From: Delftia sp. PS-11
Lineage (GTDB): Bacteria; Pseudomonadota; Gammaproteobacteria; Burkholderiales; Burkholderiaceae_C
Direction of reading: 5' to 3'
Length of the DNA: 64,000 nt
NCBI RefSeq assembly: GCF_029870285.1
Contig: NZ_JACSYA010000026.1
Coordinates: forward strand, 10,843 to 74,842
This document shows positions 1 through 64,000 of the stretch, piece by piece. The notes under the pieces were generated by a model, which saw only the letters and a list, made by a program, of their open reading frames with translations, was not told the origin of the DNA and searched no databases. A program made the translations under genes and the position numbers. How positions within the stretch are numbered: position 1 is the stretch's first letter; the number at the start of each line of letters is the position of its first letter.

Positions 1-880
1 ACAGCTTTTCCTTGGCGCCCCAGATGCGCTGGGCGCGCAGTGCCATGGGCAGGGGCTGGCCTGCGGCCATGGCATCCCGGACGCGGCAGATGGACCGGAT
101 GTCCTCGGCAAGCGTCCAGTGCACCAGCACCTCGGCCGTGCCTTCGGCCTGCAGGCCGTCGAGCATGCGCGAGACCCGGGCGATCTGGCCGGCCAGCACG
201 GCTTCGGAGAGCTTGAACACGTCGTAGCGCGCCACATTGAGCACAGCCTGCTCGACCTGGGCCAGGCTCAGTTCGCCCTCGGGGTGCAGCAGGGCCAGCT
301 TCTGGATTTCCTGGTGCGCGGCCAGCAGGTTGCCCTCGACACGGTCGGCAAAGAACTGCAGCGTGCGCTGTCCTTCTTCGCCGGGCACCACGCGCTGGCC
401 CTGGGCCGCCAGCCGCTGGGCAATCCAGGCGGGCAGATGGGCCCGTTCGATGGGGTCGATCTGCAGCGTCATGCCCTGGGCTTCCAGCGCGCTGAACCAG
501 GCGCCGGTGCGGGTGGCCTTGTCCAGGCGCGGCAGCAGGATCAGGGTCAGGGTGCTGTCGTTGCCGCGCGCGGCCTCGGCAATCTGCTGCAGCGCGGCGC
601 CGCCATCCTTGCCGGGCTTGCCGGAGGGGATGCGGATCTCGATGATCTGCCGGTCGGCGAACAGCGACAGCGAGCCGCCGGCCGCGAGCACGCCGCTCCA
701 GTCGAAATGGGCGCCGGCCACGGTATAGCTGCTGCGCTCGGTATAGCCGGCAGCGCGCGCTGCCGCACGGATGGCGTCAGCCGCCTCCTGCTGCTGCAGC
801 GGCTCGTCGCCGTGCAGGGTGTAGAGCGATCGCAGGCCCTTGGCCAGATGGCCGCCGAGCTGGTTCAGGGCAAGCTGCAT
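1..880 (-). CDS. holA: DNA polymerase III subunit delta (partial, C-terminus outside window)
   Basis: Delta subunit of the clamp-loader complex, which opens the beta clamp and loads it on DNA. The frame runs off the left edge, so about 293 N-terminal codons are present (E. coli HolA is 343 aa). The start is the ATG complementary to 878-880, giving MQLALNQLGGHLAKGLRSLY. HolA-like stretches follow: TLHGDEPLQQQEAADAIR near residues 22-39, then SLFADRQIIEIRIPSGKPG, and LLLPRLDKATRTGAWFSALE around residue 115. It lies five bases after the lptE stop, so it is co-transcribed with leuS and lptE. That order (leuS-lptE-holA) is also found in enterics. Identification is firm; only completeness cannot be judged. 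Confidence 0.93.
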   Translation of the reverse strand, partial: MQLALNQLGGHLAKGLRSLYTLHGDEPLQQQEAADAIRAAARAAGYTERSSYTVAGAHFDWSGVLAAGGSLSLFADRQIIEIRIPSGKPGKDGGAALQQIAEAARGNDSTLTLILLPRLDKATRTGAWFSALEAQGMTLQIDPIERAHLPAWIAQRLAAQGQRVVPGEEGQRTLQFFADRVEGNLLAAHQEIQKLALLHPEGELSLAQVEQAVLNVARYDVFKLSEAVLAGQIARVSRMLDGLQAEGTAEVLVHWTLAEDIRSICRVRDAMAAGQPLPMALRAQRIWGAKEKL

Positions 881-885
881 GGCAC

Positions 886-1392
886 TCAGCCCAGGCTCTT
901 GACAGCCGCCAGACGGCGCAGCAGCTGCTGCACGACGTCTCTGCGCATGTCCTTGTAGAGCATGGCCTCTTCGGCTTCCTTGGACAGCGCGTTGCTTTCG
1001 TTGTAGGTCACATCGCGCCGCTGCAGGATCTCGGTCTCGGGGATCGGCTCATCGCCATTGGGCGTGCGCAGCTTAAAGCGCACGCGCAGGCGCAGCTGCA
1101 GTTCGCGCACCTGGCCCAGGGCGTTCATGCCGACGACGACGCGTTCCTGCTGCTCGCCGATGAGCTGGAAGATGACATCGGCATCGTCGGGCGATGCCGG
1201 ATCACGCAGCACGGTGAGCTTGTCGCTGGCGCTGGCCAGATTGCGCTGCAGCTCGCGCGCCACCTGGGAGCCGCGAGGCGCATGCAGGTAGAGCGAGCGG
1301 AACACGAACGTCGGCACGCCCCGCAGACGAAAACCGCAGGCTCCCAGCAGCGGAGCCAGGGCCAGGGCGGTGAGCAGCGTACGTTTTTGCAT
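886..1392 (-). CDS. lptE: LPS-assembly lipoprotein LptE
   Basis: Outer-membrane lipoprotein that plugs the LptD barrel and helps insert lipopolysaccharide. The protein is 168 aa from the ATG at 1392. It starts MQKRTLLTALALAPLLGACG, a lipoprotein signal with the lipobox LGAC (Cys at residue 19). The family stretch GFRLRGVPTF follows the Cys, and later come SLYLHAP and a RELQLRLRVRF segment. An upstream ATG at 1461 keeps the frame open, but the inner ATG is preferred: it has GGAG seven bases upstream and puts the signal peptide at the N-terminus. It sits between leuS (91 bases upstream) and holA. Its partner genes lptD and lptC are also in this window. Confidence 0.92.
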   Translation of the reverse strand: MQKRTLLTALALAPLLGACGFRLRGVPTFVFRSLYLHAPRGSQVARELQRNLASASDKLTVLRDPASPDDADVIFQLIGEQQERVVVGMNALGQVRELQLRLRVRFKLRTPNGDEPIPETEILQRRDVTYNESNALSKEAEEAMLYKDMRRDVVQQLLRRLAAVKSLG

Positions 1393-1483
1393 ATCAATTC
1401 TCCAGGGCGCTGGCGCCGGACACGCCCCACGCAGCGATGGCTCCCGGGAAGCGCCTGGCACTGCCCGGGAGGTACGTGCTCGT

Positions 1484-4189
1484 TCAGACCACGACGTTGA
1501 CCAGGCGGCCCGGCACCACGATCACCTTCTTGGGCGCAGCGCCATTGGTGAACTTCAGGCAGTCTTCGCTGGCCAGGGCAATGCGCTCGATTTCGGCCTT
1601 GTCGGCGCTGGAGGACACGAGGATGGCTCCGCGCAGCTTGCCGTTGACCTGCAGCACCAGCGAGACTTCGTCCTGCACCAGGGCCTTGGGGTCGACCTGG
1701 GGCCAGGGCGCGTCCAGCACATCGCCCAGGTGGGCGGCGTAGCCCAGCTCGCTCCACAGCACATGGGTCAGGTGGGGCGTGGCAGGGTAGAGCACGCGCA
1801 GCAGGATGCCGAAGCCTTCGATCAGCGCCACCGGGGCGCTGGCATCGTCAAAGGCCTTGAAGTCCTCCAGCGCATTGATCATTTTCATGGCACCGGAGAC
1901 CACGGTGTTGTACTGCATGCGCTGGTAGTCGTATTCCACCTGCTTGAGCACGGTGTGGATTTCCAGGCGCAGGGCCTTGGCAGCCTTGCCGAACTCGACG
2001 TCATCCAGCGACCTGGCGCCCGCCACGGTCTTGACGGCGTCGCTCATGTCCATCTGCAGCAGCTTGACGCCGAAGTTGTAGACGCGGCGCAGGAAGCGGT
2101 AGCTGCCCTCGACGGCGGCATCGTTCCACTCCAGCGTCAGCTCGGGCGGGGCAGTGAACATGGTGTACAGGCGGGCGGTGTCGGCGCCGTACTTCTCGAT
2201 CAGCTCCTGCGGATCGATGCCGTTGTTCTTGGACTTGGACATGGTGCCCACGCCCTCGTAGTCGATGTCCGTGCCCACGGGCAGCAGGCCGTCGGCGCTG
2301 TCCACCTCGGCCTTGAGCCTGGCGCCCACGATCTTGCCGGTCTCGTCGAACACATGCTCGACATCCTTGGGCCAGAAGTATTCCTTGGCGCCCTTGGCCG
2401 TGCGGCGGCTGTAGATGTGGTTGAGCACCATGCCCTGCGTCAGCAGCCGGGTGAAGGGCTCATCGACCTTGACCAGGCCCAGGTCGCGCATGACCTTGGT
2501 CCAGAAGCGCGCATACAGCAGGTGCAGGATGGCGTGCTCGATGCCGCCGATGTACTGGTCCATGGGCATCCAGTACTCGGCGCCTTGCGCCACCATCTGC
2601 TCGCTGTTCTTGGCGTCGCAGTAGCGCATGAAATACCAGGACGAGTCCACGAAGGTGTCCATGGTGTCGGTTTCGCGGCGCGCGCTCTTGCCGCAGCAGG
2701 GGCAGACCACGCCGGCATGGAAGGCTTCGCTCTTGACCAGGGGGTTGCCCGAGCCGTCAGGCACCAGGTCCTGGGGCAGGACCACAGGCAGATCCGTGAC
2801 GGGCACAGGCTGCGGGCCGCAGTCCTCGCAGTGGATGATGGGAATCGGCGTGCCCCAGTAGCGCTGGCGGCTCACGCCCCAGTCGCGCAGGCGCCAGGTG
2901 GTCTTCTTCTCGCCCAGGCCCTTGGCGGCCAGCAGTTCGGCCACCTTGTCCACGGCCGCCGCATGGCCCAGGCCATCCAGCTCGCCGGAGTTGATGCAGG
3001 TGGCGCGCTGCTTGTCGCCATACCAGTCGGCCCAGGCTTCGGTGCTGAAGCTCTCGCCCTCGGCTGCGATGACCTGGCGGATGGCGATGCCGTACTTCTT
3101 CGCGAAGGCGAAGTCGCGCTCGTCGTGGGCGGGCACGCCCATGACGGCGCCGTCGCCATAGCTCATGAGCACGTAGTTGCCGACCCAGACTTCGACCTGG
3201 GCGCCCGTCAGCGGGTGGGTGACGAACAGGCCCGTGGGCAGACCTTCCTTTTCCTTGAGCGCGAGCTCGGCCTCGGTGGTGCCGCCCTTCTTGCACTCTT
3301 CGATGAAGGCGGCCAGGCGGGGCTGCGATGCAGCGGCATGCAGGGCCAGCGGGTGCTCGGGCGCCACGGCGCAGAAGGTCACGCCCATGATGGTGTCGGC
3401 GCGCGTGGTGAACACGTACAGGCGGCCGTCCTGGATGGGCTGGCCGTCGGCGCTGCGGATGTCGTGCGTGAACGCAAAGCGCACGCCGGCGCTCTTGCCG
3501 ATCCAGTTTTCCTGCATCAGGCGCACTTTTTCCGGCCAGCCGGTCAGCGTGGCCTTGTCGCTGCCGACCTGCACATGGTCGAGCAGTTCCTGGGCGTAGT
3601 CGGTGATCTTCAGGTAGTAGCCGGGGATTTCGCGCTTTTCGACCAGGGCGCCCGTGCGCCAGCCACGGCCGTCGATGACCTGCTCGTTGGCCAGCACGGT
3701 CTGGTCCACCGGGTCCCAGTTGACGACCTGGGTCTTGCGGTAGGCGATGCCCTTTTCCAGCATCTTCAGGAACAGCCACTGGTTCCACTTGTAGTAGTCG
3801 GGGTCGCAGGTGGCGACCTCGCGGCTCCAGTCGATAGCCAGCCCCATCGCCTGCATCTGCTTTTTCATGTAGGCGATGTTGTCGTAGGTCCACTGCGCGG
3901 GCGGCACCTTGTTCTTGAGCGCAGCGTTCTCGGCCGGCAGGCCGAAGGCGTCCCAACCCATGGGCATGAGGACGTTGTAGCCCTTCATGCGCAGCTGGCG
4001 CGTCAGCATGTCGTTGATGGTGTAGTTGCGCACGTGGCCCATGTGCAGCTTGCCGCTGGGGTAGGGCAGCATGGAGCAGGCGTAGAACTTGGGCTTGGCC
4101 TGGTCTTCGGTCACGCGGTAGGCATCGCGGGCGGACCAGTGGTCTTGCGCTGCGCGCTCAACGTCGATGTGGTTGTATTTCTCTTGCAT
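1484..4189 (-). CDS. leuS: Leucyl-tRNA synthetase
   Basis: Charges tRNA-Leu with leucine; class I synthetase with an editing (CP1) domain. The protein is 901 aa from the ATG at 4189 ([18 protein letters not shown]), slightly longer than the roughly 860 aa of E. coli LeuRS. The HIGH-type signature appears as [15 protein letters not shown] near residues 44-58, and the KMSKS loop as [10 protein letters not shown] in the C-terminal half. The editing domain includes [14 protein letters not shown]. The C-terminus ends LVNVVV. The open frame continues upstream of 4189 without homology, so the longer start is rejected. It is the first gene of leuS-lptE-holA. Confidence 0.97.
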
Positions 4190-4531
4190 GGTGCTGCGGC
4201 CCCAGGGGCTGGACAAAGTGGCCGGACAGGATGGATTGCCGGGATCAACCGGCGATTTTAGGCCCCCGGCTCCGCCCCGCCCAGGGCCGGCCACAAGCCC
4301 GCAGGCGGCACTGCGCCATCGGCGTGCGGCTTGTCCTGCCGCCGTGCCGGGAAAAGCCGCGCTGCGTATGCTTGTCTTCATCTGCGGCAGGCTGCCGCAG
4401 GGGGTTCCTCCATCGCCAGCCCGGACTTGCGCAGGAACCGGTACGCACCTCCCGGGCATGCCGCCGCCGCGCGGCAGGACGGATGCTGGCCGACGCACGG
4501 CCATGCCGTCCGATGCCTGTGGAGTTGCCTT
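4190..4531. other. Gene-free divergent region between leuS and the MscS-type channel
   Basis: No convincing gene. Open frames here are weak and GC-driven. On the minus strand a TAAAAT (complement of 4255-4260) lies 66 bases before the leuS ATG and could be a -10 element, but no good -35 is visible. The right end carries GGAG (4521-4524), which fits the TTG start of the next gene. Confidence 0.4.
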
Positions 4532-5734
4532 TTGCCGAACTGGTCTTTGATTTCCGAATGGGACCCTGCCTTGCAGGCCCTGGCAGCGCTGAGCGCGCTG
4601 GTGCTGCTGGCCTGCTGCGCGGGCTGGGCTACCCAATGGCTGCTGCTGCGCATACTGCCCCGCATGCGCGGCATGCTGGACAGGCAGTGGGCCCTGGTGC
4701 TGCTGCACGACAGCGTGCTGCGGCGTCTGGCCAGGGCCGTGCCTTCCCTGGCCGTGCAGTCCGGCGTGCAGGCCATCCCGCATCTGCAGCCGCAGTGGGC
4801 GGCGCTGGTGCTGAACCTGGCCGTTGCCTGCACCATCTACCACGCGGCCCGTGTGCTCAGTGCGCTGTTGAACGCCATGAATGAGGCGCACGACCAGCAG
4901 GAGCAACGCAAGGCCACGCAGACCCACTCGATCAAGAGCTATGTGCAGCTGGGCAAGCTGCTGGTGTTCATGGTTGCCGCCGTGCTCATCGCCGCCACGC
5001 TGGCCAACCGCTCTCCGCTGCTGCTGCTGTCGGGCCTGGGCGCGGCCTCGGCCGTGCTGATGCTGGTCTTCAAGGACACCATCATGTCTTTCGTGGCCGG
5101 TGTGCAGCTGGGCTCCAACGACATGCTGCGCGTGGGCGACTGGATAGAGATGCCCCAGGTCGGCGCCGATGGCTTCGTGATCGACATTGCGCTGCACACC
5201 GTGAAGGTGCAGAACTGGGACAAGACCATCACCACCATTCCTACCTGGCGGCTGATGAGCGACAGCTACAAGAACTGGCGCGGCATGTTCGAGTCGGGCG
5301 GGCGGCGCATCCGCCGTTCGCTGCACATCGATGCCCACACCATCCGCATGCTGACACCCGCGCAGTGCCAGCAGCTGTCATCCATGGAGCTTCTCCAGGA
5401 TTTCTGGAGCAGCGCCGGGGCTATGGCGCAGCCGCCCAGCAATCTGGCGGCGTTCAAGGCCTACGCGCACGCCTACCTGCTGCAGCACCCGCAGATCCAC
5501 AAGACCCCCAGCATGTTCCTGCTGGTGCGCACCCTGGAGCCCTCGCCCATGGGCGTGCCGCTGGAGCTGTTTTGCTACACCAGCACCACGGCCTGGGTGG
5601 AGTACGAGGCCATACAGGGCGCGATCTTCGACCATCTGATCGGCATGATGCCGTGTTTCGGCCTGAGCCTGTACCAGCGTTCGTCCGACCATGGCCAGCA
5701 CCTGCGGCTGGCCGGCGCCGGACATTGGAGCTGA
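4532..5734 (+). CDS. Small-conductance mechanosensitive channel, YbdG-like (MscS family)
   Basis: Inner-membrane MscS-family channel that opens under membrane tension during osmotic downshift. The closest known type is E. coli YbdG: shared stretches are [15 protein letters not shown], the amphipathic pore helix and post-pore beta domain ([20 protein letters not shown]), [20 protein letters not shown] and [14 protein letters not shown]. The proposed start is TTG at 4532, because GGAG stands seven bases upstream and no ATG or GTG gives a sensible N-terminus. This gives about 400 aa against 415 for YbdG. Several hydrophobic segments precede the pore (for instance [19 protein letters not shown]). 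The open frame extends further upstream with poor, non-membrane sequence that I treat as non-coding. It stands alone, convergent with dapB. Confidence 0.85.
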
Positions 5735-5765
5735 GCCGTCCGGCGCACGGGGCGTGCGGACCTGC

Positions 5766-6596
5766 TCAGCGCAGGTTCAGGACGTCGTACATGTCGAACT
5801 GGCCGCTGGCCTTGCCGGCCAGGAAGCGCACGGCGCGCAGGCTGCCCTGGGCGTAGCCGGCGCGGCTGCTGGACTTGTGGGAGATTTCGATGCGCTCGCC
5901 CGTGCCAGCGAAGATGACGGTGTGGTCGCCGATGATGTCGCCGCCGCGCACGGTGGCAAAGCCGATGGTGTTGTCGGCGCGCTCGCCGGTGTGGCCGAAG
6001 CGCTCGTAGACAGCGCGGTCGGCCAGTTTCGTGCCCTGGGCTTCGGCAATGACCTCGCCCATCTTCAGGGCCGTGCCCGAGGGGGCATCGACCTTGTGGC
6101 GGTGGTGGGCCTCGACGATCTCGATGTCGTAGCCGCTGGACAGCGCCTTGGCGGCCATCTCCAGCAGCTTGAAGGTCACGTTCACGCCCACGCTCATGTT
6201 GGGCGAGAACATGACGGCCGTGCGCTGGGCGTATTCGGCGATGCGCGCCTTTTGCTCGTCGCTGAAGCCCGTGGTGCCGATGACCAGCTTGACGCCCAGG
6301 TCGGCGCAGATGGCCAGATGGTCCATCGTGCCTTCAGGGCGCGTGAAGTCGATGAGGCAGTCGGCCTTGGCCAGTGCGGCGCGCACATCGCTTTCGATGA
6401 CGATGCCGCTGGCATGCCCCAGGAAGGCCGAGGGATCGGTGCCCAGGAACGGGCTGTCGGGGCGGTCCAGCGCGACGGCCAGCGCCAGGTCCTTGCTTTG
6501 CAGGATGGCCTCGATCAGCATGCGGCCCATGCGGCCGGAGGCGCCGGCCACGGCCACGCGAAGGGGAGAGGAGGAAGCAGGGGAAGCAGCAGTCAT
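5766..6596 (-). CDS. dapB: 4-hydroxy-tetrahydrodipicolinate reductase
   Basis: Second committed step of the lysine/meso-diaminopimelate pathway: NAD(P)H-dependent reduction in the cytoplasm. The protein is 276 aa from the ATG at 6596 ([20 protein letters not shown]), close to the 273 aa of E. coli. The Rossmann motif GASGRMGR is near residues 18-25, and the DapB signature [16 protein letters not shown] contains the catalytic His and Lys. The C-terminus (FDMYDVLNL) is typical. An in-frame ATG 14 codons upstream exists, but the shorter form matches the family. It lies 124 bases downstream of bamE on the same strand. Confidence 0.96.
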
Positions 6597-6720
6597 GTCG
6601 GGAATGGAAGAGGCAAACAGTGCGCGGCATGCCGGCACGCCTGGATGTCACATCCAGGGCACCGCTGCGGCCTGAGCACGGAAAGGCGCCGGCACGCATC
6701 ACGGCATGCCAGCGGCGATG

Positions 6721-7269
6721 TCATCGGGCGCCGGGCTCCAGCGGCGGATAGCTGGCAGCCGCCGGCGCAGACGCCTCGGCGGCAGACGCCTCGGCAGGCT
6801 TGGCAGCCGGGTACTTGGCCAGCTGGGCCTCGGTGGCCTCCAGAGGCGGCACCGCACCCAGCTTCTTTCGGGTGCCCAGGCTGGCGACGAACTCCGCCTC
6901 GGTCGGCATTTCATCGCCCTGCGAGCGCGCGAAGAGGTCGCCGTCGAAGAACACGGTCAGCTTGCGCACCTGGGAATCGACGCCTGCGCGCCGGATCGTG
7001 AACACATACTCCCAGCGGTCGGCGTGGAACACGCTGGTCACCAGCGGCGTGCCGAGGATGTCGCGCACCTGCTGGCGGCTCATGCCGGGCTGCAGGGCCT
7101 CGACCTGCTCGCGCGAGACAAAGTTGCCTTGCACCACTTCCACCTTGTAGGGTGTGACGACATTGGCCACGCGGTGCGCGGCGCCATCGAGGCTGCTGCA
7201 GCCGGCCAGCGCCGCGCCGACCAACAGAGTCAGTGCCACACCAGTGCGGCAACGGGCTTGAACATGCAT
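6721..7269 (-). CDS. bamE: Outer-membrane protein assembly factor BamE
   Basis: Small lipoprotein of the BAM complex that folds beta-barrels into the outer membrane. The ATG at 7269 gives about 182 aa with a signal and lipobox (LLVGAALAGCSS). The SmpA/OmlA fold follows, with VEVVQGNFVSREQVEALQPG and QVRDILGTPLVTSVFHADRW, the two conserved blocks of BamE. The C-terminal tail is long, rich in Ala, Pro and Glu, and looks disordered; E. coli BamE (113 aa) lacks it. An ATG at 7281 would add four residues, and neither start has a clear Shine-Dalgarno. It is divergent from fur, as in many Burkholderiales. Confidence 0.9.
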   Translation of the reverse strand: MHVQARCRTGVALTLLVGAALAGCSSLDGAAHRVANVVTPYKVEVVQGNFVSREQVEALQPGMSRQQVRDILGTPLVTSVFHADRWEYVFTIRRAGVDSQVRKLTVFFDGDLFARSQGDEMPTEAEFVASLGTRKKLGAVPPLEATEAQLAKYPAAKPAEASAAEASAPAAASYPPLEPGAR

Positions 7270-7287
7270 TGGTATTAGCATAGGGAT

Positions 7288-7301
7288 ATGATCGGGATCA
7301 T
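7288..7301. promoter_or_regulatory. Inverted repeat in the bamE-fur intergenic region (Fur-box-like)
   Basis: ATGAT-CGGG-ATCAT is a 5+5 inverted repeat preceded by GATA and followed by TG. It partly resembles the Fur box (repeats of GATAAT with an inverted half). It sits between the divergent bamE and fur genes, where Fur autoregulation would be expected. The match is incomplete, so this is a candidate only. Confidence 0.35.
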
Positions 7302-7424
7302 TGTAGCGGCTGGTCCCGGCGGCATCCGATCACTCAGACGCCCCTGGTACCAGGGCCATTCGTTCGCCGTCCCGGGACTGCCATCGCGCCAGGCCAGCGG
7401 GCAGTCTCTGCCTCAGACCCAGAC

Positions 7425-7850
7425 ATGAAGAACATCGACGAACTCAAGAGTACCGGCCTGAAGGCCACGCTTCCCCGGCTGAAGATCCTGGAGATTTTCC
7501 AGAAGGGCGCGCAACGCCACATGACGGCCGAGGACGTGTTCCGAGTGCTGCTGGACGAGCGCTCGGACATCGGCCTGGCCACCGTCTACCGCGTGCTTAC
7601 CCAGTTCGAGCAGGCCGGTATCCTGATCCGCAGCAACTTCGAAAGCGGCAAGGCCGTCTACGAGCTCAACGAGGGCCAGCACCATGACCACTTCGTGTGC
7701 ACGAGCTGCGGCAAGGTCGAGGAGTTCTACGACCCCGAGATCGAGAAGCGCCAGAACCTGATCGCCAAGGCCAAGGGCTGGGTCATCCAGGACCATTCCA
7801 TGGCCCTGTACGGCCAATGCGCGGATTGCGCCGGCCGGGCCCACAAATAA
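7425..7850 (+). CDS. fur: Ferric uptake regulator Fur
   Basis: Iron-responsive repressor; binds DNA as a dimer with Fe2+. The protein is 141 aa from the ATG at 7425 ([20 protein letters not shown]). The N-terminal winged helix includes the recognition region [17 protein letters not shown]. The dimerisation domain carries the metal-binding [16 protein letters not shown] motif (His and two Cys) and a second CADC motif near the C-terminus, so both structural zinc cysteine pairs are present. Divergent from bamE. A strong intrinsic terminator follows at 7877. Confidence 0.97.
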
Positions 7851-7876
7851 GGCGGCGGCAACGGCATCCGATGCAG

Positions 7877-7905
7877 GCGGAGTGTTTCACACTCCGCTTT
7901 TTTTT
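7877..7905 (+). terminator. Rho-independent terminator of fur
   Basis: Perfect 8-bp stem GCGGAGTG / CACTCCGC with a five-base loop, followed by eight T residues (7898-7905). It begins 26 bases after the fur stop. Confidence 0.93.
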
Positions 7906-7985
7906 GCGTTTTGCTACCAAAGCTTTACACGGATGCACGATGCAGCAGTCCATGCTGGCGTCCGATCCCACATCACCAACAGACC

Positions 7986-9554
7986 ATGCGCCGCCGGACC
8001 CTGATCACTCTCGCAGCAGCCGCCCTGGCATCGGGCTGCTCCTCGCTGCCAGGGGCGCCGGCGCTGCCGGGCGCACTGCCGGGCGCACTGCAGGCGCTGC
8101 CCGATGCGCCGCTGACCGCGCAGCAGCGCCTGCAATGGCTGGACCGCGTCACCTGGGGCGCCAACGACAGCAGCGATGCCGGGCTGCAGCGCCTGGGCCT
8201 GAAAGCCTGGCTGGCACAGCAGCTGCAGTTGCAGGATGCGCCGCTGCCGCCACAGGCGCAGCAGCTGATCGATGCGCTGGATATCAGCCGCAGGTCGATG
8301 CAGGACATTGCCAGCGGCCTGGCCGCGCAGCGCAAGGCGGCGCAGCAGGCCACCGGGGATGAGAAAACCCGGCTGCAGCAGGCGCTGCAACGCCAGCTGA
8401 ACCAGTGGGGCACAGAGGCCCAGACCCGATTCGTGGTGCGTGCGCTGTACTCGCCAGCCCAGTTGCGCGAGCAGATGACCTGGTTCTGGATGAACCACTT
8501 CAGCGTCAGCCTGCGCAAGGCCGATCTGCGCGCCTGGGTGGGCGACTACGAGGAGCGGGCCATCCGCCCCCATGCACTGGGCCGCCTGCGCGATCTGCTG
8601 GAGGCCTCGATGCGCCATCCGGCCATGCTGCGCTACCTGGACAATGCCAGCAACGCGGCAGGCCGCATCAACGAGAACTATGCGCGCGAGCTGATGGAGC
8701 TGCACACCATGGGCGTGGACGGCGGCTATACGCAGGCCGACGTGCAGGAGCTGGCGCGCATTCTGACCGGGGTCGGCGTGCGGCTGACTCCCGACGATGC
8801 GCCGCCGCGCCTGCGCCCCGCGCAGCGGGACGATTACCTGCGCGACGGTTTTTTCGAGTTCAACCCCGCACGCCATGACTATGGGCCCAAGACCTTTCTC
8901 GGCCGGCCCATGCGCCAGCGCGGCATGGCCGAGGTCGGGGAGGCGCTGGACCGCATTGCTGCCGCCCCGGCAACGGCGCGGTTCATCGCGCGCAAGCTGG
9001 CCGTGTTTTTCATCGCCGACGACCCGCCGGCTGCGCTCGTGCAGCGCACGGCAGAGGCCTTCACGCGCAGCAACGGGGATATGGCCGCCACGCTGGCCGC
9101 GCTGCTGGCAGCCCCTGAGGCCGAGCGCTTCGGCCAGAAGTTCCGCGATCCGCTGCACTACGTGCTGGCTGCCACGCGGCTGTCACTGGACCAGCGCGTA
9201 GCCACCGATGTGGCGCCGGTGCTGGGCTGGATCAACCGGCTGGGGCAGAACCTGTATGCGCATGAAACGCCGGATGGCTATCCGCAGATGCAGTCCGACT
9301 GGGCCGGCTCCGGGCAGATGGCCGCGCGCTTCGAGGTGGCGCGCCAGATGGCCACGCGCAGCGCCGTGCTGCTGCGCAGCGATCCCAGGGCGCCGCTGGA
9401 GCAGCCGCCCTACCCCACGCTGTCTGCGATGCCCAGCGTGCGCGAGCGGCTGCCGCAGTGGAGCGCCTCCACACGGGCGGCACTGGCCCAGGCACGCAGC
9501 ACGGCCGACTGGAACACTTATTTTCTGTCCGCTCCTGAAATGATGTTCCGCTGA
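7986..9554 (+). CDS. DUF1800 domain-containing exported protein
   Basis: Member of the DUF1800 family, whose biochemical role is not established. The ATG at 7986 gives 522 aa and an N-terminal export signal, MRRRTLITLAAAALASGCSS, with a plausible lipobox (ASGC), so it may be a periplasmic lipoprotein. DUF1800 landmarks are visible: WLDRVTWGAN near the N-terminus, LREQMTWFWMNHFSV, NYARELMELHTMGVDGGYTQ and a C-terminal YAHETPDGYPQ stretch. The frame opens further upstream (7911), but that part overlaps the fur terminator. It is 17 bases upstream of the DUF1501 gene. Such pairs recur widely in bacteria, suggesting that the two proteins act together outside the cytoplasm. Confidence 0.85.
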   Translation: MRRRTLITLAAAALASGCSSLPGAPALPGALPGALQALPDAPLTAQQRLQWLDRVTWGANDSSDAGLQRLGLKAWLAQQLQLQDAPLPPQAQQLIDALDISRRSMQDIASGLAAQRKAAQQATGDEKTRLQQALQRQLNQWGTEAQTRFVVRALYSPAQLREQMTWFWMNHFSVSLRKADLRAWVGDYEERAIRPHALGRLRDLLEASMRHPAMLRYLDNASNAAGRINENYARELMELHTMGVDGGYTQADVQELARILTGVGVRLTPDDAPPRLRPAQRDDYLRDGFFEFNPARHDYGPKTFLGRPMRQRGMAEVGEALDRIAAAPATARFIARKLAVFFIADDPPAALVQRTAEAFTRSNGDMAATLAALLAAPEAERFGQKFRDPLHYVLAATRLSLDQRVATDVAPVLGWINRLGQNLYAHETPDGYPQMQSDWAGSGQMAARFEVARQMATRSAVLLRSDPRAPLEQPPYPTLSAMPSVRERLPQWSASTRAALAQARSTADWNTYFLSAPEMMFR

Positions 9555-9571
9555 AACGACGGAGACGTGCC

Positions 9572-10786
9572 ATGCAGCGACGCCACTTTCTCGCCCGGGC
9601 AGCCGCCCTGCCCTTCACCGCCCACCTGGGGCAGTTGCGGGCGGCAGCGCCCCAGAGCGCCACGCCGCGCCTGCTGCTGGTTTTTCTGCGCGGCGCCTAT
9701 GACAGCAACAGTCTGCTGGTGCCCACGCACAGCGACTTCTACTACGAGGCGCGGCCCGGCATTGCCATTGCCCGGCCCGGGCAGGCCCAGGGCGCGCTGG
9801 CGCTGGACAGCCAATGGGGCCTGCACCCGGCCCTGGCGGGCAGCATCCATCCGCTGTTCATGGCCGGCCAGACCTGCTTTGTGCCGTTCGCGGGCACGCA
9901 TGATCTGTCACGCAGCCATTTCGAGACGCAGGATGGCATCGAAATGGGCCAGGGCGCGCAAGGCAGCCACAGCAGCCGCTCGGGCTTTCTGAACCGGCTG
10001 GCACAGGCGCTGTCACGCGATGGCCACAGTCGCGCCACGCCGATGGCTTTCACGGGGCAGCTGCCCCTGGTGCTGCGCGGCAGCCTGCCTGCACCGAACA
10101 TGGCGCTGTCCTCGGTAGGACGGGGCGGCGTGGACGACAGGCACAGCCAGGTGATTGCGTCGATGTACGAAGGCTCGCCCCTGGCAGATGCCGTGCGCGA
10201 AGGCTTTGCCGTGCGCGACGCCGTGCAGCGCAGCGTGCAGCAGGAGATGGACCAGGCGGGGCGCGATGCCATCAGCGCCAAGGGCTTTTCCCTGGTGGCG
10301 CGGCGCATGGCGGCACTCATGCGCGAGCGCTTCGATCTGGGCTTCGTGGACGTCGGCGGCTGGGACACCCATGTCAACCAGGGCGGCGCCACAGGTGCAC
10401 TGGCCAACCGTCTGGAGGAGCTGGGGCAGGGTCTGGCAGGCTTTGCCCAGGAAATCGGCCCGCAAGCGTGGCGCCACACGGTGGTGGTGGTGATCAGCGA
10501 ATTCGGCCGCACCTTCCGGGAAAACGGCAACAGGGGCACGGACCATGGCCATGGCACGGCCTACTGGGTATTGGGCGGCGGGCTGTCTTCGCGGGCAGGC
10601 GGGCGCATCGTGGGCGAGCAGGTCGAGGTCAGCCAGAAGAATCTGTTCCAGAACCGCGACCACCCCGTGCTCAATGAGTACCGCGCGCTGCTGGGCGGCC
10701 TGTTCCGGCGCATGTACGGCCTGGGCCCGGAGCCGCTGCAGAGCATCTTCCCTGGGACAGCGCCCCAGGAATTTTCCATCATCTGA
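9572..10786 (+). CDS. DUF1501 domain-containing exported protein
   Basis: DUF1501 family, distantly related to the alkaline phosphatase/sulfatase superfamily; substrate unknown. The protein is 404 aa and starts MQRRHFLARAAALPF, which fits a twin-arginine (RRxFL) export signal. Family features include LLLVFLRGAYDSNSLLVP near residue 35, the GTHDLSRSHFETQD block, DVGGWDTHVNQGG around residue 260, and VVVVISEFGRTFRENG followed by GTDHGHGTAYWVLGGG, which supply the Asp/His cluster typical of the family. It follows the DUF1800 gene by 17 bases (GGAGACGTGCC precedes the ATG). The two form an evident operon. Confidence 0.86.
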   Translation: MQRRHFLARAAALPFTAHLGQLRAAAPQSATPRLLLVFLRGAYDSNSLLVPTHSDFYYEARPGIAIARPGQAQGALALDSQWGLHPALAGSIHPLFMAGQTCFVPFAGTHDLSRSHFETQDGIEMGQGAQGSHSSRSGFLNRLAQALSRDGHSRATPMAFTGQLPLVLRGSLPAPNMALSSVGRGGVDDRHSQVIASMYEGSPLADAVREGFAVRDAVQRSVQQEMDQAGRDAISAKGFSLVARRMAALMRERFDLGFVDVGGWDTHVNQGGATGALANRLEELGQGLAGFAQEIGPQAWRHTVVVVISEFGRTFRENGNRGTDHGHGTAYWVLGGGLSSRAGGRIVGEQVEVSQKNLFQNRDHPVLNEYRALLGGLFRRMYGLGPEPLQSIFPGTAPQEFSII

Positions 10787-11713
10787 CTACGGCAGCATCT
10801 GCGGCGGCACGGTCACGCCAGCCAGCTTGTCGGGGTTGCGCAGGGTGTAGATGCGGCGCACCAGGCCATCTTCGACCAGCAGCGTCTGCACCGATTCCAG
10901 CTGGCCGTCAATGCAGCGCAGCAGGCCGGGCAGTCCGTTGACACACGCAAGATGCAGGGTCTGGCGCTGGCCGTCGCGCCGCAGCCGGCGCGCGGTGGCG
11001 AAGTACAGCAGCGCCAGGCGCCGGCCCGTCTGCAGCACCCGGCCAAACGAGGGGACCTTGCCGCCGCCGTCGCTGATGAGCTCGGCATCGGGCGCGAACA
11101 GTGCCTGGATCTGCGCGAAATCACCGCCCTGCACCGCCTGCGCAAAGCGGCGCAGCAGCGCCGCATGGGCACCGGGCGGCGCGGAAAACCGAGGCCGGCC
11201 GGCCTGCACGTGGCCACGCGCGCGGTGCACGAGCTGGCGGCAGGCGGCCTCGCTGCGGCCCAGGGCCTGGGCCACTTCGGCGTAGTCGGCGTCAAAGACC
11301 TCGCGCAGCAAAAAGGCCGCGCGCTCGTCGGGCGTGAGCTGCTCCAGCACGAACATCAAAGCGGTGGAAACGTCGCCGGCGCGCTCCAGCAGATCCTGGG
11401 CCGAGGGCGCGGTCTCCTCGGCCCAGGGCTGGACCAGAGGCTCGGGCAGCCAAAAGCCCTGGTAGTGGGCGCGCTCGGCATGCAGGCGGCGCAGCCGGTC
11501 CACGGCCAGGCGCGAGGTGACGGCGACCAGCCAGGCCTCGGGCTGGGCAATGGCGCTGCGCTCGCTGGCCTGCCAGCGCAGCCAGGCTTCCTGCACCAGG
11601 TCTTCGGCTTCGGCGCGCTGGCCCAGCATGCGGTAGGCCAGGCCAAACAGGCGGGGACGGTAGCGCAGGAACTGCGCCAGGCCGTCATCGGTGGGGTCGG
11701 AGGGGGTCTGCAT
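10787..11713 (-). CDS. ECF RNA polymerase sigma factor, SigJ-like
   Basis: Extracytoplasmic-function sigma factor of the SigJ (ECF41-like) type, with a C-terminal SnoaL-like domain. The ATG at 11713 gives 308 aa (MQTPSDPTDDGLAQFLRYRP). Region 2 is RLFGLAYRMLGQRAEAEDLV with the VQEAWLRW promoter-melting helix. Region 4 is LTPDERAAFLLREVFDADYA followed by ALGRSEAACRQLVHRARGHV. The remaining 120 or so residues form the SnoaL-like part that in ECF41 proteins modulates activity in place of a separate anti-sigma factor. No COE (carboxymuconolactone decarboxylase or oxidoreductase) partner gene lies adjacent, which is unusual for ECF41. It ends base-to-base with the DUF1501 gene (convergent). Confidence 0.88.
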   Translation of the reverse strand: MQTPSDPTDDGLAQFLRYRPRLFGLAYRMLGQRAEAEDLVQEAWLRWQASERSAIAQPEAWLVAVTSRLAVDRLRRLHAERAHYQGFWLPEPLVQPWAEETAPSAQDLLERAGDVSTALMFVLEQLTPDERAAFLLREVFDADYAEVAQALGRSEAACRQLVHRARGHVQAGRPRFSAPPGAHAALLRRFAQAVQGGDFAQIQALFAPDAELISDGGGKVPSFGRVLQTGRRLALLYFATARRLRRDGQRQTLHLACVNGLPGLLRCIDGQLESVQTLLVEDGLVRRIYTLRNPDKLAGVTVPPQMLP

Positions 11714-11769
11714 GGCATCAGGACGCTGCAGCCCCATGTTTTGTGACAGGGCCGGGCAGGCGCGTGTGC

Positions 11770-12261
11770 TCAATGCGGCCGGGGCACGCTCAGGACGCTG
11801 GGATCGGTATGGATCAGCTCCAGCGGGTAGCGGCGGCCAGCCAGGTAGTCCGAGATGCTTTGCATCACCAGCGGGCTGCGGTGCTGGTGGGCGCAGGCCT
11901 GGAGTTCGTCCAGCGTCATCCATACCGTGCGCAGGATGCCTTCGTCCAGCGCCTGGCCGGCGCGCCAGGCGCCCAGTTCCCCCGTGAAGGCAAAGCGCAG
12001 GTAGGTGATGTCGGCACCGGAGCGGGTGCGCACGAAGCGGTTGAGATAGATGCCCACCAGTGCCGTGGGCACGAAGTCGTGGGCTGTTTCCTCGTCCACC
12101 TCGCGCACGCAGGCATCGACCGGCGACTCGGCAGGGTCCAGGTGGCCGGCAGGGGTGTTATAGCGCACACCGTCGGCCGTGTCTTCTTCGACGAGCAGAA
12201 AGCGGCCATCGCGCTCAATGATGGCTGCCACGGTGACATTGGGTTTCCAGCGATCGGGCAT
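11770..12261 (-). CDS. Nudix hydrolase
   Basis: Nudix-fold pyrophosphohydrolase, resembling the NudJ/YmfB type. The ATG at 12261 gives 163 aa (MPDRWKPNVTVAAIIERDG). The Nudix box reads GHLDPAESPVDACVREVDEE followed by TAHDF. The G, E and REVxEE positions are right, but the Gly after the second Glu pair is Ala. The catalytic Glu residues that hold Mg2+ are intact, so activity is likely. The substrate cannot be read from sequence. It lies between the sigma-factor and GNAT genes on one strand, with 56-90 base gaps. Confidence 0.85.
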   Translation of the reverse strand: MPDRWKPNVTVAAIIERDGRFLLVEEDTADGVRYNTPAGHLDPAESPVDACVREVDEETAHDFVPTALVGIYLNRFVRTRSGADITYLRFAFTGELGAWRAGQALDEGILRTVWMTLDELQACAHQHRSPLVMQSISDYLAGRRYPLELIHTDPSVLSVPRPH

Positions 12262-12351
12262 GGCCGGCATTATGACCAGAGGCGGCGAAAACCCTTCGGC
12301 GCATGCCCCGGCACGGCGCACAGGGTCTGCTTGCCTGCGCCCGCGCACCGT

Positions 12352-12882
12352 TCACAGGTGCCGGGCCATGTACAGGGCATCCGGGCCGTAGCTGTCCAGG
12401 TGCTGGCGCTGCCGGGCACTGGTCAGGGGATGCGCGGCATAGCCGTGGCGCTCCCAGTAGCCGCGCGAGCCCTGGACGGACACTAGGGCCGTGTGCCGCA
12501 ACCCCTGCGCGCGCGCCCGTTCCCACAGCGGCTGCAGCAGCGCCCGGGCCAGCCCCTGGCCTGCGGCATCCGGGTGCACGGCCATGTCATGCAGGTAGAG
12601 CGTATCGGGCGCGTCCACCGCCTCGAAGTCGCCATGCAGGGGGGTGACCTTGGACAGGCGGCTGCGGTAGGCGGCCAGATAGCCGCACAGCCGGCCTGCC
12701 AGCTCCAGCGCCAGCGAACAGTTGGCCGGGCTGGCCAGGCGCCGCGCGAAGACTTCACGGCTTTCCTCGAAGCCATCTCCATAGCAGGCGCGCTGCACGG
12801 CCAGCAGGTCTGGCAGATCCGCCACGGTCAGCGGGCGCACGCGCCGGCCTGCGGCCTCGGAGGGGGAACAAGACAGGGACAT
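12352..12882 (-). CDS. GNAT-family N-acetyltransferase
   Basis: 176 aa, cytoplasmic. The acetyl-CoA binding motif A is seen as LYLHDMAVHPDAAGQGLARA (the Q/R-x-x-G-x-G/A loop is AAGQGLA) near residues 95-115, and the C-terminal motif B as GYWERHGYAA. The substrate is unknown: it could be a small amine or a protein N-terminus. It starts 15 bases downstream of the HD-GYP gene on the same strand and may be its operon neighbour. Confidence 0.82.
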   Translation of the reverse strand: MSLSCSPSEAAGRRVRPLTVADLPDLLAVQRACYGDGFEESREVFARRLASPANCSLALELAGRLCGYLAAYRSRLSKVTPLHGDFEAVDAPDTLYLHDMAVHPDAAGQGLARALLQPLWERARAQGLRHTALVSVQGSRGYWERHGYAAHPLTSARQRQHLDSYGPDALYMARHL

Positions 12883-12897
12883 GGCAAAAACAGGAGG

Positions 12898-13899
12898 TCA
12901 ATCCATCCAGCGCGCCCGGATTTCCTCGACCTGGGGGCGCAGGCCGATGAACAGGGGCACCAGCCGGGGGTCGAAGTGCGAGCCGGCCTGCTGGGCGATA
13001 TGGGCCAGGGCATCGTCCACCGACCAGGCGTGCTTGTAAGGCCGGGCCGTTGTCAGCGCATCGAACACATCGGCCACGGCGACGATGCGCGAGGCCAGCG
13101 GGATCTCCTCTCCCGCCAGGCCACGCGGATAGCCTTTGCCGTCCCATTTCTCATGGTGGGTCAAGGCGATGGTGCATGCCATCTGCAGCACCTGAGAGTC
13201 ATGCTCGCCGATGATTTCGGCGCCGATTTCCGGATGCCTGCGCATGATGGCCCACTCCTCATCGGTCAGCGGCCCCTTCTTGAGCAAAATGGCATCAGGA
13301 ATGCCGATCTTGCCGACATCGTGCATGGGAGCTGCGTTGAGCAGGTCGTCGGCCCATTCGTCGGAGCAGCCGGCCGCCAGCGCCAGTATCCTGGCGTAGT
13401 GGCTCATGCGGATCACATGCATGCCGGTCTCGTTGTCGCGGTATTCCGCGGCGCGGCCCAGGCGCTGCACGATCTGCAGCCGGGTGTCGCGCAGCTCATC
13501 GACCTGGACCAGGGACAGGTGGTTGCGCACGCGCGCGCGCACCACGGGCGCACGCACGGGCTTGACGATGTAGTCCACGGCGCCTTCTGCAAAGCCCAGG
13601 GCCTCGTCCTGGCCGTCCGACAGGGCGGTGATGAAGATCACGGGAATGCGGGCCGTCCTGGGCTGGGACTTGAGCTGGCGGCACACGGCGTAGCCATCCA
13701 TGCCGGGCATCATGATGTCCAGCAGGATCAGATCCGGCTGGTGCTCGGCCAGTTGCAGCGCACGCTGGCCATCGGTGGCGAACGAGAGCCGGTACTCATC
13801 GCCCAGAATCTGCCGCAGCACATGCAGATTCGTCGGGTCGTCATCGACCAGCAGCAGGCGTGGCCGCTTGTCCGGGACCAGTGGGGTGGTCGGGTTCAT
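12898..13899 (-). CDS. Response regulator with HD-GYP phosphodiesterase domain (RpfG-type)
   Basis: Two-component output protein that probably degrades cyclic-di-GMP. 333 aa. The receiver domain spans about residues 13-130: acidic pair DD at 19-20, phospho-acceptor Asp61 in [11 protein letters not shown], and a conserved Lys in IVKPV. The HD-GYP domain spans about 140-325: His193-Asp194 in [11 protein letters not shown], then [13 protein letters not shown] at 248-260 containing the GYP triplet, and [15 protein letters not shown]. All expected metal ligands are visible. Its start codon overlaps the stop of the upstream hybrid kinase (ATGA, 13896-13899), so it is translationally coupled to it and is the obvious phosphotransfer target. 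Confidence 0.94.
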
Positions 13900-16800
13900 G
13901 CTCTATCTCCATCGATCGGGCCCAGCTGCTGCTGCAGCCGCAGGGCGCAGTCTTGTGCACGTTCGAAATTGAAATTATCCAGGGCCTGCTGCAGCGGCTG
14001 CAGCAGATCGGCGGACAAAACCTGGGCCAGCTCCTGCATGGCTGGCGTGTCCAGCTCCCCATTTTGCAATGCGGCAATGACACGCTCCAGCCAGGGACCT
14101 GCCGAAGCGGGCAGGCGCGGCGCGGCTGCGGCTTCGCCGGCTGTGCCCGGCTGCGCGCAGGCAGGCCCCGGGCTGGCGCTGGCGCTGGCGGCTGCGGCAG
14201 GATCGCGCCGCTGCAGCTCCAGGGCCACGGCATCCAGGGCCTGCTCCACCTGGTCGATGAGGCCCTGCAGACTCTCCACAGGCGCCTGCTCCTGCGCCTG
14301 GTCTTCGATGCGGGAAGCCAGCCGGTAGACCGCCTGCAGCCCCAGATTGCCCGCAGCGCCGCGCACACGATGGGCCAGGCCGGCCAGCGCTTGCGGATCG
14401 GGCTGCTGCAGCGCGCTGCGCAGCCTTGGCGCGAGGTCCGCCTGTTCGGCGAGGAAGCGCCGGATGGCTGCCACCATGGACTCGGCCCGGCCCCACAGCG
14501 CCATGCCCGAGGCCCAGTCCACCGTGGTGTCCGCTGCGCCCGCAGGCGTCGTGGCTGGAGCCGGGGGCCGGGCTTGCATCAGCGCCAGCTGCAGCGACAG
14601 CAGGCGGGCCATCTCGGCCTGCAACCGCGCCATATCCAGCGGCTTGGAGGCAAAGCCATCCATGCCTGCCGCGCTGGCATCGGCCCGGTCCTTTTCGAGC
14701 ACGCTGGCCGACAGGGCGATGATGGGCACGGGCCTGCGCTGCTGCTGACGCTCCCAGGCACGGATGGCGCGCGTCGCGGCAAGGCCATCCATGCCCGGCA
14801 TCTGCAGGTCCATCAGCACGATATCGAAGGGGGGTTCACGGGTCTGCACCTGACGCAGTGCCTCGGCGCCATCAGGGGCCAGCACGATCTCATGCTTTTG
14901 GCTGGCGAAGTTGATCTGCAGCAGCTCCAGGTTCTCGGGCACATCGTCCACCGCCAGAATCCGCAGCGGCGGAAGGCCGCGCGAGAGCACCGTGCGCTCG
15001 GCCAGCCGGGCCTCGCCCACGGGCAGCGGCAGCCGCACCTCGAACACGGAACCCACGCCCAGTGTGCTGCTCAGTTCGATGCGGCCGCCCATCAGCTCGG
15101 CCAGCTGGCGCGAAATCGTCGTGCCCAGCCCCGTGCCGCCAAAGCGCCGCGTGGTGGAAGCATCTGCCTGGGCAAAAGGGTCGAAGATGCGCTGGATCTT
15201 GTCCGGCGCAATGCCGATGCCCGTATCGTGCACGCCCAGCAGCAGAACTCCCTGCGCATAGCGCACGCGCAGCAGCACATGGCCGCGCTCGGTGAATTTG
15301 ATGGCGTTGCCCAGCAGGTTCACGAGAATCTGCTGCACACGCATGCTGTCGCCACGCAGCGCCTGCGGAGTGTGGGGGTCGAAGTCCAGCCGCAGATCCA
15401 ACCCTTTGCTGTCGGCCGTGATGCGCAGCGAGGCCATGATCTGCTGACACAGCTCGCGCACCGAGAAATCCTCGATCTCCAGCTCCACCGCTCCCTTGTC
15501 GAGCTTGGCCGTGTCCAGGATGTCATTGAGCAGGCGCAGCATGGAGCGCGCCGCATAGTGCACGGTATCGAGGTAGCGCGCCTGCGTGGGCTGCAGGTCG
15601 GTATCGCGCAGTGCTTCGGTGAAGCCGATGATGGCGTTCATAGGCGTGCGGATTTCATGGCTCATGTTGGCCAGAAAGGTGCTGCGCGCGGCGGCTGCCG
15701 CCTCGGCATGCTCCTTGGCCAGCACCAGTTCCTGGGCCATCTTGCGCTGGGCAGTGATATCCGTCAGCAGCTTGACGATCTTGTAGGCCTGGCCATGCGC
15801 ATCGCGGATGGGGTTGTAGGTCGCCTGCACCCAGATGCGCCGGCCCTCGCGACCGCAGCGCAGGAACTCGCCCGCCTGGAACTCGCCTGCGCCCAGCCGC
15901 TCCCAGAAGCGCATGTGCTCAGGCGTGCGCGCATAGCTGGGCTCGCAGAACATGGCATGGTGCTGTCCGACCACCTCGTCGAGACGGTAGCCGAACAGGT
16001 CCAGGAAATTGCGGTTGGCGTGCAGCGCATGGCCTGTCAGGTCGTACTCGATGGTCGCCAGCGACAGGTCGATGGCGCGCACCGTGCCCTCGAACTCGGC
16101 ATTGCGGGCGCGGGCTGCCGTCTGGTCCATGATGACCCCATCGATCCAGGCCGGTTTGCCGTGTTCGTCGAAAACGCCCCGCCCGGTCTCGCTCACCCAG
16201 CGGATGCTGCCATCGCGGTGCACCAGCCGGTACTCGGCCTCATAGGTCTGGCGCTGCTCCAGGGCGGCAGCCACAGTGGCTTCCAGGCGGGCACGGTCGT
16301 CGAGGTGGATGATCTGGTCCCATCCTGTGCGGCCCGACAGAAAGTCCTGCTCTGTCCAGCCGGTCAGCACCTCGACGGAGCGGCTCAGCAGCAGTGGCGT
16401 CCAGTGCCCGTCGTACAGGCAGCGGAACGTGGTGCCGGGCACGTTGTTGATCAGGGATCGATACTGCTCTTCGCTGCGGCGCAGCGTCTCCAGCATCTGG
16501 CGCCGCTCGCGGATGTCGGTCAGAAAGCCGACAAACAGCGGACTATCGTGCGTATCCACCCGGCCGACGGCCAGACGCACGGCGATGAGCGAGCCGTCCT
16601 TGTGCTGGGCATGGACATCGCGGCCCGAACCGATCACGCTGGTGATGCCGGTATGCAGGTGGCGTTCCAGATAGCCGTCGTGCCCGCTGCGGTCCGGCTC
16701 CGGCATGAGCATGCTGACGTTGCGCCCGATGACCTCCTGAGCGCTCCAGCCCAGCAGCCGCTCGGCAGCGCCATTGAACGAAATGATGCAGCCCTTGCCA

Positions 16801-17654
16801 TCAATGGTGATGATGCCGTCCACCGCCGTCTCGACCACGGCGCGCAGGCGCGACTCGCTGCGCTGGACCTGGCGGTAGACCTGGCGGTAGCGCAGCGTCA
16901 TGTTGACGGCGGACACCAATCCGAAGATCAGCACCACCACACCGATGATGGAAAACACCAGCAAAGCATGCGTGGGAGGATCCTGGGTTGCGGCCAGAGT
17001 ATCGATCTCGGGCTTGAAGCGCAGCGCATACAGGCCGGCATAGTGCATGCAGGAGATGGCCAGGCCCATGACGCAGCCGGCCACCAGCGTCGGCCACAGG
17101 CGGCTGCCTGTGTGGCCCACCCGGAAGCGCACCCACAGCGACAGCATGGCCATGGAGGCCGCGACCAGCACCGACAGCAGCACGCCCCATGGGTCATAGA
17201 GCATCCAGGTCCAGGTCTCGGCGGCGGCCATGCCGATGTAGTGCATGGAGCCGATGCCCAGGCCCATGAGCACGCCCCCTCCCAGCAGCGCCTTCACGGA
17301 CAGCCGGGGCCGCGCCATCAGGGTCAGCGCCAGCCAGGACGCCAGCAGGCTGGGCAGCATGGACAGCGCCGTGACCAGGGGATCGAAATCACCGAAGGTG
17401 CAGGGAAGAAAGGCCAGCATGCCGATGAAGTGCATGGCCCAGATGCCTGCCCCCAGGCAGACGGCACCGGTCAGCACGCTCACCTGGCGGGTCCTGGCCG
17501 ATGTGGCGCTGCGCGCCAGGCCTGCGATCTGCATGGCCAGCATCGAGGTGGCAATGGCAACGACCACCGACACCATGACCAATCCAGGGTTGAGCCACAG
17601 GAACCACTGCGAGTGCGGCGCCCAGCCCAGAACGAATAACCGATCCCAATTCAT
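13896..17654 (-). CDS. MHYT-PAS hybrid sensor histidine kinase with receiver and Hpt domains
   Basis: Very large membrane sensor kinase, 1252 aa from the ATG at 17654 ([18 protein letters not shown]). Residues 1-255 form an MHYT membrane domain with three signature motifs: MHFIGM (His75), MHYIGM (His138) and MHYAGL (His204). MHYT domains are proposed to bind copper and sense oxygen, CO or NO. Three PAS segments follow (about 270-385, 395-515 and 520-635). The HisKA domain has His666 in [16 protein letters not shown]. The HATPase has the N box [11 protein letters not shown] and G boxes [11 protein letters not shown] and FGGTGLG. A receiver has Asp949 in [12 protein letters not shown], and an Hpt domain has His1095 in [15 protein letters not shown] full phosphorelay is therefore in one chain, with final transfer probably to the coupled HD-GYP regulator. 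GTG/ATG codons upstream exist but lack support. Confidence 0.95.
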
Positions 17655-17793
17655 GCGGGCTCCTCGTGATGGAAACAAAGTGTATCTACAGCAGACACCC
17701 TATCGGTAGAACAAATGAATCGATTTGTATATTTCAATTGGAAATCGCTATTTTTATTGCATAGCATGGAGGCTCCATACCAAGGAGCCTGAC

Positions 17794-18027
17794 ATGCGCC
17801 ATATCCAGCAGGTACTGCGCCAGCACCGCACCACACTGATGAAGACCGCCAGCTACTACCTCATTCACGTGACCGTGGCCGCCGCTGTGGCCTATGCCGT
17901 CACTGGCAATCTCTGGGCAGCGCTGACGCTCAGCCTGCTGGAGCCCACCGTACAGGCCGTCGCTTTCTTCTTCCACGAAAAGCTGTGGGAGCGCGGACTG
18001 CGCCGCAACGCCACGGCCGTGGCCTGA
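17794..18027 (+). CDS. DUF2061 family small membrane protein
   Basis: 77-residue protein from the ATG at 17794 with AAGGAG seven bases upstream. It reads MRHIQQVLRQHRTTLMKTAS and then YYLIHVTVAAAVAYAVTGN, with two short hydrophobic segments (HVTVAAAVAYAV and LWAALTLSLLEPTVQAVAFF) and FFHEKLWER, the pattern of the DUF2061 family. Function unknown; presumed inner membrane. The longer frame from 17725 lacks a ribosome site. Divergent from the hybrid kinase. The 139-base gap between them is AT-rich and contains ATTTGTATATTTC, a likely promoter zone. Confidence 0.8.
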   Translation: MRHIQQVLRQHRTTLMKTASYYLIHVTVAAAVAYAVTGNLWAALTLSLLEPTVQAVAFFFHEKLWERGLRRNATAVA

Positions 18028-18049
18028 GCCGCAGCCGGGGAGAGCCATC

Positions 18050-18136
18050 ATGGCAACGGCACGCATCCACACGCCCCCGTTCGGGCAATGGCTGGCAGAG
18101 ATGCTGGCCGGACTGGCGGACACCAGCGCCTGCTGA
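18050..18136 (+). CDS. Possible 28-residue small protein
   Basis: Short frame MATARIHTPPFGQWLAEMLA followed by GLADTSAC. It begins 22 bases after the DUF2061 stop and has a good Shine-Dalgarno (GGGGAG eight bases before the ATG, 18037-18042). It could be the second gene of a small operon. I recognise no family, and such short frames can arise by chance in GC-rich DNA. Confidence 0.35.
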   Translation: MATARIHTPPFGQWLAEMLAGLADTSAC

Positions 18137-18294
18137 GCGGGCAGGGCACGCATGGCTGGATTTCGGCATCTGCCGCACAGGCTGAACCAGCGTCAGATGG
18201 CGAAATGCCAAATATTGTCAATCATTTATCCGCGAAATGACTTGTGTATAAATTGTGAAAAAACATGTTTGCAACATGTTCAATTCAATATGCA
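18137..18294. other. AT-rich convergent gap with a repeated palindrome
   Basis: From about 18195 to 18300 base composition drops sharply compared with the rest of the window. It contains two copies of the palindrome AACATGTT (18262-18269 and 18273-18280) separated by TGC, and TATAAA at 18247-18252. It lies between the end of DUF2061/small ORF and the end of the LysR gene. No gene is seen. Confidence 0.5.
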
Positions 18295-19269
18295 TTACAT
18301 TCTGGACAACCTGTGCTCAGGGTGTTTTCCATGGACTTGCAGCAGTGCATCCATGAAAACCTTGGCGGCGCGCCCGGGCGCCACGGCACTGCGCCAGACC
18401 GCAAAAAAATCGCACAGGTAGAAAAAGCGCTGTGCGGCAACGGCCTGCAGCAGGCCCTGGGCTTCCATCGGCCGCGCATAGTGGTCCGGCAGGAACCCCA
18501 GATAACGGCCCGAGCGCACCAGCATGGCGATGGCCTCCTGGTCGAAGCCCGTGGCCTGGCGCTGCAGACCGGCCTGATGGCTCAGCGCCATGTTGGGCGA
18601 CTGGTAGCCCAGCCCCGCGAAGGCGTGCGCGCCCAGGCTGTCCCAGTCCAGCGCACCATGGTCGGCCCCATAAAGCGCGTGGCCGGGCGCGCAATAAAGC
18701 TGCATGCGCTCGCCGAACAGCTGCGCGCTGTCCAGGGCTCCGGAGCTGGGAGCCGATGGCAGGATGCCCACCTGCCAGCGCCCTTCCATCAATCCACGCT
18801 CGATGGCCTGTATGGAGGCCACGTGCAGACGCAGGTGCAGCTGCGGCGCCTGATCGTGCAGGGCGGCAATCGCCTCGGGGATGCGCGAATGGGGGTTGCT
18901 CACGGTCTTGTCGAACAGCGCCACATCCAGCGTGCCGGCCAGACGGCCATGAATGTCGTCCACCTGGCCCAGAAAGCGCTCCACCCCGCCCAGCAGCTGC
19001 AGCGTGGACTCATAGATGCGATGGCCCTCCGGCGTGAGCGCGAAGCCCGCGCGTCCGCGCCGGCACAGCGTCAGACCCAGGCGCTGCTCCAGGTCCTTCA
19101 TGTGCCGGCTCAGCGTGGAGCTGCCGATATTGAGCTCCAGCTCGGCCGCCGCCATGCCGCCGCACTCGACCACCGTCCTGAACACCCGCAGCAGGCGCAG
19201 GTCCATATCACTGAGCTGACCCAGGGCGGCGCGTGGACGCCGCCCGGAATCTCCGGAAAAATCCGCCAT
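18295..19269 (-). CDS. LysR-family transcriptional regulator
   Basis: Probable regulator of the divergent transaminase gene. 324 aa from the ATG at 19269, chosen over the ATG at 19275 because GGGAGG is nine bases from the former and only three from the latter. The LysR helix-turn-helix is DLRLLRVFRTVVECGGMAAA followed by ELELNIGSSTLSRHMKDLEQ and RLGLTLCRRG. The effector-binding domain extends to the C-terminus (VFMDALLQVHGK). It faces away from the omega-amino acid transaminase across a 190-base gap holding a perfect 9-bp inverted repeat. That is the usual LysR arrangement, with the regulator acting on the divergent gene with a co-inducer. Confidence 0.92.
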   Translation of the reverse strand: MADFSGDSGRRPRAALGQLSDMDLRLLRVFRTVVECGGMAAAELELNIGSSTLSRHMKDLEQRLGLTLCRRGRAGFALTPEGHRIYESTLQLLGGVERFLGQVDDIHGRLAGTLDVALFDKTVSNPHSRIPEAIAALHDQAPQLHLRLHVASIQAIERGLMEGRWQVGILPSAPSSGALDSAQLFGERMQLYCAPGHALYGADHGALDWDSLGAHAFAGLGYQSPNMALSHQAGLQRQATGFDQEAIAMLVRSGRYLGFLPDHYARPMEAQGLLQAVAAQRFFYLCDFFAVWRSAVAPGRAAKVFMDALLQVHGKHPEHRLSRM

Positions 19270-19345
19270 TGCCATCTACCTCCCGCGCTGCGCCCGTCTG
19301 CGCAGTGCCGCAGCAGCCCACTATAGAACGACGGCAGTACCTCTA

Positions 19346-19371
19346 TTTACTTGCAGGAATCAGCAAGTAAA
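19346..19371. promoter_or_regulatory. Perfect inverted repeat, candidate LysR operator
   Basis: TTTACTTGC and GCAAGTAAA are perfect 9-bp arms with an 8-base spacer. The site is 75 bases from the LysR start and 88 bases before the transaminase ATG. The dyad size and position fit a LysR recognition site. No other strong dyad is seen in this gap. Confidence 0.6.
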
Positions 19372-19459
19372 CCTCGATACATCGATCTTCGAGAAATCAA
19401 ATGGTGCGCTCACAATGGCCTGATTCCTTTTCTGCTCCCAGCCGCCCGAGGAGATCGCC

Positions 19460-20815
19460 ATGACCCTGGTTCCCACCGAACAGCTTGCCCCCGCCACACG
19501 CACGGATGCCGCCTGGCTCGATGCCCACTGGATGCCCTTCACCGGCAACCGCGACTTCAAGGCGCGCCCGCGCATGATCACCGGCGCCCAGGGCGCCTAC
19601 TACACCGATGGCGATGGCCGCAAGATCTTCGACGGCCTGTCGGGCCTGTGGTGCACGGGCCTGGGCCATGGCCGCCGCGAGATCGCCGACGCCATTGCAC
19701 GCGCGGCACATCAGCTGGACTATGCGCCGGCCTTCCAGTTCGGCCACCCCGCCTCGTTCGCGCTGGCCAACAAGATCAAGGAGCTGACGCCTGCTGGACT
19801 GGACCATGTGTTCTTCACGGGCTCGGGCTCGGAAGCCGCCGACACGGCGCTGAAGATGGCGCGCGCCTACTGGCGCGCCAAGGGCCAGGGCAGCAAGACC
19901 CGGCTGATCGGCCGCGAAAAGGGCTACCACGGCGTGAACTTCGGCGGCATCTCGGTCGGCGGCATGGTGGGCAACCGCAAGACCTTCGGCCAGGGCGTGG
20001 AAGCCGACCACCTGCCCCACACCCAGCCGCCGCTGGGCTCCTTTCACAAGGGCCTGCCCGCGACCGACGGCCGCGCGCTGGCGGACCGCCTGCTGGACCT
20101 GATTGCCCTGCATGACGCCAGCAACATCGCGGCCGTCATCGTCGAGCCGTTCTCGGGCTCGGCCGGCGTGGTGATTCCTCCGGCCGGCTATCTGCAGCGC
20201 CTGCGCGAGATCTGCACGCAGAACAACATCCTGCTGATCTTCGACGAGGTCATCACGGGCTTTGGCCGCTGCGGCGCCATGACGGCGGCCGAAGCCTTCA
20301 GCGTCACGCCCGACATCATGAACATCGCCAAGCAGGTGACCAACGGCACCCAGCCCCTGGGCGCCGTGGTGGCCAGCAAGGAGATCTACAGCACCTTCAT
20401 GGCCGCTGGCGGCCCCGAGTACATGCTGGAATTTCCGCATGGCTACACCTACTCGGCCCACCCCATTGCCTGCGCGGCTGGCGTGGCAGCGCTGGAGCTG
20501 CTGCAAAGCGAGGACGGGCCGGGCCGCGTGCGTGCGCTGGCGCCCTTCTTCGAGCAGGCCGTGCATAGCCTCAAGGGCGCAAGGCATGTGGCCGACATCC
20601 GCAACTTCGGCCTGGCTGCGGGCTTCACCATCGAGTCCCTGCCCGGCGAGCCCGCACGCCGCCCCTACGAGATCGCCATGAAGTGCTGGGACAAGGGCTT
20701 TTATGTGCGCTACGGCGGCGACACCATCCAGCTGGCGCCCCCCTTCATCAGCGAGAAGGCCGAGATCGAGCGCCTGGTCAGCGCCCTGGGAGATGCCCTG
20801 GCCGAGACCCACTGA
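19460..20815 (+). CDS. Omega-amino acid--pyruvate (beta-alanine--pyruvate) transaminase
   Basis: PLP-dependent class III aminotransferase that moves the amino group of beta-alanine or other omega-amines to pyruvate. 451 aa, MTLVPTEQLAPATRTDAAWL, with GAGGAG eight bases upstream. Blocks typical of the Pseudomonas omega-amino acid:pyruvate enzyme are present: HWMPFTGNRDFKARPRMITG, FDGLSGLWCTGLGHGR, FTGSGSEAADTALKMARAYW, LIFDEVITGFGRCG, and NIAKQVTNGTQPLGAVV, whose Lys near residue 291 is the PLP Schiff-base residue. Divergently paired with a LysR regulator. With beta-alanine as substrate the product would be malonate semialdehyde, which could connect it to the carbamoylase at 27.9 kb (inference). 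Confidence 0.93.
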   Translation: MTLVPTEQLAPATRTDAAWLDAHWMPFTGNRDFKARPRMITGAQGAYYTDGDGRKIFDGLSGLWCTGLGHGRREIADAIARAAHQLDYAPAFQFGHPASFALANKIKELTPAGLDHVFFTGSGSEAADTALKMARAYWRAKGQGSKTRLIGREKGYHGVNFGGISVGGMVGNRKTFGQGVEADHLPHTQPPLGSFHKGLPATDGRALADRLLDLIALHDASNIAAVIVEPFSGSAGVVIPPAGYLQRLREICTQNNILLIFDEVITGFGRCGAMTAAEAFSVTPDIMNIAKQVTNGTQPLGAVVASKEIYSTFMAAGGPEYMLEFPHGYTYSAHPIACAAGVAALELLQSEDGPGRVRALAPFFEQAVHSLKGARHVADIRNFGLAAGFTIESLPGEPARRPYEIAMKCWDKGFYVRYGGDTIQLAPPFISEKAEIERLVSALGDALAETH

Positions 20816-20830
20816 GCGTCTTTCACGACA

Positions 20831-20864
20831 AAGCCCCTGCGGCCTCGCGGCCCAGGGGCTTTTT
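20831..20864. terminator. Bidirectional intrinsic terminator
   Basis: Stem AAGCCCCTG / CAGGGGCTT with T residues after it on the plus strand and an A-rich 5' side (T-rich on the minus strand). It lies between the convergent transaminase and Bug-type genes, so it can serve both. Confidence 0.85.
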
Positions 20865-20888
20865 GCATGGCACAGGCGCTGTGCAAAC

Positions 20889-21902
20889 TCAGTCCAGCGT
20901 GATGCCTGCGCTCTTGATCACCTCACGCCACTTGTCCACTTCCACACGCAGGAACCGGGCCGAGGCATCGGGCGCAAGGCCAGACGGCAGCACGCCCATG
21001 GCATCCAGCTTTTCCTTGACATCGGCAGCGGGCAGGGCCTTGGCGATCTCGGCGTACAGCCGGTCCACGATGGGCTTGGGCGTCCCGGCAGGCACGGCCG
21101 CAAGGAACCAGGCATCCGCCGTGAAATCCTTGAGGCCCGCTTCGGACATGGTGGGCACATCGGGCATGGATTGCAGGCGCTCGTTGTGGGCCACGGCAAG
21201 GGCGCGCACTTTGCCCGCCTTGAGCTGGGAGGCGATGGTCACAGCCGTGAGAAAGCCGAAATCGGTCTCGCCGGCGACCAGCGACACGACCGAGGGCGCA
21301 CTGCCCTTGTAGGGCACATGGCCCACCTTGACCCTGGCCTGCATGGCGTACAGCTCCGCGCCCAGGTGGTTGGGGCCGCCTGTTCCGGAGGAGGGGTAGT
21401 TGAGCCGGCCGGGTTGGGCCTGGGCCGCCGCCGTCAGTTCCCTGAGCGAGTGGAACGGGCTTTGCGCCCCTACCGTGAGCACCAGCGGACTGCGCGCCAC
21501 CAGGCTGACGGGCGCGAAATCGCGCAGCGGGTCATAGGGCAGCCGGGTGTACAGGCCCTTGGCCATGGCCATGCAGCCCACATCACCCAGCACCACGGTA
21601 TAGCCGTCGGCGGGAGCCTTTGCCACCAGATCACAGCCAATGGTGCCATTGGCACCGGGCTTGTTGTCCACCACCACCGTGGCATGCATGCTCTCGCCGA
21701 GCTTTTGCGCCAACAGGCGGCCCAGGATATCGGTGGAGCCACCAGGGGCGAAGGGCACGATCAGGCGGATGGTCTTGGAGGGGTAGCTGCCCGTGCCCTG
21801 GGCCTGGGCGCAGGGCGCCGCCAGCGCGGCGGCCAGCGCAATGCCGCCGGCAAGTGCACGCCACAGATGGGCGAAAGGGGTGGTGAAAGTGGCTTGTCTC
21901 AT
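20889..21902 (-). CDS. Tripartite tricarboxylate transporter substrate-binding protein (Bug family)
   Basis: Periplasmic binding protein of the Bug/TctC family, 337 aa, with a signal peptide (ALAGGIALAAALAAPCAQAQ, probable cleavage after AQA). Family blocks are YPSKTIRLIVPFAPGGSTDI, VVVDNKPGANGTIGCDLVAK, YPSSGTGGPNHLGAELY, HVPYKGSAPSVVSLVAGETD and PDVPTMSEAGL. The ligand is not readable; such proteins bind diverse carboxylates and amides. No tctAB membrane genes are adjacent, which is usual for orphan Bug genes in Burkholderiales. It lies 80 bases downstream of the GntR gene on the same strand and may share its transcript. Confidence 0.92.
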   Translation of the reverse strand: MRQATFTTPFAHLWRALAGGIALAAALAAPCAQAQGTGSYPSKTIRLIVPFAPGGSTDILGRLLAQKLGESMHATVVVDNKPGANGTIGCDLVAKAPADGYTVVLGDVGCMAMAKGLYTRLPYDPLRDFAPVSLVARSPLVLTVGAQSPFHSLRELTAAAQAQPGRLNYPSSGTGGPNHLGAELYAMQARVKVGHVPYKGSAPSVVSLVAGETDFGFLTAVTIASQLKAGKVRALAVAHNERLQSMPDVPTMSEAGLKDFTADAWFLAAVPAGTPKPIVDRLYAEIAKALPAADVKEKLDAMGVLPSGLAPDASARFLRVEVDKWREVIKSAGITLD

Positions 21903-21982
21903 AGGTTCTTCTCGGGAGTGTGCCGATACAGGCGCGCCGCAGCATAGCAGCCCGTGCGCCCGATGCCAGCGGCATTGGCCAT

Positions 21983-22936
21983 TCAGGAGGCGGCGCGCTT
22001 ACGTGCGGCAGCGCGCGCAGATGGCGGCTTTGCGGCAGGCGGCTTTGCCGTGGACAAGGCCGTGGCAGTGGGGGTCGGGGCCGCCTTGCCGGCCGCCTTG
22101 ACAGCAGCCTTGGCAGCAGCCTTTTGAGGCGCCTGCGCACCACGGCGCGGGCGCGGACTGCGCAGGTTGTCGGCATCGAGGATGAGCCGCCCCTGCAGGC
22201 GCCCCTTCATGCGCTTGACGCTGCTGGCCGCGTCGCGCATGTGCTGCTGCATCAGGGCACGCACTTTCTCCACATCCCGCGCGCGCGCGGCCTGCACGAT
22301 GCTGCGGTGGAATTGCGCATTGGCTTCGCCGAAGCGCCGGTGCTCGGACTGCGGCGTGCGGTTGGCGAAGACGATGAGCTGGCGGATCATCTCGTTGATC
22401 AGCTCGCAGGTAAAGCGCAGGAACGGGTTGGGGTTGGCGGCGGCGAGGATGTCGTGAAAGTTCATGTCATCGCGCCGCTGGCTCACCAGGTCATCGTGGC
22501 TTTGCGTGGGGTCGCAGCAGGCGATGCTGTGCTCCAGCGCCTCGAAATCGGCCTCGGTCAGATGGGGCACGGCGCCCGCAGCCAGCTCGGGCTCCAGCAT
22601 CTGGCGCACGGTGTAGATGTCGTCGATGCTCACCTCCTGGAAGAACAGGTAGTTCTGCATGAACTGCAGCGTGCGGTCCAGCGGCACCTCGACCACGGTG
22701 CCCCCGCCCGAGGGGCCTGTGGAAATGGTGATCAGGCCCTGGACCTCCAGCGACTTGAGGGCCTCGCGGATGGTGCCCTTGCTGACCTGGAACTGCGCCT
22801 GCAGTTCGCTTTCACGGGGCAGGCGGTCGCCAGGGCTGAGGTTTTTCTCGGTGATGAGACGCTTGATTTCCTGGGCCACGAGATCGGGGCGCTTGAGCTG
22901 CCGGATCGCCAGGGGGGCCGTCTTCTGTGTAGCCAT
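21983..22936 (-). CDS. GntR-family regulator with FCD domain and Ala/Lys/Pro-rich tail
   Basis: Transcription factor, 317 aa from the ATG at 22936 (MATQKTAPLAIRQLKRPDLV). The GntR winged helix spans about residues 15-90: ITEKNLSPGDRLPRESELQA, then FQVSKGTIREALKSLEVQGL. The FCD ligand-binding domain spans about 105-250, with metal-site type residues in DDMNFHDILAAANPNPFLR and EANAQFHRSIVQAARARD. The last 55 or so residues are a low-complexity tail of AAAKAAVKAAGKAAP type, like the histone-H1-like tails of Burkholderiales DNA-binding proteins. This tail is unusual on a GntR protein. Divergent from the livK operon across 256 bases with two dyads, so it most likely represses that operon. Confidence 0.92.
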   Translation of the reverse strand: MATQKTAPLAIRQLKRPDLVAQEIKRLITEKNLSPGDRLPRESELQAQFQVSKGTIREALKSLEVQGLITISTGPSGGGTVVEVPLDRTLQFMQNYLFFQEVSIDDIYTVRQMLEPELAAGAVPHLTEADFEALEHSIACCDPTQSHDDLVSQRRDDMNFHDILAAANPNPFLRFTCELINEMIRQLIVFANRTPQSEHRRFGEANAQFHRSIVQAARARDVEKVRALMQQHMRDAASSVKRMKGRLQGRLILDADNLRSPRPRRGAQAPQKAAAKAAVKAAGKAAPTPTATALSTAKPPAAKPPSARAAARKRAAS

Positions 22937-22994
22937 TGTTGTGTTTTCTCCGGGGGAGCGCGGTGATCTGCGCACCCTTGCTGAATGCGGGTTT

Positions 22995-23056
22995 GGTGCA
23001 GTATGCACCGCCGTGGCGCGCAGGCGTGCGTGCATTGGTGTGCTTAGGGTTAGCAC
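22995..23056. promoter_or_regulatory. Two dyads with GTGC/GCAC half-sites, candidate GntR operators
   Basis: Site 1 is GGTGCA-GTA-TGCACC (22995-23009), perfect 6-bp arms. Site 2 is GTGCT-TAGGGTT-AGCAC (23040-23056), perfect 5-bp arms. Both carry GTGC...GCAC half-sites and lie in the GntR/livK divergent gap. An AT-rich stretch with TATAAA follows at 23081-23086 and may be the promoter of the transport operon. Confidence 0.5.
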
Positions 23057-23192
23057 GCGCCCTATTTCTGCTATTTATCACTATAAATATGAATCAAGCG
23101 GCCTGCATGCGTACTCCCCCGATTGGCATGCAACTTGCTGCGAACAGCCTGTCCAGGCCGCCGCGCCTGCTGCACCCACAACGGAGTTCCCC

Positions 23193-24398
23193 ATGCAACG
23201 ACGTCACCTCCTGCAACTCTCGGCGCTGGGCGCGCTGCCGGCCTCGCTGGGCCTGGGCCGCAGCGCCTGGGCACAATCCAGGGACAGCATCCAGTTCGCC
23301 TGCCCGGTGCCCATGTCGGGCGCCTTCGCGGCCAATGGCAAGTACGCGGACCTGGGCATGAAGCTGGCCATAGAGCAGTACGGCAAGGCGCTGGGCCGGC
23401 CGCTGGCCTACACCGTGCTGGACACCGAGGGCAAGCCTGCCACGGCCGTGCGCAAGCTGCAGGAAGCCTCGCAGCAGCAGGGCGCGCGCTTCTTCGCGGG
23501 CGGCATCCTGTCGTCGGAGGCCCTGGCCATGGGCAAGGAGGCCGAGAAGGCCGGCGGTATCTTCATTACCACGGCCGGTGCCGACGAGATCACGGGCAAG
23601 GACTGCAACAGCGCCACTTTCCGCTGGTCGGCCCCCACCTTCGGCGCCATCGAGCAGACCGTGCGCCCGCTGATCGAGTCCATGCCCAAGGCCAGGCGCT
23701 GGTACACCATCACGCCGCAGTACGTGTTCGGCGATGGCCTGCTGACGGCGGCCAGGAATATCTTCAAGGAAAAGGGCATCGAGCATGTGGGCAACAGCTA
23801 CCACTCGCTGACCGAAAAAGAGTTCAGCGGCTACCTGACGAATGCCGTGGCCGCCAAGCCCGACGTGCTGCTGCTGCTGAACTTCGGCGCCCAGTCGTCG
23901 GACACGCTGCGCCAGGCCATCAGCTTTGGCATGAACAAGAACATGACCATCCTGATCGCCTGGGCCTCGGGGCTGGAGCAGTTCGAGTCGCTGGGCGCGG
24001 ACCTGTGCGATGGCGTGTACTTCGGCGCCCAGTACTGGCATACGGTGGACGCGCCGCTCAACCGCGAGCTGGTGCAGCGCTGCAATGACAGGTTCAAGGC
24101 CAATCCCAACTACAGCCTGGCGGGCCACTACATCTGCACCAAGCTGATGATCGACGCCATCATCAAGGCGGGCACGGCAGACCCCAAGGCCGTGGCCGCC
24201 GCGCTGGAGGGCATGAAATACCAGGGCCTGACGGGCGAGGAAGAGGTGCGCAAGGCCGACCACCAGGTGCTCAAGAACTACTACCTGCTCAAGGGCAAGG
24301 CCAAGGCGAAGATGAAGAACAAGGACGACTACGTGGATGTCGTGAGTTCAGGCAAATCTTTCCTCCCTGCTGACCAGACCGGCTGCAGGCTGGCCTGA
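23193..24398 (+). CDS. Branched-chain-amino-acid-type ABC transporter substrate-binding protein
   Basis: Periplasmic ligand-binding protein of the LivK/peripla_BP_6 type; 401 aa from the ATG at 23193, with GGAG six bases upstream. The N-terminus MQRRHLLQLSALGALPASLG resembles a twin-arginine signal and ends near SAWAQ. Typical stretches follow: FACPVPMSGAFAANGKYADL, GGILSSEALAMGKEAEKAGG and YWHTVDAPLNRELVQRCNDR. The ligand is unlikely to be a branched-chain amino acid given the amidase and M81 genes downstream (inference). It is the first gene of a seven-gene operon opposite the GntR regulator. A stem-loop at 24436-24455 separates it from the permease gene. Confidence 0.92.
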   Translation: MQRRHLLQLSALGALPASLGLGRSAWAQSRDSIQFACPVPMSGAFAANGKYADLGMKLAIEQYGKALGRPLAYTVLDTEGKPATAVRKLQEASQQQGARFFAGGILSSEALAMGKEAEKAGGIFITTAGADEITGKDCNSATFRWSAPTFGAIEQTVRPLIESMPKARRWYTITPQYVFGDGLLTAARNIFKEKGIEHVGNSYHSLTEKEFSGYLTNAVAAKPDVLLLLNFGAQSSDTLRQAISFGMNKNMTILIAWASGLEQFESLGADLCDGVYFGAQYWHTVDAPLNRELVQRCNDRFKANPNYSLAGHYICTKLMIDAIIKAGTADPKAVAAALEGMKYQGLTGEEEVRKADHQVLKNYYLLKGKAKAKMKNKDDYVDVVSSGKSFLPADQTGCRLA

Positions 24399-24435
24399 AT
24401 GTCCCTGGCCGCCGCAGCGGCCAGAGTCCATCCGC

Positions 24436-24455
24436 CACCCCGCCCGCGCGGGGTG
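24436..24455 (+). repeat. Intercistronic stem-loop between binding protein and permease genes
   Basis: CACCCCGC-CCGC-GCGGGGTG, a perfect 8-bp stem with a four-base loop and no T tract. Stem-loops at this position in ABC operons often protect the binding-protein mRNA and lower expression downstream. That role is inferred here from position only. Confidence 0.6.
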
Positions 24456-24498
24456 CGGAGTGGCCTGCGCCTGCGGCCCTCATCGTTTCGGACCCTGT

Positions 24499-25359
24499 AT
24501 GAGCATCTACCTGCTTCAGACCATCAACGGGATCGGCATCGGCATGCTGTATTTCCTGTTGGCCGTGGGCCTGTCCATCGTGTTCGGCCTGCTGCGTTTC
24601 GTGAATTTTGCGCATGGCGCCTTCTACCTGCTGGGCGCCTATTTCTGCTACCAGATGACGCGCTGGGGCCTGAGCTTCTGGCTGTCGCTGGTCGTGGTGC
24701 CGCTGGCCGTGGGCGCGCTGGGCTGGCTGGTGGAAAAGCTCATGCTGCGCCATGTCTACGCCAAGGCGCACGAGTTCCACATCATCGTCACCGTGGGCCT
24801 GGCCCTGGTGGTGCAGGAGCTGGTGATCCTGCAGTGGGGGCCGCTGGGCGACAGCGTGGCCGTGCCCGAGCTGCTGCAGGGCGTGGTGATGTGGGGCAGC
24901 TTCGTCTACCCCAAGTACCGGCTGTTCGTGATCGGCTTCACGGCCGTGCTGGCCGTGCTGCTGTGGTGGCTGCTGGAAGGCACGCGGCTGGGCAGCGCGG
25001 TGCGCGCGGGCAGCGAATCGACCGAGATGGTTTCGCTGCTGGGCATGAATGTCTTTGGCATCTTCAGCCTGGTGTTCGGGCTGGGCGCGGCCACGGCGGC
25101 GCTGGCAGGCGTGCTGGCCGCGCCCATCCGCGGGGCGGAACCCTTCATGGGCGTGGAAGCCCTGGGCGTGGCCTTCGTGATCGTGGTCGTGGGCGGGCTG
25201 GGCAGCTTTGGCGGCGCGCTGGCCGGGGGCCTGTTGATCGGCATCGTGCAAAGCGTGATGAGCACGCTGTGGCCCGAAGGCGCGCGCCTGATGATCTACG
25301 TGGCCATGGCCGCCGTGCTGCTGCTGCGCCCCCATGGCCTGCTGGGCCGCAAAGGATGA
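24499..25359 (+). CDS. ABC transporter permease, LivH family
   Basis: Inner-membrane permease, 286 aa from the ATG at 24499 (MSIYLLQTINGIGIGMLYFL). LivH landmarks are FGLLRFVNFAHGAFYLLGAY, GSAVRAGSESTEMVSLLGMN, and AFVIVVVGGLGSFGGALAGG near the C-terminus, along with about eight hydrophobic segments. An in-frame upstream start at 24460 is not supported. Its TGA overlaps the ATG of the next permease (25356-25359). Confidence 0.92.
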   Translation: MSIYLLQTINGIGIGMLYFLLAVGLSIVFGLLRFVNFAHGAFYLLGAYFCYQMTRWGLSFWLSLVVVPLAVGALGWLVEKLMLRHVYAKAHEFHIIVTVGLALVVQELVILQWGPLGDSVAVPELLQGVVMWGSFVYPKYRLFVIGFTAVLAVLLWWLLEGTRLGSAVRAGSESTEMVSLLGMNVFGIFSLVFGLGAATAALAGVLAAPIRGAEPFMGVEALGVAFVIVVVGGLGSFGGALAGGLLIGIVQSVMSTLWPEGARLMIYVAMAAVLLLRPHGLLGRKG

Positions 25360-26351
25360 ACACCATGACCAGGCATTCCCACCTCTTTCTCGCGCTGGCC
25401 ATCGTGGCTGCCATGCCGCTGTGCATGCAGTCAGGCTCACTGGCCAGCGAAGTGCTGATCTTCGCGCTGGCCGCCATGGGCTGCAACCTGCTGCTGGGCT
25501 ATACGGGCCTGCTGTCCTTCGGGCAGGGCATCTTCTTCGGCCTGGGCAGCTACACCATCGCCCTGCTGCTGACGCGCTGGCCGCTGCCCATGCCGCTGGC
25601 GCTGCTGGCGGCCACGGCGACGGGCGCGGCGGGCGCGGCCATCGTCGGCTGGGTGGCCATCCGCCAGCGCGGCACCTACTTCGTGATGCTGACCCTGGCA
25701 TTTGCGCAGATGTTCTATTTCGTCGCCTACACGGCCACCGGTCTCACGGGCGGCGACAACGGCCTGCTGGACGTGCCGCGCCCGGCGCTGTCGGTGGCAG
25801 GGCAGACGCTGTGGCCGCTGGCCTCGCCCTGGCAGTACTACGGCTTCGTGGCTGCGCTGTTCCTTGTGGTGTTCTGGCTGCTGCGCCGCGTCTGCGAATC
25901 GATGTTCGGACGCACCCTGCTGGCGGTGCGCGACAACGAGGAGCGCGCCGCCGCCGTGGGCTACGACCTGCGCCTGCTGAAACTCCAGGCCTTCGTGATC
26001 TCGGGAGCGGTGACGGGCCTGGCCGGTGCGCTGCACGCCATGATGACGGGCATCGCCCCCCTGTCCAATGCGGAATACCACACCAGCGAAATGATCCTGG
26101 TGATGACGGTGATCGGCGGCACGGGCAACCTGCTGGCCTCGGTGCTGGGCGCGGCCTTCTATGTGCTGCTGGGCGACTGGCTGTCCACGCTGTGGCCGCG
26201 CTGGCTGCTGCTGCTGGGCGTGGTGCTGATGATCGTCAGCCTGGGCCTGCAGCGCGGTCTGTGGGGGCTGGGCGAGAGCCTGTGGGGCCTGCTGCGCCGC
26301 CAGCAGCCGGCAGACGCGGTGCCAGCCACCACCAAGGGAGGCCAGGCATGA
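25356..26351 (+). CDS. ABC transporter permease, LivM family
   Basis: Second inner-membrane permease, about 331 aa. The ATG at 25356 overlaps the livH-type stop (ATGA); an ATG three codons later is possible. LivM motifs are GLLSFGQGIFFGLGSYTIAL, RGTYFVMLTLAFAQMFYFVA, TGGDNGLLDVPRP and the cytoplasmic loop GRTLLAVRDNEERAAAVGYD. Forms the heteromeric channel with the LivH homologue. Its own stop overlaps the ATPase start. Confidence 0.92.
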   Translation: MNTMTRHSHLFLALAIVAAMPLCMQSGSLASEVLIFALAAMGCNLLLGYTGLLSFGQGIFFGLGSYTIALLLTRWPLPMPLALLAATATGAAGAAIVGWVAIRQRGTYFVMLTLAFAQMFYFVAYTATGLTGGDNGLLDVPRPALSVAGQTLWPLASPWQYYGFVAALFLVVFWLLRRVCESMFGRTLLAVRDNEERAAAVGYDLRLLKLQAFVISGAVTGLAGALHAMMTGIAPLSNAEYHTSEMILVMTVIGGTGNLLASVLGAAFYVLLGDWLSTLWPRWLLLLGVVLMIVSLGLQRGLWGLGESLWGLLRRQQPADAVPATTKGGQA

Positions 26352-27123
26352 AGACCGCAGCCTCCCCCATCCTGCTCGAAGCCGTGGGCGTCGAAAAGCG
26401 CTACGACAAATTCGTCGCCCTGGGCGGTGTGGACCTGAAGGTGCGCGCCCATACGGTGCACTCGGTCATCGGCCCCAATGGCGCGGGCAAGACCACCTTG
26501 TTTCACATGCTCACAGGCACCCGGAGCGTCAGCGGCGGGCGCATCCTGTTCGACGGCCATGACGTGACGCGCGAGCCCGACCACCGGCGCGTGCGCCGGG
26601 GCATGGCGCGGTCCTTTCAGGTCACCAGCCTGTTCCTGACCCTGCCCGTGCGCGAGAACCTGCGCCTGGCCGCCCAGGGCGTGGCCCCTGCCAGGGCGCT
26701 GGACTGCTGGAATGCGCCCGTGGGACCGCGCGCCTGCGCCGACACCGTGGCCGGCGTGCTCGCGCGCCTGGGGCTGGAGCGCCATGCGGACACGCCCGCC
26801 GGCAACCTCTCCCACGGCCAGCAGCGGCGGCTGGAAGTGGGCATGGCACTGGCCGCGAAACCGAAGGCCATTTTTCTGGACGAGCCGACTTCGGGCATGG
26901 GCATCGACGACCTCGATGAGATGAAGCGCCTGATCCAGGGACTCAAGGACGAGCACACCGTGGTACTCATCGAGCACAACATGAGCATCGTCATGGACAT
27001 CTCAGACACCATCACCGTCATGCAGCAGGGCCGCGTGCTGGCCGAGGGCCTGCCGCACGATATCCGCGCCGACGAGCGCGTGCGCAGCGCCTATCTGGGC
27101 AACATGATCACGGGAGGCAAGGC

Positions 27124-27127
<4 letters not shown>
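26348..27127 (+). CDS. ABC transporter ATP-binding protein, LivG family
   Basis: Cytoplasmic ATPase, 259 aa, starting MKTAASPILLEAVGVEKRYD with an ATGA overlap. Walker A is GPNGAGKTT near residue 41-49, the signature motif is NLSHGQQRRLEVG (LSHGQ in place of LSGGQ), Walker B is AIFLDEPTSG, and the H-loop is LIEHNM. The LivG-type insert with RSFQVTSLFLTLPVRENLRL is present. Stop overlaps the next gene. Confidence 0.93.
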
Positions 27128-27831
<704 letters not shown>

Positions 27832-27862
27832 TCCGCCTTTTTTGCATTGCCAGGAGTCACCC

Positions 27863-29134
27863 ATGGATCTCAGTACCCCAGCCGGCGCAGCCGCGCTGCG
27901 CATCGACGGCGCCCGCCTGTGGCAGTCGCTGATGGAGCTGGCGCGCATCGGCGCCACGCCCAAGGGCGGCGTCTGCCGCCTGGCGCTGACCGACCTGGAC
28001 CGCCAGGGCCGCGACCTGTTCGTGCAGTGGGCGCGCGCGGCCGGCTGCAGCATCCGCGTCGATGCCATAGGCAACATCTTCGCGCGCCGCGCCGGCATGG
28101 ATGACAGCCTGCCGCCCGTGACCACCGGCAGCCATATCGACACCCAGCCCACCGGCGGCAAGTTCGACGGCAACTACGGCGTGCTGGCCGGGCTGGAGGT
28201 GCTGCGCACGCTAGGCGATGCCGGCGTGCGCACGCGCGCGCCGCTGGAGGTGGCCGTGTGGACCAACGAGGAGGGCTCGCGCTTCGTGCCCGTCATGATG
28301 GGCTCAGGCGTGTTCGCGGGCGCCTTCACGCTGGCGCATGCGCTGGCCCAGCGCGATGCCCAGGGCACCAGCGTGGCCGAGGCGCTGGCCGCCATCGGCT
28401 ATGCGGGCGAGGACGGGCCGGCACATGCCATCGGCGCCTATTTCGAGGCCCATATCGAACAGGGGCCGGTGCTGGAACAGCATGGCTGCGTGATCGGGGT
28501 GGTCAGCGCGGCCCTGGGCCAGCGCTGGTATGACGTCACGGTACAGGGCATGGAGGCCCATGCCGGCCCCACGCCCATGCCGTTGCGCCGCGACGCGCTG
28601 CTGGCCGCCAGCGCGCTGGTGGCCGAGGTCAACCGCATCGCCATGGAGCGCCTGCCGCATGCGCGCGCCACCGTGGGCAGCCTGGAGGTGTTCCCCAACT
28701 CGCGCAACGTGATTCCGGGTCGAGTCAGGTTCAGCGTGGACCTGCGCGCGCCCGGCGACGAGCAGCTGCTGGAAATGGACACCGCCCTGCGCGCGGCCTG
28801 CGAGCGCGTGGCCGCAGAGCGCGGCCTGGCCATCGATGTGCAGCAGGTGGTCTATTTCCCGCCCCAGCCCTTTACCCCCCACCTGGTGGAAGCCGTGCGC
28901 ACCCATGCTGCGGGCCTGGGCTACAGCGCCATGGACGTGGTCAGCGGCGCCGGACATGATGCCGTCTATGTGGCGCGCATGGCGCCTGCGGCCATGATCT
29001 TCGTACCCTGCGCCGGCGGCGTCAGCCACAACGAGATCGAGGACGCCGAGCCGGCCCACCTGGAGGCCGGCTGCAATGTGCTGCTGCGTGCCATGCTCGC
29101 AGCGGCCGGCGTCGCTCAGGAAAGTGCCGCATGA
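27863..29134 (+). CDS. Zn-dependent M20-type amidase/carbamoylase (N-carbamoyl-amino acid hydrolase or beta-ureidopropionase type)
   Basis: Cytoplasmic metal-dependent hydrolase of the hydantoinase/carbamoylase (AmaB/HyuC/allantoate amidohydrolase) family; 423 aa from the ATG at 27863 with AGGAG before it. Predicted metal ligands are visible in TGSHIDTQPTGGKFDGNYGV (His, Asp), WTNEEGSRF (Glu pair), EAHIEQGP (His) and GGVSHNEIED (His). The lid residues AHAGPTPMPLRRDAL are typical. Candidate substrates are N-carbamoyl-L-amino acids, N-carbamoyl-beta-alanine or allantoate. The sequence alone does not decide. It starts 32 bases after the transporter and overlaps the M81 gene by four bases, so its substrate is probably what the transporter imports. 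Confidence 0.88.
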   Translation: MDLSTPAGAAALRIDGARLWQSLMELARIGATPKGGVCRLALTDLDRQGRDLFVQWARAAGCSIRVDAIGNIFARRAGMDDSLPPVTTGSHIDTQPTGGKFDGNYGVLAGLEVLRTLGDAGVRTRAPLEVAVWTNEEGSRFVPVMMGSGVFAGAFTLAHALAQRDAQGTSVAEALAAIGYAGEDGPAHAIGAYFEAHIEQGPVLEQHGCVIGVVSAALGQRWYDVTVQGMEAHAGPTPMPLRRDALLAASALVAEVNRIAMERLPHARATVGSLEVFPNSRNVIPGRVRFSVDLRAPGDEQLLEMDTALRAACERVAAERGLAIDVQQVVYFPPQPFTPHLVEAVRTHAAGLGYSAMDVVSGAGHDAVYVARMAPAAMIFVPCAGGVSHNEIEDAEPAHLEAGCNVLLRAMLAAAGVAQESAA

Positions 29135-30597
29135 AAATCCTGATCGCCCGGCTCAACCACGAGACCAATACCTTCTCGCCCGTGCCCACGCCCATCGAGG
29201 CCTTTGCGCCCGCCTACGGCGAGGCGGCGTACCAGGCCAACAAGGGCATGCGCACCGCCATGGCGGCCTTCATCGATCTGGCAGAGGCGGCAGGTGCCAC
29301 CGTGGTCACCCCCGTCTCGGCCACGGCCAACCCCAGCGGCCCGGTACAGGCCGCCGCGTATGACGAGCTCACACGCCGCATCGTCGAAGCCGCGCCGGGC
29401 TGCGATGCCATCTTGCTGGACCTGCACGGCGCCATGGTGGCCGAGCACAGCGCCGATGGCGAAGGCGACCTGCTGGCGCGCGTGCGCGCCGCCGCGCCCG
29501 GCGCTGCGCTGGGCGTGGCCCTGGACCTGCACGGCAACATCACCGGCAAGATGGTGGACAACGCCGACGTGATGGTGGGCTTCAAGACCTATCCGCACAT
29601 CGACATGTACGAGACCGGCGCGCATGCGGGCCGGCTGCTGCTGGACATGCTGGCCGGCCGCGCGCGCTACGGCGTGCGCTGGCACCGCCTGCCCCTGATG
29701 AGCCACACGCTGCGCAGCACCACGCTGGAGGGCCCCATGCGCGATGCCGTGGAGGGAGCGCGCGCACTCGAAGCACAGGGGCTGCCGGCCGTATCGGTCT
29801 TCGGCGGATTTTCGCTGGCCGATATCGAGGCGCCCTGCATGAGCGTGGTCGCCACCTGCCGGCTGGCAGAGCAGGATGCAGCGCAGGCTGCGGTGGACCG
29901 CCTGGCCGCGAGCATCTGGCAGCGGCGCGCCGAGTATGTCTACCGCAGCGAGCCGCTGGCCGATGCGCTGCGCCGCGCCCAGGCCCTGGCCGAGGGCGCC
30001 GCGCGGCCCGTGCTGCTGCTCGACCATGGCGACAACTGCATGTCCGGCGGCACCTGCGACACCATGGATGTGCTGCAGGCCGCGCTGGCGCAGGGCCTGT
30101 CGGGCATTGCCGTGGGGCCGCTGTGCGACCCCGGCGCAGTGGCCGCACTCATCGCGGCCGGCGAAGGCGCGCAGGTGGAGATCGCGCTGGGCAACAAGGT
30201 CTCGCTGGCGCATATCGGCCTGCACAAGCAGCCGCTGCGCCTGCGCGGCACGGTGCGCGCCATCAGCGATGGCGCCTACACGGTCAGCGGCCCCATCTAC
30301 ACAGGCCAGCGCTGCCACATGGGCCGCAGCGTCTGCCTGGATACGGGCGACGCGCAGATCGTGGTCACCGAGCAGACGCACGAGCCCTGGGACCTGGGCG
30401 TGTTCCATTGCGTGGGCATGGACCCCACGCGGTTTCGCTTCGTGCTGCTCAAGTCGCGCATGTACTGCCGGCCTGTGTTCGCACCGCTGTGCGCGGCCCT
30501 GGTCGAATGCGACAGCCCCGGCGCGACCACCTCGGACTACACGCGCTTTGCCTTCGCCCGTATACAGCGCCCCGTGTTCCCGCTGGACGCGATTTGA
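29131..30597 (+). CDS. M81 family (MlrC-type) metallopeptidase
   Basis: 488 aa, starting MKILIARLNHETNTFSPVPT with an ATGA overlap on the carbamoylase gene. MlrC family blocks are CDAILLDLHGAMVAEHSADG, LGVALDLHGNITGKMVDNAD, GFKTYPHIDMYETG, LLLDHGDNCMSGGTCDT and FHCVGMDPTRFRF. Conserved Asp/His residues in these blocks probably bind zinc. MlrC cleaves the linear tetrapeptide stage of microcystin breakdown, but most relatives sit in amide or amino-acid catabolic operons with unknown substrates. Here it ends a transporter-amidase operon, so a second hydrolytic step on an imported amide or peptide is the simplest reading. Confidence 0.9.
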   Translation: MKILIARLNHETNTFSPVPTPIEAFAPAYGEAAYQANKGMRTAMAAFIDLAEAAGATVVTPVSATANPSGPVQAAAYDELTRRIVEAAPGCDAILLDLHGAMVAEHSADGEGDLLARVRAAAPGAALGVALDLHGNITGKMVDNADVMVGFKTYPHIDMYETGAHAGRLLLDMLAGRARYGVRWHRLPLMSHTLRSTTLEGPMRDAVEGARALEAQGLPAVSVFGGFSLADIEAPCMSVVATCRLAEQDAAQAAVDRLAASIWQRRAEYVYRSEPLADALRRAQALAEGAARPVLLLDHGDNCMSGGTCDTMDVLQAALAQGLSGIAVGPLCDPGAVAALIAAGEGAQVEIALGNKVSLAHIGLHKQPLRLRGTVRAISDGAYTVSGPIYTGQRCHMGRSVCLDTGDAQIVVTEQTHEPWDLGVFHCVGMDPTRFRFVLLKSRMYCRPVFAPLCAALVECDSPGATTSDYTRFAFARIQRPVFPLDAI

Positions 30598-30792
30598 CGG
30601 CTGCCTATCTTTTGCGGAGCACGCAAGCAAAGACCGGCGCGGCTGCGGGGCGATTGGGCATGCTGGCATCACAACTGTTTCACTGCACAGCGCGGGGATT
30701 GCGGCACGGCCTACAATCAGCTCCCCCCTACCCTGCCGGCAGCACGCAGTGAACGGTGCGTGCGTCGGCCATGCCTTCGCTGGAGACGCTTG

Positions 30793-33102
<2,310 letters not shown>

Positions 33103-33103
33103 G

Positions 33104-33213
33104 CACCCCCTGAGCGGCTTCGCCGCTTCCCCCTCTCTCGCTTCGCGGGAGGGGGACGACACCCTCGCTGCGGGGCGGTGCGGCCGGCTCAGGCCCTTGC
33201 TCGGTGTCCCTCG
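33104..33213. repeat. GC-rich intergenic repeat with two hairpins
   Basis: Starts just after the malic enzyme stop. It contains AGCGGC-TTC-GCCGCT (33113-33127) and then a larger hairpin between CCCCCTC (33129-33135) and GAGGGGG (33149-33155) closed at the tip by CGC-TTC-GCG. The sequence then continues with a CCCTCGCTGCGGGGCGG-type segment. From memory this resembles an interspersed extragenic repeat of Comamonadaceae genomes. It may also act as a terminator for maeB. Only one copy is present in this window. Confidence 0.55.
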
Positions 33214-33262
33214 TTTTGGCCGCGCGCGCTTTTTTTGACAACGGGCGGCATTTGCATTGAAT

Positions 33263-33357
33263 AGCAGGCAACTCAGGCGCAGAGTTGCCTGCTCACTGTT
33301 CAATTCCCAGACAATTGCTTGGGCAAGCTGCCTGTTTTTTAGGCAGAACTTGCAATT
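33263..33357. repeat. Two adjacent long inverted repeats upstream of the RNase gene
   Basis: First: AGCAGGCAACTC (33263-33274) and GAGTTGCCTGCT (33282-33293), perfect 12-bp arms with a seven-base loop. Second: a compound dyad with AATTGC/GCAATT outermost (33313-33318, 33352-33357), AAG/CTT, then CTGCCT/AGGCAG (33328-33333, 33341-33346) around a GTTTTTT loop. They lie in the non-coding stretch before the secreted RNase. They are less GC-rich than their surroundings. Function unknown. Confidence 0.7.
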
Positions 33358-33427
33358 TAGGGGGTGATCCGTCAAACTAGCGGGTCGAGATTTCAGGGCT
33401 TTCCTGGATTTCTGAAAGGTGTTGTTG

Positions 33428-33850
33428 ATGCTGAAGGCAGCCGCCGCCAAGGCGTACCAGACCGGTTTAGCGCTCATTGTCGGGGCAGCCTTCGTGGTGT
33501 CGCCTCTGCTGGCGGGCGCGCGGACTGCAGCAGAGCAGGAGCCGCAGGCTGGTGTCTCTGCCGACGTGGTGGCCTTGTCCGATTTGCCCCGCGAGGGCCG
33601 TGCGACCTATGCGCTGATCCTCAGCGGCGGGCCTTTCGCCCATGACAAGGACGGCACGGTCTTTGGCAACCGCGAGCGCATCCTACCGCGCCAGCAGCGC
33701 GGCTATTACCGGGAATACACGGTGCGCACGCCTGGCTCGCGTGACCGTGGAGCGCGGCGCATCGTCTGCGGCGGCAGCGTGCCCCAGCAGCCCGACGCCT
33801 GCTATTACACCAGCGACCACTACAGCAGCTTTCGCAAGATCATTGAATGA
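33428..33850 (+). CDS. Secreted guanyl-specific ribonuclease (RNase Sa/barnase family)
   Basis: Exported endoribonuclease. The ATG at 33428 gives 140 aa, with AAAGG eight bases upstream; the GTG at 33419 is less likely. Residues 10-37 form a signal peptide (TGLALIVGAAFVVSPLLAGA). The catalytic domain aligns by eye with RNase Sa: FAHDKDGTVFGNRERILPRQ, GYYREYTV (catalytic Glu96), TPGSRDRGARRIVCG (Arg105 to Arg111 supply the phosphate-binding arginines) and YYTSDHYSSFRKI (catalytic His131). Cys114 and Cys125 could form a disulfide. All catalytic residues are intact. Its TGA overlaps the start of a barstar-family inhibitor (ATGA), the classic enzyme/inhibitor arrangement. Confidence 0.92.
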   Translation: MLKAAAAKAYQTGLALIVGAAFVVSPLLAGARTAAEQEPQAGVSADVVALSDLPREGRATYALILSGGPFAHDKDGTVFGNRERILPRQQRGYYREYTVRTPGSRDRGARRIVCGGSVPQQPDACYYTSDHYSSFRKIIE

Positions 33851-34431
33851 CCCCGACCATGTCGCCGGCCCCGTCGCCAGTCCGCCCTGCGGCGCCCGAC
33901 GCCGCGAACAGCGCAGGGGCCGTGTTTTATCCACCGCCCGGGGATGCCGCAGGCGCAGCGCCTGTCCCCGCAGGCCACATCCACGTTAGAGAAAGAGCCA
34001 CGGAGATGGATGCACCACTTCGTAAGATCCCCGATACCCCGCTGCGGAACGTGCGCGCCAACATCGTGCAGTCCATCCGCGCCTACAGGGTGGAGGATCT
34101 GCAGCAGGCAGCACAAACGCTGGGGTGCCATTTCCTGTATGCCAATCTGGCCCATGCCCAGACCAAGGCCGACATTCTGGAGCTGCTGGCCACGCAGTTC
34201 TTCTTTCCCGCGCACTTCGGCAAGAACTTCGACGCGCTCTACGACTGCATGACCGACCCCATCCACAAGGCCGGGCCGCAGCCGGGCTTTGTGGTCGTGC
34301 TCGACCAGATCCCGACCACCCCAAAGTTCGACAAGGAAGTGCGCGAGCAGCTGCTGGACAGCTTCCGCGACGCCGCCGAATACTGGGCCGAGCGCAAGAT
34401 CCCGTTCCGCTGCTTCTACTCGTTCCTGTAA
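33847..34431 (+). CDS. Barstar-family RNase inhibitor
   Basis: Intracellular inhibitor expected to neutralise the RNase encoded upstream before export. 194 aa from the ATG overlapping the RNase stop. The barstar fold occupies the C-terminal two thirds: NVRANIVQSIRAYRVEDLQQ, FPAHFGKNFDALYDCMTDPI (the conserved barstar helix) and AAEYWAERKIPFRCFYSFL. The first 55 or so residues are Pro/Ala-rich and resemble no part of classical barstar (90 aa). Internal ATGs, such as the one giving MDAPLRKIPD at about residue 54, could be the true start, but the start-stop overlap favours the long form. Confidence 0.9.
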   Translation: MTPTMSPAPSPVRPAAPDAANSAGAVFYPPPGDAAGAAPVPAGHIHVRERATEMDAPLRKIPDTPLRNVRANIVQSIRAYRVEDLQQAAQTLGCHFLYANLAHAQTKADILELLATQFFFPAHFGKNFDALYDCMTDPIHKAGPQPGFVVVLDQIPTTPKFDKEVREQLLDSFRDAAEYWAERKIPFRCFYSFL

Positions 34432-34450
34432 AAGCGCACACTGGGCCTGC

Positions 34451-34480
34451 GGCAGGGGCGTCCACATGGCGCCCCCTGCC
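34451..34480. terminator. GC-rich hairpin between convergent barstar and rsmA genes
   Basis: GGCAGGGGCG (34451-34460) pairs with CGCCCCCTGCC (34470-34480) with one bulged base and a nine-base loop. There is no T tract, so it may be a weak or Rho-assisted transcript end for both genes. Confidence 0.4.
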
Positions 34481-34483
34481 TGC

Positions 34484-35251
34484 TCATGCCCGGCTCAGCC
34501 CGGCAGCAAGTGCCTCGTACTCGGCCACTGGCACCTCCTCGGCGCGGCGCTGCAGGTCGAACGCGCCTTCAAAGCCCTTGGCCTCCAGCCAGCGTCCCAG
34601 CGTGTTGCGCAGGATCTTGCGCCGCTGGCTGAACGCCACCTGCACCAGCTCCTCCAGCAGCTTCGCATCCAGCGCCACCGGCGCCTGGCGCGGCAGCATG
34701 CGCACGACGGCGCTGTCCACCTTGGGCGGCGGGTTAAAACTCTCGGGCGGAACGAACAGCACATTCTCCATGGCATAGCGCCACTGCAGCATGACCGTCA
34801 GCCGGCCATAGGCGGCCGTTGCAGGCGCTGCCACCATGCGGTCGATGACTTCCTTTTGCAGCATGAAATGCTGGTCTTCGACCACATCCACCTGTTCGAG
34901 CAGGTGAAACAGGATGGGGCTGGAGATGTTGTAGGGCAGATTGCCCGCGATGCGCAGCCGGGCCACGCCCAGGCGCGCGGCCAGGGCGCGGAAGTCCACC
35001 TTGAGCACGTCGGACTCGACCACATCGAGCTGGGAGTGCAGCCGCAGTCGCACCGCCAGATCGCGGTCGAGTTCGATCACCGTGAGCCGGCCCAGGCGCT
35101 CGACCAGAGGCTGGGTCAGTGCCATCAGGCCCGGGCCGATCTCGACCATGGGCTGGCCCGGCTGGGGATTGATGGCACGCACGATGGAATCGATGATGCC
35201 GTCATCGGTCAGGAAGTTCTGGCCGAAGCGCTTGCGAGGAATGTGTTTCAT
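34484..35251 (-). CDS. rsmA: 16S rRNA (adenine1518/1519-N6)-dimethyltransferase
   Basis: KsgA; dimethylates two adjacent adenines near the 3' end of 16S rRNA during small-subunit maturation. 255 aa starting [20 protein letters not shown]. The SAM site is [14 protein letters not shown], followed by the acidic [10 protein letters not shown] loop. The catalytic [15 protein letters not shown] motif (NxPY) and the C-terminal [12 protein letters not shown] helix are all present. Downstream of surA, from which a terminator hairpin separates it. The lptD-surA-rsmA order resembles that of enterics. Confidence 0.96.
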
Positions 35252-35253
35252 GG

Positions 35254-35288
35254 CAAAAAGACAAGGCGGTGCGCCATGGCACCGCCTT
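35254..35288 (-). terminator. Intrinsic terminator/attenuator between surA and rsmA
   Basis: Perfect 10-bp stem AAGGCGGTGC / GCACCGCCTT with a six-base loop. On the minus strand it is followed by GTCTTTTTG just before the rsmA ATG. Placed only four bases from the rsmA start codon, it would cut surA read-through or act as an attenuator for rsmA. Confidence 0.75.
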
Positions 35289-35329
35289 CTATTGTGGATG
35301 CGCGCAGCCAGGGCTGCGCAGGGGCTGGT

Positions 35330-36757
35330 TTATTGCGGCGGTTCGCGGTATTCGACATAGGCGCGGCCGCGCAGCTCCTGCAGCCAGGCCTGGTAGTCCG
35401 TCTCCAGCTTGCGCTCGCGCACCACGTTGCGCACCATGTCGCGCTGCTCGCGCGGCGTCAGCGCGGTCTGGCGGCGCTCGATGAGCTGGATCAGGTGCAC
35501 GCCGAAGCGCGAGATCAGCGGATCGCTGACCTGGCCCGGCTGCAGCCGGTCGAGCACCTGCTCGAACTCGGGCACGAACTGGCCTGGCGACGACCAGCCC
35601 AGATCGCCGCCATTGCGCGCGCTGCCATCCTGAGAGTATTCACGGGCCAGCGACTCGAAGCTGGCCTGGCCGTTGTCCACGCGGCGCTTGTAGTCCGCCA
35701 GGCGCTTGGCAGCCTCGGCCTCGGTCATCTTGTCGCCGATGCGCAGCAGGATATGGCGCGCATGGTTTTGCGTGACCACGGCCGGCATGCCGGCCTGCGA
35801 CTTTTCCAGCACCTTGAGCACGTGAAAGCCCGCGCCGGAGCGGATGGGGCCGACGACGCCCCCCTGAGGCGCCTGGGCTACGGCCTTGGCAAACAGTTCG
35901 GGGTAGCGGTCCAGCGGGCGCAGCCCCATGGCACCGCCGCCACGGCCATCGGGCGCATCGGAGAACTCCTGCACCACGGCCCTGAAGTCGGCCTGGCCGC
36001 CTGCGGCCTCGGCGGCCTGGCGGGCACGCGCCTCGCGCTCGGCCACCTCGGCAGGGCTGGCATCCTCGCGCACGGCGATCAGGATGTGGCCCAGGTTCAC
36101 GGCCACGCCCGATGCCTGGTCGGCGCCGCCACGGCGCTGTTCGGCCAGGTAGCGGTCGATGTCGGCCTCGGTGACCCGCACACGGTTGTCCACATCGCGC
36201 TCTCGCAGGCGCTGCAGCAGGATCTGGCTGCGCAGCTCGTCGCGGAACTGCTTTTCAGCAATGCCCTCAGCCTTGAGCCGCGCGAGCAGACCCGCCTTGT
36301 CCAGTCCGTTCTGGCGGGCCACATTGACCAGGGCCTGATCCACGGCGTAGTCATCCACGCGCAGACCCGTGTCCTTGGCTTCCTGCAACTGGGCCTTTTC
36401 GACGACCAGGCGCTCCAGCACCTCGCGGGCCAGCAGCGGCTCGGGTGGCATCTGCCCGCCCTGCTCGGCGATGTTCTGCGCCACGCGCGCCATGCGGGCG
36501 CGCACTTCGTTGTTGGTGACGGGCTCGGAATTGACCACAGCCACGATGTAGTCGGCAGAGCGCACACCGGCATTGGAGCCACGCTCGCGCGCCGACGACA
36601 GGTTGGTGGCGTCAAGCGCGCGCGAAACGGCCGGATCGGCGGGCGCGGCCTTGGATTGGCCCGGCGCACGCAGGCCCTGGGCCTGGGCAGTGAAGGCCAG
36701 CAAGGCCAGCGCAACGGCAGCAGCCGCGCCGCTCTGAGTCTGGGAAAGAAAACGCAT
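35330..36757 (-). CDS. surA: Periplasmic peptidyl-prolyl isomerase/chaperone SurA
   Basis: Periplasmic chaperone that carries unfolded outer-membrane proteins, including LptD, to the BAM complex. 475 aa, with a signal peptide at the N-terminus (AAAAVALALLAFTAQAQ). The SurA N domain includes DYIVAVVNSEPVTNNEVRAR and EVLERLVVEKAQLQEAKDTG. Two parvulin domains follow, around residues 195-300 (LGHILIAVREDASPAEVAER) and 310-415 (QNHARHILLRIGDKMTEAEA, then GGDLGWSSPGQFVPEFEQVL). The C-terminal segment returns to the N domain. 16 bases downstream of lptD. Confidence 0.96.
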   Translation of the reverse strand: MRFLSQTQSGAAAAVALALLAFTAQAQGLRAPGQSKAAPADPAVSRALDATNLSSARERGSNAGVRSADYIVAVVNSEPVTNNEVRARMARVAQNIAEQGGQMPPEPLLAREVLERLVVEKAQLQEAKDTGLRVDDYAVDQALVNVARQNGLDKAGLLARLKAEGIAEKQFRDELRSQILLQRLRERDVDNRVRVTEADIDRYLAEQRRGGADQASGVAVNLGHILIAVREDASPAEVAEREARARQAAEAAGGQADFRAVVQEFSDAPDGRGGGAMGLRPLDRYPELFAKAVAQAPQGGVVGPIRSGAGFHVLKVLEKSQAGMPAVVTQNHARHILLRIGDKMTEAEAAKRLADYKRRVDNGQASFESLAREYSQDGSARNGGDLGWSSPGQFVPEFEQVLDRLQPGQVSDPLISRFGVHLIQLIERRQTALTPREQRDMVRNVVRERKLETDYQAWLQELRGRAYVEYREPPQ

Positions 36758-36773
36758 GGAAGGAAAACCCTGC

Positions 36774-39254
36774 TTAGTCGTAATTGGTGAAGCGGCTCGG
36801 AGGCGTCACGGCATCACGCAGATTCTGGTATCGGGGCACATTCTGCTTGAGGCTGCGCTGCGGATCGGCCCCGATGCTCAACCGGGAAAAGCCCACGAAC
36901 TCGATCTGGAACAGCAGCCGCATATTGGCCTGGGTGATCGTGCTTTGCAGGCGTTCGAGCACGACGCGCCCGATCCAGCAGCAGCCGTCGTACTCGAATC
37001 CGATCACGGTATCGACGAGCTTGCGATCCTTGAGACTGTAGTTCATACGCCCCACGGAGTACCAGCGCCCGCCGCCCTGGCCACGGCCCGGGCCCAGATC
37101 GCGGCCCTTGTCGCCCCACAGATCGTTGATGGGCCACTGCCAGCCGACATCGACCAGCTTGCTGGCATCGGTGCGCGCCACGGTGTCGTACTGGGTGCGG
37201 AAGGCCAGATTCACCGTCCGGTAGGAGCTGGGGCTGTAGCGCGCGCCAAGCGTGGTGCGCACCGACCGGTTCAGGTCGCGGTTGTACTGCGTCGTGGCTT
37301 CGGTGGACCAGGTATCGGTCCAGTTGACGGCCGCGCCCAACAGCACATCCGACAGGCGGCTGGTGGCCGGCACCTCGCCGGGCAGGATGACCTTCTGGTC
37401 AGCAAAGCGCACACGCTGTGCAATGCCGAAGCGCGCCCGCTCGGCGCCCGTGCCGCCATCGATGAGCCGGGTGGTGGCCCCCAGCGTCAACAGATGGTTG
37501 TCGGCGATGCGGTCCTGGCCGCCATAGTCGTTTTCGGAGTAGATGCTCGCGAAATTGAAGTCGTTGCGGGCCGTGTCGTACAGCGGCAGATAGCTCTGGT
37601 CGCGGTAGGGCGTATAGGTGTAGAAGGCGCGCGGCTCGAAGGTCTGCAGCAGCTGGCGGCCGAACAGCGAGATGTCGCGCTCGAACACCAGCCCGCTGTC
37701 CACGCTCAGCGTGGGCAGCGTGCGCGTGGCGCTGCGGCTGCCATTGCTGAGCGTATTGTCCACCTGGTAGGTGGTGGCATGCAGCTGGATCTTGGGCGTG
37801 ATGAAGGCGCCCGGGGACAGGAAAGGCCGGCTCAGTTGCGCCTGCACGTAGCTGCGCTGGCCGTTGTTGTAGCCCGGCAGATTCTTGGCCACCTCAAAGC
37901 GCGTGGTATCCGCCACCACGCCCAGATCCATGCCCATGGGCAGGTCCAGCGGCGTGTAGCGCCACTGCAGCTGCGGCTTCATGCCGTAGGGCGGCGAGAT
38001 AGGCGCCGAGGCATCCTGCAGCGTCTGCCAGTGCAGTGAGCGCAGCATCACCGTGCTGTCGCCACGGGACCACGCCAGATGCACGTCGCTGGGCAGCAGG
38101 CGTTCGCGCAGCGGCCGGGCCGCCAGTGGGAAGTCGCGCCAGTAGTTGTTGTCGCTGACGCGGTTGAGGTTCAGGTTGATCCCCAGGCCGCCGATGGGCG
38201 AATCGATGCTGCCCCGGTGCTGCAGCGAATAGGCCCAGCGGTCGCGGTCGCGCAGCCGGTCGCCCGGCATGTAGGCGGCATAGGCCTCGCCCGAATACGT
38301 GGGCTCCAGATAGCGGAACTGCGTTCCCAGGTTGACGCCGCGCTTGGTCATGACCGACGGATACAGTGTCATGTCGCGGTTGGGCGCCAGATTCCAGTAG
38401 TAGGGCTGGGTGTACTCGAAGCCGCTGAGCTGATCGATGCCCATGGTCGGCGGCAGCAGGCCCGACTTGCGCTTGTCCGACAGCGGAAAGCTCATGCTGG
38501 GCACGGGCACCACAGGCAGGCCTTTGAACTGCAGCGAGGCGCCTTCGGCCACGCCGACCTCCTCGGCCATGTCGATGTGCAGCGTCTTGGCGCGCAGCAT
38601 CCAGGCCGGCTCCCAGCTGGCTTCGTCGTCGCGCTGGCAGGTGGTATAGGTGGCATTGTGGACCACGGCATGGTCGCGGTCGATGAAATCCACGCGCGAG
38701 GACTGGCCATAGGCGCCATTGGCCAGAAAGCGGTAGCGGGCCTGGTCGAAGAAGCCCTTGAAGGCATCGACCTGCAGATCCAGCTGCGTGCCTTCATAGA
38801 CATTGCCGGCCTGGTTGATATGCACCGAGCCCCGGGCATCGACGCGGTCCTCGGGCACCTTGTATTCCAGGCGGTCCGCACGGATCATGGTGTCGCCACG
38901 GCGCAGCTCGCCATCGCCCTCGACCACCGTATTGATATCGGCCTGCCCGCTGATCGCATCGCCGCGCACATGGACCGGCTGCTGCGAGCGCACCTCTTCG
39001 GGATAGACCTCCTGCATCAAGGTGCTGGAGCGCAGCGGCCGCGTCTGCAACTGCAGTTGCAGAATGCCGGCGTCATCGGCCTGTGGCTGGGCCTGGGCCA
39101 GCGTCGCCCCCCCCGCCCAGGCCAGCGCCACCAGCCATGCCAGCGGTCGGACAGCGGGTCGGGCGGGCACGCGGGCAGCCAGCGAAGCGGTGGGCGGCAG
39201 TCGGAGATACACGTTGGTCAGCACGGCGGAGGGACAAAGGCGCAAGCCTAGCAT
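36774..39254 (-). CDS. lptD: LPS-assembly protein LptD
   Basis: Outer-membrane beta-barrel that inserts lipopolysaccharide into the outer leaflet with LptE. The ATG at 39254 gives 826 aa. It has a signal region ending near LAWAGGATLAQAQ, then the OstA/LptA-like jellyroll (PVHVRGDAISGQADINTVVE, KVPEDRVDARGSVHINQAGN) to about residue 260, then the barrel domain. Conserved cysteines are visible at TTCQRDD and YDGCCWIG; they correspond to the disulfide pairs needed for LptD maturation. A longer start at 39365 would overlap the divergent amgK and is rejected. The exact start within the first 20 codons is uncertain. Confidence 0.95.
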   Translation of the reverse strand: MLGLRLCPSAVLTNVYLRLPPTASLAARVPARPAVRPLAWLVALAWAGGATLAQAQPQADDAGILQLQLQTRPLRSSTLMQEVYPEEVRSQQPVHVRGDAISGQADINTVVEGDGELRRGDTMIRADRLEYKVPEDRVDARGSVHINQAGNVYEGTQLDLQVDAFKGFFDQARYRFLANGAYGQSSRVDFIDRDHAVVHNATYTTCQRDDEASWEPAWMLRAKTLHIDMAEEVGVAEGASLQFKGLPVVPVPSMSFPLSDKRKSGLLPPTMGIDQLSGFEYTQPYYWNLAPNRDMTLYPSVMTKRGVNLGTQFRYLEPTYSGEAYAAYMPGDRLRDRDRWAYSLQHRGSIDSPIGGLGINLNLNRVSDNNYWRDFPLAARPLRERLLPSDVHLAWSRGDSTVMLRSLHWQTLQDASAPISPPYGMKPQLQWRYTPLDLPMGMDLGVVADTTRFEVAKNLPGYNNGQRSYVQAQLSRPFLSPGAFITPKIQLHATTYQVDNTLSNGSRSATRTLPTLSVDSGLVFERDISLFGRQLLQTFEPRAFYTYTPYRDQSYLPLYDTARNDFNFASIYSENDYGGQDRIADNHLLTLGATTRLIDGGTGAERARFGIAQRVRFADQKVILPGEVPATSRLSDVLLGAAVNWTDTWSTEATTQYNRDLNRSVRTTLGARYSPSSYRTVNLAFRTQYDTVARTDASKLVDVGWQWPINDLWGDKGRDLGPGRGQGGGRWYSVGRMNYSLKDRKLVDTVIGFEYDGCCWIGRVVLERLQSTITQANMRLLFQIEFVGFSRLSIGADPQRSLKQNVPRYQNLRDAVTPPSRFTNYD

Positions 39255-39287
39255 CACCGCCAGGCCGGCGCCTGGGGTGGCGGTTTG

Positions 39288-39302
39288 TAGAATCAGATTA
39301 TC
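39288..39302. promoter_or_regulatory. Overlapping -10-like elements for amgK and lptD
   Basis: Only 49 bases separate the two divergent start codons. TAGAAT (39288-39293, plus strand) lies 10 bases before the amgK ATG, and GATAAT (complement of 39296-39301) faces lptD. Neither has a convincing -35. If the first is real, the amgK transcript would be nearly leaderless; no Shine-Dalgarno is visible before amgK. Confidence 0.3.
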
Positions 39303-39303
39303 C

Positions 39304-40401
39304 ATGAGCCATCCAATCACCCCCACGGCCGGCGTTGTCTGGGCCGATCCCGCCCGCCAGGCCACCTTCGACGCCTGGCTCGCCCCGTTGTCCGCAAAGC
39401 ACGGTCTGCATGCCGACAGCCTGCGCCCCGCCTCGGCCGATGCCAGCTTCCGCCGCTATCTGCGCCTGGACAATGGCAGCGGCACCAGCTTCATCGTCAT
39501 GGATGCGCCTCCAGACAAGGAGGACTGCGCGCCCTTCGCCAAGGTCCAGGCACTGATGGCGCAGGCCGGCCTGGCCGTGCCCCAGATCCTCGACTGGGAC
39601 CCGGCACACGGCTTCATGCTGCTGTCGGACCTGGGCGGACACACCGTCATCGAGGCGCTGGACCCTGAAAAGCCCCAGGAGGCCGAGGCCTGGTACCGCG
39701 CGGCCCTGGAAGTGCTGCTGGCCTGGCAGACCGCCTCGCGCCCCGGCGTGCTGCCGCCTTATGACGAGGCACTGCTGCGCCGGGAACTGCAACTGTTTCC
39801 AGACTGGTACCTTGCACAGTACCGCAAAACCGCGCTCGACGACAAGCAGCAGGCCACACTGTCCAAGGCCTTCGACCAGATCGTCGCCCACAATCTGGCT
39901 GCGCCCGCCGTCTTCGTGCACCGCGACTTCATGATGCGCAACCTCATGCAGCCCGTCACTGCCAGCGCGCCGCTGGGCGTGCTGGACTTCCAGGATGCGG
40001 TGTATGGTCCCGTCACCTATGACATCGCCAGCCTGCTGCGCGATGCCTTCATCAGCTGGGAAGAGGATTTTGTCATCGACATTACCGTACGTTACTGGGA
40101 AAAGGCGCGCAAGGCCGGCCTGGTCGGCGCCCGCAGCCAAAGCGGCTGGGGCGATGATTTCGGCGAGTTCTACCGCGGCGTGGAATGGATGGGACTGCAG
40201 CGCCATCTCAAGGTCGCCGGCATCTTCGCGCGGCTGACCCTGCGCGACGGCAAACCGCGCTACCTGGCCGATGCGCCGCGCTTCATCCACTACATCCGCT
40301 CGACCTGCAGCCGCTACCGCGAGCTGACACCGCTGCTGCGCCTGGTGGACCAGATCGAAAACATCCAGCCGCAGTTCGGCTTCGCCTACGGGCGCGTCTG
40401 A
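39304..40401 (+). CDS. amgK: Cell-wall sugar kinase AmgK (aminoglycoside phosphotransferase fold)
   Basis: Anomeric kinase that phosphorylates N-acetylmuramate (and GlcNAc) in the peptidoglycan recycling bypass. 365 aa from the ATG at 39304. The APH fold has SADASFRRYLRLDNGSGTSF, VMDAPPDKEDCAPF, the catalytic loop VFVHRDFMMRNLM and the metal-binding LGVLDFQDAVYGPVTYDIAS, which is highly characteristic of this subfamily. The position divergent from lptD is conserved in Pseudomonas and Burkholderiales. Usually murU (MurNAc-1-P uridylyltransferase) follows. Here rsmE follows instead, so murU must be elsewhere or absent. Confidence 0.88.
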   Translation: MSHPITPTAGVVWADPARQATFDAWLAPLSAKHGLHADSLRPASADASFRRYLRLDNGSGTSFIVMDAPPDKEDCAPFAKVQALMAQAGLAVPQILDWDPAHGFMLLSDLGGHTVIEALDPEKPQEAEAWYRAALEVLLAWQTASRPGVLPPYDEALLRRELQLFPDWYLAQYRKTALDDKQQATLSKAFDQIVAHNLAAPAVFVHRDFMMRNLMQPVTASAPLGVLDFQDAVYGPVTYDIASLLRDAFISWEEDFVIDITVRYWEKARKAGLVGARSQSGWGDDFGEFYRGVEWMGLQRHLKVAGIFARLTLRDGKPRYLADAPRFIHYIRSTCSRYRELTPLLRLVDQIENIQPQFGFAYGRV

Positions 40402-40409
40402 AGCATCCC

Positions 40410-41162
40410 ATGCCCCGATTCCACTGCCCCATGCCGCTGCGCAGCGGCGATGAACTGGACCTGCCGGCAGGCGCCGCACGCCATGTGCAGGTGCTGCGCC
40501 TGCAGCCCGGCGACACCATCACCCTGTTCGAAGGCCGGACCGGCGACGGCTTTGCCGGCGGCGAATTCGAGGCCACCATCGTGCGCATGGGCCGCAGCGA
40601 TGTGGCCGTGCGCATCGGCGCGCACCGGGCCGAAGAGCGCGAAACCCTGCGCCCCGTGCACCTGCTGGCCGGCATCACCGCCAATGACCGCATGGACTGG
40701 CTGGTCGAAAAAGCCACCGAACTGGGCGCGGCCAGCATCACGCCGCTGGCCGCCGAGCGCAGCGTGCTCAAGCTCAAGGGCGAGCGCGCCGACAAAAAAC
40801 TCGCCCACTGGCAGGCCGTGGCGGTGGCCGCAAGCGAGCAGTGCATGCGCAACCGCGTGCCCCCGGTGCACCCGGCGGCCGACCTGGCGGGCTGGCTGCG
40901 CGGCGGCGCGGCGCTGCTGCCTGCCGGCACGCAGCGCCTGCTGCTGTCGCTGGGCGAGGGCACACAGCCGCTGGCCCAGGCCATGGGCACCGTGGCCCAT
41001 GATGCGCCCGTGGTCTTTCTCTCCGGTCCCGAAGGCGGGCTCTCTCCCGCAGAAGAAGCCCTGGCCCGTGGCCAGGGCTTCATGCCCGTCACCCTGGGCC
41101 CGAGAGTGCTGCGCGCCGAAACCGCGCCGCTGGCAGCGCTGGCGGCCTTGACGCTGGGCTGA
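40410..41162 (+). CDS. rsmE: 16S rRNA (uracil1498-N3)-methyltransferase
   Basis: SPOUT methyltransferase acting on U1498 of 16S rRNA. 250 aa from the ATG at 40410, eight bases after amgK. The N-terminal PUA-like part is MPRFHCPMPLRSGDELDLPA. The SPOUT knot has DRMDWLVEKATELGAASITP, the SAM-binding VVFLSGPEGGLSPAE and the C-terminal LGPRVLRAETAPLAALAALT. These are all RsmE signatures. Confidence 0.95.
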   Translation: MPRFHCPMPLRSGDELDLPAGAARHVQVLRLQPGDTITLFEGRTGDGFAGGEFEATIVRMGRSDVAVRIGAHRAEERETLRPVHLLAGITANDRMDWLVEKATELGAASITPLAAERSVLKLKGERADKKLAHWQAVAVAASEQCMRNRVPPVHPAADLAGWLRGGAALLPAGTQRLLLSLGEGTQPLAQAMGTVAHDAPVVFLSGPEGGLSPAEEALARGQGFMPVTLGPRVLRAETAPLAALAALTLG

Positions 41163-41248
41163 GCCACACAGGTCCTCAGGAGCATGAGGCCTGGGGCCGC
41201 GAGATCAGGCAGGCCGGCCTGCAGCCCGAGCAGGGCATGGACCCCTCC

Positions 41249-42745
41249 TCATGCGGCAGCGTCCTGCGGGGCCGATGCCTGCGCCATGGCCGCAACCACC
41301 TGGGCCACGGTCGCCGTGAGCTTCTTGGCGTAGGGCACATGCAGGAACTCGTTGGGGCCATGGGCGTTGCTTCTGGGCCCCAGTACGCCGCAGACCATCA
41401 TCTGCGCCTTGGGAAAGCCCTGGCTGAGCAGGTTCATCAGCGGGATCGTGCCGCCCTGGCCGATATAGCCGCAGGAGGCGCCGAAATGCGCCTGGCTGGC
41501 GGCATTGAGCGCGTTCTCGAACCAGCCGTCCATGGCCGGCGCATTCCAGCCGCTGGCGCCCGACAGGCCTTCCCAGGTCACACGGGCCTGATAGGGCGCG
41601 TTGTCCTCCAGCAGCGCCTTCATCTCCTGCACGCAGGCGGCGGCATCGACCAGGGGCGGCAGGCGCAGGCTGAGCTTGAAGGCCGTATAGGGCCGCAGCA
41701 CGTTGCCGGCATTGTTCAGCGAGGGCAGGCCCTCGGCGCCAGTCACGCTCAGCGTGGGCTCCCAGGTGCGCTTGACCAGGGCCTGCACCGGATCGGTGGT
41801 CGTGGGCAGGGCGAACAGCGTGGAGCCGCCGCAGTCATAGTGTGCCCAGGGAAAGCGCGCATAGGTTTCCTCGCCGAGAATGGCCGCCGTGGCACGGATC
41901 TGGGCCATGCGCTCGGCAGGCACCTCGCAGTGGAAGCTGGCGGGCAGCAGGCGCCCGGTCTGGCTGTCCTCCAGACGGTCCAGCACCTGGCGCAGGATGC
42001 GAAAGGACGAAGGCACGACGCCCGAGGCATCGCCCGAATGCACGCCTTCGGTCAGGATTTCCACCCTGAGCGTGCCGCTGGCCATGCCGCGCAGGCTGGT
42101 GGTCAGCCACAGCTGGTCGTAGTTGCCGGCGCCGCTGTCCAGGCAGATCACCAGCCCCACTTCGCCCAGGCGCGGGCGCAGCGCGTCCACATACGACAGC
42201 AGGTCGCGCGAGCCGCTTTCCTCGCAGGTCTCGATCAGGCCGACGATGCGCGGATGCGGCACGCCCTGGCGCTTGAGTTCCTGCACGGCTGCGATGCTGG
42301 CGTAGACCGCGTAGCCATCATCGGCACCGCCACGGCCATAGAGCTTTCCGTCCTCGTACTTGGGCGTCCACGGGCCCAGGTCGCTGCGCCAGCCGTCGAA
42401 TTCGGGCTGCTTGTCCAGATGACCGTACATCAGTACCGTCGGGCTGGAGGCTGCCTTGTCCTGCGTGCCATCGACCTCGAAGAACAGCACCGGCGTGCGG
42501 CCCGGCTGGCGCACGATCTCCAGCCGCAGGCCTGCCACTTTCTGCGCCAGCACCCAGTCAGCGGCATTGCGCAGCACGGTGTCCAGCAGGCCCTGCTGTT
42601 CCCAGTCGGGCGCAAACATGGGCGACTTGGCAGGAATGGCGATGTAGTCGGTCAGCGCCGGGACGATGCGCTCATCCCAGGAGCGGCTGATCTGGTCCAG
42701 TGCGGCTGCGGGCTGCAGCAGCTGCGAAGGGGTGCGTGCGTTCAT
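41249..42745 (-). CDS. M20 family metallopeptidase (dipeptidase-like)
   Basis: Zinc peptidase of the M20 (ArgE/DapE/carnosinase-like) clan, 498 aa from the ATG at 42745 (MNARTPSQLLQPAAALDQIS). Ligands are visible in VLMYGHLDKQPEFDGW (His), YGRGGADDGYA (bridging Asp), ETCEESGS (catalytic Glu then ligand Glu), CLDSGAGNYD (Asp) and HGPNEFLHVPY (His). The dimerisation domain is inserted around LTEGVHSGDASGVVP. The substrate is unknown; cytosolic non-specific dipeptidases are the nearest functional class. The upstream open extension to 42949 is rejected. Stands alone, convergent with rsmE. Confidence 0.87.
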   Translation of the reverse strand: MNARTPSQLLQPAAALDQISRSWDERIVPALTDYIAIPAKSPMFAPDWEQQGLLDTVLRNAADWVLAQKVAGLRLEIVRQPGRTPVLFFEVDGTQDKAASSPTVLMYGHLDKQPEFDGWRSDLGPWTPKYEDGKLYGRGGADDGYAVYASIAAVQELKRQGVPHPRIVGLIETCEESGSRDLLSYVDALRPRLGEVGLVICLDSGAGNYDQLWLTTSLRGMASGTLRVEILTEGVHSGDASGVVPSSFRILRQVLDRLEDSQTGRLLPASFHCEVPAERMAQIRATAAILGEETYARFPWAHYDCGGSTLFALPTTTDPVQALVKRTWEPTLSVTGAEGLPSLNNAGNVLRPYTAFKLSLRLPPLVDAAACVQEMKALLEDNAPYQARVTWEGLSGASGWNAPAMDGWFENALNAASQAHFGASCGYIGQGGTIPLMNLLSQGFPKAQMMVCGVLGPRSNAHGPNEFLHVPYAKKLTATVAQVVAAMAQASAPQDAAA

Positions 42746-42836
42746 GGCAAGTCCTTGTGTCATGGCGGCGCACCACGGGAACGAAGCCAGCGCCGCGATC
42801 CGGCCATTGTGCGCCAAGGCAGGCGGCGCCCCGTGG

Positions 42837-44000
42837 TCAGCGTTTCGCTGCGCGCAGAGCGTCGATGGCGGCCCGCCCCACGGCAGGATCATCGGTGAAC
42901 ACGCCATCGATGCCGGCGCGCAGAAAATCCTCCATGTCGGCACGCGCATTGCCGCGCTGCGTGCCGTCCCCCACGGGGGCAGACTTCAGGCGCAGCGGCA
43001 AAAAGGCGTTTTCGGGACGCAGCGTCCAGGGGTGCACCAGCAGGCCCGCGCGATGGGCATCGGCCACCAGGGACGTGGGCGCGGCATTGGCGCCCTGGAC
43101 GACGGGAATCACCATGCTCTTGCTCGGCCCGATGCCCTGGGCATAGCGTGCAATCGCAGCCAGGCCAGCGGGCGTGATCATGTCGGCATAGCCCGGGCCT
43201 GTGCCGCGCGCCACGCTGTCGTAAGGCCTGCCCTGGGGGGCCAGCAGCTGCACCATGCGCACCGTGCTGCGCTCGCGCATCCAGCGCAGGTTCTCCACTT
43301 CGAAGGACTGCACGAACACCGGCGCCCGTGCATGGTTCCAGCCGTTGTCCTGCAGCAGCCTGAGCAGCGCGGGCTCCAGCGGCAGGCCAATGGACTGGAA
43401 ATAGCTCGGATGCTTGGTCTCGGGATAGATGCCGATGGTTCGGCCCGTGCGCGCGCTCTCGGCCTTGGCCAGATCGATGACCTCCTGCAGCGTGGGCACC
43501 TCGAAACGATCGTTGAACTGCGCATTGGACGGGCGGATGGCAGGGATGCGTTCGCGCGCGCGCAGGGTCTTGAGCTCAGCCAGAGTGAAATCCTCAACGA
43601 ACCAGCCCGTGATGGCCTGGCCGTCGATGGTCTTGGTGGTCTTGCGCGATGCGAACTCGGGCCGGTCGGCCACATTGGTCGTGGCCTCCTTGAGGCTGCC
43701 ATCGGCCGCCAGGATGGCGATGGCATTCTCATGCCGGGCCACCAGCACGCCATCGCGCGTGATGACCAGATCGGGCTCGATGAAATCCGCTCCTGCCGCA
43801 ATGGCCTCGCGGTAGGCTGCCAGCGTATGCTCCGGCCTCAGCGCCGAAGCGCCCCGGTGGGCGATCAGCGCAGGCCGGGGCGGCCAGTCGGCAGCGTCCA
43901 TTTGCGTGGCGGGGGGGCGGGGTGCCGCGCAGCCTGCCAGCAGCAGGCCCGTGACCGCACCGGCCAGAGCCAGTGCGCGGCGGCGTGGGAAGCGGTCCAT
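42837..44000 (-). CDS. glpQ: Glycerophosphodiester phosphodiesterase, lipoprotein
   Basis: Hydrolyses glycerophosphodiesters released from phospholipids to glycerol-3-phosphate and an alcohol. 387 aa from the ATG at 44000. The signal MDRFPRRRALALAGAVTGLL ends in LAGC, so it is probably lipid-anchored. The GDPD signature is complete: ALIAHRGASALRPEHTLAAY with His/Arg, then FIEPDLVITRDGVLVARHE with the metal-binding Glu/Asp and second His. FVQSFEVENLRWM and the C-terminal GIDGVFTDDPA are also typical. Length and secretion fit the periplasmic GlpQ type rather than UgpQ. Confidence 0.92.
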   Translation of the reverse strand: MDRFPRRRALALAGAVTGLLLAGCAAPRPPATQMDAADWPPRPALIAHRGASALRPEHTLAAYREAIAAGADFIEPDLVITRDGVLVARHENAIAILAADGSLKEATTNVADRPEFASRKTTKTIDGQAITGWFVEDFTLAELKTLRARERIPAIRPSNAQFNDRFEVPTLQEVIDLAKAESARTGRTIGIYPETKHPSYFQSIGLPLEPALLRLLQDNGWNHARAPVFVQSFEVENLRWMRERSTVRMVQLLAPQGRPYDSVARGTGPGYADMITPAGLAAIARYAQGIGPSKSMVIPVVQGANAAPTSLVADAHRAGLLVHPWTLRPENAFLPLRLKSAPVGDGTQRGNARADMEDFLRAGIDGVFTDDPAVGRAAIDALRAAKR

Positions 44001-44081
44001 GTCATTTTCCGGTGGTGCCATCGGGCCTATTGTGCATATGGCCCATGGCACCGGCATGACCGTCCCGCGCCACCAGGCAGG

Positions 44082-44666
44082 TCATGCATGCTCGAAATGA
44101 AAGACCGCCGTGCCCGCGCGCAGGTTCGGCAGCGTGCGCACCACCTGCCCGTCCTGCAGGCCGAAGGCGTCCAGGATGCGCAGCCGGTTCCTGGTGGCCA
44201 GCACCTCGAAGTCCTTGTAGGTGCCCACGCGGATATTGGGCGTGTCATACCACTGGTAGGGCAAGCGGCGCGTGACAGGCATGCGCCCGCGCAGCACCGA
44301 CAGGCGGTTGGGCCAGTGCGCGAAATTGGGAAAGGCGACGATGCCGGCGCGGCCGATGCGTGCCGTCTCCTGCAGCATGGTTTCGGCATTGCGCAGATGC
44401 TGCAGCGTGTCGATCTGCAGCACCACATCAAAACTGTTATCGCGGAAGATGGCCAGCCCGTCCTCCAGATTCAGCTGCAGCACGTTGACGCCCCTGCGTA
44501 CGCAGGCCAGCACATTGGCATCGTCCAGCTCCACGCCATAGCCCGTACAGCCGCGCTCGCGCTGCAGCAGCGACAGCAGGGCGCCGTCGCCACAGCCCAG
44601 GTCGAGCACGCGCGAGCCTTGGGGAATCAGGCGCGCAATCGCCTGCATGGTGTTGAGCTCGGTCAT
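44082..44666 (-). CDS. metW: MetW, methionine biosynthesis methyltransferase-like protein
   Basis: 194-residue SAM-dependent methyltransferase fold protein ([20 protein letters not shown]; then [12 protein letters not shown]) found almost always directly downstream of metX in proteobacteria and thought to be required for, or to activate, MetX. It begins with a four-base overlap on the metX stop (44663-44666), so the two are translationally coupled. No classical methyl-acceptor activity is established. Confidence 0.94.
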
Positions 44667-45811
44667 GCGGCCTCCTTGGCGGCGGTCTGGGTTTCCTGGG
44701 CGATGCCGTCGAAGTAAGAGCGCATCACACTCATGTAGCGGGGGTCGTCGAGCAGGAAGGCGTCATGCCCGTGGGGCGCGTCGATTTCGGCATAACTGAC
44801 ATCGCGGTTGTTCTCCAGCAGCGACTTGACGATCTCGCGGCTGCGCGCGGGGGCAAAGCGCCAGTCGGTGGTGAAGCTCACCAGCAGATACCGGGCCCGG
44901 GCCACGGACAGCGCCTGAGTCAGGTCGCCGCCATGGGCGCGCGCCGGGTCGAAGTAGTCGAGCGCGCGCGTGATCAGCAGATAGGTGTTGGCGTCGAAAT
45001 AGCTGCTGAACTTCTCGCCCTGGTAGCGCAGATAGCTCTCGATCTGGAACTCCACGTCCTGCGTGCTGTACTTGAGATCTATCCCCTCGCGCAGCTGGCG
45101 GCCGAACTTCTGGTTCATCACATCGTCGCTGAGGTAGGTGATGTGGCCGATCATGCGCGCGATGCGCAGGCCACGCGCAGGCACCACGCCATGCGCGTAG
45201 AAATGGCCGCCGTGAAAGTCCGGGTCGGTGACGATGGCCCGGCGCGCCACTTCGTTGAAGGCGATGTTCTCGGCATTGAGATTGGGAGCGCTGGCCACGA
45301 CGACGGCATGGCGCATGCGCTGCGGGTGGCGCAGCGACCAGGACAGTGCCTGCATGCCGCCCAGGCTGCCGCCCAGCACGGCGGCCAGCTGCGCAATGCC
45401 CAGCCGGTCCAGCAGCCGGGCCTGGGCATCGACCCAGTCTTCCACGGTGACCACGGGAAAATCGGCGCCATAGACCCTGCCGGTGTCGGGATGCAGGTGC
45501 ATGGGGCCCGTGGAGCCAAAACACGAGCCCAGGTTGTTGATGCCGATCACGAAGAACCTGTTCGTGTCCACCGGCTTGCCGGGGCCGATCATGTTGTCCC
45601 ACCAGCCCTCGCTCTTGGGCTGGCCTTCGTAGACGCCGGCTACATGGTGCGAGGCATTGAGCGCATGGCAGACCAGCACGGCATTGCTGCGGTCGGCGTT
45701 GAGCTGGCCGTAGGTCTCGTAGGCGAGGTCGTAGTCGCGGATCGAGCCGCCGCCCTGCAGCGGCAGCGGCTCGTCGAAGTGCATGGATTGTGGTGTGGCG
45801 ATGAAGGACAT
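44663..45811 (-). CDS. metX: Homoserine O-acyltransferase MetX
   Basis: First committed step of methionine synthesis: acylation of homoserine. The ATG at 45811 gives 382 aa ([20 protein letters not shown]). Alpha/beta-hydrolase features are [20 protein letters not shown], the nucleophile elbow [15 protein letters not shown] (Ser), and the C-terminal His in [12 protein letters not shown]. MetX proteins next to metW in proteobacteria have been shown to be succinyltransferases in several cases, so acetyl versus succinyl specificity is open. It is preceded by an intrinsic terminator and a SAM-II-like riboswitch, which indicates repression by SAM. Five extra in-frame codons upstream (from 45826) lie inside the terminator and are not favoured. 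Confidence 0.95.
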
Positions 45812-45812
45812 G

Positions 45813-45847
45813 AAAAAACCCGGCATCGCTAAAAACGAGGCCGGGTT
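45813..45847 (-). terminator. Intrinsic terminator in the metX leader (riboswitch expression platform)
   Basis: On the minus strand AACCCGGC and GCCGGGTT form a perfect 8-bp stem with a 15-base loop, followed by TTTTC directly before the metX ATG. The loop contains TTTAGC, which is exactly complementary to the conserved GCTAAA of the SAM-II aptamer just upstream. So an alternative antiterminator pairing is available. Confidence 0.8.
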
Positions 45848-45854
45848 CTCAGGT

Positions 45855-45908
45855 GTCGTCTTTAGCTGGATTTATAAAGCGCCCGCAAGCAGAAGCAAAT
45901 CGGCGCGT
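45855..45908 (-). promoter_or_regulatory. SAM-II (SAM-alpha, metA-type) riboswitch upstream of metX
   Basis: Read on the minus strand the element has, in order: P1 5' strand GCGCC (complement of 45902-45906), immediately GATTTG (45896-45901), a short pyrimidine-rich loop, GCTTGC, then P1 3' strand GGCGC (45879-45883), a 12-base AT-rich linker TTTATAAATCCA, and GCTAAAG (45860-45866). The order GAUUUG - GCUUGC - P1 - 12-base linker - GCUAAA is the SAM-II consensus as I know it, and P1 pairs perfectly. A terminator follows, then metX. P2 pseudoknot pairs are less obvious by eye. SAM-II elements are known mostly from Alphaproteobacteria. Confidence 0.85.
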
Positions 45909-45917
45909 GAAAGCCCA

Positions 45918-46496
45918 TTATGCCAAAACGCCCGCGCCCGGCATGAACAGGGCCAGCACGCCCAGCACCAGGAAAATCACGGCCGAGACCACATGCACCA
46001 GGCGGATGGGCACACGCTTGACCAGCTTGTCGCCCAGCCAGACCACAGGCGCGTTGGCCAGCATCATGCCCAGCGTGGTGCCGGCCACCACCCACAGGTA
46101 GGCGTTGTACTTGGCGGCGAGCATCACGGTGGCGATCTGGGTCTTGTCGCCCATCTCAGCCAGGAAGAACGCCACCAGCGTGGTGCCGAAGACGCCCCAG
46201 CGCGAATGGCCCGACACCTCCTCGTCGTCGAGCTTGTCGGGAATCAGCATCCAGATGGCCATGGCGATGAAGGACAGGCCCAGGATCCAGCGCATGGCGT
46301 TCTCGCCCAGGTAATTGGTGATCCAGGCGCCCACGGCGCCGGCCAGCGCGTGGTTGACCAGCGTGGCCACGAGAATGCCCAGCACGATGGGCCAGGGCTT
46401 GCGAAAGCGCGCGGCCAGCACGAGCGACAGCAGCTGGGTCTTGTCCCCCATCTCGGCCAGAGCGACGACGGAGGTTGAAATCAGGAAAGCTTCCAT
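45918..46496 (-). CDS. TMEM165/GDT1 (UPF0016) family manganese exporter
   Basis: Inner-membrane cation exporter; bacterial relatives (MneA) export Mn2+. 192 aa from the ATG at 46496 (MEAFLISTSVVALAEMGDKT). It has two inverted copies of the family motif ExGDKT: VALAEMGDKTQLLSLVLAAR and FFLAEMGDKTQIATVMLAAK, each opening a three-helix half, six helices in total. The longer frame upstream runs through the riboswitch and is not coding. It follows a yybP-ykoY manganese riboswitch, which agrees with the function. The stop is only 10 bases before the SAM-II element of metX. Confidence 0.93.
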   Translation of the reverse strand: MEAFLISTSVVALAEMGDKTQLLSLVLAARFRKPWPIVLGILVATLVNHALAGAVGAWITNYLGENAMRWILGLSFIAMAIWMLIPDKLDDEEVSGHSRWGVFGTTLVAFFLAEMGDKTQIATVMLAAKYNAYLWVVAGTTLGMMLANAPVVWLGDKLVKRVPIRLVHVVSAVIFLVLGVLALFMPGAGVLA

Positions 46497-46559
46497 GGTG
46501 GGGATGTATCCGGCCGGATAGAGCACGCATTGACCACGCTCCGACTCCGGCCTTTGGAT

Positions 46560-46705
46560 CGGTGCGCGGTCAATGGTCTCGACCGGTCGCACGCAGCATG
46601 GCACTGCGCGCCGCATACGCCATAGGCCATGAAGACCCAAGTTTGTTGACGCATGCATCCGGCACCAGGGTACCGGACGATCTACTCCCCAAAGACTAGC
46701 CTTTC
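46560..46705 (-). promoter_or_regulatory. yybP-ykoY manganese riboswitch
   Basis: Leader of the GDT1-family gene. On the minus strand it shows the conserved core of this aptamer: TTTGGGGAGTAG (complement of 46684-46695), a hairpin (CCGGTACC...TGCCGG), CGTCAACAAAC (complement of 46641-46651) and GAGACC (complement of 46575-46580). Downstream, CATTGACC next to GAGACC can pair with GGTCAATG about 30 bases later, a possible switch helix near the start codon. yybP-ykoY RNAs bind Mn2+ and turn on exporters, which fits the gene. Exact 5' and 3' limits are approximate. Confidence 0.85.
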
Positions 46706-46735
46706 ATCATAGCAGACGCCTGTCGGTCAAGGCAA
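46706..46735 (-). promoter_or_regulatory. Sigma-70-type promoter of the Mn riboswitch/GDT1 transcript
   Basis: On the minus strand TTGCCT (complement of 46730-46735), an 18-base spacer, and TATGAT (complement of 46706-46711). The expected start near 46699 is just upstream of the riboswitch core. Leader length to the ATG is about 200 bases. Confidence 0.6.
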
Positions 46736-46976
46736 TGGCATCAGCAGATGCTTATGCGTTAGCACAATTTCAGGGTTATTCCTAGGTCTTTCTGTGGCGG
46801 CAGGCATGAATTTTTGCGAAACAGTAATAGCCCTCGAAAACTTCTGCCACATAATGGTCGAGTTTTCGTTTGGCCTCGGCCCAATGGGAACGAGTGCGTT
46901 TGCGTCTCTAACGTTGTCATCCCGTGTTGACTCCCTAGGGCTCCATCGCGTTTTCCAGTTTTTCCAGGAGTCCTCC
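46736..46976 (+). promoter_or_regulatory. Gene-free leader upstream of the first RRM gene
   Basis: No gene seen. CATAAT at 46850-46855 could be a -10 about 125 bases before the start codon. The second RRM gene has the same hexamer at 47473-47478, about 140 bases before its start. Long leaders of this kind are usual for cold-inducible RNA-binding protein genes. No -35 is convincing. An AGGAG (46966-46970) serves the start at 46977. Confidence 0.35.
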
Positions 46977-47360
46977 ATGGGCAACAAGCTTTACGTCGGC
47001 AACCTGCCGTACTCTTTCCGCGACAACGATCTGGAGCAAGCCTTCAGCGAATTTGGCGCCGTCAACAGCGCCAAGGTCATGATGGAGCGCGACACCGGCC
47101 GCTCCAAGGGCTTTGGCTTCGTCGAAATGGGCAGCGATGCCGAGGCGCAATCCGCCATCCAGGGTCTGCACGGCCAAAACCGTGGCGGCCGTGACCTGGT
47201 GGTCAATGAAGCCCGCCCGATGGAGCCCCGCGCTCCCCGTAGCGGCGGCTTCGGCGGCGGCTTCGGTGGTGGTGGCGGCGGCTACGGCGGTGGCCGTGAC
47301 GGCGGCTACGGCGGTGGCAACCGCGAAGGCGGCTACGGCGGTGGCCGTCGCAGCTACTGA
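46977..47360 (+). CDS. Glycine-rich RRM RNA-binding protein (first of tandem pair)
   Basis: 127 aa from the ATG at 46977 with AGGAG six bases upstream. One RRM covers about residues 1-80: RNP2 is KLYVGNLPY and RNP1 is KGFGFVEM, with the aromatic residues that stack on RNA. The C-terminal 40 residues are Gly/Tyr/Arg-rich (GGGYGGGRDGGYGGGNREGG). Such proteins resemble plant and cyanobacterial cold-induced RNA-binding proteins and probably act as RNA chaperones. The frame upstream of 46977 is open but shows no homology. Followed by a strong terminator. Confidence 0.92.
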   Translation: MGNKLYVGNLPYSFRDNDLEQAFSEFGAVNSAKVMMERDTGRSKGFGFVEMGSDAEAQSAIQGLHGQNRGGRDLVVNEARPMEPRAPRSGGFGGGFGGGGGGYGGGRDGGYGGGNREGGYGGGRRSY

Positions 47361-47385
47361 GCTTTCGCTTAGCGCATGCATCAGC

Positions 47386-47415
47386 AAAAAAAGGGCCTCA
47401 CGGGGCCCTTTTTTG
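47386..47415 (+). terminator. Intrinsic terminator after first RRM gene
   Basis: A-rich strand, GGGCC, six-base loop, GGCCC, then TTTTTT. The A and T tracts extend the stem. Confidence 0.9.
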
Positions 47416-47617
47416 TTGCCAAACGTTATCAATTTGCGCTTTCCAGCATTTATCTTTTTGATTTTTGTGCTTCATAATTTCGTTTCGGGCAGTTCTGTCC
47501 GAACGCGACGTGTTTGGGAAAGTTTGCCGAGTTCTTGCATGCAAAGAGAACTTGCTGGCCATGCATCCTGATGCCAAGCGCCAATCCTGTGAGCAATGAG
47601 GAGTTGAGGAGTTTTTG

Positions 47618-48211
47618 ATGGGCAATAAGCTTTACGTCGGCAACCTTCCCTACGGTGTGCGTGACAACGACTTGGAGCAGGCTTTCAGCCAATTCGGCGC
47701 TGTGGCAAGCGCCAGAGTCATGATGGAGCGCGACACGGGCCGCTCCAAGGGCTTTGGCTTTGTCGAGATGGCCAGCGAGGCCGAAGCGCAAGCAGCCATT
47801 CAGGGCATGAATGGCCAGCCGCTGGGCGGACGCAGCCTGGTCGTCAATGAGGCCCGCCCGATGGAACCCCGCCCCCCGCGCTCCGGCGGTTTCGGTGGTG
47901 GCTTCCGCGGTGAAGGCGGTGGCCGTGGCGACGGCGGCGGCTATGGCGGCGGTCGTGGCGATGGCGGCGGCTACGGCGGCGGCCGTGGCGATGGCGGCTA
48001 CGGCGGTGGCTATGGTGGCGGCCGTGGCGACGGCGACCGCGGCGGCTATGGCCGTGGTGGCGGCGACGGCGGCGATCGTGGCGGCTACGGCCGTGGTGAT
48101 GGTGGCTACGGCGGCGGCCGTGGCGACGGCGGCTTCCGCAGCCCCTACGGCTCGGGCCCGCGCAATGGCGGTCGTGGCGGCTGGGGCAACAACAATAACA
48201 ATGGCGAATAA
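47618..48211 (+). CDS. Glycine-rich RRM RNA-binding protein (second of tandem pair)
   Basis: 197 aa from the ATG at 47618 with AGGAG six bases upstream; a TTG one codon earlier is not needed. The RRM (RNP2 KLYVGNLPY, RNP1 KGFGFVEM) is nearly identical to that of the preceding gene, so they are tandem duplicates. The tail is much longer, about 110 residues of GGRGDGGYGGG-type repeats ending GGWGNNNNNGE. The tail repeats suggest expansion by slippage. Transcribed separately: a terminator lies before it and another after it. Confidence 0.92.
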   Translation: MGNKLYVGNLPYGVRDNDLEQAFSQFGAVASARVMMERDTGRSKGFGFVEMASEAEAQAAIQGMNGQPLGGRSLVVNEARPMEPRPPRSGGFGGGFRGEGGGRGDGGGYGGGRGDGGGYGGGRGDGGYGGGYGGGRGDGDRGGYGRGGGDGGDRGGYGRGDGGYGGGRGDGGFRSPYGSGPRNGGRGGWGNNNNNGE

Positions 48212-48244
48212 GCATATCGCTTCGCCGTAGTTGTCTCCAATAAG

Positions 48245-48270
48245 AAAGGCTTCCTGCGGGAAGCCTTTTT
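48245..48270 (+). terminator. Intrinsic terminator after second RRM gene
   Basis: AAAGGCTTCC / GGAAGCCTTT, 10-bp perfect stem, four-base loop, followed by T residues. Confidence 0.92.
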
Positions 48271-48312
48271 ATTGCCTGCCATTCATGCACAGCATCATCT
48301 GCCGGACTGTCT

Positions 48313-49113
48313 TCAGCGCCTGTCCAGGTGGCGGTGCTTTCGCTTTCTCCCGGCCACCAGCCGGTCAAATACCGCATTGGGAAGCCAGCGCATCAGCCGG
48401 CCGGCCCAGGCCATTTGCCAGGGAATGATGGCGTAGCTGCGCCCGGCCTGCATCGCTCGCCAGGCTTTGGCGGCGAATGCCTGCGGCGTCATCAGAAACG
48501 GCATGCCATAGCGGTTGTCCCGGGTCAGCGGCGTATCCACATAGCCGGGCAGCACGGTGGTGACTTTCACGCTGCTGCCGCGCAGCTCGCCGCGCAGGCT
48601 TTCGCAGTAGGCGATGGCTGCCGCCTTGCTCGCGCAGTAGGCACCGTGGCCTGGCAGCCCCCGGAGTCCCGCCACACTGGCCACGCCGGCAAGGCACCCG
48701 TGGCCGCGCCTGGCCATGGGCGTGATGAAGGCATGGAAAGTCGCTGCCACTCCCAGCACGTTGACATCCATCACCTGCCGCATGGCATCGATATCCTCGC
48801 GCAGCGCGGTATCGACGCCCCAGCTGATGCCCGCATTGGCAACGACCAGATCCGGCAGGCCCTGCTGCTGCATGCACCGCTGGGCGGCGGCAATGATGCT
48901 GTCGGGCTCGCCCACATCGGCTTCGTACACCGCAAAGCGCCGGCTGTCCAGGCCCTGCTGCACGGCCCATTGCCGGATCAGGTCACCACGCCGCGCAACC
49001 AGGGCCAGCGACCAGCCACGCTGGTAGGCATGCCAGGCCAGGGCCTGGCCGATGCCGCTGGAAGCGCCCGTGATGAAGGCCAGGCGCGCCGGGTTGCTGG
49101 AATCTGTGGTCAT
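48313..49113 (-). CDS. Short-chain dehydrogenase/reductase
   Basis: NAD(P)-dependent SDR, 266 aa from the ATG at 49113. The nucleotide loop is FITGASSGIGQALAWH, NAG appears in VVANAGISWG, and the catalytic residues are Ser in AGVASVAGLRG with Tyr and Lys in GAYCASKAAAIAYCES. The C-terminus (WAGRLMRWLPNAVFDRLVAG) resembles that of SDRs acting at membranes on lipid-like substrates. The substrate is unknown. It starts 27 bases after lptC on the same strand, so it is probably the last gene of kdsD-kdsC-lptC-SDR. Confidence 0.9.
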   Translation of the reverse strand: MTTDSSNPARLAFITGASSGIGQALAWHAYQRGWSLALVARRGDLIRQWAVQQGLDSRRFAVYEADVGEPDSIIAAAQRCMQQQGLPDLVVANAGISWGVDTALREDIDAMRQVMDVNVLGVAATFHAFITPMARRGHGCLAGVASVAGLRGLPGHGAYCASKAAAIAYCESLRGELRGSSVKVTTVLPGYVDTPLTRDNRYGMPFLMTPQAFAAKAWRAMQAGRSYAIIPWQMAWAGRLMRWLPNAVFDRLVAGRKRKHRHLDRR

Positions 49114-49140
49114 GTCGGCTGCCTGACGCGCTCTGCGCAC

Positions 49141-49770
49141 TTACCGGGAGCCAGCCGCAGGCCGGCCCGGCTGTATCGTGCCATGCACGCGCCCCTGCAG
49201 CTTGAGCACCATGTCCAGGTTGTCGTACTGCATGCTGTCCGCCGTGAAGCGGTCCTTGTCGCGCGTCAGCACGACGGGTTTGTTCGAGCGCACGCGCTCC
49301 TCGTTCACCCAGACATGCAGGAACTCACCTTCAAACTGCAGCTGGGGCTGCGGCTGGCGGCCGGGGGCCGTGAAAGGCGCCCGCGTGATCACAGCATCGC
49401 CGAACAACTGGACTTCTGAGCCATCGCCATTGCTCAGCGCACGCAGCGCGCTGCCCCGCGTGATCCGGCCTTCGGGCGACACCGAGAACATGCGCGCATT
49501 GTCGATCTCCAGGGTGTCGGTATCGGGGTAGTGCCGCGCCACAGTGCCCTCGATCCGGCTGCGCAGCCGTCCCGTGGCGTCGTAGTTCTGGATCGAGAAA
49601 TCCTTCATGAAGTAGTCTGGCTCATGGACTGCCGCCTTGCTGGTGGCACTGGGCAGCGGCTGGGGCGCATTGCGCACCAGCCACCAGGTGCCCAGCGCCA
49701 GCAGCCCCATGAGCAGCACGGGCAGGTACAGGGAAAAGCGGTCACCGACCCGGCGCCAGGCCTGGGTCAT
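49141..49770 (-). CDS. lptC: LPS export protein LptC
   Basis: Bitopic inner-membrane protein that passes LPS from LptB2FG to LptA. 209 aa from the ATG at 49770 (MTQAWRRVGDRFSLYLPVLL), with one membrane segment (LPVLLMGLLALGTWWLV) and then the periplasmic LptC fold: EPDYFMKDFSIQNYDATGRL and TVARHYPDTDTLEIDN. The start overlaps the kdsC stop by four bases. Confidence 0.93.
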   Translation of the reverse strand: MTQAWRRVGDRFSLYLPVLLMGLLALGTWWLVRNAPQPLPSATSKAAVHEPDYFMKDFSIQNYDATGRLRSRIEGTVARHYPDTDTLEIDNARMFSVSPEGRITRGSALRALSNGDGSEVQLFGDAVITRAPFTAPGRQPQPQLQFEGEFLHVWVNEERVRSNKPVVLTRDKDRFTADSMQYDNLDMVLKLQGRVHGTIQPGRPAAGSR

Positions 49771-50327
49771 GATGCGTATTCCGCCAGCAGCCCGGCATAA
49801 GCGCCGCGCGCGGCCAGCAGCAGATCGCACAGCTGGCGCACCGCGCCATCGCCGCCACGGCGCGGCGTGACCCAGTCGGCCACAGCCAGCACTTCCTCGT
49901 GGGCATTGGCCGGCGCGCAGGCAAAGGCACAGCGCCGCAGCACGGGCAGGTCGGGCCAGTCATCGCCCATGGCGGCGGCCTGGTGCCACTGCAGGCCAAG
50001 CTCGCCCAGGATGGCGGCCGCAGCCGGCACCTTGTCTTCCGTGCCGAAGCGCGCATGCATGACGCCCAGATTGCGCAGCCGCAGGCGCAGCGCCGGCGAG
50101 TCACGCCCTGTCACCACGGCCGGCGTGATGCCTGCCTTTTGCAGCAGCTTCAGGCCATGGCCGTCCAGCGTATGAAAGCGCTTGAGCACCTCTCCCTCGC
50201 CGGAAAACAGCAGCCCGCCATCGGTGAGCACGCCATCGACGTCGAAAAATGCGACGCGCACTTCCTGCGCGCGCAGCAGCAGCTGTGCATCCCAATTCTG
50301 CACGGGCACCATGGGCGGACGCATCAT
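49767..50327 (-). CDS. kdsC: 3-deoxy-D-manno-octulosonate 8-phosphate phosphatase
   Basis: HAD-family phosphatase producing Kdo for the LPS core. 186 aa. Motif I is VAFFDVDGVLTDGG (two Asp), motif II Thr is in AVVTGRDSPALRLR, Lys is in GTEDKVPAAAAIL, and motif III is AAAMGDDWPDLPVLRRCAFA. The length fits C0-type KdsC. One-base overlap with kdsD (TGATG) upstream and four-base overlap with lptC downstream. Confidence 0.95.
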   Translation of the reverse strand: MMRPPMVPVQNWDAQLLLRAQEVRVAFFDVDGVLTDGGLLFSGEGEVLKRFHTLDGHGLKLLQKAGITPAVVTGRDSPALRLRLRNLGVMHARFGTEDKVPAAAAILGELGLQWHQAAAMGDDWPDLPVLRRCAFACAPANAHEEVLAVADWVTPRRGGDGAVRQLCDLLLAARGAYAGLLAEYAS

Positions 50328-51328
50328 CAGATCACCTTGGCGCGCATCAGATCGCGGATATGGACCACGCCGAGCAGGCGCTGCTGCGCATCGGCCACCA
50401 GCACGGCCGTGATGCCGAACTCCTCCATCATGCGCGCCGCATCGACGGCCAGGGCATCTGCGGCAATCGTGTGCGGGCCCTTGTGCATGACATCGCCAGC
50501 CCGCAGCGCGCGCAGGTCCGCGCCCGCCTCCACACGCCGGCGCAAATCGCCGTCGGTGAAGATGCCCTGGAGCATGCCCTGTGCATCGACGACTGCCGAG
50601 CAGCCCAGGCCCTTGGCGCTCATCTCGCGCATCAGTTCGACGAAGCTGGCCTCGGCGGTCACTTGCGGCAGCTCGGTGCCGCCACGCATCACATCCCGCA
50701 CATGGGTCAGCAGCCTGCGGCCCAGCGAGCCGCCGGGGTGTGAGCGGGCAAAGTCCTCGGCGCCGAAGCCGCGCGCATCCAGCAGGGCCACGGCCAGCGC
50801 ATCGCCCATGGCCAGCTGCGCCGTGGTGCTGGCCGTCGGTGCCAGATTGAGCGGGCAGGCCTCGCGGTCCACCCGGGTGTCCAGCACCCAGTCTGCATGG
50901 CGCGCCAGTGTGGACTGCAGCCCGCCCGTCATGGCCACCAGAGGCACTCCCTGGCGCTTGATGGCGGCAAGCACGCCCGTCAGTTCATCGGTTTCGCCGC
51001 TGTTGGACAGCGCCAGCACCAGGTCGGCGGCCGTCACCATGCCCAGATCGCCGTGGCTGGCCTCGGCAGGGTGGACAAAGAGAGAGGGCGTGCCTGTGGA
51101 GGCCAGCGTCGCTGCCACCTTGCGGCCGACATGGCCGCTCTTGCCCATGCCCATGACGACCACACGGCCGGACAGGCGCAAAATGCGCTGCACCACCTCG
51201 CCGAAGGCGCCATCCAGGCGCTGCGACATGGCTTGCAGGGCCTGGACTTCGATGTCCAGGGTCTCTCGGGCCAGGCGCAGGGTCCGTGGCACATCCAGCG
51301 CATCCAGGGTGGCAGCTTCAGAATTCAT
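50327..51328 (-). CDS. kdsD: Arabinose-5-phosphate isomerase
   Basis: Converts ribulose-5-phosphate to arabinose-5-phosphate, the precursor of Kdo. 333 aa. The SIS domain has [20 protein letters not shown] and the [15 protein letters not shown] loop. Two CBS domains occupy the C-terminal third ([20 protein letters not shown] and [20 protein letters not shown]). First gene of the kdsD-kdsC-lptC cluster. Confidence 0.95.
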
Positions 51329-51456
51329 GCGGAGATTTTAGGCGGTCTCGCCATGGCAGACGCCGCACGCAGCCTTGTCAGGACCTCGGCCTGCCACAGC
51401 GCCATGCAGGCACCTGGGTACACTGGCCGCCTGTTTGCGAACGCCCCATCTGCCCC

Positions 51457-52014
51457 ATGCACACCACCACCAGTGTCAACGACTACCTGCGCGCCCATAT
51501 CCGCACCGTTCCCGACTGGCCGGCACCCGGCGTCCAGTTCCGGGACATCACGCCGCTGCTGCAGGACCCCCAGGTTTTCCGCGTGATGACCGATGCGTTT
51601 GTGCACCGCTACATGCAGCGCGGCCTGCGCCCCGATGTGGTGGCAGGGCTGGACGCGCGCGGCTTCATCCTGGGCGCCGTGGTGGCCCACGAACTGGGGG
51701 TGGGCTTCGTGCCGATCCGCAAGAAAGGCAAGCTGCCCTTCACCACGGTCGAGGAAACCTATGAACTCGAATACGGCAGCGCCACCGTCGAGCTGCATAC
51801 CGACGCCGTCAAGGCCGGCGACCGCGTGCTGCTCATCGATGACCTGATCGCCACGGGCGGCACCATGATGGCCGGCAAGAAGCTGCTGGAAAAACTCGGG
51901 GCCACCGTGATCGAAGGGGCGGCCATCGTGGATCTGCCCGAACTGGGCGGCTCGGCGCTGCTGCGTGCGAACGGCCTGCCGCTGTTCACGCTGGTGGATT
52001 TCGCGGGGCACTGA
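51457..52014 (+). CDS. apt: Adenine phosphoribosyltransferase
   Basis: Purine salvage: adenine plus PRPP to AMP. 185 aa from the ATG at 51457 ([20 protein letters not shown]). The PRPP-binding motif is [18 protein letters not shown]. Other family features are [29 protein letters not shown] and [14 protein letters not shown]. No clear Shine-Dalgarno is visible. Divergent from kdsD. Confidence 0.96.
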
Positions 52015-52041
52015 GGCCGGCGGCGCCGCCGCCTGCGCCTG

Positions 52042-52707
52042 TCACCGCAGCTCGCCGTACTGCGAGACGCCCAGGTCCAGCGGCCCCATGTCGCTTTGGG
52101 GGAACTCGGAGTGCCGGTCTGCGGCACCCGGCCCGAGCAGCGGGCCCGAGCGGCGCACGGTGGCGGATGCGGAGCGGGCAGCGCCGCCCTGCTGCAGTGC
52201 CACGGCCTGCTTGAATGCTGCCATCTCCTGCTCGTCGATGGGCTCGTAGCCGGAGCGCTGGCGCGGCGATGGCGCCATGGCAGGCATATGGTGCTGCGGC
52301 TGCACCGGCGCAACGCCGATCTGATCGCTGATGCGCCAGTAGACGGCGCTGACTACGGCATCCATGCGCGCCTTGGCAGTATGGGCCAGCATGGACTCGA
52401 TCTCGCCAAGCCGGGCGGTCTCGCCCGCGTGGGTGCGCGCCAGATCCATCATCACCACGAAGCGCTGGCCGCCATGATCCAGCGAGAGCACCTTGAATTT
52501 GTAACTAGCCGACAGCACGCCGGCACGGACCATGACGTCGCGCACCACGCCATAGAGCTGCTCGCGCCGCTCGGACCGCTCGCTGCGGCGCACGCCCTGG
52601 CCCTGCTCGCGGCGGGAAGACTGAGCGGCGGTATGGCTTTCTGCGCCAGGCGTGCCGCTGCTTGGTTGCGGCCGGAGCTTGCGGAAAAACCAGGTGAACA
52701 CAGACAT
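52042..52707 (-). CDS. Uncharacterised protein
   Basis: 221 aa from the ATG at 52707 (MSVFTWFFRKLRPQPSSGTP). I do not recognise a family. The N-terminus is short, aromatic and basic, and could be a membrane-associating helix; it is followed by a Ser/Gln/Arg-rich linker to about residue 55. A compact region around residues 55-130 (LYGVVRDVMVRAGVLSASYK, FVVMMDLARTHAGETARLGE, IESMLAHTAKARMDAVVSAV) looks globular. The C-terminal 90 residues are low-complexity, rich in Gln, Ala, Ser and Gly. Codon use is like its neighbours, so it is a real gene, probably lineage-specific. It lies downstream of a cyclic-nucleotide-binding protein gene on the same strand. Confidence 0.6.
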   Translation of the reverse strand: MSVFTWFFRKLRPQPSSGTPGAESHTAAQSSRREQGQGVRRSERSERREQLYGVVRDVMVRAGVLSASYKFKVLSLDHGGQRFVVMMDLARTHAGETARLGEIESMLAHTAKARMDAVVSAVYWRISDQIGVAPVQPQHHMPAMAPSPRQRSGYEPIDEQEMAAFKQAVALQQGGAARSASATVRRSGPLLGPGAADRHSEFPQSDMGPLDLGVSQYGELR

Positions 52708-52839
52708 GGGTGGTTCGATGTCACTAATAGTCACAACTATCACGGCATTTTGCCCGCTTCCTGCGCCTGTTTAATGAATCAGGCCCCGGAATCCCAGCAA
52801 ATTGACTTGCATCAACACAAAAACCACGCTGCGCAGCGA

Positions 52840-53316
52840 TCAGGTGCTGGCAACACGGCGCCGGCTGTCCACCGCGCGGCGCGCCAGCACCTGACCGGCA
52901 GCCAGCACCAGGGCCAGCGCCACTGCCGGCTGGCGGTTGCTGAGTTCGGCAAAGCGCAGCGCCGTCAGGCACCAGAGCCGGCCCGCAGCGGCCGCCTGCA
53001 CGGTGGCGCGGCGTGGCCGGTTTGCGAAGAACGCGCCTTCGCCCAGCAGGGAGCCCGGCCCGACGATGGCCAGCCGTATGCGCTCCTTGGCATCCTGATA
53101 GTGCACGCTGAGGCTGCCGGACTCCACGAAGTACAGGTTGCGGTCCAGCGAGCCCTCGGCAAACAGCTGCTCGCCGGCGGCTAGCGCCACGGGTACCAGA
53201 TAAGGCGCCAGCAGGCTCCACTGCTCTGCATTCAAGGGGTTTTGCACGCCATCGACGGCCACGGCCGATGCAGTGGCCTGGATCAGAGCGCTCAGATCAT
53301 GGGGAGAGGAAGACAT
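52840..53316 (-). CDS. Cyclic nucleotide-binding domain protein without DNA-binding domain
   Basis: 158 aa from the ATG at 53316 (a GTG two codons upstream is possible). A single Crp/Fnr-type beta-roll covers about residues 25-125: LAPYLVPVALAAGEQLFAEG, LYFVESGSLSVHYQD, IVGPGSLLGEGAFFANRPRR (phosphate-binding cassette GEGAFF) and ATVQAAAAGRLWCL. The rest is a short helix; no helix-turn-helix follows, so it is not a Crp-type regulator. It may sense a nucleotide for a partner protein. Confidence 0.82.
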   Translation of the reverse strand: MSSSPHDLSALIQATASAVAVDGVQNPLNAEQWSLLAPYLVPVALAAGEQLFAEGSLDRNLYFVESGSLSVHYQDAKERIRLAIVGPGSLLGEGAFFANRPRRATVQAAAAGRLWCLTALRFAELSNRQPAVALALVLAAGQVLARRAVDSRRRVAST

Positions 53317-53431
53317 AGGCACATCCGGTGGAAAAGCGCGCGGCAGGCCGTGGCCTGCGGCTCATGGGCGCAGATTCTGTCGCAAAACACAAAGATCGCA
53401 ACGGCGCGGCGGCAGTGCGCGCGGCACCGCA

Positions 53432-54853
53432 CTACTTGCCAATGCAGAAGCTCGAAAAGATCACCCCCAGCAGGTCGTCGGAGCTGAATTCGCCGGTGAT
53501 GGCGTTGAGTGCCTCCTGGGCCAGGCGCAGTTCCTCGGCCAGCAGGTCCAGATGGGCGGCCTGCGCAGCCAGATGCCGGTCGGCCTCGCCGAGATGGGAG
53601 GACACGGCCTGCAGGGCCTGCACATGGCGGGCGCGTGCCAGATAGAGGCCTTCGGGCGCAGACTGCCAGCCGGCCACCTCCAGCAGGCGCCGGCGCAGGG
53701 CGTCAAGCCCGTCGCCGGTGCGCGCTGACAGGGCCACGCTGCCCTCGCCTGCGGCATGCGCCTGGCGCTGCGCAGGCTCGGCGCGGTCGGTCTTGTTCCA
53801 GACATCGATGACCGGCACCTGGCGCGGCAGCTTGTCCGCCAGGGTCTGGGCAATGGCAGCATCGGCTGCGCGGTAGCCGTCTTCGCCCATGCGCGTGAGG
53901 TCATGCAGAAACAGCACGGCATCGGCGGCGGCGATTTCATCCCAGGCACGGGCAATGCCGATGCGCTCGACCTCGTCGCTGCTCTCGCGCAAGCCTGCGG
54001 TATCGATCACATGCAGGGGCACGCCCTCGATCTGTATGGTCTGCTGCACTTTGTCGCGCGTGGTGCCGGCAATGGGCGTGACGATGGCCAGCTCGGCACC
54101 GGCCAGCGCATTGAGCAGCGAGCTTTTGCCCGCGTTGGGCTGGCCTGCGATCACCACCTTGATGCCCTCGCGCAGCAGGGCGCCCTGGTGGGCGCGCGAC
54201 AGCACCTGATCGAGCCGACCGTGCAGGCGCTCCAGCTGCCCTGCAGCATCGGCCTTTTGCAGGAAGTCGATCTCCTCCTCGGGAAAGTCCAGCGTGGCCT
54301 CGACCAGCATGCGCAGATGCACCAGCGCATCGCGCAGGCCGTGGATCTCTGCGGAAAAGGCGCCCGACAGCGACCGGCTGGCACTGCGCGCGGCGGCCTC
54401 GGTGCTGGCATCGATCAGATCGGCGATGGCCTCGGCCTGGGCCAGATCGATCTTGTCGTTGAGAAAGGCCCGTTCGGTGAACTCCCCGGGCTGGGCCAGG
54501 CGCAGGCCGGGCAGCACAGCGCCCTGGCCTTCGCGCTGCGCCTGGGCCGCCTCCAGGCAGCGGGCCAGCAGCAGTTGCAGCACCACGGGGCCGCCATGGG
54601 CCTGCAGCTCCAGCACGTCCTCGCCCGTATAGCTGTGCGGCGCCGGGAAAAACAGGGCCAGCCCCTGGTCGATGGGCCCGCCCTGGGCATCGCAAAACGG
54701 CAGATAGGTGGCCTCGCGCGGCTTGAGCGCACGCCCGCACAGTGCCTGCACCAGCGGCGCGAGCCCCTTGCCGGAGACACGCACGATGCCCACGCCTCCC
54801 CGCCCCGGAGCTGTGGCAATGGCGGCAATCGGTTCATTGTGGCGGGGCAGCAT
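53432..54853 (-). CDS. mnmE: tRNA uridine-5-carboxymethylaminomethyl modification GTPase
   Basis: With MnmG (GidA) modifies the wobble uridine of several tRNAs. 473 aa. The N-terminal folate-binding domain starts [20 protein letters not shown]. The G domain has [14 protein letters not shown] (G1), the DTAGLR switch (G3) and NKTD (G4). The C-terminus ends in the invariant CIGK. Downstream of the rpmH-rnpA-yidD-yidC group with a terminator in between. Confidence 0.97.
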
Positions 54854-54997
54854 GGGTGAAGGCTTTCAAATAGGCAGGAGAAACAGGCCGCGATGATAGG
54901 CCACCCATACAGGAACGCGATACGCCGTTCACGCCGGGGGCAGGGCGGCACAGGGGGCTTTGCATTCGCAGGTGTGTGCCCATGCTGGGCACACCAT

Positions 54998-55022
54998 GAA
55001 AACAGCCCGCCGAAGCGGGCTG
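54998..55022 (-). terminator. Intrinsic terminator after yidC
   Basis: CAGCCCGC-TTCG-GCGGGCTG on the minus strand, followed by TTTTC. A second hairpin (GGTGTG...CACACC, 54971-54995) lies just beyond it. mnmE lies beyond both, so it is at least partly separated from the rpmH operon. Confidence 0.85.
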
Positions 55023-55044
55023 AAAAGCAATTGCCTGTGAGCGC

Positions 55045-56754
55045 TTACTTTGCGGCAGTGGACTTGCCGAAGTTGGGCAGATTGAACTGCGGCGGCACGC
55101 CCATGCGGGTGTTGATGATCCACTGCTGGGCAATCGACAGCAGGTTGTTCGTCAGCCAGTACAGCACCAGGCCGGCCGGGAAGAAGAAGAACATCACGCT
55201 GAAGACCAGGGGCATGATCCACATCATCTTGGCCTGCATCGGATCCGGCGGCGCGGGGTTGAGCGCGGTCTGCAGCAGCGACGACAGCGTCATCAGCACG
55301 GGCAGGATGAACAGCGGGTCCTTGGCAGACAGGTCGGTGATCCAGCCGATCCAGGGCGCATTGCGGATTTCCACGCTGGACAGCAGCACCCAGTACAGCG
55401 CGATGAACACCGGGATCTGGATGATGATGGGCAGGCAGCCGCCCATGGGGTTGACCTTTTCCTCGCGGTAGATGCGCATCATCTCCTGCTGCATCTGCTG
55501 GGGCTTGTCCTTGAGGCGCTCGCGCATTTCCATGATGCGCGGGTTGATGGCCTTCATCTTGGCCATCGAGGAATACGCCTTGGCGTTGAGCCAGTAGAAG
55601 GCGATCTTGAGCAGCAGCACCAGGGCCACGATGGACCAGCCCCAGTTGCCCAGGAAGCCATGCAGCTTGTCCAGCAGCCAGTACAGCGGCTTGGCCAGAA
55701 TGGTCAGCCAGCCGTAGTCCTTGACCAGCTCCAGGCCGGGCGTCAGTGCTTCCAGGCGCTTTTCGATCTGCGGGCCGGCGAACAGGCGCGCTTCCACGCT
55801 CTTGCTCTGGCCGGGCTCGATGCTGCCCACGGGCGTGATCATGCCGACGGCGTAGAGATTGCTGTCCACCTTGCGCACGAAGTTGTCGCGCTGCACACCC
55901 TCGGCCAGCAGCCAGGCGCTGGCGAAGTAGTGCTGCACCATGGCCACGTAGCCGGCAGAGGAAGACTTCTCGACGCTGGCCTTGCCGCTTTCGATGTCCT
56001 TGAACTCGACCTTCTGGTATTTCTTCTCTTCGGTGTAGACCGCAGGGCCCGTGAAGGTGGAGTACATGGTGGACTCTTCGCCCTCGGGCTTGTTGCCGTC
56101 GCGCACCAGCTGCAGATACAGCTGGGGGTTCACGGCTGCCGTGCCGGTGTTCACCACCTCATGGCGCACACCGATGTCGTAGGCACCGCGCTTGAGCGTC
56201 CAGATCTTGACCAGCTTGACGCCGCCCATGTCGGGCGACTCGAAGCGCAGCTGCAGCTGGTCCTCGCCATCCTTGAGCTCGCGCGCGCCGGGCTGCACCG
56301 TCATGGCAGTCTTGTGTGTGGGATAGCCGCCACCGATCAGGCCCGTCTGGCCCAGGTAGACGCGGTGCACGCTCTCGTCGAACAGCACGACGGGCTGGTC
56401 CTTGTGCGTGGCATCGGTGTACTTGAGCAGTTCGGCATGGCGCAGCGTGCCGCCCAGGCTGTCGAACGTCAGGCGCAGCACGTCGGTGCTGATGGTCACG
56501 TCCTGGCGCGGCGCGGCAGCGGGCGCGCCCGCTGCGCCACCGGGCACATCGCCGGCACTGGCGCTGGCGCCCGTGGCAGCAGGCACGCTGGCATCAGAAG
56601 GCGCCTTGGCCGTGTCGGGTGCCGGCGCTGTGGCCGTTGCAGGCGCAGGAAAGAAGGTGGCCTTCCTGCCGTTGTGCATCTGCCATTTGTCCCACAGCAA
56701 GACCAGTGAAAAGGCAAATATCACCCACAGTATGGTGCGGCGAATATCGTTCAT
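55045..56754 (-). CDS. yidC: Membrane protein insertase YidC
   Basis: Inserts and folds inner-membrane proteins alone or with SecYEG. 569 aa. The N-terminal membrane anchor is TILWVIFAFSLVLLWDKWQM, followed by an Ala/Pro-rich linker and the large periplasmic domain. The conserved C-terminal five-helix core includes WGWSIVALVLLLKIAFYWLN, MREEKVNPM-type loop residues (IYREEKVNPMGGCLPIIIQI) and PLVFSVMFFFFPAGLVLYWL. A long charged C-terminal tail is absent. Its start overlaps the yidD stop by four bases. Confidence 0.97.
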   Translation of the reverse strand: MNDIRRTILWVIFAFSLVLLWDKWQMHNGRKATFFPAPATATAPAPDTAKAPSDASVPAATGASASAGDVPGGAAGAPAAAPRQDVTISTDVLRLTFDSLGGTLRHAELLKYTDATHKDQPVVLFDESVHRVYLGQTGLIGGGYPTHKTAMTVQPGARELKDGEDQLQLRFESPDMGGVKLVKIWTLKRGAYDIGVRHEVVNTGTAAVNPQLYLQLVRDGNKPEGEESTMYSTFTGPAVYTEEKKYQKVEFKDIESGKASVEKSSSAGYVAMVQHYFASAWLLAEGVQRDNFVRKVDSNLYAVGMITPVGSIEPGQSKSVEARLFAGPQIEKRLEALTPGLELVKDYGWLTILAKPLYWLLDKLHGFLGNWGWSIVALVLLLKIAFYWLNAKAYSSMAKMKAINPRIMEMRERLKDKPQQMQQEMMRIYREEKVNPMGGCLPIIIQIPVFIALYWVLLSSVEIRNAPWIGWITDLSAKDPLFILPVLMTLSSLLQTALNPAPPDPMQAKMMWIMPLVFSVMFFFFPAGLVLYWLTNNLLSIAQQWIINTRMGVPPQFNLPNFGKSTAAK

Positions 56755-57041
56755 GAAGACTTCTTAGGTGAGGAAGTTGGGGTGGTTCCGGGTGCGGCCA
56801 CCAGGCGGCTGAACAGCCTGGGCTTGTGCTCTGGCACTGGGTCATGCCCACCGTCACACCATGGATGGCAGCGCGCCAGGCGGCGCACCGTCAGGTAAGA
56901 GCCTACCGCAGCGCCATGCTTGTCCAGCGCTTCAAGGGAATAGGCCGAGCAGGTCGGGGTGAAGCGGCACGCAGATCCCAGCCAGGGGCTGAGCATCAGG
57001 CGGTATCCGCGCACCAGCGCCATGAGCAGCCGCTGCATCAT
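56751..57041 (-). CDS. yidD: Membrane protein insertion efficiency factor YidD
   Basis: Small peripheral membrane protein that assists YidC. 96 aa. The family signature GYRLMLSPWLGSACRFTPTC followed by SAYSLEALDKHG contains the conserved Cys residues, and RRLARCHPWCDGGHDPVP follows. Overlaps both neighbours by four bases (rnpA stop and yidC start), so rnpA-yidD-yidC is translationally coupled. Confidence 0.95.
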   Translation of the reverse strand: MMQRLLMALVRGYRLMLSPWLGSACRFTPTCSAYSLEALDKHGAAVGSYLTVRRLARCHPWCDGGHDPVPEHKPRLFSRLVAAPGTTPTSSPKKSS

Positions 57042-57538
57042 GGCGCAGCCTGCAGCGTTGCGCCAGCGGCAGCTTCCCCGCCAGCGGTTTTTTCATCAGA
57101 GCGCTCCCTGGCAAGCCGCTTTGCCGCATAGGCAAACAGTTGCTGCAGCTCAGCGCGCACGGCCTGCTTCAAAGCGTCGGAGGTGGCGCTGACGAACTGG
57201 CGCCGGTCGAAGCCCGAGCGCAGCCGCACCACATGCGCCCCCTGGCGCAGCAGTGCCTCATGCTCATCGCCCACGGCATAGATCTGGCGCTTGATCGCAT
57301 GGCGCGTGACCGAGCGGCGCGCCCATCGCTTGGGTACCATCGCACCCAGCCAGGCTTCCTGGCGTACGGCGCCAACGCCAAACAGGGCCTGCGGATCCTG
57401 GGATCCGGGCCCTGCCGGTGGCACAGCCGCAACCTGCTCTGCCAGCACCATGCGGTGCAGGGCAAAGTGCGCGGTACGGGAGACCGTGCCGGCCGCCATG
57501 GCGGCCTGGAACTGCGGACGCGTTTTCAGCCGTTGCAT
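57038..57538 (-). CDS. rnpA: Ribonuclease P protein component
   Basis: Protein subunit of RNase P, which matures the 5' ends of tRNAs. 166 aa, longer than the 119 aa of E. coli because of inserts near residues 30-50 and a C-terminal extension (ARERSDEKTAGGEAAAG). The start is MQRLKTRPQFQAAMAAGTVS. The RNR-type signature is VPKRWARRSVTRHAIKRQIY, with the conserved Arg/Lys cluster. 59 bases after rpmH. Confidence 0.93.
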   Translation of the reverse strand: MQRLKTRPQFQAAMAAGTVSRTAHFALHRMVLAEQVAAVPPAGPGSQDPQALFGVGAVRQEAWLGAMVPKRWARRSVTRHAIKRQIYAVGDEHEALLRQGAHVVRLRSGFDRRQFVSATSDALKQAVRAELQQLFAYAAKRLARERSDEKTAGGEAAAGATLQAAP

Positions 57539-57597
57539 ACAGGCACCCCTCGTCAGGGGCGGATAGCAGCGCGCCGACCGCCCAGCAATGGCTGGCC

Positions 57598-57732
57598 TTA
57601 GACGGCCAGGCGCTTGCGGCCCTTGGCGCGGCGAGCGTTGATCACGGCACGGCCGCCCTTGGTCTTCATGCGGACCAGGAAGCCATGGGTGCGGGCGCGG
57701 CGGGTCTTGGAAGGTTGGTAAGTACGTTTCAT
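57598..57732 (-). CDS. rpmH: 50S ribosomal protein L34
   Basis: 44-residue ribosomal protein: [20 protein letters not shown], then [20 protein letters not shown] and RLAV. First gene of rpmH-rnpA-yidD-yidC. Confidence 0.98.
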
Positions 57733-57926
57733 GTTGGTTCCTTGAGAAGGTTCAGTTTTGCAAGGGTCCCGCTCTCAGCTTTGGGCCTTGCCGCGCATGT
57801 ACGAACATGCACTGCAGACCGCCAGTCGAAGCGCCCGCATCGGCCGCCGCCCCCAGGGCAGACAAACACGCAAGCCGGACAGGCGCACGGGACGTATCAC
57901 CCTGAACACATTCAGGGAAACCCGCG

Positions 57927-57955
57927 ATTATCACAGTGTTGCCCACTTGATGCAA
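57927..57955 (-). promoter_or_regulatory. Promoter of the rpmH operon
   Basis: On the minus strand TTGCAT, a 17-base spacer, GATAAT, with TGT directly before it (extended -10). The expected start is about 190 bases before rpmH. Confidence 0.6.
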
Positions 57956-58094
57956 TGCCCTTCAATCCCGTAGGATGCCTGCCCTTTTTGAGGCAACACA
58001 GAGGAAAAGCTTCTGATATTTTGTGGATAACTCACGCAAAAGCTACAATAGAGACCTCGCAACCGTTCCTCCTATCCACAACTAGACTTCGACA
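57956..58094 (+). promoter_or_regulatory. dnaA promoter: dnaA promoter with DnaA boxes; possible part of oriC
   Basis: TTGTGG (58021-58026), a 17-base spacer and TACAAT (58044-58049) form a promoter. A perfect DnaA box TTATCCACA (complement, 58022-58030) overlaps the -35. A one-mismatch box CTATCCACA (58072-58080) lies in inverse orientation in the leader. This indicates autoregulation by DnaA. With the divergent rpmH promoter to the left, the 362-base gap 57733-58094 is the best origin candidate here. Only two boxes are visible, few for a full origin. Confidence 0.7.
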
Positions 58095-59501
58095 ATGACC
58101 GAGGAACCTATGAACGACGCAGGCCAGGGCCTGTGGCAAGTCTGCGTTGAACAACTGGGGCAGGAGCTGCCGGAGCAGCAGTTCAACACCTGGATCAAGC
58201 CCCTGACGGCCCAGGTCGCCGAGGACTTCTCCAAGGTCACGGTCTATGTGGCCAACCGCTTCAAGCTCGACTGGATCCGCGCGCAGTACGCAGGCCGCAT
58301 CTCGGCCATGCTCGAATCGCTCTATGGCCAGCCCGTCACACTGGAGTTAGCACTCGCTCAGCGCGAAAGCGTTGTGCGCACTTACGTGCGCCCTTCTACC
58401 AGCGAGCGCTCGGCGCCACCGGAAACGATTGTGGCATCCGTGCCCACGGTGACGCACGAGGACGCTGCTGCGCCGGTTTTCCGCACGCGCCTGAATGCCG
58501 CACTGACCTTCGACACCCTGGTCGAGGGCACGGCCAACCGCATGGCGCGTTCGGCGGCCATGCATGTGGCGGCCTCGCCGGGCCATCTGTACAACCCGCT
58601 GTTCATCTACGGCGGCGTGGGCCTGGGCAAGACCCACCTGGTGCATGCCGTGGGCAACAAGCTGCTGGCCGACAAGCCCGACGCCAAAGTTCTCTACATC
58701 CATGCCGAGCAGTTCGTCTCGGATGTGGTCAAGGCCTACCAGCGGCGCACCTTTGACGAATTCAAGGAGCGCTACCACTCGCTGGACCTGCTGCTGATCG
58801 ATGACGTGCAGTTCTTCGCCAACAAGGACCGCACCCAGGAAGAGTTCTTCAACGCCTTCGAGGCGCTGCTGGCCAAGAAGAGCCACATCGTGATGACCTC
58901 GGACACCTATCCCAAGGGTCTGGCCAACATCCACGAGCGGCTGGTCTCGCGCTTCGACTCCGGCCTGACGGTGGCCATCGAGCCGCCCGAGCTGGAAATG
59001 CGCGTGGCCATCCTGATCAACAAGGCCCGCGCCGAGAACGCCGAGATGCCCGAGGAAGTGGCCTTCTTCGTGGCCAAGAACGTGCGCTCCAACGTGCGCG
59101 AGCTCGAAGGCGCGCTGCGCAAGATCCTGGCCTACTCGCGCTTCAACCAGAAGGAAGTCTCCATCCAGCTGGCCCGCGAGGCGCTGCGCGATCTGCTGTC
59201 GATCCAGAACCGCCAGATCAGCGTGGAAAACATCCAGAAGACGGTGGCCGACTACTACAAGATCAAGGTCGCCGACATGTACAGCAAGAAGCGCCCGGCC
59301 AGCATCGCCCGGCCGCGCCAGATTGCCATGTACCTAGCCAAGGAGCTGACCCAGAAGAGCCTGCCCGAGATCGGCGAGCTGTTCGGCGGGCGCGACCACA
59401 CCACGGTGCTGCATGCCGTGCGCAAGATCGCTGGCGAACGCCAGCAGCTGACCGAGCTGAACCAGCAATTGCATGTGCTGGAGCAAACACTCAAGGGCTG
59501 A
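58095..59501 (+). CDS. dnaA: Chromosomal replication initiator protein DnaA
   Basis: Origin-binding AAA+ ATPase. 468 aa from the ATG at 58095 ([20 protein letters not shown]). The ATG at 58110 has the better ribosome site (GAGGA) and would give 463 aa. Domain I is at residues 1-85; the AAA+ domain has Walker [11 protein letters not shown] and Walker [11 protein letters not shown]; domain IV carries the DNA-binding signature [18 protein letters not shown]. Its promoter overlaps a DnaA box. Confidence 0.98.
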
Positions 59502-59606
59502 GGCCACTCCCCCGGCCACGCCTTCGCACACGGCAAAATGGGGGGTTTGGAGCGGCAGAGGGAGCCCGTGCATGCCGCCCCCACATACTGAATACCAGAG
59601 GTTGAC

Positions 59607-60725
59607 ATGATCGTCCTGAAAGCCACACAAGACAAAGTTCTCGCGGTCCTGCAATCGGTGTCCGGCATCGTCGAACGCCGCCACACGCTGCCCATCCTGG
59701 CCAACGTGCTGATCAAGAAGACCGGCAACGCGCTGCAACTGACCACCAGCGATCTGGAAATCCAGATCCGCACCACCGCCGAGCTCGGCGGCGACACCGG
59801 CGACTTCACGACCACCGTGGGCGCGCGCAAGCTCATCGACATCCTCAAGACCATGCCCGGCGACCAGACCGTGAGCCTGGAAACCCAGCAGGCCAAGATC
59901 GTGCTCAAGGGCGGCAAGAGCCGCTTCACGCTGCAGACCCTGCCGGCCGAGGACTTCCCGCTGGTGCAGGAGGCGGCCGCCTTCGGCCCGTCGTTCAGCG
60001 TGCCGCAGAAGGTGCTCAAGGACCTGCTGGGCCAGGTCTCCTTCGCCATGGCTGTGCAGGACATCCGCTACTACCTCAACGGCATCCTGTTCGTGGCCGA
60101 AGGCAAGACCCTGTCCCTGGTGGCCACCGACGGCCACCGCCTGGCCTTCGCCAGCAGCCATCTGGATGTGGAAGTGCCCAAGCAGGAAGTCATCCTGCCG
60201 CGCAAGACGGTGCTGGAGCTGCAGCGCCTGCTGTCGGATGCCGGCGGCGAGAACCAGCCCCACATCGAGATGCAGTTCGCCAACAACCAGGCCAAGTTCA
60301 CCTTCGGCGGCATGGAGTTCGTGACCAAGCTGGTCGAGGGCAAGTTCCCCGACTACAACCGCGTCATCCCGCGCAACCACAGCAACAGCGTGACCCTGGG
60401 CCGCGCCCCGCTGCTGGCCAGCCTGCAGCGCACGGCCATCATGACCAGCGACAAGTTCAAGGGCGTGCGCCTGACGGTGGAGCCAGGCACACTGCGCGTG
60501 GCCTCCAACAACGCCGAGCAGGAAGAGGCGATGGACGAGCTGGACATCGACTACAGCGGCGCCACCATCGAGATCGGCTTCAATGTCACTTACCTGATCG
60601 ATGCCCTGTCCAACATGACCCAGGACATGGTGCGCATCGACCTGCAGGACGGCAACAGCTCGGCACTGATCACCATCCCCGACAACGACAGCTTCAAGTA
60701 CGTCGTGATGCCCATGCGCATCTGA
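59607..60725 (+). CDS. dnaN: DNA polymerase III beta subunit (sliding clamp)
   Basis: Ring-shaped processivity clamp. 372 aa starting [20 protein letters not shown], three clamp domains. Typical stretches are [31 protein letters not shown] and the C-terminal [10 protein letters not shown] that ends every beta clamp. 105 bases after dnaA. The delta subunit (holA) that loads it is at the other end of the window. Confidence 0.98.
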
Positions 60726-60753
60726 CGCGGGTCAGCCACCGCCACATGCCTGA

Positions 60754-63516
<2,763 letters not shown>

Positions 63517-63537
63517 CCATGTAGGTTCACATTGATC

Positions 63538-63562
63538 TTGCAAATATTCTCAGTATTTGCAA
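63538..63562 (+). repeat. Inverted repeat after gyrB
   Basis: TTGCAAATA and TATTTGCAA, perfect 9-bp arms, seven-base spacer, AT-rich. No T tract follows directly. It lies between the gyrB stop and the terminator. Confidence 0.6.
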
Positions 63563-63577
63563 CCTGCACTTCACAAG

Positions 63578-63604
63578 ACGCCCACTCATGTCGGGCGTTT
63601 TGTT
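63578..63604 (+). terminator. Intrinsic terminator of gyrB
   Basis: ACGCCC, nine-base loop, GGGCGT followed by TTTTGTTTTT. Confidence 0.8.
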
Positions 63605-63607
63605 TTT

Positions 63608-63845
63608 CACAGCGGAAGTGACGTCCCCACCGAAAAACCATACAGCCTAAATACAGCTGCTGCTCAACGCCACGGCAGGGGCTGGGGGAAGTGAGGCAGA
63701 GGTCCAGATGCCCCAAAGGACAGATCACATACAGACTGTGGCTAGCCGATAGTGGTACTGCGGAGGTTCGTGGCCGCGCAGGTCTCGGACTGTTCCGCCC
63801 CTGGCAGACGGGCTGTCATATTGTCTTACCAGGCCGCATAGGTTA
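63608..63845. other. Gene-free segment before the insertion sequence
   Basis: Nothing recognisable. The reading frames are short and lack family features. It may be a remnant separated from its original neighbour by the IS insertion. Confidence 0.4.
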
Positions 63846-64000
63846 GAGCGTGTTATGAACTTTGCTCCTTGAGCCCGAAGCCGAGGGTTAAAGTTCGCGA
63901 ATGCCTCGCAAGCCCTATCCCACGGATGTCAGCGATGAAGAATGGAGCTTCGCTGCGCCATACCTCACCCTGATGGACCAGCACGCACCTCAGCGCGAGT
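63846..64000 (+). mobile_element. Left end of an IS5-family insertion sequence (continues past the window)
   Basis: The end begins near GAGCGTGTTATGAAC (63846 onward), an end type I associate with IS5-family elements. Just inside lie the arms GAACTTT (63857-63863) and AAAGTTC (63890-63896). The transposase start follows at 63901. The flanking GGTTA could carry the short target duplication, but the right end is outside the window. Confidence 0.8.
63901..64000 (+). CDS. IS5-family transposase (partial, N-terminus)
   Basis: First 33 codons only: MPRKPYPTDVSDEEWSFAAP, then YLTLMDQHAPQRE, the characteristic N-terminus of IS5-type (IS1031-like) DDE transposases, whose DUF4096 part starts with TDVSDEEW. 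The frame runs off the right edge. Whether the element is intact cannot be seen. Confidence 0.85.
   Translation, partial: MPRKPYPTDVSDEEWSFAAPYLTLMDQHAPQRE

Follow-up and report, generated by a model that had tools for sequence, protein, structure and literature searches.

The metX leader of Delftia sp. PS-11, about 100 bases on the minus strand of the 64,000-nucleotide stretch of DNA analyzed here (the window), is conserved and comprises a SAM-II core (45906-45856) followed by an 8-bp terminator-like hairpin and a U run. We predict from this arrangement, with a probability of roughly three in four, that the leader acts as a transcriptional OFF switch responsive to SAM, with the aptamer pseudoknot's 3' strand as its likely lever. 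Judged by its core sequence and structure, the element is a real and well-conserved regulatory RNA of the SAM-II class. A SAM-II-type aptamer and a terminator before metX had been proposed from the letters of the window (the original prediction), and the sequence supports this proposal; the positions given for GCGCC, GATTTG, GCTTGC, GGCGC, the linker, GCTAAAG, and the terminator arms are all correct on the minus strand. The 8-bp stem is likewise present, and the U run reaches the metX ATG (45811-45809) except for a single C. The features, each with its basis, are as follows.

45925-45917 (-): putative extended -10 element TGGCATAAT, sharing bases with the stop codon at which the upstream GDT1-family gene ends (45920-45918); sequence
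45906-45902 (-): P1 5' strand GCGCC, pairing with 45883-45879; sequence, Rfam alignment
45901-45896 (-): GATTTG, predicted third strand of the SAM pocket; sequence, role from SAM-II and SAM-V structures (PMC6061858)
45895-45891 (-): CTTCT, short L1, with a P2a remnant of at most 2 pairs; L1 length comparison among aptamers
45890-45885 (-): P2 5' strand GCTTGC; sequence, second peak of complementarity to the terminator
45883-45879 (-): P1 3' strand GGCGC; sequence, Rfam alignment
45878-45867 (-): AT-rich 12-base linker TTTATAAATCCA; sequence
45866-45856 (-): P2 3' strand GCTAAAG (45866-45860) plus tail ACGA, which would double as the upstream antiterminator strand; sequence, identical letters in L019
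45847-45840 (-): terminator 5' arm AACCCGGC; fold and stem finder
45838-45828 (-): TCGTTTTTAGC in the terminator apex, predicted partner of 45866-45856; complementarity, identical letters in L019
45824-45817 (-): terminator 3' arm GCCGGGTT, with the U run (six T) at 45818-45813; fold and stem finder
44663-45811 (-): metX, homoserine O-acyltransferase, the presumed regulated gene; NCBIfam MetX_succinyl, 660.8 bits (reading frame from 45826)
44082-44666 (-): metW, overlapping the metX stop; TIGR02081, 235.9 bits, and PF07021

We take 45811 as the better metX start, since the in-frame ATG at 45826 is missing from L010-L015 (GCGTTGCC), L161, and L168; no clear Shine-Dalgarno sequence precedes the ATG at 45811. 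The metW gene is probably cotranscribed with metX. The upstream gene, a member of the GDT1 family (PF01169), is codirectional, its stop codon lies 11 bases before P1, and its transcript may also be ended by the metX terminator. An extended -10-like TTGG[CT]ATA[AG]T was found in 14 of 36 genus leaders and TACACTG in 15, with neither in the remaining 7; a sigma-70 scan returned no match to the proposed -10 region of the metX leader. Elsewhere in the window, subthreshold matches were recorded to the manganese riboswitch RF00080 before the GDT1-family cation exporter gene (46702-46521, minus strand; 33.2 versus 45 bits) and to AsdA (58688-58608, minus strand; 45.6 versus 52 bits).

Complementarity between the terminator and the pseudoknot

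The predicted fold of the 107-base leader contains the terminator hairpin (whole fold, -37.4 kcal/mol; z, -3.07). A terminator scan tool reported nothing at the metX leader because it allows loops of 3 to 8 bases, and the loop here has 15. Our own finder looked for a stem-loop with a U run up to 170 bases downstream of the aptamer, and it was applied to two sets of leaders. The first comprised 148 of 149 loci (L026, of the metK type, was dropped; L146, which lacks its start, was kept; L022, the locus of the window itself, is identical in letters to L019, which stood in for it). A terminator was found in 109 of these leaders, mostly alpha-, beta-, and gammaproteobacterial records, and none was found by the same finder in the other 39; 85 distinct terminators were tested further. 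The second set started from 90 loci at the best-scoring listed places of an order-wide search with our model R1 (described below). The core pattern missed 5 of them, in all of which the core is visible, leaving 85 leaders; a terminator was present in 83, compared to 3 of 425 shuffled controls. Of the 76 distinct second-set sequences, 9 had already been seen, and 67 were tested.

Within the window, GCUAAAGACGA (45866-45856) is complementary to UCGUUUUUAGC (45838-45828) over 11 contiguous pairs, one of them G-U, a match equalled by 3 of 100,000 shuffles of the hairpin 5' arm plus loop. In all 36 genus leaders read, the P2 3' strand can form such a helix, with 9 pairs in 25 leaders and 11 pairs in the other 11. 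The original prediction had paired GCUAAA with UUUAGC in the terminator loop; the proposed antiterminator is indeed made by the P2 3' strand, but it extends to 11 pairs (one G-U) rather than 6.

To score complementarity across lineages, 9-base windows were slid along each leader, and their pairing to the terminator 5' arm plus loop was compared with shuffles. At GCTAAAG, the mean z was -1.99 (se, 0.18) for the 85 distinct leaders of the first set and -1.64 (se, 0.16) for the 67 new leaders of the second; at GCTTGC, the corresponding values were -1.01 (se, 0.10) and -1.53 (se, 0.10). The leaders are related, so that these statistics, like those that follow, are not independent draws. Windows touching neither GCTAAAG nor GCTTGC gave z values between +0.20 and -0.35. 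With no more than one G-U allowed, an exact 6-base match to the P2 3' strand was seen in 32/85 and 18/67 leaders, where shuffles predict 1.0 and 0.5, and one to the P2 5' strand in 13/85 and 23/67, where 3.1 and 2.8 are predicted. No 6-pair match to either strand was present in 45/85 and 32/67 leaders. Since both the complementarity peaks and the 6-base matches fall on the P2 strands, the terminator tends to carry what appears to be a decoy, directed at one pseudoknot strand in some lineages and at the other in others. In L003, L034, and L105, an extra hairpin, GAGAAATGAAGATTTCTC, lies directly 3' of GCTAAA, between the aptamer and the terminator, and the terminator loop contains GCAAGC, the complement of GCTTGC.

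Covariation of the antiterminator had been suggested as a check. In the first set, the tail beyond CTAAA scored 76 versus a permutation value of 55.6 (2 of 5,000 permutations as high), and 65 versus 48.5 when 28 distinct pairs were considered (4 of 5,000). In the second set, the score was 18 versus 16.9, with 1,877 of 5,000 permutations as high. The signal thus appeared in the variable tail of the first set and was absent from the replication set, and we dropped the claim that the tail covaries generally.

These pairings suggest how the switch could work. In the presence of SAM, GCUAAAG would be occupied by its P2 pairing with GCUUGC, so that the terminator would form before metX. In its absence, GCUAAAGACGA would pair with UCGUUUUUAGC once the latter leaves the polymerase, and the 11-pair helix, together with its 3-base link to the 3' arm, would delay closing of the terminator and allow read-through into metXW. 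By topology, the helix should exclude the terminator stem, because three bases would have to span it; SAM should have time to act first, because both P2 strands are transcribed before the decoy emerges. Antitermination would at the same time expose the metX start codon, which lies at the terminator end; the terminator, when formed, would hide the metX start region. We folded truncated transcripts of increasing length, modeling neither ligand nor pseudoknots. The antiterminator had a probability of 0.99 to 1.00 at lengths of 89 to 97, with P1 still formed; the terminator took over at length 101 (0.92) and reached ~0.99 at full length. As the full-length terminator wins without ligand, the ON state would have to be kinetic; kinetic-trap ON states occur in many transcriptional riboswitches.

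A SAM-II-like aptamer could instead control metX through another pairing, such as one with GCUUGC, or mainly at the level of translation, with the hairpin hiding the start codon. Other lineages do match GCUUGC and not GCUAAAG (in the second set, 17/67 leaders matched the 5' strand only and 12/67 the 3' strand only), and the metX ATG lies closely 3' of the U run in all 36 genus leaders read. We nevertheless consider this arrangement unlikely, as every one of those 36 leaders also has the 9- or 11-pair match to the 3' strand, and hairpins with U runs recur in 83 of the 85 second-set leaders.

Class assignment and distribution of the aptamer

At Rfam gathering cutoffs, no family matched anywhere in the window. 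With permissive settings, RF00521 (SAM_alpha) aligned end to end (positions 1 to 79) at 27.1 bits, below its cutoff of 36, with an E value of 2e-4 when 251 bases were searched and 0.05 when the search covered the whole window, and GAUUUG, GCUUGC, and GCUAAAG were intact in the alignment. The Infernal check proposed with the original prediction therefore failed at the cutoff and yielded a full-length alignment beneath it. The window also shows the other features expected of SAM-II: P1 closing the GAUUU...GCUUGC loop, the GCUUGC/GCUAAAG pseudoknot letters with a bulged U, the GAUUU third strand, and metX downstream. Among 61 relatives searched (37 from the genus and 24 from other families), the RF00521 cutoff was passed by 2, both of other families, and by 0/37 genus members.

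Because no genus member reached the cutoff, we built a model of our own, R1, from alignment A2 of 71 leaders, four of them from the genus. It scored the window at 65.3 bits (E value, 1.6e-15). Across the order, matches were obtained in 198 of 250 genomes, covering 99 of 120 genera, in a draw larger than and different from the 61 relatives. In the genus, R1 found one place per genome in 51 of 53 genomes and in 46/46 good assemblies, and GATTTG, GCTTGC, GCTAAA, and the terminator were present in all 36 genus leaders read, so that the blocks are kept in relatives, as had been anticipated. When the first 20 of the 30 best-scoring R1 loci were examined, 10 passed the RF00521 cutoff, from which it follows that the betaproteobacterial group is continuous with SAM-II; by sequence score, Comamonas-type leaders occupy the low end of a gradient that goes by the name SAM_alpha in Rfam. 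The label Comamonas is provisional and derives from locus L125 of Comamonas koreensis, which shares 94% identity over 3.1 kb with L013, a locus from a member of the same genus as the window's genome. Conservation of GATTTG, GCTTGCGGGCGC, and GCTAAAG is by construction in L031-L149, the matches listed from a search pattern that fixes these blocks, and most A2 rows were found with that pattern.

Several search results were set aside. Matches to RF00521 with E values of up to 10 were rejected as evidence, as 13 of 14 control genomes also match at that level; 20 places fetched from such matches comprised 12 metK elements by sequence and 8 lacking that motif, one of which (L190) is a metX-type leader missed by the search pattern. 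An earlier fetch of 20 places had given 18 metX-type leaders, L166 and L169 being the exceptions. An overlap of the leader with the small RNA Bp2_287 (16.6 versus 70 bits) was attributed to chance.

P1 has 5 pairs in the window, and 93.9% of P1 cells are paired in A2. Of 144 distinct aptamers, 91 have a standard outer P1 pair, more than in any of 5,000 shuffles (mean, 59.0), and 77 have a Watson-Crick one (38.8 expected); two slid P1 pairings used as controls were null. The next position out is paired in 39/144 aptamers versus 47.6 by chance, so P1 ends at the outer pair, which in the window itself is an unpaired C/T. Covariation along the whole of P1 was rejected, since four of its six pairs never vary in A2 and one varies on one side. 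P2 is invariant in A2 and so shows no covariation either way, and GATTTG is also invariant there, being pattern-fixed for most rows; the near-invariance of P2 and most of P1 is due in part to the same fixed blocks. The covariation sought in P1 and P2 was thus obtained for the outermost P1 pair only, the rest hardly varying.

In the 31 distinct aptamers with GCTAAAGAC tails, which include the window's, L1 is always 5 bases long, compared to mostly 6 to 9 in the others. The best pairing of L1 to the tail (P2a) reaches 2 pairs in the window; its mean is 2.05 for this class and 2.80 and 2.83 for the other two large classes. Huang and Lilley (PMC6061858) give a P2a of 5 bp for 60% of SAM-II RNAs. 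We rejected an outright loss of P2a in the Comamonas-type class, where the pairing is short yet exceeds that obtained with swapped tails (1.64; sd, 0.10). The shortened aptamer, with its 5-base L1 and short P2a, accounts for the low RF00521 scores of Comamonas-type leaders. A separate class with a similar fold and a different ligand would fit the short L1, the weak P2a, and the failure of all 37 genus members at a cutoff passed by two relatives from other families, but it is very improbable given that the three ligand-binding blocks are unchanged, the genes are the same, and scores run continuously across the Rfam cutoff within one order.

Behind 207 collected GATTTG-type aptamers (184 distinct sequences, some places being repeated), crude clustering of the first open reading frame identified metX in 81 cases, metZ in 48, and metH in 13. 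A further cluster, first taken for metN, was left uncounted at 348.1 versus the MetN cutoff of 499.7. A reading in which the hairpin constitutively ends transcription of the GDT1-family gene and the leader, though conserved, is no ligand switch is barely credible: the 11-base distance from the upstream stop to P1 and the shared gene direction would suit it, but the full aptamer core is conserved order-wide before metX, metZ, and metH, among others, and complementarity to both pseudoknot strands is not expected of a plain terminator.

A sister element before metK and tandem aptamers

A second SAM-II-like element, with GAGTTAA instead of GATTTG, precedes metK in the same genome (L150:2724-2793, minus strand; G000:C39:26766-26835). 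A model of this metK type, R2, matched one place each in 52 of 53 genus genomes, with the metK start read behind 16; its tally of 164/250 genomes of the order should not be read as the number of metK elements, because cross-matches to metX-type places are included. Across 35 distinct GAGUUA-type sequences, not all of them before metK, P1 covaries, with both sides changing in 5 of its 7 pairs, and P2 is invariant. The metK Shine-Dalgarno region has a complement (CUCC) in the leader ~16 bases 3' of the first base of GCUAAA (mean z over 25 metK leaders, -1.92; se, 0.29), which makes the metK element look translational. By our own mapping, the SAM-V counterpart of its changed base would be U8, a weak pairing partner of U47, the anchor on the adenine side (PMC6061858). 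The metK gene of betaproteobacteria was described as lying outside the known methionine regulators (Leyn 2014, PMC4239095), a gap in metK regulation that the sister element addresses.

A second GATTTAA- or GAGTTAA-type aptamer was observed downstream of the SAM-II element in L049, L086, L100, L111, L121, L126, L195, and L066, mostly within ~150 bases and ~0.7 kb away in L066; Halomonas, Aquitalea, Dechloromonas, and Accumulibacter are among the organisms in this group. Tandem SAM-II aptamers are known, with 44 cases reported (PMC9481103). In L227-L231, L002, and L202, the second tandem aptamers are followed, 384 to 527 bases downstream, by a gene for a MATE-family exporter (TIGR00797, matched in the representative L087), which is a candidate target of these tandems. 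A SAH riboswitch (RF01057; L236:144-221, minus strand; 61.5 bits) was found 1.3 kb from the metK SAM-II-like element at the same locus.

Comparison with known systems

The metX leader shares with SAM-II (RF00521) P1, the pseudoknot P2 with its bulged U, GAUUU, GCUUGC/GCUAAA, the methionine genes, and frequent terminators; it differs in its 5-base L1, its P2a of at most 2 pairs, and its score of 27.1 against a cutoff of 36. In the portions of the literature on which our comparisons draw, SAM-II was placed in alphaproteobacteria with few examples in other lineages, many with putative terminators (Corbino 2005, PMC1273637), and was later listed as most common in Alpha-, Beta-, and Gammaproteobacteria (Meyer 2009, PMC2704228). 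Examples with terminators in betaproteobacteria had already been reported in 2007, at a time when the mechanism of control was said to await experimental proof (Barrick 2007, PMC2258182). Novelty of the element in betaproteobacteria is refuted by Barrick 2007, Meyer 2009, and Leyn 2014, and the original prediction's view that a transcriptional SAM-II switch in Comamonadaceae would be notable was overtaken by the 2007 report. Most of the claimed novelty is gone, the finding being largely anticipated in print.

Leyn 2014 (PMC4239095) describes a metXZ element before metXW in 30 of 35 genomes (10 of 11 Comamonadaceae) and before metZ in Methylophilales and Nitrosospira, with a pseudoknot and a downstream terminator. 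Region 2 of this element pairs with region 6, region 3 has no partner, and regions 3 and 4 are proposed to act in antitermination; the element is called novel, and SAM_alpha is given as found only in Rhizobiales and Rhodobacterales. Compared by description and not by letters, it resembles our leader in its location before metX in Comamonadaceae and in its pseudoknot and terminator, and SAM-II cores occur before metZ here as well (L032, L103, and L044). The metXZ element of 2014 is probably the SAM-II leader described here. No statement of this identity was found in the available portions of the open-licence literature, including those of Leyn 2014 and Weinberg 2010 (PMC2864571).

What is new, then, is the probable identity of metXZ with SAM-II, the antiterminator strand, the shortened aptamer, and the GAGUUA-type sister element before metK. 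If metXZ is SAM-II, a published RNA element without a class becomes a known riboswitch; RF00521 reaches its cutoff in 2 of 61 relatives, and the retrained R1 matches 198 of 250 genomes of the order in its different, larger draw. The proposed antiterminator is specific and mutable. A joint reading is conceivable, and we put it forward tentatively, as something we would not expect to hold in full. Under it, metXZ would be SAM-II with strand theft as a general expression platform, in which the terminator 5' half mimics either pseudoknot strand and so can pair with its partner, making the ligand-binding helix itself the lever; L1 and P2a would have shrunk in the Comamonas group, with the P2a strand recruited into the antiterminator; and a GAGUUA subclass with one changed pocket base would stand before metK, with an anti-Shine-Dalgarno sequence instead of a terminator. 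If this were true, a single RNA fold would control two steps: termination would regulate homoserine activation, and translational control with a retuned pocket would regulate SAM synthesis.

The predicted transcriptional OFF switch has a close counterpart in the SAM-II riboswitch of Sinorhizobium meliloti metZ, which is likewise predicted to be a transcriptional OFF switch and gives a short terminated RNA (Scheuer 2022, PMC9373788); that system is alphaproteobacterial and has expression data, whereas the metX leader is known from sequence alone. For the S. meliloti metA riboswitch, the same authors were unable to predict a SAM-II-driven antiterminator. SAM-V and the tandem SAM-II/SAM-V arrangement have a nearly superimposable pocket and a short P2a (PMC6061858), but SAM-V acts on translation, whereas the metX leader has a terminator after its aptamer.
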